A DNA stretch of 64,000 bases, taken from NCBI RefSeq assembly GCF_024168645.1, contig NZ_JALJWF010000001.1, positions 2,917,501 through 2,981,500 on the forward strand. Direction: 5' to 3'. The notes under the pieces were generated by a model that worked only from the letters and a program-made list of their open reading frames with translations, searched no databases and was not told where the DNA came from. Shown one piece after another: positions 1-64,000 of this stretch (position 1 is the first letter of the stretch; every line of letters begins with the position of its first letter). The translations under genes were made by a program, and so were the position numbers. Source of the DNA: Pseudomonas sp. GGS8. GTDB lineage: Bacteria; Pseudomonadota; Gammaproteobacteria; Pseudomonadales; Pseudomonadaceae.

Positions 1-545
<545 letters not shown>

Positions 546-682
546 ATAACACCCAAGCAATTTGAGTCGAAAGGCCAGATTGCGGTGTGTGAAGACGCAA
601 TGAACCGAAAGTTCGCACAACACACAAACTATCGCATACCCAATTTGCTGAAGCGTCGAAAGACGGTTCGGTACCCGAATTT

Positions 683-798
683 CTTGACGACCATAGAGCA
701 TTGGAACCACCTGATCCCATCCCGAACTCAGAAGTGAAACGATGCATCGCCGATGGTAGTGTGGGGTTTCCCCATGTGAGAGTAGGTCATCGTCAAGA
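683..798 (+). rRNA. rrf: 5S ribosomal RNA
   Basis: A complete 5S rRNA of about 116 nt. It contains the conserved core CCCATCCCGAACTCAGAAGT and a terminal stem formed by CTTGACGA at the 5' end and TCGTCAAG at the 3' end. It follows the 23S gene in the usual rrn order, and a strong terminator follows 12 bases later. Confidence 0.97.
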
Positions 799-809
799 TT
801 AAATTCCGA

Positions 810-848
810 AACCCCTATCTGCGTACGCAGGTAGGGGTTTTGTTTTGT
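810..848 (+). terminator. rrn operon Rho-independent terminator
   Basis: A long hairpin pairs AACCCCTA-CTGCG with CGCAG-TAGGGGTT, with one mismatch inside and a TA loop. It is followed by TTTTGTTTTG. It lies directly after the 5S gene and closes the ribosomal operon. Confidence 0.92.
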
Positions 849-947
849 CCGCAGAAAAAGTCTACTTCGCTGGCAACACAAAATTGCACAGTTATTTTCG
901 AGTCAGGACACTAGAATAGGTCCAACATTTTTGGAGCCAGAGCCTTT

Positions 948-1607
948 ATGCCAGATCCGGTTGACGCCCCAGGGCTGTCAGATTTACCACTGGACGGTTT
1001 GGTGGCGTGTCATGAGTGCGACTTGCTGATGCGCAAGCCTGAACTCGCCCCTGGTGAGAAGGCCATTTGTCCACGCTGCGGTTATGAGCTGTATGCCCAT
1101 CGGCACAATGTCGTGCAGCGCAGTCTCGCCTTGGTCATTGCCGCACTGTTGTTGTATATCCCTGCGAACTTTTTACCCATCATGCAGCTCCATCTACTCG
1201 GACAGTCATCGAATGACACTGTCTGGAGTGGTGTTGTCGGCCTGTTCGATACCGGTATGCAGGGCGTAGCAGCAGTGGTATTTCTCTGCAGCATGGGGAT
1301 TCCGCTGCTCAAGCTGCTCTGCCAATTGGTGGTATTGCTGAGTATCCGATTCGATATCGGACGCAGCTACGGTTTGCTGCTCTACCGCATTTATCACCAT
1401 CTACGGGACTGGGGGATGCTCGAGGTTTACCTCATGGGCGTGTTGGTCGCGATCGTCAAATTGGCCGATATGGCGGCGATTACCGTAGGTCTTGGTCTGG
1501 CGTGCTTTATCAGTTTGTTGTTGGTTCAGATCTGGCTGGAAGTGGTGATGTCACCGCACCAGATCTGGCAGGCTTTATCAGGAGAAGATGCCCATGCGGG
1601 CGATTGA
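948..1607 (+). CDS. LetA/PqiA-family inner-membrane protein, first half
   Basis: Inner-membrane protein of 219 aa of the paraquat-inducible protein A family. Members work with MCE-domain tunnel proteins in lipid transport between the membranes. An N-terminal zinc-ribbon-like segment carries two CxxC pairs (CHEC near residue 21 and CPRC near 41). About four hydrophobic segments follow, including LLLYIPANFLPIMQLHLLG. E. coli PqiA and LetA (YebS) are about 420 aa and hold two such modules in one chain. Here the second module is the next gene, overlapping by 14 bases. The ATG is preceded by TTGGAG. Whether it is closer to PqiA or LetA cannot be settled from the sequence alone; the downstream partner points to LetA. 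Confidence 0.88.
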   Translation: MPDPVDAPGLSDLPLDGLVACHECDLLMRKPELAPGEKAICPRCGYELYAHRHNVVQRSLALVIAALLLYIPANFLPIMQLHLLGQSSNDTVWSGVVGLFDTGMQGVAAVVFLCSMGIPLLKLLCQLVVLLSIRFDIGRSYGLLLYRIYHHLRDWGMLEVYLMGVLVAIVKLADMAAITVGLGLACFISLLLVQIWLEVVMSPHQIWQALSGEDAHAGD

Positions 1608-2217
1608 TGCGGGCATTCTGGTTTGTGCCGAATGCCACGAGTTGAACAAGCAGGAAGCCGGTACCGACGAGCAGGTCTGCACCCGTTGTGGTGCTTTGGT
1701 TCATGCCCGCCGACCGAATAGCCTGATGCGTACCTGGGCGCTGCTGGTCACGGCTGCGATTATTTATATCCCGGCCAATGTGCTGCCGATCATGACTGTC
1801 AGTTCCCTGGGGCAGGGAGATCCGAGCACCATCATGTCCGGCGTGATCCAGCTGGTTCAGCACGGCATGATTCCAATCGCGGCTGTGGTTTTTATTGCCA
1901 GTATTCTGGTACCTACGTTCAAACTGGTGGGCATCGGGCTGCTACTGTTTTCGGTGCAGCGCCGCCAGCCACTCTCCGCTCGCCAACGTATCTGGATGTA
2001 CCGCTTTATCGAGTTCATTGGCCGCTGGTCGATGCTCGATATTTTTGTGATCGCTATCCTGGTGGCGGTTGTGAATTTTGGACGGCTTGCCAGCGTCGAA
2101 GCCAATCTTGGCGCCATCGCCTTCGCCAGTGTGGTGATTCTGACGATGCTTGCCGCAGTAACTTTCGATCCCCGACTGATTTGGGATAACACGGAGTCGG
2201 ACGACGACCATGACTGA
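1594..2217 (+). CDS. LetA/PqiA-family inner-membrane protein, second half
   Basis: The second PqiA-type module, about 207 aa. It again has a zinc ribbon (CAEC near residue 11, CTRC near 30) followed by hydrophobic segments. The motif IYIPANVLPIMTVSSLGQG parallels the one in the upstream gene. The ATG at 1594 is preferred to the one at 1588 because GGAG at 1581-1584 has good spacing only to the former. Its 3' end overlaps the MCE gene by 8 bases, so the three genes are probably translationally coupled. The two halves most likely associate to rebuild one LetA-like unit; that is inference. Confidence 0.87.
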   Translation: MRAIDAGILVCAECHELNKQEAGTDEQVCTRCGALVHARRPNSLMRTWALLVTAAIIYIPANVLPIMTVSSLGQGDPSTIMSGVIQLVQHGMIPIAAVVFIASILVPTFKLVGIGLLLFSVQRRQPLSARQRIWMYRFIEFIGRWSMLDIFVIAILVAVVNFGRLASVEANLGAIAFASVVILTMLAAVTFDPRLIWDNTESDDDHD

Positions 2218-4513
2218 TTTGCCTACAGCGAAAACTCGACCGGCCTCTAACTGGTCTGCCATTTGGGTGTTGCCCCTGATCGCCTTGCTCATTGGCGGCT
2301 GGCTCGCCTGGCGTGCCTATAGCGAGACAGGCATCGAGATCCATGTGCGCTTCGAAAGCGGCGAAGGTATTCAGGCCAACAAGACCGAAGTCGTTTACAA
2401 AGGCATGTCGGTCGGTAAGGTGAAAGCCCTCACACTCGATGACGAAGGCGGCTCAAAAGGCGTGATCGCTACCATCGAGATGAATAAGGATGTGGAGCAA
2501 TACCTCAAGACCAGCACGCGTTTCTGGCTGGTCAAACCGAGCGTAACCCTGGCTGGCATCACGGGCCTGGAGACGCTGGTCTCGGGTAACTATGTGGCCG
2601 TCAGCCCGGGAGAGGGCGAACCGACCCGCAAGTTCAAGGCCTTGGCCGAAGAGCCGCCAATGTCGGACGCCAAACCCGGTTTGCACCTGACCATCAAGGC
2701 TGATCGTCTGGGTTCGCTGAATCGCGGTAGCCCAGTGTTCTACAAGCAGATCCAGGTCGGTCAGATTAAAAGCTACTTGCTGTCCGCGGACCAGAACACC
2801 GTTGAACTCAAAGTTTTCATCGAGCCGACCTACGCCAGTCTGGTACGCAAACACACGCGTTTCTGGAATGCCAGCGGTATCAGTATCGACGCCAACCTCT
2901 CTGGTGTGAAAGTGCGTAGCGAGTCCCTCGCCAGCATCGTCGCCGGTGGTATTGCGTTTGCCACGCCGGAAAACCGCAAGGACAGCCCGCCCACCGATCC
3001 AAGCCTGCCGTTCCGTCTCTACGAAGACTTCGATGCAGCCGCCGCTGGCATCCGGGTCAAGGTCAAACTCAGCGATTTCGAGGGCCTGCAGGCCGGTCGT
3101 ACGCCAGTGATGTACAAAGGCATCCAGGTCGGCAATCTGAAAGCGCTCAAGATTGACCCAGACCTGTCCAGTGCGACCGCCGAGCTGACGCTCGACCCAC
3201 TGGCCGAGGATTACCTGGTCACCGGCACGCAGTTCTGGGTGGTCAAACCGTCGATTTCGCTCGCCGGTATCACCGGTCTGGAAGCGTTGGTCAAAGGTAA
3301 CTACATCGCCGTTCGCCCTGGCGACAAGGGCGGCGCACCGCAACGCGAGTTCGAAGCCCGGGCCAAGGCACCGCCACTGGATCTGCGTTCGCCGGGCCTG
3401 CACCTGGTGCTGTTCACCGAAAATCTTGGTTCACTGGAAGTCGGTAGTCCAATTCTCTACAAGCAGGTCAAGGTGGGATCGGTGCAGAGCTACCAGTTCT
3501 CCCGCACCAAAAAGCAGTTGGTGATTGGTGTGCACATAGAGAAGGAATACGAAGGGCTGGTCAACGCCTCGACGCGCTTCTGGAATGCCAGCGGCATTAC
3601 GCTGACGGGGGGGCTGACCGGCGGCATTCAAGTCAAAAGTGAGTCGTTGCAAAGTCTGATGGCTGGCGGTATTGCTTTCGAAACCCCGGAAGCCAAAGCG
3701 CCGTTGCAGAAGCGCATTCCGCGTTTCCGTCTGTTCGCCAGCCATGAAGAGGCAAGCCAGAAAGGCGCCGTGGTGACGATCAGGGTTGATCGCGCCGATG
3801 GTCTGCGCACGGGCACCCCGGTTCGGTTTAAAGGCCTGGACGTCGGCAAGATCGAAGACGTCGACCTCAGTGATGACCTGCAATCGGTGCTGCTGACCGC
3901 GCGGATCACTGAGGTGCCGGAGCGTATCGCTCGGGTGGGCAGCCAGTTCTGGGTGGTCAAGCCTGAATTGGGTCTGATCAAGACGTCCAACCTTGAGACA
4001 CTGGTGACAGGGCAGTACGTCGAAGTGCAACCGGCGCCGAAGAACCTCGGTCCGCAAAAGGACTTCATAGCACTGATCAATCCCCCGGAAACCGCCAAGG
4101 AAGAGGCCGGTTTGAGCCTGGTATTGAGTGCTGCTCGTCGAGGTTCGCTGAAGACTGGTGTGCCCGTCACCTATCGCGAAATCACGGTGGGCAAGGTGAC
4201 TGGCTATGAACTGGGCCAGACGGCGGATCGAGTGTTGGTACATATTCTGATCGAGCCGAAGTATGCGCCGTTGGTACGCAGTGGCACGCGGTTCTGGAAC
4301 ACCAGTGGTTTTGGTTTTGACTACGGCTTGTTCAAAGGAGCAACCATACGCACCGAGTCTCTGGAGACGCTGATCCAGGGTGGTATCGCCTTTGCTACAC
4401 CGGATGGCGAGCGCATGGGTGTCCCGGCGCGGCCCGAGCAAACGTTCCCGCTGTTCGACAAGTTTGAAGATGAATGGCTGACGTGGGCACCGAAGATTTC
4501 TATCGGTAAGTAA
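2210..4513 (+). CDS. LetB/PqiB-like MCE protein with six MCE domains
   Basis: A 767 aa periplasmic lipid-tunnel protein anchored by one transmembrane segment (about residues 17-35). Six MCE domains of roughly 118-122 aa follow, starting near residues 41, 157, 281, 398, 520 and 638. They alternate in type. Domains 1, 3 and 5 end with a VVKP...LE.LV.G.Y pattern. Domains 2, 4 and 6 carry a TRFWN.SG...SL..GGIAF.TP pattern. E. coli MlaD, PqiB and LetB have one, three and seven MCE domains, so this is closer to LetB. Such proteins stack as hexameric rings bridging the envelope. No PqiC-type lipoprotein gene follows; the next gene is unrelated. Confidence 0.9.
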   Translation: MTDLPTAKTRPASNWSAIWVLPLIALLIGGWLAWRAYSETGIEIHVRFESGEGIQANKTEVVYKGMSVGKVKALTLDDEGGSKGVIATIEMNKDVEQYLKTSTRFWLVKPSVTLAGITGLETLVSGNYVAVSPGEGEPTRKFKALAEEPPMSDAKPGLHLTIKADRLGSLNRGSPVFYKQIQVGQIKSYLLSADQNTVELKVFIEPTYASLVRKHTRFWNASGISIDANLSGVKVRSESLASIVAGGIAFATPENRKDSPPTDPSLPFRLYEDFDAAAAGIRVKVKLSDFEGLQAGRTPVMYKGIQVGNLKALKIDPDLSSATAELTLDPLAEDYLVTGTQFWVVKPSISLAGITGLEALVKGNYIAVRPGDKGGAPQREFEARAKAPPLDLRSPGLHLVLFTENLGSLEVGSPILYKQVKVGSVQSYQFSRTKKQLVIGVHIEKEYEGLVNASTRFWNASGITLTGGLTGGIQVKSESLQSLMAGGIAFETPEAKAPLQKRIPRFRLFASHEEASQKGAVVTIRVDRADGLRTGTPVRFKGLDVGKIEDVDLSDDLQSVLLTARITEVPERIARVGSQFWVVKPELGLIKTSNLETLVTGQYVEVQPAPKNLGPQKDFIALINPPETAKEEAGLSLVLSAARRGSLKTGVPVTYREITVGKVTGYELGQTADRVLVHILIEPKYAPLVRSGTRFWNTSGFGFDYGLFKGATIRTESLETLIQGGIAFATPDGERMGVPARPEQTFPLFDKFEDEWLTWAPKISIGK

Positions 4514-4542
4514 CCTGAGGTTAATGTGGCGTTTACTAGGAC

Positions 4543-4595
4543 GCCTTCGCTGGCACGTCGGGTCGCCGCACCGCTGATCCGACTTGCCAGCGAAG
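4543..4595. repeat. single REP-like inverted repeat
   Basis: CTTCGCTGGCA and TGCCAGCGAAG form an inverted repeat around a centre containing GTCGCCGCACCGC, a sequence seen in other Pseudomonas REP elements such as the one at 20207. It lies just after the MCE gene and could also end its transcript. It looks like a degenerate copy. Confidence 0.6.
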
Positions 4596-4671
4596 ATTGT
4601 CTACCAGACGCCGATGTCTCCGGTGGCTTATCATTAGCCCCCTAACGACGCCCACCCAAGGTTCCCCCGGC

Positions 4672-5613
4672 ATGCTGGCTATTTTCCTCGCAACCCTGAA
4701 CATCACCGCGCCGGTGTTTGCCATGCTGTTACTGGGGGTGCTGCTCAAGCGCATCGACTGGATCAACGACAACTTCATCCATACCGCGTCGGCCCTGGTG
4801 TTCAATGTCACCATGCCGGCCTTGCTGTTTCTGGGCATCTTGCATGCCGACCTGCACGCTGCGTTGCAACCGGCGCTGCTGATCTACTTCTCGGTCGCGA
4901 CCCTGGTGTGCTTTGCGATTGCCTGGGGTTGGGCGATCTGGAAATGCCCGCGGGAAGATCGTGGCATCTACACCCAAGGTGCGTTTCGCGGCAATAACGG
5001 GGTAATCGGCCTGGCCCTGGCGGCGAGCATGTACGGTGACTATGGCATTTCCCTCGGGGCGATTCTCGCGGCGCTGGTGATCCTGTTCTACAACACGCTC
5101 TCGACCATTGTGCTGGCGGTCTACAGCCCGGTCATCAAATCTGATCCGTGGAGCATCTGCAAAAGCGTGATGGTCAATCCGCTGGTTATCAGCGTGTTTG
5201 CGGCCGCGCCATTTGCCTGGTTCCAGATCGGCTTGCCGGGGTGGCTGGAGAGGTCCGGGCAATATTTGGCGCAGACCACCTTGCCATTGGCATTGATCTG
5301 CATCGGTGGCACGTTGTCGTTGGCGGCAATGCGCAAAAGCGGGTCGATGGCACTGAGTTCAAGCTTGGTGAAGATGATCGGCCTGCCGGTCCTGGCGACG
5401 CTGGGTGCCTGGCTCTGGGGCTTTCGTGGGGCGGAGTTGGGGATTCTGTTTCTGTACTTCGGTAGCCCAACCGCCGCGGCCAGTTTCGTCATGGCCCGGC
5501 AGGCCAATGGCAATCATGAACTGGCGGCGGCGATCATTGTGATTACTACGCTGATGGCGGCGGTTACCACCAACATCGGGATCTTTTTGTTGCAGTGGGG
5601 TGGGTGGATCTAG
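4672..5613 (+). CDS. AEC-family transporter (auxin efflux carrier-like permease)
   Basis: Inner-membrane permease of 313 aa with about ten hydrophobic segments, typical of the AEC (auxin efflux carrier) family. Members move small organic anions such as malate or malonate, but the substrate cannot be read from sequence. The family pattern is visible as QGAFRGNNGVIGLALAAS in the first half and FGSPTAAASFVMA near the C terminus. The ATG at 4672 is chosen because the residues encoded upstream are not part of the conserved N-terminal membrane segment. It is a single gene, convergent with the next, with a REPIN between them. Confidence 0.85.
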   Translation: MLAIFLATLNITAPVFAMLLLGVLLKRIDWINDNFIHTASALVFNVTMPALLFLGILHADLHAALQPALLIYFSVATLVCFAIAWGWAIWKCPREDRGIYTQGAFRGNNGVIGLALAASMYGDYGISLGAILAALVILFYNTLSTIVLAVYSPVIKSDPWSICKSVMVNPLVISVFAAAPFAWFQIGLPGWLERSGQYLAQTTLPLALICIGGTLSLAAMRKSGSMALSSSLVKMIGLPVLATLGAWLWGFRGAELGILFLYFGSPTAAASFVMARQANGNHELAAAIIVITTLMAAVTTNIGIFLLQWGGWI

Positions 5614-5640
5614 CCTCGTGATTTGCGGTGTTCTTCAGAT

Positions 5641-5738
5641 CCATTCGCGGGCAAGCCCCGCTCCTACAGGATTTTCGCCGAACGCAATATATGCGAACGA
5701 CATAAAACCTGTAGGAGCGAGGCTTGCCCGCGAAGGCG
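5641..5738. repeat. REPIN (class A REP pair)
   Basis: An inverted pair of Pseudomonas REP sequences. The left arm is TTCGCGGGCAAGC...GCTCCTACAGG and the right arm is CCTGTAGGAGCGAGGCTTGC, separated by about 37 bases. It fills the gap between two convergent genes. Confidence 0.92.
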
Positions 5739-5748
5739 ATAGATCTGC

Positions 5749-6129
5749 CTACTCCGGCTTCTGATAGGTAGCGATCACTTCCTGCGCCGCCCGAAACGCC
5801 TCGATCGCCGCTGGCACGCCGGCGTATACCGCGCAATGCAGCAGCGCTTCGCGAATCTCTTCCACGGTGCAGCCATTGTTCAGCGCACCGCGCACATGGC
5901 CTTTCAATTCTTGCGGGCACTTCAACGCGGTCAGCGCGGCGAGGGTGATCAGGCTGCGGGTTTTCAGCGGCAAACCTTGTCGATTCCACACGCCGCCCCA
6001 AGCGTGCTCATTGACGAAGTCCTGCAGCGGCTGGGTGAATTCGGTGGCGTTGCCCAAGGCGCGGTCGACGAACGCGTCGCCCATCACTTGGCGGCGGATT
6101 TCAACCCCAGGCTTTTTATCAGTGCTCAT
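5749..6129 (-). CDS. carboxymuconolactone decarboxylase-family protein (PcaC-like)
   Basis: A 126 aa protein with the all-helical CMD fold. The region LPLKTRSLITLAALTALKCP, then GCTVEEIREALLHCAVYAGV, matches the PcaC branch rather than the AhpD branch, since no CxxC redox pair is present. PcaC itself decarboxylates 4-carboxymuconolactone in protocatechuate breakdown. No other pca gene is nearby, so that specific role is uncertain. Its start overlaps the stop of the upstream exchanger gene in an ATGA, implying co-translation with a cation transporter. Confidence 0.82.
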   Translation of the reverse strand: MSTDKKPGVEIRRQVMGDAFVDRALGNATEFTQPLQDFVNEHAWGGVWNRQGLPLKTRSLITLAALTALKCPQELKGHVRGALNNGCTVEEIREALLHCAVYAGVPAAIEAFRAAQEVIATYQKPE

Positions 6130-7187
6130 GGCAATTCCCTCTTGTGGTGTTGGCGACGCCAGGCGCGCAGCGAGGTGAACAGCAAAAATGCCACCAGTGC
6201 CGGCAGAACGAAAAACAGCATCAGGTGTTCAAGCTTGCCGGCCAGCGGCATGCCTGTGGTGAACGACACCACGTGCAGCCCATAGGCCAGGTACAAGCCC
6301 AAAAACAGCAGACCTTCGGCACGGGTCACCCGGTAGCCGGAATAGAACACCGGCAGGCACAGCACCGCGACTCCGAGCATCACCGGCAAATCGAAGTCCA
6401 GCGCGTTGGGCGAGACCGACAGCGGTGACGGCGCGATCAACGCGGTCAGCCCAAGTACGCCCAAGAGGTTGAACAGGTTGCTGCCGATCACGTTGCCCAC
6501 CGCGATGTCCCGCTGACCGCGCAGCGCGGCGATCAACGAAGTGGCCAGTTCCGGCAGGGAGGTGCTGACGGCGACAATGGTCAGGCCGATGATCCGCTCC
6601 GACAACCCTAGGTCGGTCGCGACCGCCACTGCGGCACTAAGCAGTAGATGCCCGGCGAATACCAGCATTGCCAGCCCGGCGACAATCATCAGCAGACTGC
6701 TGAACCACGGTGCCTGCGGCGCTTCATGAGGCGCCGATGGCGGGCGTGTCGAGTGCCGCGACTGGCGCAGTAGCAAGCCCAGATACAGCGCCAGCGCGGT
6801 CAGCAGTATCACGCCATCGGCCCGGGTCAGTTCTTCATTCCACGCCAGTACGAACACCAGCAGACTGGCGCCGATCATCAGTGGAATATCCAGGCGCACC
6901 AATTGCCGTGAAACCCGCAACGGAATAATCAGTGCCGAGAGCCCGAGTGTGACGAGGATGTTGAAGATGCTGCTGCCGATCACGCTGCCAACGGCGATGT
7001 CGGCGTTTTGCGCCAGGGTGGCTTGCAGGCTGATCGCCATCTGCGGCGCGCTGCTGCCGAGGGCCACGATGGTCAGGCCGATGATCAGTGACCGTACATG
7101 CAGACGCGCGGCCAGGCGTACGGCGGCGCGCACCATCAGTTCGGCGCCGGCGATCAGTAAAAACAGACCGCTGAGCAATTCAATCAC
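6126..7187 (-). CDS. sodium/calcium exchanger-family protein (YrbG-like)
   Basis: Inner-membrane antiporter of 353 aa with the two alpha repeats of the CaCA superfamily. Repeat 1 is around residues 36-77 (GSSAPQMA, then GSVIGSSIFN). Repeat 2 is around 201-240 (STSLPELA, then GNVIGSNLFN). About ten transmembrane segments are split by a short hydrophilic loop near 142-160. Repeat 1 has Gln49 where the family normally has the cation-binding Glu, while Glu213 in repeat 2 is kept. The start is a GTG with a weak Shine-Dalgarno sequence. The CMD-family gene follows in the same transcript. Confidence 0.87.
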   Translation of the reverse strand: MIELLSGLFLLIAGAELMVRAAVRLAARLHVRSLIIGLTIVALGSSAPQMAISLQATLAQNADIAVGSVIGSSIFNILVTLGLSALIIPLRVSRQLVRLDIPLMIGASLLVFVLAWNEELTRADGVILLTALALYLGLLLRQSRHSTRPPSAPHEAPQAPWFSSLLMIVAGLAMLVFAGHLLLSAAVAVATDLGLSERIIGLTIVAVSTSLPELATSLIAALRGQRDIAVGNVIGSNLFNLLGVLGLTALIAPSPLSVSPNALDFDLPVMLGVAVLCLPVFYSGYRVTRAEGLLFLGLYLAYGLHVVSFTTGMPLAGKLEHLMLFFVLPALVAFLLFTSLRAWRRQHHKRELP

Positions 7188-7237
7188 GCTGATCAGGGGT
7201 AAATCGGCCAGTCCGAAAATAGTCAGCGCTCCGTCTA

Positions 7238-7612
7238 TCAGTCGTCGAGGGCTTGCACGCGAACCTTCGCGGTGCCACTGCGCAGCATACCCAACTGTTC
7301 GGCCGCTTCACGGGACACGTCGATCAGACGCCCACTGGAATACGGTCCACGGTCGTTGATGCGCACCACGCAGGACCTGTCATTATTCAGGTTGGTAATC
7401 TTCACCCGGGTGCCGAATGGCAACTGGCGATGGGCGGCGGTCAGGCCATGCTGGTTGAAGCGCTCACCGCTGGCGGTGCGTTTGCCATGATGCTTGGCGC
7501 CGTAATACGAAGCCGTGCCGGTCTTGTCGTAGCCGTGTGGATCGATGGTATCCGTACTGGCGCAACCGGCCAGCAGGGAGAGCAGGGCGCAGGCGCTGAG
7601 CAGACGTTTCAT
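7238..7612 (-). CDS. RlpA-like double-psi beta-barrel lipoprotein
   Basis: A 124 aa lipoprotein. A signal peptide ends in the lipobox LAGC near residue 17. A double-psi beta-barrel domain follows with the RlpA hallmarks GTASYYGAKHHGKRTASGE, FGTRVKITNL and VRINDRGPY. RlpA proteins are lytic transglycosylases acting on peptidoglycan or septal-ring components. This one lacks the C-terminal SPOR domain, so it is a short member and not necessarily septal. The ATG at 7612 begins the signal peptide; the open frame further upstream runs into a REPIN and is not coding. Confidence 0.85.
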   Translation of the reverse strand: MKRLLSACALLSLLAGCASTDTIDPHGYDKTGTASYYGAKHHGKRTASGERFNQHGLTAAHRQLPFGTRVKITNLNNDRSCVVRINDRGPYSSGRLIDVSREAAEQLGMLRSGTAKVRVQALDD

Positions 7613-7633
7613 AAAAGGTATCCCTGAAACAAA

Positions 7634-7801
7634 TGTGGGAGCGAGCTTATGTGGCGAGGGGGCTTGCCCCCGTTGGACTGCGCAGCAGTCCCAATAACTG
7701 AGCACTCGGTTTGTCAGATGCAACCCGAATCCAGATATTGGGGCCGCTTCGCGACCCAGCGGGGGCAAGCCCCCTCGCCACAAAAGCCCGCTCCCACAGG
7801 G
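7634..7801. repeat. composite REPIN (class B pair nested in class A ends)
   Basis: Outer arms TGTGGGAGCGAGCTT and AGCCCGCTCCCACA enclose an inner inverted pair, GTGGCGAGGGGGCTTGCCCC on the left and GGGGCAAGCCCCCTCGCCAC on the right. Nested hairpins GGACTGCGCAGCAGTCC and GGGCCGCTTCGCGACCC sit next to the inner arms. It lies between gatB and the RlpA-like gene. Confidence 0.92.
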
Positions 7802-7836
7802 AATGGAGCCAGGCTTGAGATCTGGCTCCATTCTCA

Positions 7837-9282
7837 TCAGCCTTCGAGCTTGCTTTTGAGCAGTTCGTTGACCTGTTGCGGGTTGGCCTTGCCTTTGGAG
7901 GCTTTCATGGCCTGGCCGACGAAGAAGCCGAACATTTTGCCGCGCTTGGCTTCGTCTGCCGCGCGGTACTGTTCGACCTGTTCAGCGTTGGCCGCCAGCA
8001 TCTCGTCCAGAACCGCCGAGATCGCGCCGGTATCGGTCACTTGCTTGAGGCCGCGCTTGTCGATGATCTCGTCCGCGCTGCCCTCGCCGTTGGCCATGGC
8101 TTCAAACACCACTTTGGCAATCTTGCCGGAGATGGTGTTGTCCTTGATGCGCAGCAGCATGCCGCCCAGTTGCTCGGCCGAAACCGGCGACTGGTCAATG
8201 TCCAGGCCTTGCTTGTTCAACAGGCTGCCCAGTTCAACCATGACCCAGTTGGCCGCCAGTTTGGCGTCGCCACTGATGCTCACGACTTTCTCGAAGTAAT
8301 CGGCTTGCTCACGGCTAGTGGCCAGGACGCTGGCGTCATACACCGACAGCCCGAACTGCGCCTGGAAGCGCTCGCGTTTCTGCGGTGGCAGCTCCGGCAG
8401 GGTGGCGCGTACGTCATTGAGGAACGAGTCCTCGATGACCACCGGCAGCAGGTCCGGATCGGGGAAGTAACGGTAGTCGTTGGCTTCCTCTTTGCTACGC
8501 ATCGGACGGGTTTCGTCCTTGTTCGGATCGTACAGGCGAGTCTGCTGGATCACCTTGCCGCCGTCTTCGATCAGCTCGATCTGGCGCTGTACTTCGCTGT
8601 TGATCGCCTTCTCGATGAAGCGGAACGAGTTAACGTTCTTGATCTCGCAGCGCGTACCGAACTCGGCCTGGCCTTTCGGACGGATCGATACGTTGCAGTC
8701 GCAACGCAGCGAGCCTTCGGCCATGTTGCCGTCGCAGATGCCCAGGTAGCGTACCAGCGCGTGGATCGCCTTGACGTAAGCCACGGCCTCCTTGGCGCTG
8801 CGCATGTCCGGTTCGGAAACGATTTCCAGCAACGGCGTGCCGGCACGGTTCAGGTCGATGCCGGTGGCACCGTTGAACTCTTCGTGCAGGCTTTTACCGG
8901 CGTCTTCTTCCAGGTGCGCGCGGGTGATACCGACGCGTTTGACGGTGCCGTCTTCTAGAGCGATGTCCAGGTGGCCCTTGCCGACGATCGGCAATTCCAT
9001 CTGGCTGATCTGGTAGCCCTTGGGCAGGTCCGGGTAGAAGTAGTTTTTACGGGCGAACACGTTGTGCTGACCGATCTCGGCATCGATGGCCAGGCCGAAC
9101 ATCACCGCCATGCGCACCGCTTCCTGGTTCAGCACCGGCAGTACGCCGGGCATGCCGAGGTCAACCAGGCTGGCCTGGGTATTCGGCTCGGAACCGAAGG
9201 TGGTGGAACTACCGGAAAAGATTTTCGACCGGGTAGTGAGCTGGGTATGAATCTCCAGCCCGATCACGACTTCCCATTGCAT
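7837..9282 (-). CDS. gatB: Asp-tRNA(Asn)/Glu-tRNA(Gln) amidotransferase subunit B
   Basis: GatB, 481 aa, full length. It is the kinase-type subunit of the GatCAB amidotransferase, which activates misacylated Glu-tRNA(Gln) or Asp-tRNA(Asn) and turns it into the amide form. The N terminus carries the family signature [10 protein letters not shown], followed by [17 protein letters not shown]. The C-terminal YqeY-like tail domain is present (about residues 330-481). GAGGAG precedes the ATG. It is the last gene of gatC-gatA-gatB, 10 bases after gatA. Confidence 0.97.
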
Positions 9283-9292
9283 GTGTTTCTCC

Positions 9293-10744
9293 TCAGAAGC
9301 CGGTTGGGGTACGGGTGTGCCAGTCAGTGTTTAGCTGATACTGATGGGCAACGTTCAACAGGCGACCTTCCTGGAAATACGGGGCGAGCAGTTGCACGCC
9401 GACCGGCAGGCCATCGACAAAACCTGCCGGCATGGACAGGCCCGGCAGGCCGGCGAGGTTGGCGGTGATGGTGTAGACATCTTCCAGGTACTCAGAGACC
9501 GGGTCGTTGTTTTTGGCGCCGAGCTTCCAGGCCGGGTTCGGCGTGGTGGGGCCGAGGATGATGTCGACCTCATTGAAGGCTGCCATGAAGTCGTTCTTGA
9601 TCAGGCGACGAATCTTCTGGGCCTTCAGGTAGTAGGCGTCGTAGTAACCGGCCGACAGCGCATAGGCGCCGACCATGATCCGGCGCTGCACTTCCGGGCC
9701 GAAACCTTCGCCACGGGAACGCTTGTACAGGTCTTCCAGGTTTTTCGGGTCTGCGCAGCGATAGCCGAAACGCACACCGTCGAAACGCGACAGGTTGGAG
9801 GACGCTTCTGCCGGAGCGATCACGTAGTACGCAGGAATCGCGTGCTGCATGTTCGGCAGGCTGATTTCCTTGACCACGGCGCCGAGCTTTTTCAGCTCTT
9901 CGACGCTGGCCATGACCAGGTCGGCGATGCGTGGGTCGAGACCGGCGCTGAAGTATTCCTTCGGCACGCCGATGCGCAGGCCTTGCAGCGAACCGTTGAG
10001 GCCGGCGCTGTAATCAGGCACGGGCTCGTCGATGCTGGTGGAGTCCTGCGGGTCGAAACCGGCCATGCCTTGCAGCAGGATCGCGCAGTCTTCGGCGGTA
10101 CGAGCGAGCGGGCCTCCCTGATCGAGGCTGGACGCGTAAGCGATCATGCCCCAGCGCGAAACACGACCGTACGTCGGTTTCAGGCCGGTGAGGTTGGTAA
10201 AGGCTGCCGGTTGTCGGATCGAACCGCCAGTGTCGGTTGCCGTCGCCGCTGGCAACAGACGAGCGGCTACCGCAGCCGCCGAACCACCGGACGAACCACC
10301 TGGAACGCATTCCTTGTTCCACGGGTTCTTCACCGCGCCGTAGTAGCTCGACTCGTTGGCCGACCCCATGGCGAATTCGTCCATGTTGGTCTTGCCCAGG
10401 GTCACGGTCCCGGCAGCCGCCAGTTTGGCGACCACGGTGGCGTCGTACGGCGCCTTGAAGTTGTCGAGCATCTTCGAGCCGCAGCTGGTACGGATGCCCT
10501 GGGTGCAGAACAGGTCTTTGTGAGCGATCGGCGCGCCAAGCAGGGCGCCGCTCTCACCGTTGGCCCGACGAGCGTCAGCGGCTTTCGCCTGCTGCAGCGC
10601 CAGGTCTTCGGTGAGGCTGATGAAACTGTTGAGCTGCGGGTCGAGCTGGGCAATGCGCGCCAGCAGGACTTTGGTCAGCTCTTCGGAAGAAAACTTTTTA
10701 TCGGCGAGTCCGCGGGCGATCTCGGCCAGAGTCAATTGATGCAT
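9293..10744 (-). CDS. gatA: Asp-tRNA(Asn)/Glu-tRNA(Gln) amidotransferase subunit A
   Basis: GatA, 483 aa, the amidase-signature glutaminase of GatCAB; it releases ammonia from glutamine for transamidation. The Ser-cisSer-Lys triad is visible: the Lys lies in [12 protein letters not shown], and the two serines lie in the glycine/serine-rich stretch [20 protein letters not shown] and the following [13 protein letters not shown]. Length matches the family. It starts 16 bases after gatC. Confidence 0.97.
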
Positions 10745-10760
10745 TGCAGGCTCTTTCCCT

Positions 10761-11048
10761 TTAGTCGATGACTTTCGGAACCAGGTACAGGCCGTTTTCG
10801 ACCGCTGGTGCGATGGACTGATAGGCCTCGCGATGATTGGTCTCGGTCACGACGTCTGCACGCAGACGCTGGCTGGCCTCCAGTGGGTGGGCCAGCGGCT
10901 CGATACCGTCGGTATTGACCGCTTGCATTTCGTCGACCAGCCCGAGAATGCTGTTCAGGGCCGAAGTGATGTGTGGAAGATCGGCATCATTGAGGCCAAG
11001 GCAGGCCAGATGAGCGATTTTTTCCACGTCGGAGCGTTCAAGCGCCAT
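10761..11048 (-). CDS. gatC: Asp-tRNA(Asn)/Glu-tRNA(Gln) amidotransferase subunit C
   Basis: GatC, 95 aa, the small subunit that belts GatA and GatB together. The N-terminal helix [17 protein letters not shown] and the C-terminal [12 protein letters not shown] are typical. It is the first gene of the gat operon, divergent from mreB; the roughly 210 bases between them hold both promoters. GGAG precedes the ATG at close to optimal spacing. Confidence 0.95.
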
Positions 11049-11246
11049 GGGATTCTCCAGTGGAAAACAAAACGGACCGCGTCCGTGTGTTAGATTGTCG
11101 GAACACTACCGCATATCTACGGTCTCAAGGCCGCGATTGTGGTGCTTGGTGCACAGAAAAGCGGCCAATTTAACATATTGGCGCCTTGCCCAAAATCCCT
11201 GTCGTTGTTAGAGTTTGCCGCACTTTTTTACCCACGCGTTGCCTAG

Positions 11247-12296
<1,050 letters not shown>

Positions 12297-12328
12297 TCTC
12301 GCCCGATGCATCTATGCTGGTGAGCCCG

Positions 12329-12354
12329 CAGGCAGCACTTTGCAGTGCTGCCTG
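12329..12354 (+). terminator. hairpin between mreB and mreC (possible partial terminator)
   Basis: CAGGCAGCACT and AGTGCTGCCTG form a perfect 11-bp stem with a TTGC loop, 33 bases after the mreB stop. It is followed only by TTGGTGTTTA, a poor U-tract. It may act as a partial terminator or a 3' RNA stabiliser rather than a full stop. Confidence 0.55.
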
Positions 12355-12439
12355 TTGGTGTTTATCTTCTGTCAGTCTGCATCCAGGCCGGTTTGATGCC
12401 GTATGAATAAAGAGAACATTTGCCTGGGAGGAGCGGCTT

Positions 12440-13570
12440 ATTAAACCGCTTTTCACCAAAGGCCCCTCACTGGGCGTGCGCTTGTTGGTGCTGGTCGTGC
12501 TATCGGTCGCGCTGATGGTGGTCGATGCCCGCTTCACACTGCTCAAGCCAGTGCGTAGCCAAATGTCGCTGGTGCTGATGCAGTCTTACTGGATCACCGA
12601 CCTGCCGCAGCGGCTATGGCAAGGTGTGGCCAGCCAATTCGGCAGCCGGACCGAGCTGGTCGCCGAGAACGAAAAACTCAAAACCGAAAACCTGCTGCTG
12701 CAGGGGCGCATGCAAAAGCTTGCTGCCCTCACCGAGCAGAACGTTCGGCTGCGCGAGTTGCTCAACTCTTCCGCACTGGTCAACGAGAAGGTCGAAGTGG
12801 CGGAGTTGATCGGCATGGACCCCAACCCCTTCACCCATCGCATCATCATCAATAAAGGTGAGCGTGACGGTGTGATCCTCGGTCAGCCGGTACTCGATGC
12901 CCGCGGCCTGATGGGCCAGGTGGTCGAGTTGATGCCGTACACCTCTCGCGTACTGTTGCTGACCGACACCACCCACAGCATTCCGGTGCAGGTGAACCGT
13001 AACGGTCTGCGGGCGATTGCCAGCGGCACCGGCAACCCGGAGCGCCTTGAGCTGCGTCATGTGGCCGATACCGCCGATATTAAAGAAGGCGATCTGCTGG
13101 TCAGCTCCGGCCTCGGTCAGCGTTTCCCGGCGGGTTACCCGGTGGCGACGGTCAAGGAAGTCATCCACGATTCCGGTCAACCGTTTGCCATCGTGCGTGC
13201 GGTGCCGACTGCCGCGCTGAACCGCAGCCGTTATCTGCTGTTGGTGTTCAGTGATGGTCGCACCGCCGAGGAGCGCGCCAACGAAGCCGCCCAGGCTCAA
13301 GAGGCTCTGGATCGGCAGGGTGGCGGGCCGATCATTCCTGCAACCGTGCCGAAACCGGCCGCGTCGGTGATACCGGCTGCCGTTACAACTCCGGCTACTC
13401 CGGCGGCTGAGCCTGCTGCCGCGACCCCGGTCAAGCCTGCCGCGTCCCATCCTGCTGCCGCCAAGCCACCCGCGACGGCACCTACGGCCACCAAACCCAA
13501 ACCCGCGGCCGTGAAGCCTGCTGCCAAACCGCCTGTCGCCGCGCCGGCCACCACTGGGGGAACAGAATAA
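12440..13570 (+). CDS. mreC: rod shape-determining protein MreC (probable ATT start)
   Basis: MreC, bitopic inner-membrane protein of the elongasome; it connects MreB to the wall synthases. A transmembrane segment follows the short N terminus. A coiled coil (about residues 70-105) and the MreC beta domains (to about 285) come next. The C-terminal 90 residues are an Ala/Pro/Lys-rich tail. The first conventional in-frame start is GTG at 12476, which falls right at the membrane segment. Twelve codons upstream, ATT at 12440 lies 8 bases after a perfect GGAGG (12427-12431) and begins IKPLFTKGPSLG, which resembles annotated Pseudomonas MreC N termini. No ATG, GTG or TTG occurs in frame between the stop at 12404 and 12476. 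I therefore prefer ATT initiation (376 aa). Confidence 0.93.
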   Translation: MKPLFTKGPSLGVRLLVLVVLSVALMVVDARFTLLKPVRSQMSLVLMQSYWITDLPQRLWQGVASQFGSRTELVAENEKLKTENLLLQGRMQKLAALTEQNVRLRELLNSSALVNEKVEVAELIGMDPNPFTHRIIINKGERDGVILGQPVLDARGLMGQVVELMPYTSRVLLLTDTTHSIPVQVNRNGLRAIASGTGNPERLELRHVADTADIKEGDLLVSSGLGQRFPAGYPVATVKEVIHDSGQPFAIVRAVPTAALNRSRYLLLVFSDGRTAEERANEAAQAQEALDRQGGGPIIPATVPKPAASVIPAAVTTPATPAAEPAAATPVKPAASHPAAAKPPATAPTATKPKPAAVKPAAKPPVAAPATTGGTE

Positions 13571-14061
13571 TGGGCGGTGCAACTTCTTCCCGGAACGGCT
13601 GGATGGTCTGGCTGACTTTCGCCATCGGCATGTTGCTCAGCGTTTCACCGCTGCCGCAATTCATGGAGATCCTGCGTCCTTTGTGGCTGGCCTTGCTGTT
13701 GGCCTTCTGGGCGTTGGCCATGCCGCAGAAAGTCGGCATGGTGACCGCCTGGTGCCTGGGGTTGGCCGAAGACGTGTTGTATGGCACGTTGCTGGGCCAG
13801 AACGCGTTGATCCTCACACTCATTACGTTCCTGGTGCTGTCGCTGCAACAGCGCCTGCGCATGTTCCCGATGTGGCAACAGAGCCTGGTGATTCTGGTGA
13901 TCTTCGGCCTCGCCCAACTGGTTCAGTTGTGGCTGAGCGCCCTGACCGGTAATCGTCAGCCGACCCTGGCGCTGGTATTGCCGGCGCTGGTCAGTGCGTT
14001 GCTCTGGCCTTGGATCAGCTTCGGTTTGCGCGGTTTGCGTCGACGCTACAAAATCAATTAA
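13570..14061 (+). CDS. mreD: rod shape-determining protein MreD
   Basis: MreD, 163 aa, a small polytopic inner-membrane protein of the elongasome with five or six hydrophobic segments. GLAEDVLYGTLLGQNAL is the conserved family motif near residues 63-79. Its ATG overlaps the mreC stop by one base (TAATG), so the two are translationally coupled. Confidence 0.95.
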   Translation: MGGATSSRNGWMVWLTFAIGMLLSVSPLPQFMEILRPLWLALLLAFWALAMPQKVGMVTAWCLGLAEDVLYGTLLGQNALILTLITFLVLSLQQRLRMFPMWQQSLVILVIFGLAQLVQLWLSALTGNRQPTLALVLPALVSALLWPWISFGLRGLRRRYKIN

Positions 14062-14152
14062 TTCGGTCAGGCATGTGCTCGCACCTGGTGCTCTGTCTCG
14101 CCAATAAGGAACAGTATTCGTGAGACAGGGCACCAGACAGGGAGATGTCTTG

Positions 14153-14749
14153 ATGAAACAGCTGTACCTCGCCTCAGGCTCGCCGCGTCGGCGTGAACTG
14201 CTCACGCAGATCGGCGTGCCGTTCACCGCCATCAGCGCGGACATCGATGAAACCCCTTTCCCTGAAGAATCCCCATTGGCTTATGTCGAGCGCCTGGCGC
14301 GCGGCAAGGCCGAGGCCGGGCACAGGACGGTCGTGTCCGACGCAGATTTTTGCGTGCTGGGCGCCGACACCGCCGTGGTGCTGGACGGGAAAATTCTCGG
14401 TAAGCCGGTGGACGAAGCCGACGCATGCGCCATGCTTATGCTGTTGTCCGGTTGCGAGCATGAAGTGCTGACGGCGATTGCGGTGCACGATGGTGAACGT
14501 TGCGAGTCTCTGGTGGTACGCAGTCTGGTGCGCTTTCGCACCATTGACCGCGACGAAGCAGCGGCCTACTGGGCCAGCGGCGAACCCCGGGACAAGGCGG
14601 GCGGCTACGGGATTCAAGGATTGGGCGCGGTGTTCGTTGCCGGGCTCAATGGCAGTTACTCGGCGGTGGTCGGATTGCCGCTGTGCGAAACCGCAGAACT
14701 ACTCGGCCATTTCGGCATACCCTGTTGGCAAACCCTTAACGCGCGCTGA
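14153..14749 (+). CDS. maf: Maf/YhdE-family nucleoside triphosphate pyrophosphatase
   Basis: A Maf-family house-cleaning nucleotide pyrophosphatase of 198 aa. The YhdE branch hydrolyses dTTP and UTP and has been linked to septum control. The N-terminal [10 protein letters not shown], the central [16 protein letters not shown], and [13 protein letters not shown] near residue 150 are the signature motifs. The ATG at 14153 fits both the conserved N terminus and GGGAG upstream; the GTG at 14120 would add 11 unconserved residues. It lies between mreD and rng, the usual gammaproteobacterial order. Confidence 0.93.
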
Positions 14750-14806
14750 GCGTCGTACTGACAAGATGCGGCCATTATCGTGAACATGCCTGAACGAGAC
14801 CCTGCC

Positions 14807-16264
14807 ATGAGTGAAGAGATTCTGATCAACATCACGCCGATGGAATCGCGTGTGGCGGTGGTCGAAAACGGTGTCCTGCAAGAGGTCCATGTCGAGCGCA
14901 CACAAAAGCGCGGCATCGTCGGCAACATCTATAAAGGCAAGGTGGTGCGGGTATTACCGGGCATGCAGGCGGCTTTCGTCGATATCGGTCTGGACCGCGC
15001 CGCCTTCATTCACGCCTCGGAAATTTCCCTGCGCGAAGGCCCGGCGGTAGAGAGCATCAGCGCCCTGGTTCACGAGGGGCAGAGCCTGGTGGTGCAAGTC
15101 ACCAAGGACCCGATCGGCTCCAAAGGCGCGCGCCTGACCACGCAACTGTCAATTCCGTCGCGCTATCTGGTGTACATGCCGCGCACCGCCCACGTCGGTA
15201 TTTCCCTGAAGATCGAAGACGAAGCCGAGCGCGAACGCCTCAAGCAAGTGGTCACCGACTGCGTGGAGAAAGAAGGTATCAAGGAAGCTGGCGGTTTCAT
15301 TCTGCGTACCGCTGCCGAAGGGGCCGGGGCCGATGAAATCCTCATGGACATCCGCTACCTGCGCAGGCTCTGGGACCAGATCAACGCCCAGATCAAAACC
15401 ATCAACGCGCCAAGCGTGATCTACGAAGACCTCGGCCTGGCGTTGCGGACCTTGCGCGACCTGGTGAGCCCGAAGATCGAAAAGATCCGCATCGACTCCC
15501 GGGAAACCTTTCAGAAAACCACGCAGTTCGTCGCCGAACTGATGCCGGAAATCGCCGACCGTCTGGAGCATTATCCGGGCGAACGGCCGATTTTTGACCT
15601 GTATGGCGTCGAAGACGAGATCCAGAAAGCTCTGGAGCGCAAGGTGCCGCTCAAATCCGGTGGCTATCTGGTGGTCGACCCGGCGGAAGCCATGAGCACC
15701 ATCGACGTCAACACTGGAGCCTTCGTCGGTCATCGCAATCTCGAAGAAACCATCTTCAAGACCAACCTCGAAGCCGCCACCGCCATTGCCCGTCAGCTGC
15801 GTCTGCGCAACCTGGGCGGGATCATCATCATCGACTTCATCGACATGGAGGATGAAGAGCATCAGCGTCAGGTGTTGCGCACCCTCGAGAAGCAACTGGA
15901 ACGCGATCACGCCAAGACCAACATCATCGGCATCACCGAGCTGGGCCTGGTGCAGATGACTCGCAAGCGCACCCGCGAAAGTCTCGAGCAAGTGCTGTGC
16001 GAACCGTGCAGCAGTTGCCAGGGGCGCGGCAAGCTCAAGACTCCGGAAACTGTGTGCTACGAGATTTTCCGCGAAATCCTGCGTGAGGCCCGCGCCTATC
16101 AGGCCGAAGGCTATCGCGTGCTGGCGAACCAGAAAGTGGTCGACCGCTTGCTCGATGAAGAGTCGGGCAACGTCGCCGAGCTCGAAGGGTTTATCGGGCG
16201 CACCATTCGATTTCAGGTAGAAACCATGTATTCCCAGGAACAATACGACGTGGTGCTGCTCTGA
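14807..16264 (+). CDS. rng: ribonuclease G
   Basis: RNase G, 485 aa, an endoribonuclease of the RNase E/G family that matures 16S rRNA 5' ends and degrades some mRNAs. An S1 RNA-binding domain (about 35-125) is followed by the DNase I-like catalytic core. The two metal-binding aspartates are in STIDVNTGAFVG and IIIIDFIDMEDEEH. The Zn-link CEPCSSCQGRG lies near residue 400. It has no long C-terminal degradosome scaffold, which separates it from RNase E. The start MSEEILINITPMESR is the family start; a GTG 27 bases upstream is unlikely. Confidence 0.96.
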   Translation: MSEEILINITPMESRVAVVENGVLQEVHVERTQKRGIVGNIYKGKVVRVLPGMQAAFVDIGLDRAAFIHASEISLREGPAVESISALVHEGQSLVVQVTKDPIGSKGARLTTQLSIPSRYLVYMPRTAHVGISLKIEDEAERERLKQVVTDCVEKEGIKEAGGFILRTAAEGAGADEILMDIRYLRRLWDQINAQIKTINAPSVIYEDLGLALRTLRDLVSPKIEKIRIDSRETFQKTTQFVAELMPEIADRLEHYPGERPIFDLYGVEDEIQKALERKVPLKSGGYLVVDPAEAMSTIDVNTGAFVGHRNLEETIFKTNLEAATAIARQLRLRNLGGIIIIDFIDMEDEEHQRQVLRTLEKQLERDHAKTNIIGITELGLVQMTRKRTRESLEQVLCEPCSSCQGRGKLKTPETVCYEIFREILREARAYQAEGYRVLANQKVVDRLLDEESGNVAELEGFIGRTIRFQVETMYSQEQYDVVLL

Positions 16265-16339
16265 AGCGTTGTATTTCAATTCCATTAGAACGGCTGGCCT
16301 CAGCTTTTTGCAGTATTTTTGCCACGGGAGCCAACTGAC

Positions 16340-19300
16340 ATGGACCGTCTGACACGCATTTTGGCCGCACTGACCCGCTGGGGTCTGGGCCTGTGTGCGT
16401 TGGTTTTGGTGTTGATGGCGTTGTTCGTCAGCCTCGGCCGGGAGTTGACGCCGCTGGTGGCCGAATACCGTGCCGACGTCGAAACCAAAGCCAGCGCCGT
16501 CTTGGGCATGCCCTTGCATATCGGTGTACTGGAAGGTCGCTGGAGTGGCCTCGCCCCGGTTCTGCTGGCCCATGACGTGATGGTCGGTGAGGGCTCCAAT
16601 GCCCTGCGCCTGGATCAGGTGCGTGCGGTGCCGGATCTGTGGGCCAGCCTGCTGGCGCGCGAAATACGCATCGCACATCTGGAGCTCAACGGCCTGAAGA
16701 TCAGCCTCAAGGAGAGCGCGGACGGTCATTGGGCGCTGGAGGGGTTGGCGGTGCAGCAGGATCAGCCGCTGGATCCGGAGCAACTGCTCAATCGCATGCA
16801 GATAGTCCAGCAACTGTCGGTGCTCGACAGTCAGGTGACCTTGCAACCGCTGGATCAGCCGCCGCTGACCCTGACCTATGTTGGCCTTAGTTTGCGAACC
16901 GGCGTGTCGCGTCAGCGGCTCGATGCTCGCTTGACCCTGCCTGATGGCCAGCCGGTTGCGATCAGCCTGCGCACCCGTATCCGCGCCAGTCAGTGGGCGG
17001 ATGGCGAGGTCGATGCTTATCTGAGCCTGCCGCAAAGCGATTGGTCGAAATGGTTACCCGAGCGCCTGACCCAACAATGGAATTTCTCCGAGATAAAGGC
17101 CGGTGGCGAGCTCTGGGTGAACTGGCACGAGGGCGCGCTGCAAAGTGCCGCGATCCGTTTGAACGCGCCTCAACTCAAGGGTGCCTACGCCGAGCGCAAG
17201 CCGATCCAGATCAACAATCTGGCGCTTAACGGCTATTTCCAGCGCAGCTCCACAGGCGTCCTGGTCACCTTGGATTCCCTGGCGATGAGCCTGGGAGAAA
17301 CCCGCTGGGAATCGAAACTGCAATTTCAACAAACCATGGCGACCGACGAGGTGCCAGAGCTCTTGCATCTGCAAGCCGACCGCATCGACCTCACGCCGCT
17401 CACCCCGTTGCTGAACGCCTTGGGGCCGCTTCCGGAAGGTGTCGCCACGGCCGTCGAGCGGCTCAAGGTCACCGGGGTCTTGCGCAACGTGCTGATCGAC
17501 CTGCGTCCCGCGGCTACCGATGACAGCAAATTCAGCTTTGCCGCCAATCTGGAAAAGGTCGGCTTCGACGCTTATCACGGTGCACCGGCAGCGCGAAATG
17601 TCAGCGGCAGCATCAGCGGCGACCTCGGGCAGGGCGAGTTGCGCATGGACAGCAAGGATTTCTCCTTGCACCTGGACCCGATTTTCGCCAAGCCATGGCA
17701 ATACATTCAGGCCAACGCGCGGTTGACCTGGAAACTCGACAAAAAAGGTTTCACCCTGATTGCGCCGTACCTGAAGGTGCTGGGCGAAGAGGGCAAGATT
17801 GCCGGCGACTTCCTGATCCGCCTGCATTTCGATCACACCCAGGAAGACTACATGGACCTGCGCGTCGGCCTGGTCGACGGCGACGGTCGCTACACCGCCA
17901 AGTACCTGCCGGCCGTGTTGAGCCCGGCGCTGGACGAATGGCTGCGTACGGCGATTCTCAAAGGCGCGGTGGATGAAGGTTTCTTCCAGTACCAGGGGGC
18001 GCTGAATCATGGCGCCCCCGAGACGGCTCGCAGCATCAGCCTGTTTTTCAAGGTTCACGATGCCGAGCTGGCGTTTCAGCCGGGTTGGCCGCATGTCAGC
18101 AAGGTCAGCGGCGATGTGTTCATCGAAGACAGCGGCGTGCGGATTCTCGCGAGCAAGGGGCAATTGCTCGACACCCAGGTCAACGACGTCTACGTCAATA
18201 TTCCTCATGTGCCTGCCGGACAGAGCCCCCACCTATTCCTCGATGGCGGGTTCGCCGGTGGGTTGGGCGATGGCCTGAAGATTCTGCAGGAAGCACCGAT
18301 CGGCACCGCCGACACCTTCGCCGGCTGGGAGGGCGAGGGCGATCTGCAAGGCAAGCTCAACCTGGATATCCCGCTGGTCAAAGGCGAGCGACCGAAAATC
18401 CTCGTCGATTTCAAGACCGACAAGGCCCGTTTGAAGCTGCGCGAGCCCACCTTGGAACTGACACAACTGAAGGGCGATTTCCGTTTCGACAATACCAAGG
18501 GTTTGAGCGGGCAAAAGATCACGGCGCGAGCATTCGACAAGCCCGTGACCGCGCAGATTTTTGCCGATGGCAGTGCGGGCAAGCTCAACACTCGGGTCAC
18601 CGCATCGGGTCAGGTCGAGGTCAAGAAACTCACCGAATGGCTGAACGTCACTCAGCCGTTGCCGGTGTCCGGTACGGTCCCTTATCAGCTGCAACTGAAC
18701 CTTGATGGTGCCGACAGCCAATTGATAGTCAGCTCCAATCTCAAAGGCGTGAAGGTGGATTTGCCGGCGCCGTTCGGCATGGCGGCGGATGTCGGGCGTG
18801 ACACCGTATTCCGCATGACCCTGCAAGGACCGGAACGGCGTTACTGGGTCAACTACGGTGAATTGGCGAACTTCACGTTTGCGGCACCGACCGGCAATTT
18901 CGTCGACGGTCGCGGCGAGTTGTTTCTCGGCGGTGGTGATGCCGTGCTGCCCGGCAACAAAGGCCTGCGTGTGCGCGGCGTATTGTCCGAACTGGATGTT
19001 GCTCCCTGGCAGGATCTCGTAAGCAAGTATGCGGGCCAGGACCCAGGCGGCAGTGCCAAGCAATTGCTCAGTGGCGCGGACTTCAAGGTCGGTAAGCTCA
19101 TTGCTTTTGGCACCACCCTCGACCAGGCGTCGGTGCAGTTGACGCGTAAACCGTCTGCGTGGGCGCTGCAACTCGACAGTCAGCAGGCTAAGGGCACCGT
19201 CGGTATCCCTGATGCGAAAGCCGCACCGATTGCGGTCAATCTGCAATACGTACGTTTGCCGGCCCCAGACCCGACGGTGCTGGCCGACGAGAATTCGCCG

Positions 19301-20143
19301 GATCCGCTGGCCACCGTGGACCCGACGAAAATCCCGGCACTGGATATCACCATCAATCAACTGTTCCAGGGCCAGGATCTGGTGGGCGCCTGGCTATTGA
19401 GAGTTCGCCCGACCGGCAAGGGCATTGCCCTCAACTCCCTGGACATGGGCCTCAAGGGCATCTTCCTGCAGGGCAGCGGCGGTTGGGAAGGCACGCCCGG
19501 CAATTCCAGCAGTTGGTACAAGGGCCGGGTCAGTGGCAAGAACCTCGCCGACGTACTCAAGGGCTGGGGCTTTGCGCCGAGCGTCACCAGTGAAGAGTTT
19601 CACATGGATGTCGACGGTCGCTGGCCTGGCTCACCGGCGTGGCTGGCCACCAAGCGCTTCTCCGGCAGCCTTGATGCGTCGCTCAATAAAGGTCAGTTTG
19701 TTGAAGTCGAGGGCAGCGCCCAGGCTCTACGGGTATTTGGCCTGCTCAACTTCAACTCCATTGGCCGCCGCTTGCGCCTGGACTTTTCCGACCTGTTCGG
19801 CAAAGGCTTGAGCTATGACCGGGTCAAAGGTCTGCTGGTCGCGAGCAATGGGGTCTACGTGACCCGTGAGCCGATCCTGCTGACCGGCCCGTCGAGCAAC
19901 CTGGAACTCAACGGCACCCTGGACCTGGTGGCTGATCAGGTTGATGCCAAGCTGTTGGTGACCTTGCCGGTGACCAACAATCTGCCGATTGCCGCGCTGA
20001 TCGTCGGTGCGCCAGCCGTCGGTGGGGCGCTGTTCCTGATCGATAAGCTGATCGGTGACCGTGTGGCGCGCTTTGCCAGCGTCAGATACACGGTCAAAGG
20101 TCCGTGGAAAGAGCCGAAAATCACCTTCGACAAGCCTTTTTGA
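16340..20143 (+). CDS. yhdP: YhdP family AsmA-like phospholipid transport protein
   Basis: A very large envelope protein of 1267 aa of the AsmA-like superfamily. E. coli YhdP, about 1266 aa, bridges the inner membrane and periplasm and helps move phospholipids to the outer membrane. One N-terminal transmembrane segment (about 7-33) anchors it. The rest is predicted repetitive beta structure, with the DUF3971 region in the middle and an AsmA-like C-terminal domain. The end has a hydrophobic stretch (LPIAALIVGAPAVGGALFLI). CGGGAG precedes the ATG. It follows rng by 75 bases. Confidence 0.93.
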   Translation: MDRLTRILAALTRWGLGLCALVLVLMALFVSLGRELTPLVAEYRADVETKASAVLGMPLHIGVLEGRWSGLAPVLLAHDVMVGEGSNALRLDQVRAVPDLWASLLAREIRIAHLELNGLKISLKESADGHWALEGLAVQQDQPLDPEQLLNRMQIVQQLSVLDSQVTLQPLDQPPLTLTYVGLSLRTGVSRQRLDARLTLPDGQPVAISLRTRIRASQWADGEVDAYLSLPQSDWSKWLPERLTQQWNFSEIKAGGELWVNWHEGALQSAAIRLNAPQLKGAYAERKPIQINNLALNGYFQRSSTGVLVTLDSLAMSLGETRWESKLQFQQTMATDEVPELLHLQADRIDLTPLTPLLNALGPLPEGVATAVERLKVTGVLRNVLIDLRPAATDDSKFSFAANLEKVGFDAYHGAPAARNVSGSISGDLGQGELRMDSKDFSLHLDPIFAKPWQYIQANARLTWKLDKKGFTLIAPYLKVLGEEGKIAGDFLIRLHFDHTQEDYMDLRVGLVDGDGRYTAKYLPAVLSPALDEWLRTAILKGAVDEGFFQYQGALNHGAPETARSISLFFKVHDAELAFQPGWPHVSKVSGDVFIEDSGVRILASKGQLLDTQVNDVYVNIPHVPAGQSPHLFLDGGFAGGLGDGLKILQEAPIGTADTFAGWEGEGDLQGKLNLDIPLVKGERPKILVDFKTDKARLKLREPTLELTQLKGDFRFDNTKGLSGQKITARAFDKPVTAQIFADGSAGKLNTRVTASGQVEVKKLTEWLNVTQPLPVSGTVPYQLQLNLDGADSQLIVSSNLKGVKVDLPAPFGMAADVGRDTVFRMTLQGPERRYWVNYGELANFTFAAPTGNFVDGRGELFLGGGDAVLPGNKGLRVRGVLSELDVAPWQDLVSKYAGQDPGGSAKQLLSGADFKVGKLIAFGTTLDQASVQLTRKPSAWALQLDSQQAKGTVGIPDAKAAPIAVNLQYVRLPAPDPTVLADENSPDPLATVDPTKIPALDITINQLFQGQDLVGAWLLRVRPTGKGIALNSLDMGLKGIFLQGSGGWEGTPGNSSSWYKGRVSGKNLADVLKGWGFAPSVTSEEFHMDVDGRWPGSPAWLATKRFSGSLDASLNKGQFVEVEGSAQALRVFGLLNFNSIGRRLRLDFSDLFGKGLSYDRVKGLLVASNGVYVTREPILLTGPSSNLELNGTLDLVADQVDAKLLVTLPVTNNLPIAALIVGAPAVGGALFLIDKLIGDRVARFASVRYTVKGPWKEPKITFDKPF

Positions 20144-20206
20144 AAAGCCACTTTCCAAGCCTATGGAGTAGCATGGCTTTAAGGTCGAATGCGCCGACGC
20201 TAATCC

Positions 20207-20305
20207 CTGTAGGAGCGAGGCTTGCCCGCGAACCGACGCACCGCAGTGCATCAGGAAAGACGCCTTCGCGGGCAAGTCGGACCGCCGCACCGCTCGCTCC
20301 TACAG
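20207..20305. repeat. REPIN (class A REP pair)
   Basis: Left arm TGTAGGAGCGAGGCTTGCC and right arm GGCAAG...GCTCGCTCCTACA enclose about 35 bases. The right arm carries an extra segment, GTCGGACCGCCGCACC. It separates yhdP from the nitrilase-family gene. Confidence 0.9.
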
Positions 20306-20335
20306 TCATGTGTTGTTTTGAGTAAGGAAATGGCC

Positions 20336-21190
20336 ATGTCTGTAGCAGTCATTCAAATGGTCAGCCAGAGCGACGTGCTGGCCAATCTGGCCCAGGCCCG
20401 TCGTCTGCTTGAGCAAGCGGCGTCCGGTGGCGCGCAGCTGGCCGTGCTTCCGGAAAACTTCGCTGCCATGGGCCGTCGCGACATTGCCGACATCGGCCGC
20501 GCCGAAGCCTTGGGTGAAGGCCCGATCCTGCCGTGGTTGAAACAGACCGCCCGCGACCTCAAGTTATGGATAGTGGCCGGCACGTTGCCGTTGCCGCCGG
20601 CGGATCAACCGACGGCCAAAGCACATGCGTGCTCGTTGTTGGTCGATGATCAGGGCGAGACCGTGGCGCGGTACGACAAGCTGCATCTGTTCGACGTGGA
20701 CGTAGCGGACACTCGCGGGCGCTATCGCGAATCCGATGACTATGCTTATGGCAGTGGTGTGGTGGTTGCCGATACGCCGGTCGGTCGAGTCGGCCTGACG
20801 GTGTGTTACGACTTGCGATTTCCGGAGCTGTACAGCGAATTGCGTGCTGCTGGCGCGGAGTTGATTACCGCTCCGTCAGCCTTTACCGCAGTGACCGGCG
20901 CGGCCCATTGGGACGTGCTGATTCGCGCGCGGGCCATCGAGACTCAGTGTTATGTGCTCGCGGCCGCCCAGGGTGGAACACATCCGGGGCCGCGAGAGAC
21001 CTTTGGTCATGCCGCCATCGTCGATCCATGGGGACGGGTGCTGGCACAACAGGATCAGGGCGAGGCCGTGCTGCTGGCCGAACGCGACAGCAGCGAACAG
21101 GCGTCTATCAGGGCGCGGATGCCGGTGTCCACTCACCGGCGCTTTTTCTCGCAGGGCGCCCAGCGACCTGCATCAGAACGACGAATTTAA
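20336..21190 (+). CDS. carbon-nitrogen hydrolase (Nit-type, deaminated glutathione amidase-like)
   Basis: A nitrilase-superfamily amidase of 284 aa. The catalytic Glu-Lys-Cys triad is visible in LAVLPENFAAMG (about residue 41), YDKLHLFDVDV (about 114) and VCYDLRFPELY (about 156). The closest characterised group is Nit1/NitA, which hydrolyses deaminated glutathione as metabolite repair; the substrate here is inferred. AAGGA sits seven bases before the ATG at 20336, favouring it over the ATG at 20330. It lies 12 bases before tldD. Confidence 0.85.
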   Translation: MSVAVIQMVSQSDVLANLAQARRLLEQAASGGAQLAVLPENFAAMGRRDIADIGRAEALGEGPILPWLKQTARDLKLWIVAGTLPLPPADQPTAKAHACSLLVDDQGETVARYDKLHLFDVDVADTRGRYRESDDYAYGSGVVVADTPVGRVGLTVCYDLRFPELYSELRAAGAELITAPSAFTAVTGAAHWDVLIRARAIETQCYVLAAAQGGTHPGPRETFGHAAIVDPWGRVLAQQDQGEAVLLAERDSSEQASIRARMPVSTHRRFFSQGAQRPASERRI

Positions 21191-21202
21191 GGCGTAAAGC
21201 AT

Positions 21203-22645
21203 ATGAGCGAGTTGTTGTCCTCTGTCAGTGAACACCTCCTGGCGCCCGGCGGCGTAACGATCGAGAGCCTGCAAGGTGTGCTCGGTGATCTGGCCGGCCC
21301 GGGCATCGATGCCGCCGACCTGTATTTCCAGGGGCAGATTTCCGAGTCCTGGGCGCTGGAAGACGGGATCGTCAAGGAAGGCAGCTTCAACCTCGACCAG
21401 GGTGTCGGCGTGCGTGCGCAATCGGGTGAAAAAACCGGTTTTGCCTATAGCAATGCGATCACCCTCGAAGCGCTGGGCGCGGCGGCCCGTGCGGCCCGTT
21501 CGATCTCCCGGGCCGGGCAGAATGGCACCGTGCAGGCGTTCACCACTCAGGATGTCGCCCAATTGTACGGGCCGGACAACCCGCTGGAAGTGATGAGCCG
21601 CGCCGAGAAAGTCGAGTTGCTCAAGCGCATCGATGTGGCGACCCGCGCCCTCGACCCGCGTATCCAGCAAGTCACCGTGAGCATGGCCGGGGTCTGGGAG
21701 CGGATTCTGATCGCCTCCACCGATGGCGGCCTGGCGGCGGATGTGCGGCCGCTAGTGCGTTTCAACGTCAGCGTGATCGTCGAGCAGAACGGTCGCCGCG
21801 AGCGCGGCGGTCATGGCGGTGGCGGTCGTACCGATTACCGCTATTTCCTCAGCGAAGACCGCGCCATGGGCTATGCCCGCGAAGCGTTGCGCCAGGCGCT
21901 GGTGAACCTGGAAGCGATCCCGGCCCCGGCCGGTACGTTGCCGGTGGTGTTGGGGTCGGGTTGGTCCGGTGTGTTGCTGCACGAAGCGGTCGGTCACGGT
22001 CTGGAAGGCGATTTCAACCGCAAGGGCAGTTCGGCCTACAGCGGGCGCATGGGCGAGATGGTTGCATCGAAGCTCTGCACCATCGTCGATGATGGCACCC
22101 TCGCCGGGCGCCGTGGTTCGCTGAGCGTCGATGACGAAGGCACGCCGACCGAGTGCACCACACTGATCGAAAACGGTGTGCTCAAAGGTTACATGCAGGA
22201 CAAGCTCAACGCGCGCCTGATGGGTGTGGCCCGCACCGGCAACGGTCGTCGTGAATCTTACGCGCACCTGCCGATGCCGCGCATGACCAACACTTACATG
22301 CTCGGTGGCGAAAGCGACCCGGCGGAAATCATCGCCTCGGTGAAAAAAGGCATCTACTGCGCCAACCTCGGCGGCGGTCAGGTGGACATCACCAGTGGCA
22401 AGTTCGTGTTCTCCACCAGCGAGGCGTACTTGATCGAAGACGGCAAGATTACTGCCCCGGTCAAAGGCGCGACGTTGATCGGCAACGGGCCGGAAGCCAT
22501 GAGCCGGGTGTCGATGGTTGGTAACGATCTGGCGCTGGACAGCGGTGTGGGAACGTGTGGCAAGGATGGGCAGTCGGTGCCGGTGGGTGTCGGCCAGCCA
22601 ACCTTGAAAATAGATGCGATCACTGTGGGTGGCACAGGATCGTAA
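21203..22645 (+). CDS. tldD: metalloprotease TldD
   Basis: TldD, 480 aa, the catalytic half of the TldD/TldE metalloprotease. It degrades unfolded peptides, and in enterobacteria it processes microcin B17 and the antitoxin CcdA. The zinc motif [11 protein letters not shown] (about 257-267) has the HExxxH arrangement unique to this family. Its partner, PmbA/TldE, is nearby at 23339, separated by yjgA on the opposite strand. Confidence 0.96.
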
Positions 22646-22705
22646 GGGTCTCTTGAAAAAGTGAAGCTTCGGGTGAGTTGCGAGGCAACTCACCCGATTC
22701 GGGAC

Positions 22706-23230
22706 TTAACGCAAACCGCGTTGAGTCTCATCCAGCTCACGGATGTACTTGAAGATTTTACGGCTCGAAGCCGGTGGCTTGTTGGTCGCCAGTTCGTGCT
22801 GGGCCTGACGGATCAGGGAGCGCAATTGTTGACGATCGGCCTCCGGGTAATCGACGACGAATTTCTCCAGGACGGCGTCGTCGCCTGCGATCAAGCGATC
22901 GCGCCAGCGTTCCAGGCCGTGGAAACGTTCGTTGTACTGCCGGGTGGAGGCATCGAGTTGATCGAGCAGAGTGAGAATGGCGTCAGTGTCCTGATCGCGC
23001 ATCAGCTTGCCGATGAACTGAAGGTGCCGTTTACGCGCGATGTTCGCGGTGTGCTTGGGCGCATCGGCCAGAGCCCGGCGCAAAGCGTCGGTCAACGGCA
23101 GTTTTGCCAGCAGGTCAGGCTTGAGTGTTGTAAGGCGCTCGCCGAGGCCAACCAGAGCATGCAGCTCGCGTTTGACCTGGGATTTGCTTTTTTCTCCCGT
23201 ATCGAGGGAGTCGTCGTAAGAATCAACCAT
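22706..23230 (-). CDS. darP: ribosome biogenesis factor YjgA/DarP
   Basis: A DUF615-family protein of 174 aa (YjgA, renamed DarP in E. coli), which binds late 50S assembly intermediates. It is highly charged and helical. The conserved C-terminal stretch [14 protein letters not shown] is present. It starts with ATG at 23230. The open frame upstream continues into the promoter region and pmbA antisense and is not coding. It is divergent from pmbA, with about 108 bases between starts. Confidence 0.93.
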
Positions 23231-23338
23231 GGTGGCCGTCCGCAAAGAAACGCCGCCATGATAACCAGTCGGGGGCCGCTTGTCCGGCCCGGTCGCTCGA
23301 TGACCGTTACCGAAAGCAGAATTTGAGTGGAGAACAGC

Positions 23339-24685
23339 ATGAGTGCAGTTGAAAGCGTCGGCCCACAAGCGTTGCCGGCACTGCAAGAGCAAGTCGAGCA
23401 GATCATTGCTGAAGCCAAGCGCCAGGGCGCCAGTGCCTGTGAAGTGGCGGTGTCGCTGGAGCAGGGCCTGTCGACCACGGTGCGTCAGCGGGAAGTCGAA
23501 ACCGTTGAGTTCAACCGCGACCAGGGCTTTGGCATCACCTTGTATGTAGGGCAGCGCAAAGGCTCGGCCAGCACCTCGGCCAGCGGTTCGGAAGCGATTC
23601 GCGAAACCGTCGCTGCTGCGCTGGCAATCGCCAAACACACGTCGGAAGATGAAGCCGCAGGCCTGGCGGATGCCGCGCTGATGGCCAAGGAACTGCAGGA
23701 CTTCGACCTGTTCCACCCATGGAGCATCACCCCGGAGCGAGCGATCGAGCAGGCCCTGGCCTGTGAAGCGGCGGCGTTTGCCGCCGACAGCCGGATCAAG
23801 AATGCCGACGGTACCACCCTCAGCACTCACCAGGGTTGCCGTGTGTACGGCAACAGCCACGGTTTTGTCGGCGGTTATGCCTCGACCCGTCACAGCCTCA
23901 GCTGTGTGATGATCGCCGAGGCCGATGGCCAGATGCAGCGCGATTACTGGTACGACGTGAACCGGCAGGGCAATTTGTTAGCCAGCCCGGAGAGCATCGG
24001 CCAGCGTGCCGCGCAACGGGCAGCGAGTCGCTTGGGCGCGCGCCCGGTGCCGACCTGCGAAGTGCCGGTGCTGTTTTCTGCGGAACTGGCCGGCGGTTTG
24101 TTTGGAAGTTTCCTCTCGGCGATTTCCGGTGGCAGTCTGTATCGCAAATCGTCGTTCCTCGAAGGCACGCTGGGGCAAAAACTGTTCCCGGAATGGCTGA
24201 CCATCGATGAACGTCCGCACTTGATGCGCGCCTTGGGCAGCTCTGCCTTCGACGGCGATGGCCTGGCGACCTACGCCAAGCCGTTCGTGGAAAACGGCGA
24301 GCTGGTGTCCTACGTGCTTGGCACCTATTCCGGCCGTAAGCTGGGCATGCCGAGCACCGCCAATGCCGGCGGGGTGCACAACCTGTTCGTCACCCATGGC
24401 GACGAAGATCAGGCGGCCTTGTTGCGCCGCATGGGTCGTGGCCTGCTGGTCACTGAATTGATGGGGCAGGGCCTGAACATGGTCACTGGCGATTACTCCC
24501 GTGGCGCGGCGGGTTTCTGGGTCGAGAACGGTGAAATCCAGTTCGCGGTCCAGGAAGTGACCATTGCCGGCAACATGCGTGACATGTTCAAGCAGATCCT
24601 TGCGGTGGGTAATGACCTGGAATTACGCAGCAACATTCGCACCGGTTCGGTGTTGATCGAGCGGATGACGGTGGCGGGCAGCTAA
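23339..24685 (+). CDS. pmbA: metalloprotease TldE (PmbA)
   Basis: PmbA/TldE, 448 aa, the non-catalytic partner that forms a heterodimer with TldD and shapes the proteolytic chamber. The family fold is shared but the HExxxH motif is absent, as expected. The conserved C-terminal region [19 protein letters not shown] is intact. ATG at 23339 has GGAG at 23329-23332; the GTG 12 bases upstream is an unlikely start. A strong bidirectional terminator follows. Confidence 0.95.
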
Positions 24686-24701
24686 GCTGCGACTGCTGCA
24701 C

Positions 24702-24740
24702 AAAAAAACGCGCCACCCAATCGGGTGGCGCGTTTTTTTT
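24702..24740. terminator. bidirectional Rho-independent terminator (pmbA / ptsO)
   Basis: ACGCGCCACCC and GGGTGGCGCGT form a perfect stem with loop AATC, flanked by seven A on the left and eight T on the right. It can end transcripts from both sides and lies between convergent pmbA and ptsO. Confidence 0.93.
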
Positions 24741-24814
24741 GGATCAAGATATCGCAGCTTTTGTCAGCGCCTACGCGTCTGTGGCCGCGACCGAATGCTG
24801 CAATCCATTGATCT

Positions 24815-25087
24815 TTATTCGCCTTCGTCGAAGTAGTTATTGATCAGCGCCACCAGTGCAGCCATTGCTTCCTGCTCTTGTTCACCTTCGGTTTTCAGGT
24901 GGATTTTGGTGCCCTTGCCCGCAGCCAGCATCATCATGGCCATGATACTTTTGCCATCGACCATAGTCTCTGGAGTGCGGCCAGCCCTGATCTGGCACGG
25001 GAACTGCCCGGCCACCCCGACGAACTTTGCAGATGCGCGGGCATGCAGGCCCAGCTTGTTGATGATTTCGATTTCCAGAGCAGGCAT
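24815..25087 (-). CDS. ptsO: phosphocarrier protein NPr (PtsO)
   Basis: NPr, 90 aa, the HPr-like phosphocarrier of the nitrogen phosphotransferase system. It takes phosphate from PtsP and passes it to PtsN. The phosphorylatable His is in LGLHARASAKFV (residue about 16), and the conserved serine is in DGKSIMAMMMLAA. It is the last gene of the rpoN cluster, 15 bases after rapZ. Confidence 0.95.
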   Translation of the reverse strand: MPALEIEIINKLGLHARASAKFVGVAGQFPCQIRAGRTPETMVDGKSIMAMMMLAAGKGTKIHLKTEGEQEQEAMAALVALINNYFDEGE

Positions 25088-25102
25088 CGCGATGTGAATC
25101 CT

Positions 25103-25960
25103 TTAGCTGAGGTCGCGGTGGCGAACCTGGACGTTCTTCAGGGATTGTTGCAGGACCTGACCCAGACGTTCGGTCAAGTAGACAGAGCGGTGATGTCCGC
25201 CGGTGCAGCCAATGGCAATGGTGACATAGGCGCGGTTGCTGGCGGCAAAGCGGGGCAACCACTTGAGCAGGTAGGAGGAAATGTCCTGGAACATCTCTTC
25301 GACATCCGGCTGTGCCGCCAGGTACTCGGCCACCGGTTGATCGAGCCCGGACTGTGCCCGCAGCTCCGGTTTCCAGTAAGGGTTGGGCAGGCAACGCACG
25401 TCGAACACCAGATCGGCGTCCACCGGCATGCCACGCTTGAACCCGAAAGACTCCACCAGAAACGCAGTACCGGGCTCCGGCTGATTCAGCAGGCGCAGCT
25501 TGATGGTATCGCGCAGCTGATACAGGTTCAGACTGGTGGTGTTGACCTTGAGGTCGGCCAGATCGGCGATCGGCCCCAGCAGATTGGTTTCGTCCTCTAT
25601 CGCCTCCGCCAGCGAGCGATTGGCGCTACTCAGGGGGTGACGACGGCGGGTTTCCGAAAAACGTTTGAGCAGGGTCTCTTCATCGGCGTCCAGATACAGC
25701 ACATCGCACTGGATATGCCGGCTGCGGACTTCTTCCAGCAATTCGGGAAACCGTGACAGGTGGCTCGGCAAGTTGCGTGCATCGATGGACACGGCCACCA
25801 GCGGTTGTGCCAGTTCGGTATGAATCAGCGCGCGTTCGGCCAGTTCTGGCAACAGGCCGGCAGGCAGGTTGTCGATGCAGTAGTAGCCGTTGTCCTCGAG
25901 AACATCGAGGGCAGTGCTTTTACCTGAGCCGGAGCGGCCGCTGACGATGATCAGGCGCAT
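25103..25960 (-). CDS. rapZ: RNase adapter protein RapZ
   Basis: RapZ, 285 aa. In enterobacteria it binds small RNAs (GlmY/GlmZ) and directs RNase E to control amino-sugar synthesis. The N-terminal P-loop is GRSGSGKST (residues 8-16). The C-terminal domain carries [18 protein letters not shown]. Position between ptsN and ptsO is the conserved one. Whether it works on GlmY/Z-like RNAs in Pseudomonas is not shown by the sequence. Confidence 0.95.
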
Positions 25961-25962
25961 GA

Positions 25963-26427
25963 TTAGTGACCGTTTTGCTCGTTCAGGACAACCTGATACA
26001 AGGCTTCGTTGCTCGGGGCGCTACGCAGTTTTTCGCGCACTTCCTTGCGGTCAAGCATGCTGGCGATCTGGCGCAGCAACTCCAGGTGCGCATCGGTGGC
26101 GGCTTCCGGGACCAGCAGGACAAACAGCAGGTCAACCGGGGCACCGTCGATGGCGTCGAAATCGATGGGTGCGTCCAAGTGCATCAAGGCGCTGATGGGC
26201 GACTCACAGCCCTTGAGGCGGCAGTGGGGGATGGCGATACCGTTGCCAAAACCGGTGGAACCGAGTTTTTCACGGGCGACCAGACTCTCGAAGACATCCT
26301 GCATGGCCAGACCCGGCACTTCGCGATGGATAAGGTTGGCAATTTGCTCGAGGGCTTTCTTTTTACTGCCGCCCGGCACGTTCACGAGGGAACGGCCGGG
26401 GGTCAGGATGCTTTCAAGTCGGATCAT
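25963..26427 (-). CDS. ptsN: nitrogen regulatory PTS protein EIIA-Ntr (PtsN)
   Basis: PtsN, 154 aa, a PTS EIIA type-2 domain protein. Its phosphorylation state regulates potassium transport, carbon/nitrogen balance and, in Pseudomonas, biofilm-related traits. The active His lies in [11 protein letters not shown] (residue about 67). It starts 12 bases after hpf and ends 2 bases before rapZ, so the genes are probably co-transcribed. Confidence 0.96.
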
Positions 26428-26439
26428 GGGTTGGGAGTG

Positions 26440-26748
26440 TTAACGACCGGTCGCGCCCTGGAGGAGGCTCTGGGTCTTTTCCTTATGCTTTTTGAGTTGT
26501 TTATCCAGCTTGTCGGTCAGTGCGTCGATCGCTGCGTACATATCGGTATGTTCCGCGTTAGCGACCACTTCATTGCCGGGAATATGCAGTGTGGCTTCGA
26601 TTTTCTGCTTGAGCTTCTCGACCGTCATCGTGACTTGCACGTTGGTGATCTTGTCGAAATGCCTCTCTAATCGTTCGAGTTTTTCGCCGATGTAGGTGCG
26701 AAGAGGTTCGGTCACTTCCAGTTGGTGTCCACTGATGTTGACTTGCAT
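26440..26748 (-). CDS. hpf: ribosome hibernation promoting factor HPF (short form)
   Basis: HPF, 102 aa, short form without the C-terminal dimerisation domain of long HPF. It binds the 30S decoding region and promotes 100S or hibernating ribosomes in stationary phase. MQVNISGHQLEVTEPLRTYI begins the S30AE domain, and EHTDMYAAIDALTDKLDKQL is its conserved core. ATG at 26748 fits the family; the longer frame upstream is not conserved. It sits directly downstream of rpoN. Confidence 0.95.
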   Translation of the reverse strand: MQVNISGHQLEVTEPLRTYIGEKLERLERHFDKITNVQVTMTVEKLKQKIEATLHIPGNEVVANAEHTDMYAAIDALTDKLDKQLKKHKEKTQSLLQGATGR

Positions 26749-26822
26749 ACAGCTTCTCCTTCGTTGCCAGTGCATAAAGCGGTAGATCAGATGATCTACC
26801 ACTGGAACGCTGTGGCGTGGCT

Positions 26823-28316
26823 CTACATCAACCGCTTGCGTTCGCTCGAAGGCGCGATCCCGAGGGATTCGCGGTACTTGGCGACGGTGCGGCGAGCCAC
26901 CTGAATGCCTTGTGCCTCCAGTAAACCAGCGATCTTGCTGTCACTCAACGGCTTTTTCTGATTTTCCGCGGCAACCAGTTTTTTGATGATCGCGCGGATC
27001 GCCGTGGACGAGCATTCACCGCCTTCGGAGGTGCTGACGTGGCTGGAAAAAAAGTATTTCAGTTCATAGATGCCCCGTGGGGTATGCATGAATTTCTGCG
27101 TGGTCACCCGTGAAATAGTCGATTCATGCATGCCTACCGCCTCAGCGATGTCGTGCAGTACCAACGGCTTCATGGCCTCGTCGCCGTACTCCAGGAAGCC
27201 GCGCTGATGCTCGACGATCTGGGTGGCCACTTTCATAAGGGTTTCGTTGCGGCTTTGCAGGCTCTTGATGAACCAGCGAGCTTCCTGCAGCTGATTACGC
27301 ATGAAGGTGTTATCAGCGCTGGTATCGGCGCGGCGTACGAAGCCGGCGTATTGGGCGTTGACCCGCAGGCGTGGCACCGACTCCTGGTTCAGCTCCACCA
27401 GCCAGCGCTCGTTGTCCTTGCGCACGATCACGTCGGGAACAACGTATTCGGCTTCGGTGGACTCGATTTGCGAGCCCGGGCGCGGGTTGAGGCTCTGGAC
27501 CAGTTCGATCACCTGGCGCAGTTCATCTTCCTTGAGCTTCATGCGGCGCATCAGCTGGCTGTAGTCGCGGCTGCCGAGCAGGTCGATGTAGTCGGTGACC
27601 AGGCGCTTGGCCTCGGCCAGCCAAGGGGTCTTGGCGGGCAGTTGGCGCAGTTGCAGCAGCAGGCATTCACCGAGGTTGCGAGCGCCGATACCGGCGGGCT
27701 CGAATTGCTGGATGCGATGCAGGACGGCTTCGATTTCGTCCAGTTCGATGTCCAGTTCCGGATCGAAGGCCTCAAGGATTTCCTCGAGGGTTTCGTCCAG
27801 ATAGCCCTGATTGTTGATGCAGTCGATCAGGGTCACGGCGATCAGGCGATCGGTGTCGGACATCGGTGCCAGGTTCAGTTGCCAGAGCAAATGGCTTTGC
27901 AGGCTTTCACCGGCCGAAGTACGGGTGGTGAAATCCCACTCGTCGTCATCATTGCTCGGCAGGCTGCTGGCACTGGTCTGGTAGACGTCTTCCCAGGCGG
28001 TATCGACAGGCAATTCGTTGGGAATGCGTTCGTTCCAGTCGCCTTCCTCAAGGTTATCCACCGTCGGAGCGGTTTCCTGGTAGGAGGGTTCCTGAATGTC
28101 GGCGTTGGGTTGCTGTTCGGCTTTGTCGGCCAAGGGGTCGGCGTTATCGAAGTCGTCGCCTTCTTCCTGGCGTTCGAGCATCGGATTGGACTCCAGGGCC
28201 TCCTGGATTTCCTGTTGCAGGTCCAGGGTCGACAATTGGAGCAGGCGGATGGCCTGTTGCAGCTGCGGTGTCATCGTCAGCTGCTGGCCCATTCTCAAGA
28301 CTAGCGATGGTTTCAT
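26823..28316 (-). CDS. rpoN: RNA polymerase sigma-54 factor RpoN
   Basis: Sigma-54, 497 aa, needed for transcription of nitrogen, flagellar and many other genes with -24/-12 promoters. Region I (about 1-50) is Gln/Leu-rich for activator response. An acidic region II follows. The core-binding and DNA-binding parts come next, ending in the RpoN box [10 protein letters not shown] near residue 475. It lies downstream of lptB with 185 bases between them. Confidence 0.98.
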
Positions 28317-28420
28317 GGCAGGGGCTTAACACCTTATTCGCCGGCGCACATGCGCCATCCACTACAGGGCGCCGAAGCGCCAAACATAAGCAAATTATAT
28401 GCCTGAAACTGAAGTGTTTG

Positions 28421-28478
28421 CCTAGAGCGCTGTAACAATAAAAAACTATTGATTTTTTATTGAAAAAGAGCGCTCAGG
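28421..28478. repeat. nested inverted repeat in the rpoN promoter region
   Basis: An inner perfect repeat, CAATAAAAAA ... TTTTTTATTG (28436-28462, loop CTATTGA), is enclosed by outer arms CCTAGAGCGCT and AGCGCTCAGG, with one bulged A. It lies between the lptB stop and the rpoN start. It could be an lptB transcript terminator, a regulator site for rpoN, or both. No assignment can be made from sequence. Confidence 0.6.
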
Positions 28479-28501
28479 CGACTGGCCAGGCAGTTCAGCG
28501 C

Positions 28502-29227
28502 TTACAGGCGGAACTCGTGGCCCAGATACACTTCCTTGACCAGTTCGTTGGCCAGGATGGTGGCAGAGTCACCTTCAGCGATCAGCTGGCCATCATTGAC
28601 GATGTAGGCGGTTTCGCAGATGTCCAGGGTTTCACGGACGTTGTGGTCAGTGATCAGCACGCCAATGCCTTTGGCCTTGAGGTGATGGATGATCTGCTTG
28701 ATGTCGCCCACCGAGATCGGGTCCACGCCGGCGAAGGGTTCGTCGAGGAGGATGAATTTCGGGTTGGTGGCCAGTGCCCGGGCAATTTCCACGCGACGGC
28801 GTTCGCCACCGGACAGGCTCATGCCAAGGCTGTCACGGATGTGGTGGATGTGAAATTCCTGCAGCAGGCTTTCCAGCTCTTTGCGGCGACCTGCCTTGTC
28901 GAGCTCCTTGCGGGTCTCGAGGATGGCCATGATGTTGTCGGTCACCGACAGCTTGCGGAAGATCGACGCTTCTTGTGGAAGATAGCCGATACCGGCCTTC
29001 GCACGACCGTGCATCGGCTGGTGGCTGACATCCAGGTCATCGATCAGTACGCGGCCCTGATCGGCCTGCACCAGACCGACGATCATGTAGAAACAGGTGG
29101 TCTTGCCGGCGCCGTTGGGACCAAGCAGGCCGACGATCTGACCGCTGTCGATGGACAAGCTGACGTCACGCACGACCTGGCGGCTCTTGTAGCTCTTGGC
29201 CAGATGCTGAGCTTTCAGAGTTGCCAT
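28502..29227 (-). CDS. lptB: LPS export ABC transporter ATPase LptB
   Basis: LptB, 241 aa, the cytoplasmic ATPase of the LptB2FGC transporter that extracts LPS from the inner membrane. Walker A is GPNGAGKTT (about 37-45), the ABC signature is LSGGERRR, Walker B is [13 protein letters not shown], and the H-loop His lies in LITDHNVRE. Start and lptA stop overlap by one base. Confidence 0.97.
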
Positions 29228-29775
29228 TACTGGGCCTTTTGCTCGTCGGTTTTCTTTTTCGGCTGGATCACCATGTCGATGCGCGGACGCGTCTCGGTGA
29301 CTTTGTTGCCCGTGGCGCGACCGGCGCTCGCAAGCTTCTTGACCGTGTCGTAGACGATTTTCTCGCCCTGGGTGGTGTTATTGTCCTTGTCGACAACTTT
29401 TGCCTTGTCGATCAGCACTACGCGGTTTTGGGCTGCGTGGTACTGGATGGTCACGCCCCAGCCCTGAACGGGCTTGGTGTCACCAGCGGTCTGCAGTTGC
29501 TCGAAGTAGGCCAGGTTGCCCACCGAAGTCACCACGTCGATGTCGCCTGCAGGCGTGCGGGTGATGGTCACGGTGTTGCCCTTAACGATCATCGAGCCCT
29601 GGGTGATGATCACGTCACCTTTATAGGTGGCAATGCCATTCTTGTCGTCCAGCTGGGCGTCGTCGGCCTGAATGCGGATAGGCTGCGCTTGATCGGTCGG
29701 CAGAGCCCAGGCGCTCACGCTTCCCAGTGCTGCGCTCAGACTGAGCAAAATAGGGAGAGTTTTAACGAGCCTCAT
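29227..29775 (-). CDS. lptA: LPS transport periplasmic protein LptA
   Basis: LptA, 182 aa, the periplasmic bridge protein carrying LPS between LptC and LptD. It has a signal peptide cleaved near SAWALPTDQ and an OstA/LptA beta-jellyroll (about 28-150) with the core [19 protein letters not shown]. The C terminus is Lys-rich. It overlaps lptC by 14 bases. Confidence 0.95.
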
Positions 29776-30334
29776 ACTGTCCTCTTACGTTCGATAGCAG
29801 GTGTATCCTGCTTTCTTTCAAGTACGCTTTCATTCCGTTGCCTGTCGATACACCGCCAGCGCCGTCGATTCTAACGGGTTGATCGGTCTGCGCATATTGC
29901 TGCTGCGGGAACACTGTCATACGGGTGGTGGTAATCAGGGTTTTACGGTTTTTTTCGTCGAAACGGGTGATGCGTACCGAGTCAATCAGCTCGACCTGGG
30001 TGCCGTCCGGGTTGACTTCGCCGCGCTCGCTCTGGACGTGCCAGGGGAACTCGGTACCGCGAAACATGTTCAGGTCAGGATTGGACAGCAACGTCACTTC
30101 GGTCGCTTTCAGGTGTTCGACCTTGTCGGACGTCATTTCGTACTGCAATTTGCCGTCCGGCAGGTACTGCACGCTGTGGGCGTTGGTGGCGTAATAGTCG
30201 ATCATGGCTTCATCGACTTGCGCCACTGGCTTGTCGAGGAAGCGTTCCGGGCTGATGTTCCAGTAGCCGACCGCAGCGAATAGCGCCGCGATGCAACCGA
30301 ATATCAGGATGTTGCGAATCTTTTTGCTCAGCAT
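29762..30334 (-). CDS. lptC: LPS export protein LptC
   Basis: LptC, 190 aa, bitopic inner-membrane partner of LptB2FG with a periplasmic jellyroll that receives LPS. A transmembrane segment is near residues 6-24. The DUF1239 domain follows, with YEMTSDKVEHL and RGEVNPDGTQVEL. The ATG at 30334 puts the start 7 bases after kdsC; the longer frame adds a stretch overlapping kdsC and is unlikely. Confidence 0.94.
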   Translation of the reverse strand: MLSKKIRNILIFGCIAALFAAVGYWNISPERFLDKPVAQVDEAMIDYYATNAHSVQYLPDGKLQYEMTSDKVEHLKATEVTLLSNPDLNMFRGTEFPWHVQSERGEVNPDGTQVELIDSVRITRFDEKNRKTLITTTRMTVFPQQQYAQTDQPVRIDGAGGVSTGNGMKAYLKESRIHLLSNVRGQYEAR

Positions 30335-30341
30335 GTTGGGC

Positions 30342-30866
30342 TCACAGGTACGCGGCGTTGGCCGCATCGAGGCGGCCCTGGGCGCGCAGGATCAATTCGC
30401 AGAATTCGCGCGCGGCACCCTCGCCGCCACGGGCCTGGGTGATGCCGTGGGCGTGTTCGCGCACGAAACTGGCGGCGTTGGCCACCGCCATGCCCAGGCC
30501 GACGCGGCGAATCACCGGCAGGTCCGGCAGGTCGTCGCCGAGGTAGGCCACGTGTTCATAGCTTAGGTTGAGTTGGGCAAGGAGCTCGTCGAGCACCACC
30601 AGTTTGTCTTCGCGACCCTGGTACAGGTGTGGAATGCCGAGGTTCTTCGCCCGCCGTTCGACCACCGGAGTCTTGCGGCCGCTGATGATAGCGGTCTGCA
30701 CGCCGGCTGCCATCAACATCTTGATGCCCTGACCGTCGAGGGTATTGAAGGTCTTGAATTCGCTGCCGTCTTCGAGGAAATACAGGCGCCCGTCGGTCAG
30801 CACGCCGTCGACGTCGAATACCGCCAGTTTGATCTGTTTGCCGCGTTGCAGTAGATCCGTGCTCAT
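30342..30866 (-). CDS. kdsC: 3-deoxy-D-manno-octulosonate 8-phosphate phosphatase KdsC
   Basis: KdsC, 174 aa, a HAD phosphatase that removes phosphate from Kdo-8-phosphate in LPS core synthesis. HAD motif I is VFDVDGVLTDG (about 17-27), motif II is TAIISGRKT, and motif IV is VAYLGDDLPDLP. It overlaps kdsD by one base. Confidence 0.96.
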   Translation of the reverse strand: MSTDLLQRGKQIKLAVFDVDGVLTDGRLYFLEDGSEFKTFNTLDGQGIKMLMAAGVQTAIISGRKTPVVERRAKNLGIPHLYQGREDKLVVLDELLAQLNLSYEHVAYLGDDLPDLPVIRRVGLGMAVANAASFVREHAHGITQARGGEGAAREFCELILRAQGRLDAANAAYL

Positions 30867-31840
30867 TACATGACTCCCGCGCGCAGCAAATCGTGCATGT
30901 TCAAGGCGCCGACCGGACGGTCTTCGCTGTCGACCACGACCAGCGCGTTGATCTTGTGGTCTTCCATGATTTTCAGCGCCTCGGCGGCAAGCATCTCGGC
31001 ACGTGCGGTCTTGCCGTGGGCGGTCATGACCTGGTCGATGGTGACGCTGTGGATGTCGATGCTGCGGTCCAGGGTGCGACGCAGATCGCCGTCGGTGAAG
31101 ATCCCGGCAAGTTTGCCGTCGGCTTCCAGAACCACGGTCATGCCCAGGCCCTTGCGGGTCATTTCCATCAATGCGTCCTTGAGCAGGGTGCCGCGCTGAA
31201 CCTGCGGCAGCTCTTGCCCGGCGTGCATGACGTTTTCCACTTTCAGCAGCAGGCGTCGGCCAAGCGCGCCGCCGGGGTGGGAAAAGGCGAAATCTTCAGC
31301 GGTAAAACCGCGGGCTTCCAGCAGCGCCACCGCCAGGGCATCGCCCATCACCAGGGCGGCGGTGGTCGAAGAGGTTGGCGCCAGGTTCAACGGGCAGGCT
31401 TCGTGCTCGACGTGAACGTTGAGGTTGACCTCGGCAGCCTTGGCCAGCGCTGAATCGGGATTGCCGGTGACGCTGATCAATTTGATGCCCAGGCGCTTGA
31501 TCAGTGGCAGCAGGGTGACGATTTCATTGGTGGAGCCGGAGTTCGACAGTGCCAGGATGATGTCGTCGCGCGTGATCATGCCCATGTCGCCGTGGCTGGC
31601 TTCGGCTGGATGCACGAAGAATGACGTGGTGCCGGTACTGGCCAAGGTGGCGGCAATCTTGTTGCCGATATGCCCCGATTTGCCCATGCCGACCACGACT
31701 ACGCGGCCTTTGCTCGCCAGAATCATCTCGCAAGCGCGTACGAAATCTGCGTCGATATGGGGCAGCAAGCCTTGTACGGCTTCCAGTTCGAGGCGGATGG
31801 TGCGTTGTGCAGATTGAATCAGGTTGCTGGATTGGCTCAT
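30866..31840 (-). CDS. kdsD: arabinose-5-phosphate isomerase KdsD
   Basis: KdsD, 324 aa, converts ribulose-5-phosphate to arabinose-5-phosphate, the first Kdo step. An N-terminal SIS domain (about 40-175) carries VVVGMGKSGHIGNKIAATLA and ALSNSGSTNEI. Two CBS domains follow (about 210-320). ATG at 31840 is the family start (MSQSSNL). It is the first gene of a long minus-strand cluster leading to ptsO, divergent from mlaF with 276 bases between. Confidence 0.96.
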   Translation of the reverse strand: MSQSSNLIQSAQRTIRLELEAVQGLLPHIDADFVRACEMILASKGRVVVVGMGKSGHIGNKIAATLASTGTTSFFVHPAEASHGDMGMITRDDIILALSNSGSTNEIVTLLPLIKRLGIKLISVTGNPDSALAKAAEVNLNVHVEHEACPLNLAPTSSTTAALVMGDALAVALLEARGFTAEDFAFSHPGGALGRRLLLKVENVMHAGQELPQVQRGTLLKDALMEMTRKGLGMTVVLEADGKLAGIFTDGDLRRTLDRSIDIHSVTIDQVMTAHGKTARAEMLAAEALKIMEDHKINALVVVDSEDRPVGALNMHDLLRAGVM

Positions 31841-32116
31841 GTCAGAAATCGTATAGCCTGATGAAAAGGCGGCGATTATAACGGTAATGATCAAAACCCT
31901 CACGCAAGTTCGTCGTGCTTTGTCATTCCTTATTACTGAAACCCTCTAAATAGATGATTTCAGGTGGTCATGTTGCTGAACGTGCCCGGCTTGGGCCTTG
32001 GGCGCTTGGCCTTTGCAGTGATATAGTTCGCCGCCAGTTCGGCCTGCCCGGGAAGGTATGTGCTTTCGTCAGAAAGCCAGGCGTCCGAGTGAGAGGCTGC
32101 ATCGCAAGGAGTTTAG

Positions 32117-32926
32117 ATGAGTGCCGATAACGCCTACGCGGTCGAGCTGAAGGGACTGACCTTCAAGCGCGGTGCGCGCAGCATTTTCAATAACGTCGAT
32201 ATCCGCATCCCACGCGGCAAGGTCACCGGCATCATGGGGCCTTCCGGGTGTGGCAAGACCACGCTGTTGCGGCTGATGGGTGCGCAATTGCGCCCCTCCA
32301 GCGGCGAAGTCTGGGTCAACGGCCAGAACCTGCCAACATTGTCGCGCAGCGATTTGTTCGATGCGCGCAAGCAGATGGGTGTGCTGTTTCAGAGCGGCGC
32401 ACTGTTTACCGATCTCGATGTGTTCGAGAACGTCGCCTTTCCGTTGCGCGTTCATACCGCGCTGCCGGAAGAAATGATTCGCGACATTGTCCTGCTCAAA
32501 TTGCAGGCCGTGGGCTTGCGTGGTGCCATCGACCTGATGCCCGACGAATTGTCCGGTGGGATGAAGCGTCGAGTCGCGCTGGCCCGGGCGATTGCCCTCG
32601 ATCCGCAAATTCTCATGTATGACGAGCCCTTTGTCGGCCAGGACCCGATCGCCATGGGGGTGTTGGTGCGTCTGATCCGTCTGCTCAACGATGCGCTGGG
32701 TATCACCAGTATCGTGGTCTCCCATGATCTGGCCGAGACCGCGAGCATTGCGGACTACATCTTTGTCGTCGGCGAAGGTCAGGTGTTGGGGCAGGGGACT
32801 CCCGAGGAATTGATGAATTCGCAGGAACCACGGATACGCCAGTTCATGACTGGCGAACCCGACGGCCCGGTCGCATACCACTTTCCAGCGACGGATTACC
32901 GCGCAGATCTTCTGGGGAAGCGCTGA
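32117..32926 (+). CDS. mlaF: phospholipid transport ABC ATPase MlaF (Ttg2A)
   Basis: MlaF, 269 aa, the ATPase of the MlaFEDB inner-membrane complex. The complex exchanges phospholipids with the outer membrane to keep its lipid asymmetry. In Pseudomonas the operon is called ttg2 because of a link to toluene tolerance. Walker A is GPSGCGKTT, the signature is [16 protein letters not shown], Walker B is [13 protein letters not shown], and the H-loop lies in VSHDLAET. It ends one base inside mlaE. Confidence 0.97.
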
Positions 32927-33723
32927 TGCGCAAGATTTCACTGATAGAAAGAGTGCGCCGTTTCGGCCACGCCGGCATCGATGTGCTGGCGGTGTTCGGG
33001 CGTTCGGCGTTGTTCCTGTTTCATGCCTTGCTCGGTCGTGGCGGCATCGGCGGCGGTTTTGGCCTGCTGGTCAAGCAGTTGCATTCGGTGGGCGTGATGT
33101 CACTGGTGATCATCGTGGTCTCCGGGGTGTTCATCGGCATGGTGCTGGCGCTGCAGGGCTTCAACATTCTGTCCAGCTACGGTTCGGAGCAGGCGGTCGG
33201 GCAGATGGTTGCGCTGACGCTGCTGCGTGAGCTGGGGCCAGTGGTCACGGCCTTGCTGTTCGCCGGGCGCGCGGGTTCGGCGCTGACCGCCGAAATCGGC
33301 AACATGAAGTCCACCGAACAGCTGTCCAGCCTGGAAATGATCGGGGTCGACCCGCTCAAGTACATTATTGCCCCGCGCCTGTGGGCCGGCTTCATTTCCC
33401 TGCCGGTGCTGGCGATGATTTTCAGCGTGGTGGGCATCTGGGGCGGTTCGTGGGTGGCCGTCGACTGGTTGGGTGTCTATGAAGGCTCCTACTGGTCGAA
33501 CATGCAAAACAGCGTGACGTTTGTCGACGATGTGCTCAACGGCATTATCAAAAGCATCGTTTTTGCCTTCGTCGTGACCTGGATCGCCGTATTCCAAGGC
33601 TATGACTGCGAGCCCACTTCCGAGGGGATCAGTCGTGCCACTACCAAGACCGTGGTGTATGCCTCTTTGGCGGTACTCGGCCTGGACTTTATTCTGACCG
33701 CCTTGATGTTTGGAGATTTCTGA
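32926..33723 (+). CDS. mlaE: phospholipid ABC transporter permease MlaE (Ttg2B)
   Basis: MlaE, 265 aa, the permease of the Mla complex, with five or six transmembrane helices after an amphipathic N-terminal helix. Signature segments are [20 protein letters not shown] and [19 protein letters not shown]. Start and stop overlap its neighbours by one base each, so mlaF, mlaE and mlaD are coupled. Confidence 0.97.
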
Positions 33724-34190
33724 TGCAAAACCGCACCCTGGAAATCGGTGTCGGCCTTTTCTTGCTGGCTGGCATCCTGGCTTTGCTGTTGCTTGCGTTG
33801 CGGGTCAGTGGTCTGTCCCCGAGCCCGAGCACCGATACTTATAAACTTTATGCTTATTTCGATAATATCGCCGGTTTGACGGTCAGGGCTAAAGTGACCA
33901 TGGCCGGTGTAACCATCGGCAAGGTCACGGCGATCGATCTGGATCGCGACAGCTTCACCGGTCGGGTGACCATGCAACTGGAAAAGCGCGTAGATAACCT
34001 GCCGACTGACTCCACTGCATCTATCCTGACGGCTGGCCTGTTGGGCGAGAAGTACATCGGTATCAGCGTGGGTGGGGAACAAACCCTGCTCAAGGAGGGT
34101 GGGACCATCCATGACACCCAGTCGTCGCTGGTGCTCGAGGACCTGATCGGTAAATTCCTGCTCAATACCGTTAGCAAAGACGCTAAATGA
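33723..34190 (+). CDS. mlaD: phospholipid transport MCE protein MlaD (Ttg2C)
   Basis: MlaD, 155 aa, a single MCE domain with one N-terminal transmembrane segment (about 7-27). It forms a hexameric ring over MlaE. MCE features include FDNIAGLTVRAKVTMAGVTI and the hydrophobic pore loop AGLLGEKYIGISVGG. It is followed after 11 bases by mlaC. Confidence 0.97.
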   Translation: MQNRTLEIGVGLFLLAGILALLLLALRVSGLSPSPSTDTYKLYAYFDNIAGLTVRAKVTMAGVTIGKVTAIDLDRDSFTGRVTMQLEKRVDNLPTDSTASILTAGLLGEKYIGISVGGEQTLLKEGGTIHDTQSSLVLEDLIGKFLLNTVSKDAK

Positions 34191-34201
34191 GGAGCTTTTA
34201 A

Positions 34202-34855
34202 ATGATCTCTATCTTACGACGTGGCCTGTTGGTATTGCTCGCGGCCCTGCCGTTGATGGCTAACGCCGTGGCGGCGCAGTCGGCGCACGATCTGGTTCAG
34301 GACACCACGACCCGGATGCTCGCCGACCTGTCGGCCAATAAAGAGAAGTACAAGCAGGATCCACAAGACTTTTATACGGCGTTGAACACCATCGTCGGAC
34401 CTGTGGTGGATGCCGAGGGCATTTCCAAAAGCATCATGACGGTCAAATACTCGCGCAAAGCAACGCCCGAACAAATGAAGACGTTTGAAGAAAACTTCAA
34501 AAAGGGCCTGTTCCAGTTTTATGGCAACGCCTTGCTCGAATACAACAACCAGGGCATCACCGTCGAGCCTGCCAAGGATGAATCCGGAGACCGTACCAGC
34601 GTGGGCATGACGGTCAAAGGCAGCAGCGGCGCGATCTATCCGGTGTCTTACACACTCGAAAAGATCAACGGTGAATGGAAGCTGCGTAACGTCATTATCA
34701 ATGGAATCAACATTGGCAAGCTGTTCCGCGATCAGTTCGCTGATGCGATGCAGCGCAATGGCAACGACCTGGACAAGACCATCAATAGTTGGGCCGGGGA
34801 AGTCGCCAAAGCCAAGGAAAACACCGAAAAAGCTGTCGAGAAGAAAGTCCAATGA
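34202..34855 (+). CDS. mlaC: periplasmic phospholipid-binding protein MlaC (Ttg2D)
   Basis: MlaC, 217 aa, the soluble lipid carrier between the MlaA complex in the outer membrane and MlaFEDB. A signal peptide ends near NAVAAQSAH (about residue 25). The Tol_Tol_Ttg2 domain follows, with YPVSYTLEKINGEWKLRNVI. The C terminus is Lys/Glu-rich. AGGAG precedes the ATG. It overlaps mlaB by four bases (ATGA). Confidence 0.96.
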   Translation: MISILRRGLLVLLAALPLMANAVAAQSAHDLVQDTTTRMLADLSANKEKYKQDPQDFYTALNTIVGPVVDAEGISKSIMTVKYSRKATPEQMKTFEENFKKGLFQFYGNALLEYNNQGITVEPAKDESGDRTSVGMTVKGSSGAIYPVSYTLEKINGEWKLRNVIINGINIGKLFRDQFADAMQRNGNDLDKTINSWAGEVAKAKENTEKAVEKKVQ

Positions 34856-35157
34856 GTGAGTCGGCCATTCGCATGAGCGAAACCGGCGAGCTGCTGCTCA
34901 GCGGCGTGCTGGATTACCGGACGGGCCCGGACCTGCGCAAGCAGGGTCAGGCGCTGATCAAATCCAGCAAAGCGGCTGCACTGGTAATCGATTGCTCCGC
35001 GGTGGAGAAGTCCAGCAGCGTCGGTTTGTCGTTGCTGCTGTGTTTCATGCGCGATGCCCAGGCGGCCGGCAAGGCCCTGAGCATTCGTGCGATGCCCGAC
35101 GATATGCGCGAAATCGCTCAGGTCAGTGAGTTGACCGAGCTGTTGGCGCACCCCTGA
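34852..35157 (+). CDS. mlaB: STAS-domain protein MlaB (Ttg2E)
   Basis: MlaB, 101 aa, a cytoplasmic STAS-domain subunit that binds MlaF and stabilises the transporter. The STAS core ALVIDCSAVEKSSSVGLSLL (about 42-61) is visible. ATG overlaps the mlaC stop (ATGA), which fixes the start. It is the last gene of the transporter unit. Confidence 0.93.
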   Translation: MSESAIRMSETGELLLSGVLDYRTGPDLRKQGQALIKSSKAAALVIDCSAVEKSSSVGLSLLLCFMRDAQAAGKALSIRAMPDDMREIAQVSELTELLAHP

Positions 35158-35172
35158 ACCGCATCTATAAAG

Positions 35173-35226
35173 AAGCCCCCCGTCAGAGTCCTGCTTCGCG
35201 GGGTTCGCAGGCGCGGGGCTTTTTTG
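35173..35226 (+). terminator. probable terminator after mlaB
   Basis: AAGCCCC and GGGGCTT pair around an inner hairpin CCTGC...GCAGG, followed by TTTTT. It lies 15 bases after the mlaB stop and 46 bases before ibaG. It may end the mla transcript or reduce read-through into ibaG-murA. Confidence 0.6.
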
Positions 35227-35271
35227 TATGATGTCCGACCCGCGCGCACAGGGCGCCGATTGAGGTTGAGC

Positions 35272-36799
<1,528 letters not shown>

Positions 36800-36924
36800 T
36801 TTCTGCTGCATGGGCGCAGGGACGCGTCCGTTGATTTCGTTCAAATCGGGGCTGTTAGCCTTGATGTATGTCCGGCGCCGTTTGCGACCGGGCATGAGTA
36901 CCTTGATAAGGACTGACGTTTCCC

Positions 36925-37560
36925 ATGTTGACTATCGCACTGTCCAAGGGCCGCATCCTTGACGACACTTTGCCGCTTCTGGCTGAAGCGGGCATCGTGC
37001 CGACCGAGAATCCGGACAAGAGCCGCAAGCTGATCATCCCCACGACCCAGGCCGATGTGCGCTTGCTGATCGTGCGTGCCACCGATGTGCCGACCTATGT
37101 CGAGCATGGTGCCGCCGACCTGGGCGTCGCCGGTAAAGACGTGCTGATGGAATACGGTGGCCAGGGGCTGTACGAACCACTGGACCTGCAAATCGCCCAG
37201 TGCAAACTGATGACGGCCGGTAAGGTCGGCGCGATCGAGCCCAAGGGCCGGCTGCGCATCGCCACCAAGTTCGTCAACGTTGCCAAGCGCTACTACGCCG
37301 AACAGGGTCGTCAGGTCGACATCATCAAGCTCTACGGCTCGATGGAACTGGCGCCGCTGATCGGTCTGGCCGACAAGATCATCGACGTGGTCGACACCGG
37401 TAATACGCTGCGGGCCAATGGCCTGGAGCCACAGGATTTCATCGCTGCCATCAGCTCGCGTCTGATCGTCAACAAAGCCTCGATGAAAATGCAGCATGCC
37501 CGTATCCAGGCGTTGATCGACACCCTGCGCAAGGCAGTGGAGTCTCGACACCGCGGCTGA
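36925..37560 (+). CDS. hisG: ATP phosphoribosyltransferase, short form HisG
   Basis: HisG, 211 aa, catalyses the first step of histidine synthesis. It is the short form without the C-terminal regulatory domain, so it needs the HisZ subunit, which is not in this window. The phosphoribosyl-binding motif [17 protein letters not shown] and the N-terminal [16 protein letters not shown] are intact. It is followed by a hairpin with a T-tract before hisD. Confidence 0.97.
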
Positions 37561-37612
37561 TTCACCTGCGCGACCTTGAGTCGCGCCGTCTATCCGCCTC
37601 ATAGCCAGAATT

Positions 37613-37661
37613 CTCAGGTGCCCAAGCGGATCGAATGTTAGCTTCGGGCGCCTGAGTTTTT
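37613..37661 (+). terminator. hairpin with T-tract between hisG and hisD
   Basis: CTCAGGTGCCC pairs with GGGCGCCTGAG (11 bp, one G-U), with a further AAGC/GCTT pairing in the loop. Five T follow. It is 52 bases after hisG and 23 bases before hisD, and looks like an intrinsic terminator or attenuator inside the his cluster. Confidence 0.75.
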
Positions 37662-37684
37662 GCCAATCCTATGAGGCTCTCGCT

Positions 37685-39010
37685 ATGACCGCACCGACTG
37701 CAATTCGCCGACTCAACGCTGCTGATCCGGATTTCGCACATCATCTGGATCATCTGCTGAGCTGGGAAAGTGTGTCTGATGACTCGGTTAATCAGCGAGT
37801 GCTGGACATCATCAAGGCCGTGCGTGAGCGGGGCGATGCGGCGGTGGTCGAGTTCACCCAGAAGTTCGACGGCCTGCAAGTGGCGTCCATGGCGGACTTG
37901 ATCCTGCCGCGCGAACGCCTGGAACTGGCATTGACCCGCATCACCGTGCCTCAGCGCGAAGCCCTGGAAAAAGCCGCGACCCGTGTGCGCAGCTACCACG
38001 AAAAGCAGAAACAGGACTCCTGGAGCTACACCGAAGCCGATGGCACGGTGCTGGGCCAGAAGGTCACGCCACTGGATCGCGCCGGCCTGTATGTACCGGG
38101 CGGCAAGGCGTCCTACCCGTCCTCGGTGCTGATGAACGCGATTCCGGCCAAGGTGGCAGGCGTGACCGAAGTGGTCATGGTCGTGCCGACCCCGCGCGGT
38201 GAAGTGAACGAGCTGGTGCTGGCCGCGGCTTGCATCGCCGGCGTCGACCGGGTGTTCACCATCGGCGGCGCCCAAGCGGTTGCGGCGCTGGCTTATGGCA
38301 CTGAAAGCGTGCCGAAGGTCGACAAAGTGGTCGGTCCGGGCAATATCTATGTCGCCACCGCCAAGCGCCACGTGTTTGGCCAGGTCGGTATCGACATGAT
38401 CGCCGGCCCGTCGGAGATTCTGGTGGTGTGTGACGGCCAGACCGATCCGGACTGGATCGCCATGGACCTGTTCTCCCAGGCCGAGCACGACGAAGACGCC
38501 CAGGCGATTCTGGTCAGCCCGGACGCTGAGTTCCTCGACAAGGTGGCCGCCAGCATCGCCAAACTGCTGCCAACCATGGAACGCGCCGAGATCATCGAAA
38601 CCTCGATCAATGGCCGTGGTGCGCTGATCAAGGTTCGCGACATGGAACAGGCCATCGAAGTGGCCAACCGCATTGCCCCGGAGCACCTGGAGCTGTCGGT
38701 CGCCGATCCGCAGGCCTGGTTGCCGCAGATCCGCCATGCCGGCGCGATCTTCATGGGCCGCCACACTTCCGAAGCCCTGGGCGACTATTGCGCAGGTCCC
38801 AACCACGTATTGCCGACCTCCGGCACTGCGCGCTTCTCCTCGCCGTTGGGTGTTTACGACTTCCAGAAACGTTCGTCGATCATCTTCTGCTCCGAGCAGG
38901 GTGCCTCCGAACTGGGCAAGACCGCCTCCGTACTGGCCCGTGGCGAATCGCTGAGCGCTCACGCCCGCAGTGCTGAATACCGCATTCTTGATGACAAGCA
39001 GGGGAACTGA
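37685..39010 (+). CDS. hisD: histidinol dehydrogenase HisD
   Basis: HisD, 441 aa, zinc enzyme for the last two oxidations of histidine synthesis. The NAD-binding signature is [13 protein letters not shown]. The catalytic Glu-His pair is in [10 protein letters not shown] (about 332-341). Zinc ligands include the His in [13 protein letters not shown] and in [14 protein letters not shown]. It is followed two bases later by hisC. Confidence 0.97.
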
Positions 39011-39012
39011 AC

Positions 39013-40065
39013 ATGAGTAAATTCTGGAGCCCGTTCGTCAAGAATCTGGTGCCTTATGTGCCGGGCGAGCAGCCGAAGCTGGCGAAACTGGTGAAGCTCA
39101 ACACCAACGAAAACCCATACGGTCCATCGCCAAAAGCCCTGAAGGCAATGCAGACCGAACTGAATGACAACCTGCGTCTGTACCCGGACCCGAACAGCGA
39201 CGTGCTCAAGCAAGCCGTTGCCAAGTATTACGGCGTGCAGGGCAATCAGGTGTTCCTCGGCAACGGTTCCGATGAAGTCCTGGCGCACATTTTTCACGGT
39301 TTGCTGCAACACGATAAGCCGCTGCTGTTCCCGGACATCAGTTACAGCTTCTACCCGGTTTACTGCGGGTTGTACGGGATTGCGTTTGACGCTGTGCCGC
39401 TGGACGAGCAGTTCCAGATCAACCCGGCGGACTACGCCAAGCCGAACGGCGGGATCATCTTCCCGAACCCGAACGCACCGACCGGTTGCCTGCTGGCGCT
39501 GGACGCCGTGGAGCAAATCCTCAAGGCCAGTCCGGATTCGGTGGTCGTGGTGGATGAGGCTTACATCGACTTCGGTGGCGAAACGGCGATCGCTCTGGTG
39601 GACCGTTATCCGAATCTGTTGGTGACGCAGACCCTGTCCAAGTCCCGTTCCCTGGCCGGTCTGCGGGTAGGTCTGGCCGTGGGGCACCCGGACCTGATCG
39701 AGGCGCTGGAGCGGATCAAGAACAGCTTCAACTCCTACCCGCTTGATCGCCTGGCGATTGTGGGGGCTGCGGCGGCGTTCGAAGATCGCGAGTATTTCGA
39801 CAAGACTTGCCGGTTGGTCATCGAGAGTCGCGAGAAGGTGGTCGCGCAACTGGAGGCGAAGGGGTTTGAAGTGTTGCCGTCGGCGGCGAACTTCATTTTC
39901 GCCCGTCACCCGAAGCACGATGCGGCAGGGCTGGCGGCGAAGTTGCGCGAACAGGGCGTGATCGTTCGGCACTTCAAGCAAGAGCGGATTGCCCAGTTCC
40001 TGCGGATTTCCATCGGCGCGCCGGAGCAGAATCAGGCACTGATCGACAGCCTCGGCGACCTCTAG
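39013..40065 (+). CDS. hisC: histidinol-phosphate aminotransferase HisC
   Basis: HisC, 350 aa, PLP-dependent class I/II aminotransferase that makes histidinol phosphate. The PLP lysine is in [14 protein letters not shown] (about residue 210). NENPYGPSP near the N terminus and [10 protein letters not shown] are family motifs. GAAC then ATG follow hisD closely, so it is co-translated. Confidence 0.95.
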
Positions 40066-40080
40066 AACACGCCTCGGTCC

Positions 40081-40173
40081 TGTGGGAGCGTGGCTTGCCC
40101 GCGATGAACGATGACGCGGTGTACCTGATACACCGCGGCGTTCCCATCGCGGGCAAGCCACGCTCCCACAGGG
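40081..40173. repeat. REPIN (class A REP pair)
   Basis: TGTGGGAGCGTGGCTTGCCC on the left and GGGCAAGCCACGCTCCCACA on the right form a perfect 20-bp inverted repeat. A small internal hairpin (GCGGTGTACC..GATACACCGC) lies in the spacer. It fills the gap between convergent hisC and algW. Confidence 0.95.
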
Positions 40174-40189
40174 TTTTGGGTGTTGGCGA

Positions 40190-41350
<1,161 letters not shown>

Positions 41351-41452
41351 TAAGCACGTCCTGAGAGGTTGCAGGCGGTATGAGACCGCCCATAATGTCG
41401 CGCATTATACGAGGCCGCGCGCGCCTCTGAACGGGATATTTAGGAGTCTTTT

Positions 41453-42211
41453 ATGGCCGTCGCCCTGAGCACCCTGGTCGAAGAAGCCGACCGTTACCTG
41501 GCAAGTGCAAAGATCGCCGATTACTGCCCCAACGGCTTGCAGGTCGAAGGCCGGCCGCAAGTGATGCGCATCGTCAGCGGTGTCACCGCCAGCCAGGCAC
41601 TGCTGGACGCCGCGGTGGAGGCCCAGGCCGATCTGGTGCTGGTGCATCACGGCTATTTCTGGAAAGGCGAGAACCCGTGCATCACCGGCATGAAGCAGCG
41701 CCGGTTGAAAACCCTGCTCAAGCACGACATCAGCCTGCTGTCCTATCACTTGCCGCTGGACCTGCACCCGGAAGTCGGCAACAACGTGCAGCTCGCCCGG
41801 CAACTGGACATCACCGTCGAAGGCCCGCTGGATCCGGACAATCTGAAAATCGTCGGCCTGGTCGGCTCGTTGAGCGAACCGATGACCCCCCGCGATTTCG
41901 CCCGCCGCGTGCAGGAAGTCATGGGGCGCGAGCCGTTGTTGATCGAAGGCAGCGAGATGATTCGTCGGGTCGGCTGGTGCACCGGTGGCGGCCAGGGTTA
42001 CATTGACCAAGCGGTGTTGGCCGGTGTCGATCTGTACCTCAGCGGCGAGGCCTCCGAGCAGACGTTCCACAGCGCCCGGGAAAACGACATCAGTTTCATC
42101 GCTGCCGGCCACCATGCCACCGAGCGTTATGGTGTGCAGGCTTTGGGCGATTACCTGGCGCGACGCTTTGCCCTCGAGCACATCTTCATCGATTGCCCGA
42201 ACCCGATTTGA
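41453..42211 (+). CDS. Nif3-like dinuclear metal centre protein (YbgI family)
   Basis: A 252 aa protein of the NIF3/YbgI family. These form hexameric toroids with a dinuclear metal site; one member acts as GTP cyclohydrolase I type, but the general function is unsettled. Metal-binding motifs VLVHHGYFWKG (about 61-71) and the C-terminal AAGHHATERYG (about 217-227) are intact. AGGAG precedes the ATG. It is divergent from algW; their starts are 102 bases apart. Confidence 0.9.
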   Translation: MAVALSTLVEEADRYLASAKIADYCPNGLQVEGRPQVMRIVSGVTASQALLDAAVEAQADLVLVHHGYFWKGENPCITGMKQRRLKTLLKHDISLLSYHLPLDLHPEVGNNVQLARQLDITVEGPLDPDNLKIVGLVGSLSEPMTPRDFARRVQEVMGREPLLIEGSEMIRRVGWCTGGGQGYIDQAVLAGVDLYLSGEASEQTFHSARENDISFIAAGHHATERYGVQALGDYLARRFALEHIFIDCPNPI

Positions 42212-42236
42212 CTACAGGGCTGGAGCCCAAACGAGG

Positions 42237-42254
42237 GGGTATATTCATATACCC
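42237..42254. promoter_or_regulatory. perfect palindrome upstream of cysD
   Basis: GGGTATA-TTCA-TATACCC is a perfect 7-bp inverted repeat with a 4-base centre, 103 bases before the cysD start and 25 bases after the Nif3-family gene. It could be an operator or activator site for cysDNC. It does not match the classical CysB description well enough to name. Confidence 0.45.
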
Positions 42255-42357
42255 TTTCGATCTAGCTGCCGTCCTGATTAGAAGAAGGCGCTGTGCTAGG
42301 ATTCCCCGCTCGAACACGGCCCGCAGGCCGTCCATAAGATCGTTTTCGTGAGTAGCC

Positions 42358-43275
42358 ATGGTCGACAAACTGACGCATCTGAAACAGCTGGAGGCCGAAA
42401 GCATCCACATCATCCGCGAGGTCGCCGCCGAGTTCGATAACCCGGTGATGCTGTACTCCGTCGGTAAAGACTCCGCCGTGATGCTGCACCTTGCGCGCAA
42501 GGCATTCTTCCCGGGCAAACTTCCGTTTCCGGTGATGCACGTCGACACCCAGTGGAAGTTCAAGGAAATGTACGCGTTCCGCGACCGCATGGTCGAAGAG
42601 CTCGGCCTGGACCTGCTGGTACACGTCAACCCCGAGGGCGTTGCGCAGGGTATCAACCCGCTGACCCACGGCAGTGCCAAGCATACCGACATCATGAAGA
42701 CCGAAGGCCTCAAGCAGGCCCTCGACAAGTACGGCTTCGACGCGGCATTCGGTGGCGCCCGTCGCGACGAAGAGAAGTCCCGCGCCAAAGAGCGCGTGTA
42801 TTCGTTCCGTGACAGCAAGCACCGCTGGGACCCGAAAAACCAGCGTCCGGAGCTGTGGAACGTCTACAACGGCAAGGTCAACAAGGGCGAATCGATCCGC
42901 GTATTCCCGTTGTCGAACTGGACCGAACTGGACATCTGGCAGTACATCTATCTGGAAGGCATCCCGATCGTGCCGCTGTATTTCGCTGCCGAGCGTGATG
43001 TCATTGAGATGAATGGCACCTGGATCATGATCGACGACGAGCGCCTGCTCAATCACCTGAGCGACGAAGACAAGGCACGCATCGTCAAGAAGAAGGTCCG
43101 TTTCCGTACACTGGGCGACTACCCGTTGACCGGTGCTGTCGAGTCCGAGGCCACCAGCCTGACTGACATCATTCAGGAAATGCTCCTGACGCGAACTTCC
43201 GAACGCCAGGGCCGAGTCATCGATCACGATGGCGCAGGTTCCATGGAAGAAAAGAAACGTCAGGGTTATTTCTAA
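42358..43275 (+). CDS. cysD: sulfate adenylyltransferase small subunit CysD
   Basis: CysD, 305 aa, the PP-loop subunit that makes adenosine 5'-phosphosulfate from sulfate and ATP. The PP motif is [19 protein letters not shown] (about 33-51). [18 protein letters not shown] and KRQGYF at the C terminus are typical. It is followed nine bases later by cysNC, its GTPase partner. Confidence 0.97.
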
Positions 43276-43284
43276 GGGGTTGTC

Positions 43285-45183
43285 ATGTCGCACGCATCTG
43301 ATTTGATCAGCGAGGACATCCTCGCCTACCTGGGCCAGCATGAACGCAAGGAAATGCTGCGCTTTCTGTCCTGTGGCAACGTCGACGACGGCAAGAGCAC
43401 CCTGATCGGGCGCCTGCTGCACGACTCCAAAATGATCTACGAAGATCACCTGGAAGCCATTACCCGCGACTCGAAAAAAGTCGGCACTACTGGCGAAGAC
43501 ATTGACCTGGCGTTGCTGGTCGACGGCTTGCAGGCCGAGCGTGAGCAGGGCATCACCATTGATGTCGCCTACCGCTATTTCTCTACCGCCAAGCGCAAAT
43601 TCATCATCGCCGATACCCCCGGCCATGAGCAGTACACCCGCAACATGGCCACCGGTGCATCCACCTGTGACCTGGCTATCATCCTGGTCGACGCCCGTTA
43701 CGGCGTGCAGACCCAGACCCGTCGCCACAGCTTTATCGCCTCGTTGCTGGGCATCAAGCACATCGTGGTCGCCATCAACAAGATGGACCTCAACGGCTTC
43801 GACGAAAGCGTATTTGAGTCGATCAAGGCCGATTACCTGAAGTTCGCCGAAGGCATCGCGTTCAAGCCGAGCACCATGGCGTTCGTGCCGATGTCGGCGC
43901 TCAAGGGCGACAACGTGGTGAACAAGTCCGAGCGCTCGCCGTGGTACACCGGCCAGTCGCTGATGGAAATTCTCGAGACCGTCGAGATCGCCAACGACCG
44001 CAACTACACCGACCTGCGTTTCCCGGTGCAGTACGTCAACCGTCCGAACCTGAACTTCCGTGGTTTCGCCGGCACCCTGGCCAGCGGCATTGTGCACAAG
44101 GGCGACGAAGTCGTTGTGTTGCCGTCGGGCAAGAGCAGCCGCGTGAAATCCATTGTCACCTTCGAAGGTGAACTGGAGCACGCAGGCCCTGGTCAAGCGG
44201 TGACGCTGACCATGGAAGACGAGATCGACATCTCCCGTGGCGACTTGCTGGTGCATGCCGATAACCAGCCGCAAGTGACCGACGCCTTCGACGCCATGCT
44301 GGTGTGGATGGCTGAAGAGCCGATGCTGCCGGGCAAGAAATACGACATCAAGCGCGCCACGACTTATGTGCCGGGTTCGATCACCAGCATCGTCAACCGT
44401 GTGGACGTGAACACGTTGGCCGAAGGCCCTGCCAGCTCGTTGCAGCTGAACGAGATCGGTCGGGTCAAGATCAGCCTCGACGCGGCCATCGCGCTGGACG
44501 GTTACGACAGCAACCGCACCACGGGTTCGTTCATCGTCATCGACCGTTTGACCAACGGCACGGTTGCGGCCGGCATGATCATCGCTCAGCCGCTGGCGCA
44601 TGGCAGCAGCTCCCACCACGGCAAACTGGCCCATGTAGCCACCGAAGAGCGCGCCCAGCGCTTCGGTCAGCAACCGGCCACCGTGTTGTTCAGCGGCCTG
44701 TCGGGCGCTGGCAAAAGCACCCTGGCGTATGCGGTTGAACGCAAGCTGTTCGACATGGGGCGCGCGGTGTTTGTACTTGATGGCCAGAACCTGCGTCATG
44801 ACCTGAACAAAGGTCTGCCACAGGATCGCGCCGGGCGTACCGAGAATTGGCGTCGTGCGGCGCACGTTGCGCGTCAGTTCAACGAAGCCGGTCTGTTGAC
44901 CTTGGCTGCATTCGTTGCGCCGAGCGCTGAAGGTCGTGAGCAGGCCAAGGACCTGATCGGCAAGGAGCGTCTGCTGACGGTCTACGTCCAGGCGTCGCCG
45001 ACGGTCTGCGCCGAGCGTGATCCGCAAGGTCTGTACGCGGCGGGTGGCGACAACATCCCGGGCGAATCCTTCCCGTACGACGTACCGCTGAATGCAGATC
45101 TGGTGATCGATACCCAGTCGCTGTCGCTGGAAGAAAGCGTCAAGCAAGTGCTGGATCTGCTGCGCAAGCGTGGCGCGATCTAA
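43285..45183 (+). CDS. cysNC: bifunctional sulfate adenylyltransferase subunit 1 / APS kinase CysNC
   Basis: CysNC, 632 aa, a fusion of the GTPase subunit CysN (about 1-450) and APS kinase CysC (about 455-632). G-domain motifs are GNVDDGKST (G1), DTPGHEQY (G3) and NKMD (G4). The kinase P-loop is [17 protein letters not shown], followed by [17 protein letters not shown]. The fused form is common in Pseudomonas. A strong terminator follows. Confidence 0.97.
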
Positions 45184-45198
45184 GCGTTAGCTGAAAAC

Positions 45199-45237
45199 AA
45201 AAAGCCCGCAGATGAATGATCGTCTGCGGGCTTTTTT
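45199..45237 (+). terminator. Rho-independent terminator after cysNC
   Basis: AAGCCCGCAGA and TCTGCGGGCTT form a perfect 11-bp stem with a ten-base loop, followed by a run of T. It lies 15 bases after the cysNC stop. Confidence 0.93.
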
Positions 45238-45251
45238 GTGTTCTTGAGATC

Positions 45252-45350
45252 GCCATCGCGGACAAGCCCGCTCCCACAGGGATCTCTAGTGAATACAGAA
45301 TTTGCGTTTCACAGAGAACCACTGTGGGAGCGGGCTTGCCCGCGATGGCG
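45252..45350. repeat. REPIN (class A REP pair)
   Basis: CCATCGCGGACAAGCCCGCTCCCACAG-type left arm, split here as CCATCGCGGACAAGC and CGCTCCCACAG, mirrors CTGTGGGAGCGGGCTTGCCC on the right. About 44 bases separate the arms. It lies between the cysNC terminator and the convergent acyltransferase gene. Confidence 0.92.
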
Positions 45351-45364
45351 CCGGTACAAACACC

Positions 45365-46270
45365 TCAAACCTTGGCGGTGTACTCACGGTGCATCTGCCC
45401 CAACAGCGCGTCCTTGTCCTGCCACAGCTGATTGATCCAGCCCTGAAACTCCAGGCGATACACCCCGTCCTGATCGTAGTTCTTGCCAATGAACTGCGGT
45501 GGAATCTTCAGCTCCTGAAAGTGCACCACCACGTCTTTCACATTACCGCAGAGCAAATCCCAGTAACCCGGACGCCCGGCCGGATAGTGAATGGTCACAT
45601 TGACGATGCCTTCCAGCTGGTCGCCCATGGCATCCAGCACGAATGCAATGCCGCCCGCTTTCGGCTTGAGCAGGTAGCGGAACGGTGAACTCTGTTGGGC
45701 ATGCTTGCCCTCGGTAAAGCGCGTGCCTTCGACGAAGTTGAAAATCCCCACCGGGTTATTGCGGAACTTGTCGCAGGTCTTGCGGGTGGTCTCCAGGTCT
45801 TCGCCTTTCTTCTCCGGATATTTTTCCAGGTACGCCTTGGAGTAACGCTTCATGAACGGAAAACCCAACGCCCACCACGCCAGGCCAATCACCGGCACCC
45901 AGATCAGTTCCTGTTTGAGAAAGAACTTCAGCGGGCGGATGCGACGGTTGAGCACGTACTGCAACACCATGATGTCGACCCAGCTCTGGTGGTTGCTGGT
46001 GATCAGATAGGAGTGCCGATAGTCGAGGTCTTGCAAACCGCTGAGGTGCCAGCGTGTGCGGCAAACCAGATTCATCCAGCCTTTGTTGTTACTGATCCAC
46101 GCTTCGTGGGTATGACTCATCAGCCAGCGCGCGAAACGTTGGGTGGGGGCGAACGGCAACACTTTGAACAGCGCCACACAGAACAGAAACGAGCAGAGCA
46201 GAATCGTATTCAGCGCCAACAGCAGCGAGGCGATCACGCCGCGCACGGGTGCAGGTAGAAAATCCAGCAT
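45365..46270 (-). CDS. lysophosphatidate acyltransferase-family protein (YihG-like)
   Basis: A 301 aa membrane acyltransferase of the PlsC superfamily, probably making phosphatidic acid from 1-acylglycerol-3-phosphate. The HX4D motif is NHQSWVD (about 92-98), and the substrate motif FVEGTRFTEGK lies near 178. A long hydrophobic N terminus (about 8-38) is typical of the YihG/LPAAT-like branch rather than of PlsC itself. It starts directly after the pta stop, so the two are co-transcribed. Confidence 0.87.
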   Translation of the reverse strand: MLDFLPAPVRGVIASLLLALNTILLCSFLFCVALFKVLPFAPTQRFARWLMSHTHEAWISNNKGWMNLVCRTRWHLSGLQDLDYRHSYLITSNHQSWVDIMVLQYVLNRRIRPLKFFLKQELIWVPVIGLAWWALGFPFMKRYSKAYLEKYPEKKGEDLETTRKTCDKFRNNPVGIFNFVEGTRFTEGKHAQQSSPFRYLLKPKAGGIAFVLDAMGDQLEGIVNVTIHYPAGRPGYWDLLCGNVKDVVVHFQELKIPPQFIGKNYDQDGVYRLEFQGWINQLWQDKDALLGQMHREYTAKV

Positions 46271-48370
46271 TTAAACATCCATAGGTCGGTTGGCAGCTTG
46301 AATCGCGGTCAACGCGATGGTGTACACGATGTCATCGACTTGTGCGCCACGCGGCAAGTCGTTCACCGGTTTGCGCAGGCCCTGCAGCATTGGCCCGAGG
46401 CTGACGCAGTCGGCGCTGCGTTGCACGGCTTTGTGGGTGGTATTGCCGGTGTTCAGGTCGGGGAACACGAACACCGTGGCACGACCGGCCACCTGACTGT
46501 TCGGCGCCAGTTGCCGGGCCACGGTTTCGTTGGCTGCGGCGTCGTATTGCAACGGGCCGTCGATCAGTAGCGAGTTTTGCTGTTCGTGGGCGAGCAAGGT
46601 GGCCTCGCGAACCTTCTCGACTTCTTCGCCGCTGGCCGATTCACCGCTGGAGTAGCTGATCATCGCCACCCGTGGAGTAATGCCGAACGCTGCTGCCGAA
46701 TCGGCGCTTTGCAAGGCGATCTCGGCCAGTTCGCTGGCGCTCGGGTGCGGGTTCATCACGCAGTCGCCGTAAACCAGCACTTCTTCTGGAAACAGCATGA
46801 AGAACACCGACGACACCAGCGTGCAGCCCGGCGCTGTTTTAATCAGCTGCAGGGCCGGGCGGATGGTGTTGGCGGTGGAGTGAATGACCCCGGACACCAG
46901 CCCGTCGACTTCATCCAGCGCCAGCATCATGGTGCCGATCACCACGGTGTCTTCCAGTTGCTGCTCGGCCATCGGCGCGTTAAGGCTTTTAGTCTTGCGC
47001 AGCGCGACCATCGGCTCGACATAGCGCTCACGAATCAGGTCCGGGTCGAGGATTTCCAGCCCCGGTGGCAACTCGATGCCTTGGGCGCGGGCGACCGCCT
47101 CGACGTCTGCCGGTTTGGCCAGCAATACACAACGGGCAATGCCGCGGGCCTGGCAGATCGCGGCCGCTTGCACGGTCAGCGGCTCGCTGCCTTCAGGCAA
47201 CACGATGCGCTTGTTGGCGGCCTGGGCGCGCTGGATCAGTTGATAGCGGAACACCGCGGGTGACAGGCGCATTTCCCGCGGCGTGCCGCAGCGCTGGTGC
47301 AGCCAGTTGGCGTCGAGGTGGCTGGCGACGAAATCGGTGATGATCTCCGCACGTTCGCGGTCGTCGATCGGGATTTCCTTGTTCAAACCGTTCAACTGGT
47401 TGGCGGTGTCATAGGAACCGGTACTCACCGACAACACTGGCAAACCGGCCTGCAAGGCGCCACGGCACAGCTCCATGATGCGCGGGTCGGGCAGGGTGTC
47501 GCTGGTCAGCAACAGGCCGGCCAGAGGCACACCGTTCATCGCCGCGAGGCTGACCGCGAGGATGATGTCGTCGCGATCGCCGGGGGTCACCACCAGCACA
47601 CCGGGCTTGAGCAGCTCCACGGTGTTGCGCACAGTGCGGGCACAAATGATGATTTTGGTCATGCGCCGGGTTTCGTAGTCACCGGCATTGAGCACCTGAG
47701 CGCCCATCAGCTCCGCCACGTCACGGGTGCGCGGGGCATTCAGTTCCGGTTGAAACGGGATGCAGCCGAGCAGACGGAAGTCGCCACTGCGCAGCAACGG
47801 CGAGTGCTCTCTCAGGCGCGAGGCGAAGACGTCCATGCTTTCGTCGGTCTTGACCTTGTTGAGGATCACACCCAGCACTTTCGGATCTTTTGGCCCGCCG
47901 AATAATTGCGCCTGCAATTCCACCCGGCCGGACAACTCGGTCAGCACTTCGTTTTCCGGCGCCGAGACCAGAATCACGTCGGCGTCGAGGCTCTTGGCCA
48001 AGTGCAGGTTGACCCGCGCGGCGTAACTGGCGCTGCGGGTCGGGACCATGCCTTCGACAATCAGCACGTCCTTGCCGATCGCGGCTTGCTGATAAAGGGT
48101 GATGATTTCTTCGAGCAATTCGTCCAGTTGACCGTCGCCGAGCATCCGCTCGACATGGGCCAGGCCCAACGGCTGAGGCGGTTTCAAGCCGTGGGTGCGG
48201 GCCACCAGTTCGGTGGAACGTTCAGGACCGGTGTCGCCCGGGTGTGGCTGGGCAATCGGTTTGAAAAAGCCGACTTTGAGGCCGGCCCGCTCAAGGGTAC
48301 GCACCAGCCCGAGGCTGATGGAGGTCAGACCCACACCAAAATCGGTGGGCGCGATAAAAAAAGTTTGCAT
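46271..48370 (-). CDS. pta: phosphate acetyltransferase Pta
   Basis: Pta, 699 aa, the long form. It interconverts acetyl-CoA and acetyl phosphate. An N-terminal P-loop-like region with MQTFFIAPTDFGVGLTSISL is followed by the DRTGG domain (about 215-330) and the catalytic PTA domain (about 370-695), with SYSSGESASGEEVEKVREA. ATG at 48370 starts the conserved N terminus. No ackA lies next to it, unlike the pta-ackA pair in P. aeruginosa; a DUF3565 gene and slyD are the upstream neighbours. Confidence 0.95.
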   Translation of the reverse strand: MQTFFIAPTDFGVGLTSISLGLVRTLERAGLKVGFFKPIAQPHPGDTGPERSTELVARTHGLKPPQPLGLAHVERMLGDGQLDELLEEIITLYQQAAIGKDVLIVEGMVPTRSASYAARVNLHLAKSLDADVILVSAPENEVLTELSGRVELQAQLFGGPKDPKVLGVILNKVKTDESMDVFASRLREHSPLLRSGDFRLLGCIPFQPELNAPRTRDVAELMGAQVLNAGDYETRRMTKIIICARTVRNTVELLKPGVLVVTPGDRDDIILAVSLAAMNGVPLAGLLLTSDTLPDPRIMELCRGALQAGLPVLSVSTGSYDTANQLNGLNKEIPIDDRERAEIITDFVASHLDANWLHQRCGTPREMRLSPAVFRYQLIQRAQAANKRIVLPEGSEPLTVQAAAICQARGIARCVLLAKPADVEAVARAQGIELPPGLEILDPDLIRERYVEPMVALRKTKSLNAPMAEQQLEDTVVIGTMMLALDEVDGLVSGVIHSTANTIRPALQLIKTAPGCTLVSSVFFMLFPEEVLVYGDCVMNPHPSASELAEIALQSADSAAAFGITPRVAMISYSSGESASGEEVEKVREATLLAHEQQNSLLIDGPLQYDAAANETVARQLAPNSQVAGRATVFVFPDLNTGNTTHKAVQRSADCVSLGPMLQGLRKPVNDLPRGAQVDDIVYTIALTAIQAANRPMDV

Positions 48371-48429
48371 GCGTATTCTCTGGAGGTGCATGGCAGTGGC
48401 GATCATCTATAACTGACGATCTGCCCGAA

Positions 48430-48645
48430 TCAGTCGCCAAGATTATCGCTAACCGAGCCTTGTGCGCACCAACCGCAATCAAAGGTCTGGCCTATTTTTT
48501 CATTGCGCAGCAAAGGGTCCAGCACCCAGGCCCGGGATTGCCAGGGTGGTTGGTGCCGCAGGTGTTGGGTATGGCCGCAGGAAAGCTCGGCCACCCAGTG
48601 CCCGTCCTCGTCCTGATGAAAACCTGTAATGGTCGAGGCTTTCAT
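48430..48645 (-). CDS. DUF3565 domain protein
   Basis: A 71 aa small protein matching the DUF3565 pattern: ITGFHQDEDGHWVAELSCGH, then RHQPPWQSRAWVLD, and a C-terminal CGWC. The two Cys near the end and the Cys-Gly-His could bind a metal, which is inference. Function unknown. ATG at 48645; the frame extended upstream overlaps the slyD promoter and is not conserved. It is divergent from slyD. Confidence 0.8.
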   Translation of the reverse strand: MKASTITGFHQDEDGHWVAELSCGHTQHLRHQPPWQSRAWVLDPLLRNEKIGQTFDCGWCAQGSVSDNLGD

Positions 48646-48736
48646 TGCACCCCGTCTGTCTGGGTTGTGTTCGCTTTCGGGCGATTGCTTCGCTAAACTT
48701 GGACATTCATCTTTCTTATGCAAAAGGTCTCGCCCC

Positions 48737-49222
48737 ATGCTGATCGCCGCCAATAAGGCTGTCTCCATCGACTATACCCTGACCAACGACGCTGGTGAGG
48801 TCATCGACAGCTCCGCCGGCGGCGCGCCGCTGGTCTACCTGCAAGGCGCAGGTAATATCATTCCGGGCCTGGAAAAGGCACTGGAAGGCAAAGCAGTCGG
48901 TGACGAACTGACTGTCGCCGTAGAACCTGAAGATGCCTACGGCGAATACGCTGCCGAACTGGTCAGCACCCTGAGCCGCAGCATGTTCGAAGGCGTCGAC
49001 GAACTGGAAGTGGGCATGCAGTTCCACGCTTCCGCTCCAGACGGCCAGATGCAGATCGTCACTATTCGCGATCTGGACGGCGACGATGTCACCGTCGACG
49101 GTAACCACCCGTTGGCCGGTCAGCGCCTGAATTTCCAGGTCAAGATCGTTGCCATCCGTGATGCCAGCCAGGAAGAAATCGCTCATGGTCACGTCCATGG
49201 CGAAGGTGGCCATCACCACTGA
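48737..49222 (+). CDS. slyD: FKBP-type peptidyl-prolyl isomerase SlyD
   Basis: SlyD, 161 aa, a cytoplasmic FKBP-type prolyl isomerase with chaperone activity. The FKBP domain (about 1-70 plus 130-150) is interrupted by the IF chaperone domain (about 72-128). PLVYLQGAGNIIPGLEKALE is the family core. The C-terminal tail is short and His-rich (HGHVHGEGGHHH), suited to nickel binding, but lacks the long Cys/His tail of E. coli SlyD. A terminator hairpin follows. Confidence 0.95.
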   Translation: MLIAANKAVSIDYTLTNDAGEVIDSSAGGAPLVYLQGAGNIIPGLEKALEGKAVGDELTVAVEPEDAYGEYAAELVSTLSRSMFEGVDELEVGMQFHASAPDGQMQIVTIRDLDGDDVTVDGNHPLAGQRLNFQVKIVAIRDASQEEIAHGHVHGEGGHHH

Positions 49223-49250
49223 TTTTCTGCGCTAAGCTTTCGAGAACTGG

Positions 49251-49276
49251 AGAGGCGCCCGAGGGCGCCTTTTTAG
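49251..49276 (+). terminator. Rho-independent terminator after slyD
   Basis: AGGCGCC-CGAG-GGCGCCT hairpin, seven perfect pairs, followed by TTTT. It lies 30 bases after the slyD stop. Confidence 0.85.
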
Positions 49277-49346
49277 TCCGCGGCTGTCCCGGGTGGCACC
49301 GCCAAGTGGCTGTTTCGAGAAGAACACGGGAAATTTGGAGTCCGTC

Positions 49347-49829
49347 ATGAGTGCTTTTCACGACCTTACATTGAAAGCTTTGGATGGCCAGGAGTTACCT
49401 CTGGCGCCCTTCAAAGGGCACGTCGTGCTGGTGGTCAACGTCGCCTCCAAATGTGGCTTGACCCCACAGTATGCGGCGCTGGAAAACCTTTACCAGCAAT
49501 ACAAGGACAAGGGTTTCAGTGTGCTGGGCTTGCCGTGCAACCAGTTTGCCGGGCAGGAACCGGGCACGGAGAAAGAGATCCAGGAATTCTGCAGTCTCAA
49601 CTATGGCGTGACCTTTCCGTTGTCCAGCAAGCTGGAAGTCAACGGTCACGAACGCCATCAGTTGTACCGTCTGCTGGCGGGCGAGGGCGCGGAGTTTCCG
49701 GGCGACATCACCTGGAACTTCGAAAAATTCCTGTTGGGCAAGGACGGTCGCGTATTGGCGCGGTTCTCGCCGCGCACGGCGCCGGATGATCCGTCTGTCG
49801 TTCATGCGATCGAAAAAGCGCTGAGCTGA
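49347..49829 (+). CDS. glutathione peroxidase-family protein
   Basis: A 160 aa thiol peroxidase of the GPx family that reduces peroxides using glutathione or thioredoxin. The catalytic tetrad is visible: Cys in NVASKCGLTPQY (about residue 35), Gln in PCNQFAGQEPG, and Trp plus Asn in DITWNFEKFLL. It uses Cys rather than selenocysteine. TTGGAG precedes the ATG at 49347. Bacterial members often prefer thioredoxin, and trxB lies about 4 kb downstream, though not in the same operon. Confidence 0.92.
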   Translation: MSAFHDLTLKALDGQELPLAPFKGHVVLVVNVASKCGLTPQYAALENLYQQYKDKGFSVLGLPCNQFAGQEPGTEKEIQEFCSLNYGVTFPLSSKLEVNGHERHQLYRLLAGEGAEFPGDITWNFEKFLLGKDGRVLARFSPRTAPDDPSVVHAIEKALS

Positions 49830-49838
49830 ACCCCCCTC

Positions 49839-49872
49839 AGTAGGAGCGAGCAAGCTTCGCTCCTACTGTCTT
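49839..49872 (+). terminator. REP-derived hairpin after the GPx gene
   Basis: AGTAGGAGCGA and TCGCTCCTACT form a perfect 11-bp stem with loop GCAAGCT, followed by GTCTTTT. The arms are class A REP sequence, so a REP fragment here probably acts as the terminator. Confidence 0.75.
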
Positions 49873-49966
49873 TTGATCCTTAATCACCCAAATCAATAGT
49901 GCTGTTCAACGCTTGCGGCTCTCCATATTATCGCCGTCATAAAGTCTATGTCCTGTGGAGCGTCCC

Positions 49967-51070
49967 ATGCCCGTCAAAGCCCTGTTCAAGCCTTTTCACC
50001 TCGGCGCTCTCGAACTGCCGACCCGCGTCGTCATGGCGCCGATGACCCGCTCGTTTTCGCCGGGCGGCGTGCCCAATTCCAAAGTGATCGAATACTACCG
50101 TCGTCGCGCCGCTGCCGGAGTTGGCTTGATCATCACCGAAGGCACCACCGTCGGTCATAAGGCCTCCAACGGTTACCCGAACGTGCCGCATTTCTACGGT
50201 GACGCTGCGTTGGCCGGTTGGAAAAAAGTCGTCGATGCAGTGCATGCCGAAGGCGGCAAGATCGTTCCGCAACTGTGGCATGTGGGCAGCGTGCGCCGCA
50301 TCGGCACCGAGCCGGATGCCAGCGTGCCGGGTTACGGTCCGTCGGAAAAATTGAAAGACGGACAGGTCGTGGTTCACGGCATGACCCGCCAGGACATCCA
50401 AGAGGTGATCGCCGCGTTCGCCCAAGCCGCCAAGGACGCCCAGAGCATTGGCATGGACGGCGTGGAAATCCACGGTGCCCACGGTTATCTGGTAGATCAG
50501 TTCTTCTGGGAAGGCAGCAACCAGCGTACCGACGAATACGGTGGCAACCTGGCCAACCGTTCGCGCTTCGCCATCGAACTGATTCAGGCGGTGCGCGCAG
50601 CAGTCGGCGAGGGGTTCCCGATCATCTTCCGTTTCTCCCAGTGGAAGCAGCAGGACTACACCGCGCGTCTGGTGCAGACGCCAGAGGCGTTGGGCGAATT
50701 CCTCAAGCCGTTGGCCGACGCCGGCGTGGATATTTTCCACTGCTCGACACGCCGTTTCTGGGAGCCGGAGTTCGACGGTTCCGAACTGAACCTGGCCGGC
50801 TGGACCCGCAAGCTCACCGGCAAGCCGACCATCACCGTTGGCAGCGTTGGCCTGGATGGCGAGTTCCTGCAGTTCATGGTCAACACCGACAAGATCGCAC
50901 AGCCGGCCAGCCTGGAAAAACTGCTGGAGCGTTTGAATAACGATGAGTTCGACCTGGTGGCGGTGGGTCGTGCGTTGTTGGTGGACCCGGACTGGGCGCA
51001 GAAAGTGCGTGACGGGCGTGAACAGGACATTCTGCCGTTCAGCCGTGAGGCGTTGATGACGCTGGTTTAA
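49967..51070 (+). CDS. Old Yellow Enzyme-family NADH:flavin oxidoreductase
   Basis: A 367 aa FMN-dependent oxidoreductase of the OYE family, probably an ene-reductase for activated C=C bonds. It has a TIM barrel with FMN motifs VVMAPMTRSFSPGG near the N terminus, GVEIHGAHGYLVDQFFWEGS near residue 167, and VAVGRALLVDPDWAQKVRDG near the end. The substrate-binding pair is His-Gly-Ala-His type. TGGAG precedes the ATG at 49967. A REPIN begins two bases after its stop. Confidence 0.88.
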   Translation: MPVKALFKPFHLGALELPTRVVMAPMTRSFSPGGVPNSKVIEYYRRRAAAGVGLIITEGTTVGHKASNGYPNVPHFYGDAALAGWKKVVDAVHAEGGKIVPQLWHVGSVRRIGTEPDASVPGYGPSEKLKDGQVVVHGMTRQDIQEVIAAFAQAAKDAQSIGMDGVEIHGAHGYLVDQFFWEGSNQRTDEYGGNLANRSRFAIELIQAVRAAVGEGFPIIFRFSQWKQQDYTARLVQTPEALGEFLKPLADAGVDIFHCSTRRFWEPEFDGSELNLAGWTRKLTGKPTITVGSVGLDGEFLQFMVNTDKIAQPASLEKLLERLNNDEFDLVAVGRALLVDPDWAQKVRDGREQDILPFSREALMTLV

Positions 51071-51071
51071 T

Positions 51072-51218
51072 GTGGCGAGGGGGCTCGCCCCCGTTGGGCC
51101 GCGAAGCGGCCCTGAAACCTGAAAATATTTTTCATCAGGTACACCAGCGTGCGCTGGGATTACGACTGCTTCGCAGCCGAACGTGGCGATGCGGCGTTCC
51201 GACAAGCCCCCTCGCCAC
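51072..51218. repeat. REPIN (class B pair), overlapping the end of the GT4 gene
   Basis: Left arm GTGGCGAGGGGGCTCGCCCC with hairpin GGGCCGCGAAGCGGCCC is mirrored by GACAAGCCCCCTCGCCAC on the right, with hairpin ACTGCTTCGCAGC nearby. The right arm lies inside the last codons of the glycosyltransferase gene on the minus strand. Confidence 0.9.
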
Positions 51219-52362
51219 GAGGATCGTGACAAGCCCCCCGCAACTGCCCCTCGAACTGCTCGATAATCGCCGCCCAGCCCTGACGGCTTGCATGCTGGCG
51301 GGCATTGAGCCGTACGCAGCGCAAGGTTTCGCGCTCCTCCAGCAGCCAGCGTGCGGCATCGCAGAACGCCTGCTCATCCCCGGGCATGGCCAATACGCCG
51401 TTGTAGCCATGACGAATATGCTGAGCCGCCGCAGCCTGATCGTACGCCACCACCCCCAATCCGGAGGCCAACGCCTCAAGCACCACATTGCCGAAAGTTT
51501 CGGTCAGGCTCGGAAACAGAAACACATCCCCTGACGCATAGTGACTGGCCAGTGCTTCGCCGCGTTGTGAGCCGCAAAAAATCGCCCCGGGCAATTCCTT
51601 TTCCAGCGTCGCCCGTTGCGGACCATCACCGATCACAATCAATTTCATGTTCCGCTGTGGATAAGTAGTTTTCAGCGTGTCGAAACTGCGCTTGAGCAGG
51701 CCAAGATTCTTCTCCTGGGCCAGGCGTCCTACGTGGATGAAGGCAATGTCATCCTCGGCCAGTCCCCATTGCTCGCGCAGCGGTTTCAGCCGTTTGGCCG
51801 GATGAAACAACTGGCTGTCGACGCCTCGAGAGAGCAACGCCAGACGCTCGAAACTGCGGCGCTCCAGCTCCAGTCGCTGGCTGGCGCTGGGCACCAGGGT
51901 CAGGGTCGAGCGATTGTGAAACCAGCGCAGGTAGTGGGTCAGCAAACGCGTGAGCAACCCGAGCCCGTACTGGCTGGAGTACTGCTGAAAATTGGTATGA
52001 AACCCGCTGACCACCGAAATCCCCAAACGCCGTGCCGCGCGTAACGCCGACAACCCCAGCGGTCCTTCGGTGGCGATATACAACACGTCCGGGCGATGGC
52101 GCTTCCAGCGCCGCAGCAACTTGTGCATCGACGACTGCCCCCATTGCAGGCCGGGATAACCCGGCAGCGGCCAGCCCCGACACAGCAGCAACTCATCGTT
52201 GTTGCCCATCAACGGGTCGCCACCCTGACGTGGCCGCACCAATTCGACCTGATGCCCGCGCGCGCGCAAACCGTCGAACAAGCGGCCAAGGGTATTGGCC
52301 ACGCCATTGATTTCCGGGGGGAAGGTTTCGGTGATCAGGGTGATATGCAGAGCTGTCGTCAT
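51160..52362 (-). CDS. GT4-family glycosyltransferase (alpha-mannosyltransferase-like)
   Basis: A 400 aa GT-B glycosyltransferase of family 4. The N-terminal ETFPPEINGVANTLGRLFDG is typical of mannosyltransferases of the MgtA type. The C-terminal nucleotide-sugar domain carries FLFPSLTETFGNVVLEALAS with the Glu-x7-Glu motif. It probably adds a sugar to a lipid or polysaccharide, but the acceptor is unknown. ATG at 52362 starts the conserved Rossmann strand. The last 20 or so residues (from about DPRGEGACRN) are encoded by a REPIN arm and are unlikely to be part of the conserved fold. Confidence 0.87.
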   Translation of the reverse strand: MTTALHITLITETFPPEINGVANTLGRLFDGLRARGHQVELVRPRQGGDPLMGNNDELLLCRGWPLPGYPGLQWGQSSMHKLLRRWKRHRPDVLYIATEGPLGLSALRAARRLGISVVSGFHTNFQQYSSQYGLGLLTRLLTHYLRWFHNRSTLTLVPSASQRLELERRSFERLALLSRGVDSQLFHPAKRLKPLREQWGLAEDDIAFIHVGRLAQEKNLGLLKRSFDTLKTTYPQRNMKLIVIGDGPQRATLEKELPGAIFCGSQRGEALASHYASGDVFLFPSLTETFGNVVLEALASGLGVVAYDQAAAAQHIRHGYNGVLAMPGDEQAFCDAARWLLEERETLRCVRLNARQHASRQGWAAIIEQFEGQLRGACHDPRGEGACRNAASPRSAAKQS

Positions 52363-52426
52363 GACCTCAGTGTCGGCTGAGGCCATGTCGTCATTGTGAC
52401 GGTGGGATGATGGATATGTGACGCGA

Positions 52427-53182
52427 TTAACGGCGTTCTGCCACCAGATTCTCCGCGCCACGCTCACGGACCCAGAACAGCGTCGCGCCAGCCACGGCCG
52501 CCGGCATCATCAAAATGTTCACCACCGGAATCAGCAACGCCAGATAAACGATCCCGCCGAAGCTCATGCTCTGCCAGCGCTTTTTCCGCAACCAGGCGAG
52601 CATCTCGTTCCAGCCCAGCTTGTGGTTGTCCGCCGGGTAGTCGATGTACTGGATCGCCATCATCCACACCCCGAACAGCAGCCACAGCGGTGCGGCAATG
52701 ATGTTGACCCCCGGGATGAACGACAGGATGAACAGCCCGATGGCCCTTGGCAGGAAGTAGCCGAGCTTGCGCATTTCCCGCGCCAGGGTGCGGGGGATCA
52801 TGGCAATCAGTTCACCCCAGCTGAAGGTCGGGAAGTCGTCGGTGCCGCGCACCACCACTTCGACTTTCTCCGCGAGGAAGCCGTTGAATGGTGCGGCGAT
52901 GACGTTGGCGAGCATCGTGAAGGTGAAGAACACCATCAGCACCACCAGCACGACAAAAATCGGCCAGAGGATGTAGCTGAGAAAACTCAGCGAGTCGGGC
53001 AGGGACGGCATCAGCGTATCGACCCACAGGCTGAATTGATGGCCGGCCAGATAGATCAATCCGACGAACAGCACCAGATTGATTGCCAGCGGCAACAACA
53101 CGAACAAACGCAGGCTGGGGCTCAGCACCAGGTTGAGGCCTTCGCGCAGGTATTGTGGGCCGGACAGAACGGGGGCGGGCAT
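52427..53182 (-). CDS. cysZ: sulfate transporter CysZ
   Basis: CysZ, 251 aa, inner-membrane sulfate permease of the EI24/DUF540 family. It has four or more hydrophobic segments, at about 25-45, 70-95, 145-175 and 205-230. Conserved positions include [20 protein letters not shown] near residue 85 and [20 protein letters not shown] near 140. ATG at 53182. It supports the CysD-CysNC pathway found at 42-45 kb. It is divergent from trxB. Confidence 0.9.
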
Positions 53183-54459
<1,277 letters not shown>

Positions 54460-54471
54460 TTCCGTAGAAAA

Positions 54472-54500
54472 CAAAAAAACCGGCCTTGGCCGGTTTTTTT
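54472..54500. terminator. bidirectional terminator after trxB
   Basis: AACCGGCC-TT-GGCCGGTT hairpin flanked by A-runs and T-runs on both sides. It lies between convergent trxB and the aminotransferase gene and can serve both. Confidence 0.92.
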
Positions 54501-54519
54501 GTGGGCAGACGATTCTGCC

Positions 54520-55770
54520 TCAGGACAATTTCGCAAGGCACGCCTCAAGAACATTCAGCCCTTCCTCCAACACTGCGGCCTCTGTCGTCAAAGGCGCCAG
54601 CAGCCGAATGATGTGGCGCGACTTACCGCTGGGCATCAGCAACAAGCCCGCCTCTCGCGCCAGGGCCAGCAGCTGCGTCAATTGCGCCGAAGCCGGTGTG
54701 CCGTCGGCATTGATCAGTTCGATGCCGCGCATTGCACCCACGCCGGTCAATCGGCCCAGGTACGGTGACAGTCCACGTGCTCGCCAGGATTCGTAGCGGC
54801 TGACAATTGCTTCCTCCTGCTGCGTGCCCCAAGCGTGCAGATGTGCATCACTCATTTCATCCAGGGTTGCCAACGCGGCGGCGCAGGCGATGGGATTGCC
54901 CGAGTAGGTGCCGCCCAATCCGCCCTTGGGCAAGTTGTCGAGTAGCGACTTGCGCCCGACAACCGCACCCAGCGGCACGCCGCCGGCAATGCTTTTGCCC
55001 AGCAGGATCAGGTCCGGCTCAATGCCCAGTCGCGAGAACGCAAACCGCTGGCCGGTGCGGCCGAAGCCAGACTGGATTTCATCGGCGATCAGCAAAATGC
55101 CTTTGTCATCACAGAATCGCCGCAGCGTTTGGGCGAATTCCACATCCATCGCCAGAAAACCGCCTTCGCCCTGTACCGGTTCGACGATAAAACAGGCCAC
55201 GTCATTCACGTCGATCTCGACGCTGAACAGCCGATCCATGGCCTTCAGGGCCTCGGAGCAGGTCACGCCGTTGTCTTTGCTGGGGAAGGGCAGGTGATAC
55301 ACCGGACCCGGCAGCACGCCGACTTTCTGTTTGTAAGGGGCGACTTTGCCGTTGAGGTTGAGGGTGGCCAGCGTGCGGCCGTGGAACGCGCCATCAAAGG
55401 CAATGATCGCGGTGCGACCGGTGGCGCCACGGACGATCTTCAGGGCGTTTTCCGCCGCTTCCGCGCCGCTGTTGGTGAGCATGCCGCTGACCGGGTAATC
55501 CACCGGAATAAACGCAGCCAGGCGATCCATGAGTTCGATGTAAGGCATATGGGGAGCCGCGTTGAACGCGTAGTGAGTCAGCCGAGTGGCTTGTTCGCGA
55601 ATGGCCTCGACGATGCGCGGATGGCAATGGCCAAGGTTCAGTACGCCGATTCCTCCGACAAAGTCGATGTAGCGCTTGCCATCGGTGTCCCAGACCTCGG
55701 CATTTTTGCCGTGGCTGAGGCTGACGGGGTGAACGATGGAGATCGACTGGCTGATGGATTCGCTGCGCAT
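54520..55770 (-). CDS. class III aminotransferase (GABA/ornithine transaminase-like)
   Basis: A PLP-dependent class III aminotransferase of 416 aa. Family motifs are VGGIGVLNLGHCHPRIVEAI near the N terminus, TNSGAEAAENALKIVR, FDGAFHGRT, and LLIADEIQSGFGRTG. The PLP lysine is in LGKSIAGGVPLGAVVG (about residue 264). Closest relatives are 4-aminobutyrate and related omega-amino acid transaminases. The true substrate cannot be told, and no succinate-semialdehyde dehydrogenase gene is adjacent. Confidence 0.85.
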   Translation of the reverse strand: MRSESISQSISIVHPVSLSHGKNAEVWDTDGKRYIDFVGGIGVLNLGHCHPRIVEAIREQATRLTHYAFNAAPHMPYIELMDRLAAFIPVDYPVSGMLTNSGAEAAENALKIVRGATGRTAIIAFDGAFHGRTLATLNLNGKVAPYKQKVGVLPGPVYHLPFPSKDNGVTCSEALKAMDRLFSVEIDVNDVACFIVEPVQGEGGFLAMDVEFAQTLRRFCDDKGILLIADEIQSGFGRTGQRFAFSRLGIEPDLILLGKSIAGGVPLGAVVGRKSLLDNLPKGGLGGTYSGNPIACAAALATLDEMSDAHLHAWGTQQEEAIVSRYESWRARGLSPYLGRLTGVGAMRGIELINADGTPASAQLTQLLALAREAGLLLMPSGKSRHIIRLLAPLTTEAAVLEEGLNVLEACLAKLS

Positions 55771-55907
55771 GGATGGCTGACTCTGAAGAAGGGATGCTTC
55801 TTTTTATCTAAGCCGCGAGCAGAGGTGCCCGGCAAACGAAATAAAGTTGCCGGGTCAATCTTAAAAGTCGGGATGTGCCCTGATACCGATCGATGGCGAC
55901 GCATAAT

Positions 55908-56014
55908 CTGTGGCGAGGGAGCTTGCTCCCGTTGGGTCGCGAAGCGACCCTGCTTATCTTAATAAAGTAGGGGACCGCTGCGCAGTCCAGCGGGAGCAAG
56001 CTCCCTCGCCACAG
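55908..56014. repeat. REPIN (class B pair)
   Basis: TGTGGCGAGGGAGCTTGCTC on the left and GAGCAAGCTCCCTCGCCACA on the right form a perfect inverted repeat. Internal hairpins GGGTCGCGAAGCGACCC and GGACCGCTGCGCAGTCC flank the spacer. It lies between the aminotransferase gene (start side) and the HopJ-family gene (stop side). Confidence 0.95.
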
Positions 56015-56053
56015 GTTCAGTGTCACTCATATGACGTGTTTTGCGGGCTTCAG

Positions 56054-56392
56054 TCAGCGGCGTGTCAGTGGCTGCTGAGCAAACTTCACACCCGCCAAAC
56101 CATGGGCAATCAACGCGCGGATATTGCCGTGGTCGCTGCCTTCGGGCGTGGCCAGCACCGAACGGTAATGTTCACCGAACGCCAACAGCGCTTCTTCATC
56201 GCTCAAACCTTCCAGCAACGCCAGGCCCAGGGTCTTGCACGAGCCTTCGTTCTGCCCGGCTGCGTTTTCCACGCCGCCGTTGTTGAAAGCCTGAGGCTGG
56301 TAGTCATAACCGGCGGCAATGAACGCCAGGGTGTCGGCGAAAACGTGTTCGCCGCTGTTGAGACTGGCGCGCAGGGTGTTCAAATCACTCAT
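56054..56392 (-). CDS. HopJ-family protein
   Basis: A 112 aa protein of the HopJ family. The name comes from a P. syringae type III effector candidate. Features seen are FIAAGYDYQPQAFNNGG, then NEGSCKTLGLALLEGLSDEE, and a C-terminal HGNIRALIAHGLAGVKF. It is the last gene of the folM-folE-folX-DUF1244 cluster and overlaps DUF1244 by eight bases. A metabolic or housekeeping role linked to pterins is more likely than secretion. No type III machinery or hrp box is nearby. Confidence 0.82.
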   Translation of the reverse strand: MSDLNTLRASLNSGEHVFADTLAFIAAGYDYQPQAFNNGGVENAAGQNEGSCKTLGLALLEGLSDEEALLAFGEHYRSVLATPEGSDHGNIRALIAHGLAGVKFAQQPLTRR

Positions 56393-56681
56393 TGGGTTTT
56401 CCTTTGGCGAACGCCGCTTGTTGGTCGGCGCTGGCTTCTTTCTGGTATTGGGCTTTCCACTCGGCGTACGGCATGCCGTAAACCACTTCGCGGGCTTCGT
56501 CGAGGCTGACGTCGATCTGGCGTTCGTCGGCAGCGGCCTTGTACCACTTGGACAGGCAGTTGCGGCAGAAACCCGAGAGGTTCATCAGGTCGATGTTCTG
56601 CACGTCCTTGCGGCTGTCCAGGTGGGCAACCAGCCGGCGAAAGGCGGCGGCTTCAAGTTCCAGGCGTTGTTGATCGTTCAT
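56385..56681 (-). CDS. DUF1244 domain protein
   Basis: A 98 aa protein that fits DUF1244. The core MNLSGFCRNCLSKWYKAAAD (about 33-52) contains a CxxC pair, followed by REVVYGMPYAEWKAQYQ. The CxxC may bind a metal or be redox-active; that is inference. Function unknown. ATG at 56681. It lies 68 bases downstream of folX and overlaps the HopJ-family gene. Confidence 0.83.
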   Translation of the reverse strand: MNDQQRLELEAAAFRRLVAHLDSRKDVQNIDLMNLSGFCRNCLSKWYKAAADERQIDVSLDEAREVVYGMPYAEWKAQYQKEASADQQAAFAKGKPNE

Positions 56682-56749
56682 GATGGGCTCTGTGCAATCA
56701 AATCGTGGCGCGGATGATAAAAGCCTGGCGAGCGATGCGCCAGACGCGG

Positions 56750-57121
56750 TCAACGGCTCGCGGCCAGGGTAATCGACACCGACTCGGCGAAGCGCAACGC
56801 GTGGGGCTTGTCGACTTCGACTTCGGCGTACAGCACCGACTCGTTGGCCATGACCAGGTCCAGCAACTCCTGGGTCAGGCGCTCGAGCAGGGCGAAGCGA
56901 TTGCCTTCTACGTGGGCAATGATCGCCTTGGTGATGGTGCGGTAGTTCAGCGCGTGATCGATGTCGTTGTCACGCACGGCGTCCTGGGCGGCGTACAGGA
57001 TGGTCAGGTTGATCAGCACATCCTGCTTGTTGAGGATTTCGTCCTCGTTGATCCCGATGAAAGTTCGCAAACACAGGTCCTTGACCCGGATGCGTGCCAT
57101 TCCTGGTTGAAGTTGTGGCAT
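56750..57121 (-). CDS. folX: dihydromonapterin/dihydroneopterin-family epimerase FolX
   Basis: A 123 aa protein of the FolB/FolX family. FolX epimerises 7,8-dihydroneopterin triphosphate to dihydromonapterin triphosphate; FolB is the related aldolase of folate synthesis. [18 protein letters not shown] and [17 protein letters not shown] are family motifs. Placement beside folE and folM points to FolX and tetrahydromonapterin synthesis. The ATG at 57121 is two bases after the folE stop, so the genes are coupled. Confidence 0.85.
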
Positions 57122-57123
57122 TG

Positions 57124-57699
57124 CTACTTGCTCCGTCCAATCAATTGCAGGAACTCCTGGCGGGTGTTGCTCGACTCGCGGAAGGCGCCGAGCATCACCG
57201 AGGTGTTCATGGTCGAATTCTGTTTCTCGACGCCGCGCATCATCATGCACATGTGCTGGGCTTCGATGACCACCCCGACACCGGCCGCATCGGTCACTTG
57301 CTGCACGGCTTCGGCGATTTGCCGGGTGAGGTTCTCCTGGATTTGCAGGCGGCGGGCGAACATATCCACAAGCCGTGCGATCTTCGACAGGCCCAGCACC
57401 TTGCCCGTTGGAATATAAGCCACATGCGCCTTCCCGATGAAGGGCAGCATGTGATGTTCACACAGCGAGTACAACTCGATGTTGTCGACAATGATCATTT
57501 CATCGTTATCGGAGGCGAACAGCGCGCCGTTGACGATCTCTTCGACACTCTGTTCGTAACCATGACACAGGTATTGCATCGCCTTGGCGGCGCGCACCGG
57601 GGTGTCTTGCAGCCCTTCGCGGTCGGGGTTTTCACCGAGGCCGATGAGGATCTCGCGATAGCTCTGGGAAAGGGCGTTCTGGGGCAGGGATAACGTCAT
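57124..57699 (-). CDS. folE: GTP cyclohydrolase I FolE
   Basis: FolE, 191 aa, type I GTP cyclohydrolase that makes dihydroneopterin triphosphate. The zinc and catalytic residues lie in [20 protein letters not shown] (Cys and two His, near residues 80-84) and in [15 protein letters not shown] (Cys near 152). Length is typical. It sits 23 bases after folM and feeds the FolX and FolM steps. Confidence 0.96.
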
Positions 57700-57722
57700 G
57701 GGACATCCTCGCAGCGGGCGGC

Positions 57723-58433
57723 TTATTTGACGTGCCGTCCGCCATTGACGGTCAGGGTCGTGCCGGTGACATAAGGGTTGTCGAGCAAATAGCGCAGGCT
57801 CTGGTAGATCACTTCGCTGCCGGGCTCGATGCTCAGTGCGGATTTGGCCAGGACCCTGGCGCGGTACGCCGCGTCGTCGTCGGGATTGAACAGTAGCAGG
57901 GCTGGCGCGATACCGTTGACCTTGATGTCTGGTGCGTACTTGGCGGCAAAGGACAGGGTCAGGCTGTCGAGCCCGGCTTTGCTTGCGCAGTAGCCGATGT
58001 GCTTGCTGCTGCCTTTGCGGGTCACGTCATCGCTGATGTGCACGATGTCGGCGGGGCTTGAGCGTCTGAGCAAATCTGAACAGTGCAGGTTGATCAGGTA
58101 GGGCGCCAGCATGTGCACGCTGAACATGCGGGTGAAGGCTTCGACTTCGGCGCCTGGGGTTTCGGCCAGCCATTCGGAGGCGTTATGGACAATCGCCCGC
58201 AGGCTGTCGGTGTGGTTCTTCAGTTCGCCGATGAACGCGAGAATTCCGGCCTCGCTGGAAAAGTCCGCGAACACCGCTGTCGCTCCCAGGTCGCGCAGTG
58301 TCTGTACGCCGGGGCGTTCGCTGCGGTAGCTGAAAATGACCGGTTGGCCGTCTTCGAGCAAACGCTGCGCACAGTGCAGGCCGACACGCTGGCCGGCACC
58401 GGTGATGAGGATGGGGGCTGCGGAAGAGGTCAT
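57723..58433 (-). CDS. folM: dihydromonapterin reductase FolM
   Basis: A short-chain dehydrogenase of 236 aa, FolM type, reducing dihydromonapterin (and dihydrofolate weakly). The Rossmann motif is [17 protein letters not shown]. The catalytic Tyr-x3-Lys is in [14 protein letters not shown] (about 147-160). The end [16 protein letters not shown] is typical. In P. aeruginosa folM, folE and folX are also adjacent, and tetrahydromonapterin is the cofactor for phenylalanine hydroxylase. Confidence 0.9.
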
Positions 58434-58494
58434 GAACGGCTCGCGTCGCGGTTAGAGCAAAACTATACCAGCGACGGGAGGCGTACACCTACGC

Positions 58495-58525
58495 CCTGTC
58501 GGAGCGAGCGGTGCGGCGACAGGGG
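58495..58525. repeat. degenerate REP fragment
   Basis: GTCGGAGCGAGCGGTGCGGC and adjacent GACAGGG resemble the class A REP variant at 20207, but no complete partner arm is present. It lies between folM and the ABM-domain gene. Confidence 0.5.
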
Positions 58526-59095
58526 TTATTGATTTTGGGTGGCGGGTTCGGCGGGCAACGGACGTGCCAATGAGGCGTGCAGCCAGCCGGCCAGAAGATG
58601 GGTCGACAGTGGAATGAAGAAATAAACCATCAACGGCGTCAGGCACAGGGTGCTGACGAACACGCGGGTCAGCAATCCCGTTTCAGCCAATAACGGTCCC
58701 AGCACAAAGTTGAACAGCAGGGACACCGGAAAGAACGCCAGCCAGATCGCCACGGCCTGCTTCCAGCGTGGCGGGCGTTGCCCTACCGCACCGAACCAGC
58801 CATCGATGCCACTGACCCGATGCTCCGAAGGGTGGGCAAACAGATTGCTGCCGCGTCCCAGCCAAGCGGTACGCGACGCGGAATGCTCCCAGGCGTGCAG
58901 CGTCTGCTCGTCGGCGAAGCGGAAAATAATCTGGAATTCGTCATCGTCGGGGGGCGGAGCGAGTACGCCAGAGCCGAGATAACCGGGGAAGTCGGTGGCC
59001 AATTGTTCGCCTTCGCGCAACCAGGCCATCAGGTCCTGATAACGCCCATCGGCGACACGACGCGCAACCATCAGCGTGACGGGTGAAGTAGACAT
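58526..59095 (-). CDS. antibiotic biosynthesis monooxygenase-domain membrane protein
   Basis: A 189 aa protein. The first 95 residues form an ABM-like dimeric alpha/beta barrel (VTLMVARRVADGRYQDLMAW and FQIIFRFADEQTLHAWEHS). Two transmembrane segments follow at about 118-138 and 142-168. ABM domains often act on quinones or are stress-linked, but here the reaction is unknown. GGAG precedes the ATG at 59095. It is divergent from the MerR/LitR-type regulator, and the shared 208-base region holds two inverted repeats, so it may be that regulator's target. Confidence 0.8.
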   Translation of the reverse strand: MSTSPVTLMVARRVADGRYQDLMAWLREGEQLATDFPGYLGSGVLAPPPDDDEFQIIFRFADEQTLHAWEHSASRTAWLGRGSNLFAHPSEHRVSGIDGWFGAVGQRPPRWKQAVAIWLAFFPVSLLFNFVLGPLLAETGLLTRVFVSTLCLTPLMVYFFIPLSTHLLAGWLHASLARPLPAEPATQNQ

Positions 59096-59206
59096 TGTGT
59101 ATCTCCGTAAGGCAAACGCGTCGCTCCGGATAGGAGTTTCGCCAGGCACAGCGCCGGGGTAGTGGGCTGCGTCTTGGGACAGGCAAGGATTATTCCTGAT
59201 TGTGTC

Positions 59207-59222
59207 TGGAACTTTCGTTCCA
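59207..59222. promoter_or_regulatory. inverted repeat 1, candidate operator of the LitR-type regulator
   Basis: TGGAAC-TTTC-GTTCCA, a perfect 6-bp palindrome with a 4-base centre. It lies in the region shared by the divergent ABM-domain gene and the LitR-type regulator gene, 82 bases before the regulator start. Confidence 0.5.
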
Positions 59223-59227
59223 ATTAG

Positions 59228-59244
59228 TTCAACGACGTGTTGAA
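59228..59244. promoter_or_regulatory. inverted repeat 2, candidate operator of the LitR-type regulator
   Basis: TTCAAC-GACGT-GTTGAA, a perfect 6-bp palindrome with a 5-base centre, 5 bases after repeat 1. The centres of the two repeats are about 21 bases apart, near two helical turns, so dimers could bind side by side. Confidence 0.5.
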
Positions 59245-59303
59245 TATCACTGGGGTATGAGAGTAAAAATGTATCAAAATATAAATATGGATCCAAAATC
59301 CCC

Positions 59304-60257
59304 GTGCTGACCGACATTGCGCCTGGCTTGCCCCCCATTACCTCCCTGATTCGAGAAGAGCTGTTCCCGATTCGTGAGGTTGCGCGCATGACAGGGGTCA
59401 ACCCGGTTACGCTTCGAGCCTGGGAGCGACGCTACGGGCTGATACAGCCCACCCGCACCGAAAGCGGGCACCGTTTGTATTCGATGATCGATATTGAGCG
59501 TGTGCGCAGCATCCTCGGCTGGATCGAGCGCGGTGTCGCGGTCAGCAAAGTTGGCAAGATACTGGCCAAGACCGAACCGCTCCAGGTGCTGGAGCGGATC
59601 ATTCCCGACGAACTCGTTCAAGTCGACTACGGCCAATGGCAGCAGCAGGTCAAGGCGGCAGTGAGTGTTTTTGACGAAGTTCAACTCGAGCATGTCTACG
59701 GTCAGATTTTTTCCAGTTATCCGCTGACGGTTGTGTTCCAGGACATCCTGATTCCGATCTGGAAGCTATTGCTACAACGCCATGATGCATTCGGTCAGAC
59801 CAGCGAGTGGCTTTTTCTGGATGGCTTTCTGCGTTCTCGAGTATTGCAACGCCTGCTGCTGGTACGTGTCATGCAGCCGCGACGAGTGATTGTCTGCGCC
59901 TTGGCCGACCAATGTCATGAGCTCGAAGTGTTGGTCACGGCGCTGTATCTGAGCAGCATCGATTCGGCTATTCAGTTGTTGGCGATCGGGCAGCCCTTTG
60001 ATGAGTTGATCCTGGTCTGTGAGAAGATCAAGCCCAGGGCACTGGTGCTGATTTCCAATCATGTACCGGCTGCCGAACTGCCTCGACGTTTGAACCGTCT
60101 GGCCATGGGGCTGGATTGTCAGCTGTTTCTGGCCGGGGATGCGTCCGACCTGGCGCAAGAGAGTCTGGCCGGGTCGTCGGTGGGTTGCCTTGGAAACGAG
60201 GGGGTGGGGATGCGCCAGCGTCTGAAACAGTTCCTGGCGGGAAACCTGGATACCTGA
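59304..60257 (+). CDS. MerR-family regulator, class II LitR/CarH-like
   Basis: A 317 aa regulator. An N-terminal MerR winged helix (about 22-90) carries IREVARMTGVNPVTLRAWER and ESGHRLYS. A helical bundle (about 110-190) and a B12-binding-like Rossmann domain (about 193-285) follow. Class I LitR/CarH uses adenosyl-B12 as light sensor through Wx9EH and ExHxxG motifs. Here the first is lost (His160...Leu170-Phe171) and the second is Gln203-Cys-His205-Glu-Leu-Glu208. This matches the B12-free class II LitR proteins described in Pseudomonas. The GTG start has a poor ribosome-binding site. A LOV photoreceptor gene is 1 kb away. Confidence 0.83.
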   Translation: MLTDIAPGLPPITSLIREELFPIREVARMTGVNPVTLRAWERRYGLIQPTRTESGHRLYSMIDIERVRSILGWIERGVAVSKVGKILAKTEPLQVLERIIPDELVQVDYGQWQQQVKAAVSVFDEVQLEHVYGQIFSSYPLTVVFQDILIPIWKLLLQRHDAFGQTSEWLFLDGFLRSRVLQRLLLVRVMQPRRVIVCALADQCHELEVLVTALYLSSIDSAIQLLAIGQPFDELILVCEKIKPRALVLISNHVPAAELPRRLNRLAMGLDCQLFLAGDASDLAQESLAGSSVGCLGNEGVGMRQRLKQFLAGNLDT

Positions 60258-60260
60258 GAT

Positions 60261-60866
60261 TCAAATATGCAAAGCAGGATGGGTCAGGCGATGTTGTTGA
60301 AGGATGTACTGACGCAGACGCTCGGTTTCGTCCTTGTCACTCTGGCTCAACTCGTAGGCGTAGAAACCTTGCTCGGTCTCACGCTCCAAGGTGCCGCGCA
60401 ACGCAATCCGCTCATAGCCTGACGGGCTGAACCACAATGCGAAGTGCTTTGGCGCTTTGGTCTTGTTGCGAACTTCCAGCAAAACCCCTTTGAACGATAT
60501 TTCGTGCACCCACATCGTGCCGGGTTGCCCCTTGGCATTTTCCAGAGCCACTGGCTCTTCGAGCGCCAGGCGCCATGGCCGAATCATTGGCCCGTCTTCA
60601 TAAATGCTGGGAACGCCGAGGCGTAGATGCATTGCGTGAAATTCATCTTCCACCAGGTGCAGCGGGAAGGTCATTTGCTGATTTTCGAAAGTGGCATGGA
60701 TGGTGACTTGCTCATGAGCGGCCAGGCGTGTGAGCAAGTCACGGATTTGCGAGCCGCCGTTGACGAGCAAACTCGACGTCGCATCCCGCACATTGAGTTG
60801 CGGGTTGTGTTGCATGGTCTGGATAAAGTCCAGCTCATCCTGGGTCAGGAGTGCGTCGCGCTGCAT
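60261..60866 (-). CDS. PilZ-like domain protein
   Basis: A 201 aa protein resembling YcgR/PilZ-domain proteins. An N-terminal region (about 1-85) is YcgR-N-like. A beta-rich region follows with RPWRL (about 96-100), HEISFKG (about 121-127), and a C-terminal helix RLRQYILQQHR. The c-di-GMP motif RxxxR...[DN]xSxxG is only partly kept: RPWR has one residue fewer, and Glu122 replaces Asp/Asn. Binding of c-di-GMP is therefore uncertain. It ends 3 bases from the convergent LitR gene and lies 54 bases downstream of the LOV gene, possibly in one operon with it. Confidence 0.68.
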   Translation of the reverse strand: MQRDALLTQDELDFIQTMQHNPQLNVRDATSSLLVNGGSQIRDLLTRLAAHEQVTIHATFENQQMTFPLHLVEDEFHAMHLRLGVPSIYEDGPMIRPWRLALEEPVALENAKGQPGTMWVHEISFKGVLLEVRNKTKAPKHFALWFSPSGYERIALRGTLERETEQGFYAYELSQSDKDETERLRQYILQQHRLTHPALHI

Positions 60867-60920
60867 GATTTGCTCGAAAGAAATAATTACAAAGTCATCG
60901 GTGATTGTAGTAAATGACCA

Positions 60921-61397
60921 CTAATTCGCAGATTGGTTTGAGCCGTTCGTCGATTTGAGATCAGCAAGTTCTGCCTGTACCTCGGCCAATTGCGCTTCCA
61001 GCTGTGCGACTCGCTGCTGTGCCTTGACCTGAACCGTGACGTCTTTCTGCACCCCGACAAAATAGGTTTGTCCGTCGTGCGGGTTTTTTACCGTGGAAAG
61101 CGACAGTTCGTTCCAGAACGGGGTGCCGTCCTTGCGGTAATTCTTGAGAATTTCCCGGCAGGAACCGCCATTGTCCAACGCTTGGCGAATCAATGCGAGG
61201 GCGGGCTGATCCCGGTCTCCTGCCTGCAAAAAACGGCAATCCTGGTAGAGGATTTCTTCGTTGGTATAGCCCGTCAGGCGTTCGAATGCCGGGTTTACGT
61301 AAATCAGGATATTGTCCTGTTCGCCTTCCTTTTCGGCAATCACGATGCCGTCGTTGGACGCGTCGATCACCATTTGCAGCAGTGAGGCATTAATCAT
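60921..61397 (-). CDS. short LOV-domain blue-light photoreceptor
   Basis: A 158 aa short LOV protein without an effector domain. The photoactive Cys54 is in YQDCRFLQ (51-58). Flavin-contact residues Gln58, Asn86 (KNYRKDG), Asn96 (FWNEL) and Gln117 (GVQKDV) are all present, so an FMN-cysteinyl photocycle is expected. A C-terminal coiled-coil helix (about 125-148) would mediate dimerisation. It closely resembles the short LOV proteins PpSB1/PpSB2 of P. putida. AAGGA precedes the ATG at 61397. The PilZ-like gene follows on the same strand. Confidence 0.93.
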   Translation of the reverse strand: MINASLLQMVIDASNDGIVIAEKEGEQDNILIYVNPAFERLTGYTNEEILYQDCRFLQAGDRDQPALALIRQALDNGGSCREILKNYRKDGTPFWNELSLSTVKNPHDGQTYFVGVQKDVTVQVKAQQRVAQLEAQLAEVQAELADLKSTNGSNQSAN

Positions 61398-61500
61398 CGC
61401 AGAGTCCTTTGCGTATTGATGGGTACGCTGCATTCTAAAAGATCAATGCGAGCCGTGCTGTTAATATCTTGGCCTTTTACTCAGCTTCAGGATCAGATTG

Positions 61501-61956
61501 ATGAAAGTCGCCATCCTTTCCGGCTCGGTGTACGGCACGGCTGAAGAAGTCGCCCGCCACGCCGCAAGCCTATTGAACGCCGCCGGTTTTGAAACCTGGC
61601 ACAACCCGCGCGCGACACTTGCCGATGTTCAGGCTTTTGGCCCGGAAGCCTTTCTGGCGGTGACTTCGACCACCGGCATGGGCGAGTTGCCGGACAACCT
61701 GCAACCGCTGTATTCGACGATTCGCGATCTATTGCCCGCCACCTGGCGTGGCTTGCCGGGTGCCGTTATCGGGTTGGGCGACTCGAGTTACGGCGATACG
61801 TTCTGCGGTGGCGGTGAGCAAATGCGTGAATTGTTCGGCGAACTGGGCGTGCGTGAAGTGCTGCCAATGTTACGTCTGGACGCCAGTGAAACCGTAACGC
61901 CGGAAACCGACGCCGAGCCTTGGCTGGCGGACCTCATCAGCGCACTGCGAGGCTGA
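61501..61956 (+). CDS. flavodoxin (MioC/YqcA family)
   Basis: A 151 aa flavodoxin-fold protein of the MioC/YqcA family. The FMN phosphate loop is SGSVYGTAEEVARHAAS (about 8-24). The second and third loops are STTGMGELPDN and GLGDSSYGDTFCGGG. Such proteins carry electrons, for example in biotin synthase or tRNA-modification systems. The partner is not shown by the context. ATG at 61501. It is divergent from the LOV gene with about 100 bases between starts. Confidence 0.87.
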   Translation: MKVAILSGSVYGTAEEVARHAASLLNAAGFETWHNPRATLADVQAFGPEAFLAVTSTTGMGELPDNLQPLYSTIRDLLPATWRGLPGAVIGLGDSSYGDTFCGGGEQMRELFGELGVREVLPMLRLDASETVTPETDAEPWLADLISALRG

Positions 61957-62160
61957 CTTGTGGGAGCGGCTTAACTTACGGGCATTAAGGCTTACGCGCC
62001 TTTATAGGGTGGGTGCTTTGATATGGATCCAGGCTCACCCACGCACTGACCCACTCGGCCATCAAGCTGGCTGCCAATGCAACTACCCGAAGTCTGGAGG
62101 CTGACTAGACTGCTGTAACGTCAGTAAAACAATAAGAACAGAAAAACGAGAATCCTTGCC
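61957..62160. other. intergenic region before the aldolase-family gene
   Basis: This holds a degenerate REP fragment (TGTGGGAGCGGCTTAAC near 61960) and an imperfect hairpin with arms GTGGGTG and CACCCAC near 62009-62041, which could end the flavodoxin transcript. No further gene is seen. The promoter of the next operon should lie in the last 90 bases. Confidence 0.4.
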
Positions 62161-62943
62161 GTGAACGTAGCCCCCGTCCAGTCGCCACACAGTGTCAAAG
62201 GTAAAGTCAGTGCCGCCGAGTGGCAGGCACGCGTTGACCTGGCTGCCTGTTATCGTCTGGTCGCCCTGCACGGCTGGGATGATCTGATCTTCACGCACAT
62301 TTCGGCCAAGGTGCCGGGCACTGAAGATTTCCTGATCAACCCGTTCGGGCTGATGTTCCATGAAATGACCGCATCGAGCCTGGTCAAGGTCGATCAGGCC
62401 GGCAACAAATTGATGGACAGCCCCTACGACATCAACCCGGCGGGTTACACCATCCACAGCGCGGTGCATGAAGTCCGGCATGACGTCGTGTGTGTACTGC
62501 ACACCCACACGGCGGCGGGGGTGGCGGTATCGGCGCAGAAACAGGGCATTTTGCCGATCAGTCAGCAGTCATTGTTCGTCCTGTCCAGCCTGGCTTATCA
62601 CGCCTACGAAGGCGTGGCGTTGAACCATGAAGAGAAGGCGCGGCTGCAAGCCGACCTGGGTGAAAACAATTTTCTGATGCTGCACAACCACGGTCTGCTG
62701 ACCTGTGGCGGCACCATCGCCGACACGTTCCTGATGATGTTTACCTTCCAGCGCGCCTGCGAGATTCAGGTGCTGGCGCAGAACGGTGGCGCGGAGCTGA
62801 TCGCCATCGAACCGCAGATTCTGGCGGGTGCCAAGGCGATGATCGCCGGCGTTACCAAAAGTGCTCAAGGGATGGGTGGCGCGCTGGCCTGGCCGGCGCT
62901 GCTGCGCAAACTCGATAAACAAGACCCGGGTTATAAACTCTAA
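62161..62943 (+). CDS. class II aldolase/adducin-family protein
   Basis: A 260 aa class II aldolase/adducin protein. Zinc ligands are visible in VCVLHTHTAAGVAVSAQ (two His, about 117-119) and LHNHGLLTCGGTIADTF (His near 179). IFTHISAKVPGTEDFLINPF is the substrate-side motif. Members cleave or epimerise sugar phosphates or act on other carbonyls; the substrate here is unknown. The start is GTG. The hydrolase gene begins at the next base after its stop, so they are coupled. Confidence 0.86.
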   Translation: MNVAPVQSPHSVKGKVSAAEWQARVDLAACYRLVALHGWDDLIFTHISAKVPGTEDFLINPFGLMFHEMTASSLVKVDQAGNKLMDSPYDINPAGYTIHSAVHEVRHDVVCVLHTHTAAGVAVSAQKQGILPISQQSLFVLSSLAYHAYEGVALNHEEKARLQADLGENNFLMLHNHGLLTCGGTIADTFLMMFTFQRACEIQVLAQNGGAELIAIEPQILAGAKAMIAGVTKSAQGMGGALAWPALLRKLDKQDPGYKL

Positions 62944-63846
62944 ATGGCACTCACCGAAATTCCTCTGTGTGTGTGGCGTAAACGCGGCCAGACGTTCGTC
63001 TTCCGCGGTCAGAACATCCGCTACTGGGCTGCGGGGCAGGGTGAGCCACTGTTGCTGATCCATGGCTTCCCGACCGCCAGTTGGGACTGGCATTACCTGT
63101 GGCAACCGCTGGCGCAGCGCTATCGGGTGATCGCCTGTGACATGCTCGGCTTTGGCGATTCGGCCAAGCCGCTGAGTCACGACTACAGCCTGCTGGAACA
63201 GGCTGATCTGCAACAGGCGTTACTGGTGCACTTGAACGTCGAGCAACCCGTTCACGTGTTGGCACACGATTATGGCGACAGCGTGGCCCAAGAACTGTTA
63301 GCCCGACACTACGAAGCGCGCGCTCATATCGCCAGTTGCGTGTTCCTCAATGGTGGACTGTTTCCCGAAACCCATCGCCCGGTGTTGATGCAAAAACTCC
63401 TGCTCAGCCCCTTGGGCTGGATGATCGGGCTGGCTTTTACCCGTGACGCTCTGGTGAAGAGTTTCAAGCAAGTCTTCGGTCCGCAGACCCGGCCCAGCGA
63501 AAGTGAGCTGGATGATTTCTGGAGCCTGGTCGACAGTAATCACGGGCAACGGATCATGCACAAATTGATCGGTTACATACCGCAGCGGCGGCTCCAGCGT
63601 GAGCGTTGGGTCAGCGCCATGCAGCGCGGCGAGGTGCCGCTGCGCGTTATCGATGGTGAGGTCGATCCGGTTTCCGGTGCGCACATGGTGGCGCGCTATC
63701 GGCAACTGATTCCCGCCCCGGATACCGTCCTGCTGCCCGGGATCGGCCATTACCCACAGATTGAAGCGCCGGCACAGGTGCTTGAGCACTATCTGGAGTT
63801 TCGCGACCGGTTGGTTTCACCGCCGCTCAAAGTGGCGTGTTCCTGA
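62944..63846 (+). CDS. alpha/beta hydrolase, epoxide hydrolase/dehalogenase-like
   Basis: A 300 aa alpha/beta hydrolase. The oxyanion motif is HGFPTASWDWHYLW (about 37-50). The nucleophile elbow is LAHDYGDSVAQELL, where Asp103 replaces the usual Ser, as in epoxide hydrolases, haloalkane dehalogenases and the MEST group. The acid is probably in DGEVDPVSGAH and the base His in GIGHYPQIEAP. Two cap tyrosines diagnostic of epoxide hydrolases are not clear. It is directly coupled to the class II aldolase gene. Confidence 0.84.
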   Translation: MALTEIPLCVWRKRGQTFVFRGQNIRYWAAGQGEPLLLIHGFPTASWDWHYLWQPLAQRYRVIACDMLGFGDSAKPLSHDYSLLEQADLQQALLVHLNVEQPVHVLAHDYGDSVAQELLARHYEARAHIASCVFLNGGLFPETHRPVLMQKLLLSPLGWMIGLAFTRDALVKSFKQVFGPQTRPSESELDDFWSLVDSNHGQRIMHKLIGYIPQRRLQRERWVSAMQRGEVPLRVIDGEVDPVSGAHMVARYRQLIPAPDTVLLPGIGHYPQIEAPAQVLEHYLEFRDRLVSPPLKVACS

Positions 63847-63956
63847 TTATCCCGCTGCCTTATCGCGCACCATTCAGCCGCCCCCGTGTTCATTGTGACC
63901 GGCAGCCCCGTGCCCGACACTCGCACCTCATTGTCCCTGGCCTGCTGGAGTTCCCC

Positions 63957-64000
63957 ATGAATGAGTCTGTGCGCTTCGAAGATAAAGTGGTGATCGTCAC
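63957..64000 (+). CDS. start of a probable short-chain dehydrogenase (cut by window edge)
   Basis: Only the first 14 codons and part of a 15th are in the window. They read MNESVRFEDKVVIV, which resembles the start of an SDR Rossmann strand just before its TGxxxGxG motif. CTGGAG precedes the ATG. It is on the same strand as the aldolase and hydrolase genes, 110 bases after the latter, and may belong to their operon. Confidence 0.6.
   Translation, partial: MNESVRFEDKVVIV

Follow-up and report, generated by a model that had tools for sequence, protein, structure and literature searches.

The stretch of Pseudomonas sp. GGS8 DNA analysed here (64,000 nucleotides, hereafter the window) very probably encodes the Pseudomonas blue-light switch made of a short LOV photoreceptor and a class II LitR repressor, the counterpart of PmSB-LOV and PmlR2, with its main targets at a distance. 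The LOV–LitR light switch is already published and is not a new proposal, and the pairing is ordinary for Pseudomonas. Comparative genomics reveals that the published two-protein switch is a widespread, co-inherited Pseudomonas unit, found in 81 of 89 sampled genomes, and draws attention to a photoprotection locus far away rather than to the adjoining genes. It further exposes gaps in the published model, namely genomes that have LitR1 operators yet lack a short LOV, and orphan short LOVs that have no LitR close by.

In Pseudomonas mendocina, the short LOV protein PmSB-LOV acts through its neighbour, the class II LitR PmlR2 (Maruyama et al. 2022, PMC9758184). Lit PmSB-LOV binds the HTH of PmlR2, DNA binding is lost, and light genes are derepressed. 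That paper names an identical gene set, with one additional gene besides folM, folE, folX, LitR, and LOV. In its data, gel shift and BIAcore disagree on the release of PmlR2 from DNA, and the PmlR2–PmSB-LOV two-hybrid signal is light-independent. The features of the window are collected in the table.

Table. Features of the LOV–LitR region, in window coordinates.
Feature	Position	Strand	Details
folX, dihydroneopterin triphosphate 2'-epimerase	56750..57121	-	NCBIfam 192.7 bits vs cut-off 152; start picked by family match
folE, GTP cyclohydrolase I	57124..57699	-	TIGR00063 250 bits vs cut-off 181.6
folM, dihydromonapterin reductase	57723..58433	-	NCBIfam 358.1 bits vs cut-off 249
Degraded candidate LitR operator upstream of folM	58464..58487	-	TGTACG-N12-GGTATA, 54 bp upstream of folM ATG
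ABM-domain protein	58526..59098	-	Pfam 25.0 bits vs cut-off 23.1; C-terminal part with hydrophobic stretches, judged by eye; runs divergently from LitR; likely start 59098, not 59401
Class II LitR-type MerR repressor that has lost the B12 motifs and corresponds to PmlR2	59304..60257	+	317 aa
Divergent PilZ-fold protein, nearest solved folds MotI and YcgR	60261..60866	-	201 aa; tail-to-tail with LitR; follows LOV after 54 bp
Short LOV blue-light photoreceptor, photoactive Cys54	60921..61397	-	158 aa; start 61397, stop 60921

The regulator starts on a GTG, the first start codon possible in its reading frame, and carries a MerR HTH at its N-terminus (Pfam MerR_1, 1.3e-15, 57.7 bits against a cut-off of 21.6). 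Its nearest solved structures are the CarH-type chains 3whp (residues 11-249), which we take to be a CarH, and 5c8d (residues 15-249). In the alignment with these chains, DQCHELE stands opposite the CarH sequence GERHEIG (ExHxxG), the Trp of Wx9EH is opposite Arg, and EH is opposite EW; the remaining His of DQCHELE is not conserved, DQCRELE being the majority form among 22 homologues chosen from 120 listed matches. The C-terminal half is CarH-related and devoid of B12-contact motifs, as in class II LitR, and the combination of Wx9EH and ExHxxG that defines CarH and class I LitR is missing from the alignment and the 22 homologues. Pfam reports no B12 domain at E<=1; PF02607 (the B12-binding_2 four-helix domain) gives no row at that threshold, yet the CarH alignment spans the region, and LitR1 of the same genome matches PF02607 at 35.8 bits. 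PF02607 is reported for PmlR2 (PMC9758184). An AlphaFold model with a mean pLDDT of 53.7 was set aside. The MerR_1 match and the CarH alignment confirm the earlier note in reading this gene as a LitR/CarH-family MerR regulator that has lost the adenosyl-B12 motifs.

The photoreceptor is closest, among solved chains, to short LOV-type sensory box proteins (best 7yx0, at 3.4e-74). Cys54 (in YQDCRFLQ), R55, Q58, R62, N86, N96, and Q117, residues with flavin roles, are all present; together with the structure matches, they bear out the claim of a complete short LOV with all flavin-contact residues. Only PAS-type Pfam matches occur over the chain, and no fused effector domain was found. The genome has a single close short-LOV match; the next hit, part of a 936-aa frame, reaches 34% identity. 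At position 67 the window LOV has Leu, which appears to align with Arg66 of PpSB1-LOV. Since R66I accelerates dark recovery of PpSB1-LOV about 100-fold (PMC6047819), the photocycle of the window LOV may be faster.

LitR and LOV are neighbours, as previously described, but the distance of 1 kb given at the time was somewhat too large: 663 bp separate the gene ends. LitR is convergent with the same-strand LOV and PilZ-like genes and hence not in one operon with LOV. Of 89 Pseudomonas genomes, 81 have both a short LOV and a LitR of the window type or second type, 8 have neither, and no genome has just one of the two, in a table compiled by hand from search rows, where the short-LOV line (E 1e-40) and the split from LitR1 (in the gap between 197 and 152 bits) were both set after the data had been seen and one genome with LitR in two pieces (G034) was counted once. 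The neighbourhood that the earlier note suggested surveying proved conserved: a LitR of either type lies within 5 kb of 84 of the 87 LOV genes, in 77 convergent and 7 divergent pairs. Four genomes with two pairs (G057, G072, G077, and G081) have a separate LitR for each LOV. Orphan LOVs in G038 and G049 lack a LitR of either type nearby, and reading of their neighbour genes yielded no clear partner.

At the level of the order, a short LOV at 1e-40 occurs in 15 of 145 genomes, our own included. Outside the genus, the fetched stretch holds a LitR-like gene at 10 of 14 LOV loci; at L114 the LitR is 6 kb from the LOV, with 30% identity, and around the LOVs of one family (L110-L113) no LitR was found in the fetched stretch. 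Distance co-evolution, computed on those named loci (55 of 80) in which all eight genes occur, fails to discriminate between LOV–LitR2 (partial r 0.28) and LOV–PilZ-like (0.27), given these near-equal values; LOV against the LitR HTH alone gives 0.11, and the C-terminal part of LitR2 against PilZ-like gives 0.56, possibly caused by gene abutment. That a B12-blind LitR receives its light input from the neighbouring LOV, as had been proposed, is upheld by biochemistry on the P. mendocina counterparts and by co-inheritance in the 89 genomes.

Candidate operators of the type T(G/A)TACA-N12-TGTA(C/T)A were found at expected promoters. The genome encodes two LitRs, and strong candidate operators lie 2.1 Mb from the window, before a gene row for the tRNA desulfidase RudS, LitR1, and a DNA photolyase, and before a preceding oxidoreductase gene. 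The row has a perfect operator upstream and a one-mismatch second site 50 bp on, a layout that resembles the two sites published for P6650; an 11/12 site stands upstream of the FAD-oxidoreductase gene, which precedes RudS in the same direction. The genome contains 21 operator-like sites with at most one mismatch, and a reversed control gives 8. Three of the 21 belong to the LitR1 locus; of the remaining 18, 9 were examined, and 6 of these fall inside ORFs. The main LitR targets are likely elsewhere in the genome, outside the window.

Within the window, the GGTATA half of the folM operator runs, by eye, into a -10-like TATAGT. The folM half-site is degraded here and in 59 of 65 promoters of named genomes, and intact in 6, in a scan limited to sites whose second half is GNTATA and hence unlike a separate operator scan, which found intact folM operators at 5 of 24 loci. 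With the operator degraded here and widely variable in related genomes, light control of the pterin genes in this genome appears doubtful, and the suggested link to pterin supply weakens accordingly, although P. mendocina shows mild light induction of folM and folE (1.6-3.3x; PMC9758184). Upstream of the window ABM gene, the best candidate site (9/12, shuffle p 0.45) was rejected as no better than background, and the suggested link to membrane chemistry is not supported; among 24 loci scanned, one (L063) has an 11/12 match 208 bp upstream of the ABM gene (shuffle p 0.02).

The PilZ-like protein itself has no Pfam match above cut-off; its homologue P0135 matches PF07238 at 27.6 bits (cut-off 22.5). 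Its model matches MotI, YcgR, VCA0042, and single PilZ domains with Foldseek probabilities of 0.99-1.00, only two matches reaching E<=0.001; TM is 0.3-0.4 for whole chains and about 0.64 for single domains such as 4xrn. PilZ receptors of c-di-GMP carry RxxxR and (D/N)xSxxG motifs. Neither canonical motif was found in 33 aligned sequences, where R96 and R99 are invariant at RxxR spacing and the second motif starts with Glu and has variable Ser and Gly. The gene is kept in all 8 genomes without the LOV–LitR pair and missing from 3 with it, a presence/absence mismatch in 11 of 89 genomes. By this phylogenetic profile it is not tied to the pair, and with the canonical motifs also absent, the suggested link to c-di-GMP is not sustained.

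In the mechanism that we propose for this genome, LitR would sit in the dark on TGTACA-N12-TGTACA-type operators over sigma-70 promoters and repress them. Blue light would produce a Cys54-FMN adduct in LOV, lit LOV would bind the HTH domain of LitR, and LitR would leave the DNA; dark recovery of LOV would restore repression. The main targets would be the distant RudS-LitR1-photolyase row and the FAD-oxidoreductase gene before it, with folM-folE-folX a weak target at most. The mechanism itself is shown in P. mendocina; here we observe the same parts, their co-inheritance, and the operator positions. We infer that this strain would behave like P. mendocina, with both LitRs answering to the single short LOV.

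A broader reading takes the whole stretch as one light module, in which LitR–LOV controls the fol, ABM, and PilZ-like genes and thereby pterins, membrane, and c-di-GMP. These genes do flank the pair, as described before, and their identities are confirmed; LitR, PilZ-like, LOV, and flavodoxin are adjacent at 29 of 29 loci of the closest relatives, PmlR2 binds the folM promoter and folM/folE respond mildly in P. mendocina (PMC9758184), and some folM operators are intact in both scans. We nevertheless consider a single module improbable, given the degraded folM half-site in the window and most named promoters, the missing ABM operator, the differing distribution of the PilZ-like gene, and the near-constant expression of pmlR2 and pmSB-LOV themselves in light (PMC9758184). 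Moreover, 4 of the 8 LOV-less genomes retain the ABM gene next to PilZ-like, and 2 retain a folM of at least 75% identity.

The conserved adjacency could also be that of chance neighbours, with LOV signalling elsewhere and the adjoining LitR constitutive or answering another cue. The two orphan LOVs fit this, as do the 8 genomes that hold LitR1, among the matches listed, without any short LOV; the perfect presence/absence match, adjacency in two orientations, and direct LOV–LitR binding in P. mendocina (PMC9758184) make it highly improbable. More remote still is a LitR that senses cobalamin and light itself in the manner of CarH. Homology to CarH across residues 11-249 is set against the lost Wx9EH, a degenerate ExHxxG with a non-conserved His, the absence of a Pfam B12 match at E<=1, and a PplR light response that, according to PMC9758184, does not require B12. 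The LOV–LitR switch with distant main targets remains the preferred reading.

Genomes that lack a short LOV still keep LitR1 loci with perfect operators (LitR1 among the matches listed). Class II LitR might be a socket for different photoreceptors, a possibility that we hold to be on the unlikely side: in Pseudomonas with neither short LOV nor LitR2, where LitR1 retains perfect operators before RudS-LitR1-photolyase, LitR1 would then be driven by another input, either a multi-domain LOV protein in genomes that have one or something else.

Among known systems, CarH and class I LitR have the MerR HTH and overall homology in common with the window LitR, which has lost their adenosyl-B12 motifs. 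The E. coli photoreceptor BluF is of the BLUF type, unlike the LOV here. BluR–BluF nonetheless resembles LitR–LOV in placing a MerR-family regulator under a separate blue-light receptor (PMC9758184). In P. putida KT2440, as that source describes, the class II LitRs PplR1-3 are under the short LOVs PpSB1-LOV and PpSB2-LOV, with phrB a target; that strain has three LitRs and two LOVs, this genome two LitRs and one LOV. The closest system is PmlR2–PmSB-LOV of P. mendocina NBRC 14162, where a third gene likewise accompanies the class II LitR and the short LOV, the region also includes (by gene content) a hypothetical gene and folM-folE-folX, and two LitRs and one short LOV are named, as in this genome. 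Its folM operator is an intact TGTACA-N12-GGTATA 95 bp upstream, where ours is degraded and closer to the gene. Its strongest light genes are at the other LitR locus, and the strongest operators here are at the LitR1 locus.

The blue-light photoreceptor gene of the window (short LOV) and its LitR-type MerR regulator gene (LitR2) belong to a pair that recurs across the genus. In the window, LitR2 and a PilZ-like 201-aa gene stand tail to tail with ends three bases apart, and 54 bp separate that gene from LOV on the same strand. A short-LOV match better than 1e-40 is present in 349 of 398 genomes of the genus, and co-occurrence was counted in an even subset of 89 of them. LOV and a window-type or second-type LitR (the latter 39-42% identical to LitR2) occur together in 81 of the 89 and are jointly missing from the other 8; Fisher's test, which ignores ancestry, gives p 1.4e-11, and some LitR at 1e-25 is present in 89/89. 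The earlier note had asked whether the neighborhood is conserved, and it is: 84 of the 87 LOV places have a LitR within 5 kb, convergent with LOV at 77 and a divergent second-type LitR at 7. At the remaining three places no LitR is near. One genome (G069) carries its LitR on a contig other than that of LOV; in the other two (G038 and G049), the orphan LOV is accompanied elsewhere by a normal LOV-LitR pair. Four genomes (G057, G072, G077, and G081) have two pairs each, every LOV with its own LitR. Among the fetched stretches of 80 named loci, a LitR-like gene occurs in 78 and the 201-aa gene in 66; the two loci lacking LitR come from Ectothiorhodospiraceae, and one of these contigs ends beside LOV.

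Features of the LOV-LitR region and of related loci (window positions unless labelled; C1, contig of the window's genome, G000; L numbers, fetched loci)
Feature	Position	Strand	Remark
folX-folE-folM	56750-58433	-	part of finding
Operator-like site TGTACG-N12-GGTATA	58464-58487		54 bp upstream of folM ATG
ABM-domain gene	58526-59098	-	part of finding
LitR-type MerR regulator gene (LitR2)	59304-60257	+	part of finding
PilZ-like 201-aa gene	60261-60866	-	part of finding
Short LOV gene	60921-61397	-	part of finding
Flavodoxin gene	from 61501	+	divergent, after LOV; adjoins finding
Second LitR locus (LitR1)	G000:C1:843000-850600 = L009 5095-12599		one-direction row, 2.1 Mb from window pair
Orphan short LOV	L048 7737-8174		no LitR nearby
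Orphan short LOV	L049 7242-7682		no LitR nearby

The sequence of LitR2 agrees with the earlier claim that its B12 motifs are lost: DQCHELE stands opposite GERHEIG (ExHxxG) of CarH, and an Arg opposite the Trp of Wx9EH. The remaining His is not conserved: among 22 homologues selected from a list of 120, Arg is the majority residue. The window LOV protein aligns over its length with solved short-LOV-type chains.

The pair probably has its main target elsewhere, at the oxidoreductase-RudS-LitR1-photolyase-SDR locus. The window's genome (6.72 Mb, one contig) encodes two LitRs and one close short-LOV match; eight other matches to the LOV query, inside frames of 569-1263 aa, do not exceed 34% identity. 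The second regulator, LitR1, sits in a row that runs from an FAD amine-oxidoreductase type gene through RudS (2-thiouracil desulfurase plus DUF1722), LitR1, and a photolyase (528 bits against a cut-off of 506) to an SDR gene; a TIGR01777 gene and ferrochelatase are oriented divergently from this row. A perfect operator, TATACA-N12-TGTACA, is predicted upstream of RudS, a second with one mismatch 50 bp on, and an 11/12 site upstream of the oxidoreductase gene. Among the LitR1 loci examined, 9 of 10 have a 12/12 match at RudS, and 6 of 7 an 11/12 match at the oxidoreductase gene. The same contig also holds two near-identical operator-like sites 1.2 kb apart (G000:C1:308214 and 309453; L118), at the starts of adjacent ORFs of similar size, probably a duplicated upstream region.

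Beyond the window's group, shared stretches tie LOV, LitR, and light-locus genes together. In six Stutzerimonas-type loci (L196-L200, L205), LitR, ferrochelatase, and RudS accompany LOV, joined in five by folE-folX; in three genomes of another family (L115-L117), LOV adjoins RudS and a LitR1-like gene, with photolyase in two of the stretches; L204 and L206 combine LOV with LitR-like and photolyase-like genes. The eight genomes without LOV and LitR2 (G013, G018, G020, G026, G027, G028, G054, and G056; L080-L087) all retain LitR1, RudS, and photolyase, and seven keep the perfect RudS operator. Among matches at 1e-12, a longer protein with the canonical GxNCRFLQ motif is present in six of them and was not seen in G020 and G026. 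The orphan LOV of G049 (in L049) is flanked by PAS-GGDEF and EAL genes and, by eye, a chemoreceptor-like gene.

The remaining neighbors had been proposed to link light to c-di-GMP, membrane chemistry, and pterin supply. The 201-aa product is, on its structural model, a divergent PilZ-fold protein: Foldseek ranks MotI, YcgR, VCA0042, and single PilZ domains highest, with two matches at E<=0.001 and a whole-chain TM of 0.3-0.4. One homologue scores above the cut-off for PilZ. The first 37 residues of the model are mostly unreliable. The c-di-GMP link is not supported, as the motifs are degenerate (R-P-W-R persists, and the (D/N)xSxxG region varies and has Glu at its first position) and the gene occurs independently of the pair. 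We read it as a neighbor with its own job, outside the switch, because all eight genomes that lack LOV and LitR2 keep it, three more (G024, G025, and G065) have it apart from LOV, and three that retain the pair do not have it. Across the 29 closest loci, conservation is generally highest for this gene (88-99.5%), ahead of LOV (84-97%) and the LitR part (74-96%). Separately, the LitR C-terminal part (59604-60257) and the PilZ-like gene diverge in parallel beyond controls (partial r 0.56). The membrane-chemistry proposal likewise finds no backing, the operator scan giving no upstream LitR site above background at the window ABM gene.

For pterins the case is weak in this lineage. In P. mendocina, light induces folM 2.4-2.5x and folE 1.6-3.3x, and the folM operator is intact (both from PMC9758184), but that of the window is degraded. 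None of 150 shuffled folM promoters reached its 10 of 12 positions; the match is nevertheless weak by itself, since the window holds 28 patterns with at most 3 mismatches against 18.3 expected, and 4 of 100 shuffles reach 28. TGTACA at folM is intact in 6 of 65 named-genome promoters, has one change in 5, and has two or more or no site in 54. The upstream half is eroded in the window and most of these relatives; the -10-like half is usually kept, probably because GGTATA is part of the -10 box. A separate scan found exact TGTACA-N12-GGTATA in 5 of 24 folM promoters, one (L047) from a genome without LOV and LitR2. Beside the fol genes in many examined loci lies a small gene (56054-56392 here) that is HopJ by Pfam, an effector label that may mislead.

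The same gene set is described in P. mendocina (pmlR2, PME15565, pmSB-LOV, folM, folE, folX, and a hypothetical gene; Maruyama et al. 2022, PMC9758184), in work building on a P. putida study (Sumi et al. 2020, as cited elsewhere), and the pmlR2-PME15565-pmSB-LOV cluster is, per the authors, conserved across Pseudomonas spp. In that article, light induces a LOV-LitR complex through the N-terminal HTH part of LitR, the photoactive Cys is needed, DNA binding is lost by BIAcore, and repression is relieved in vitro; phrB and ufaM rise 25-33x, and pmlR2 (1.4-1.5x) and pmSB-LOV (0.9-1.1x) change little. The main interpretation of the earlier note, LOV as the light input of LitR, is therefore correct yet already in print. 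Section 31 of the RudS paper (PMC11417400) instead describes class II LitRs as dependent on adenosyl-B12, in conflict with both PMC9758184 and the loss of the B12 motifs seen here. The operators at the window genome's own LitR1 locus resemble the published two-site layout of P6650.
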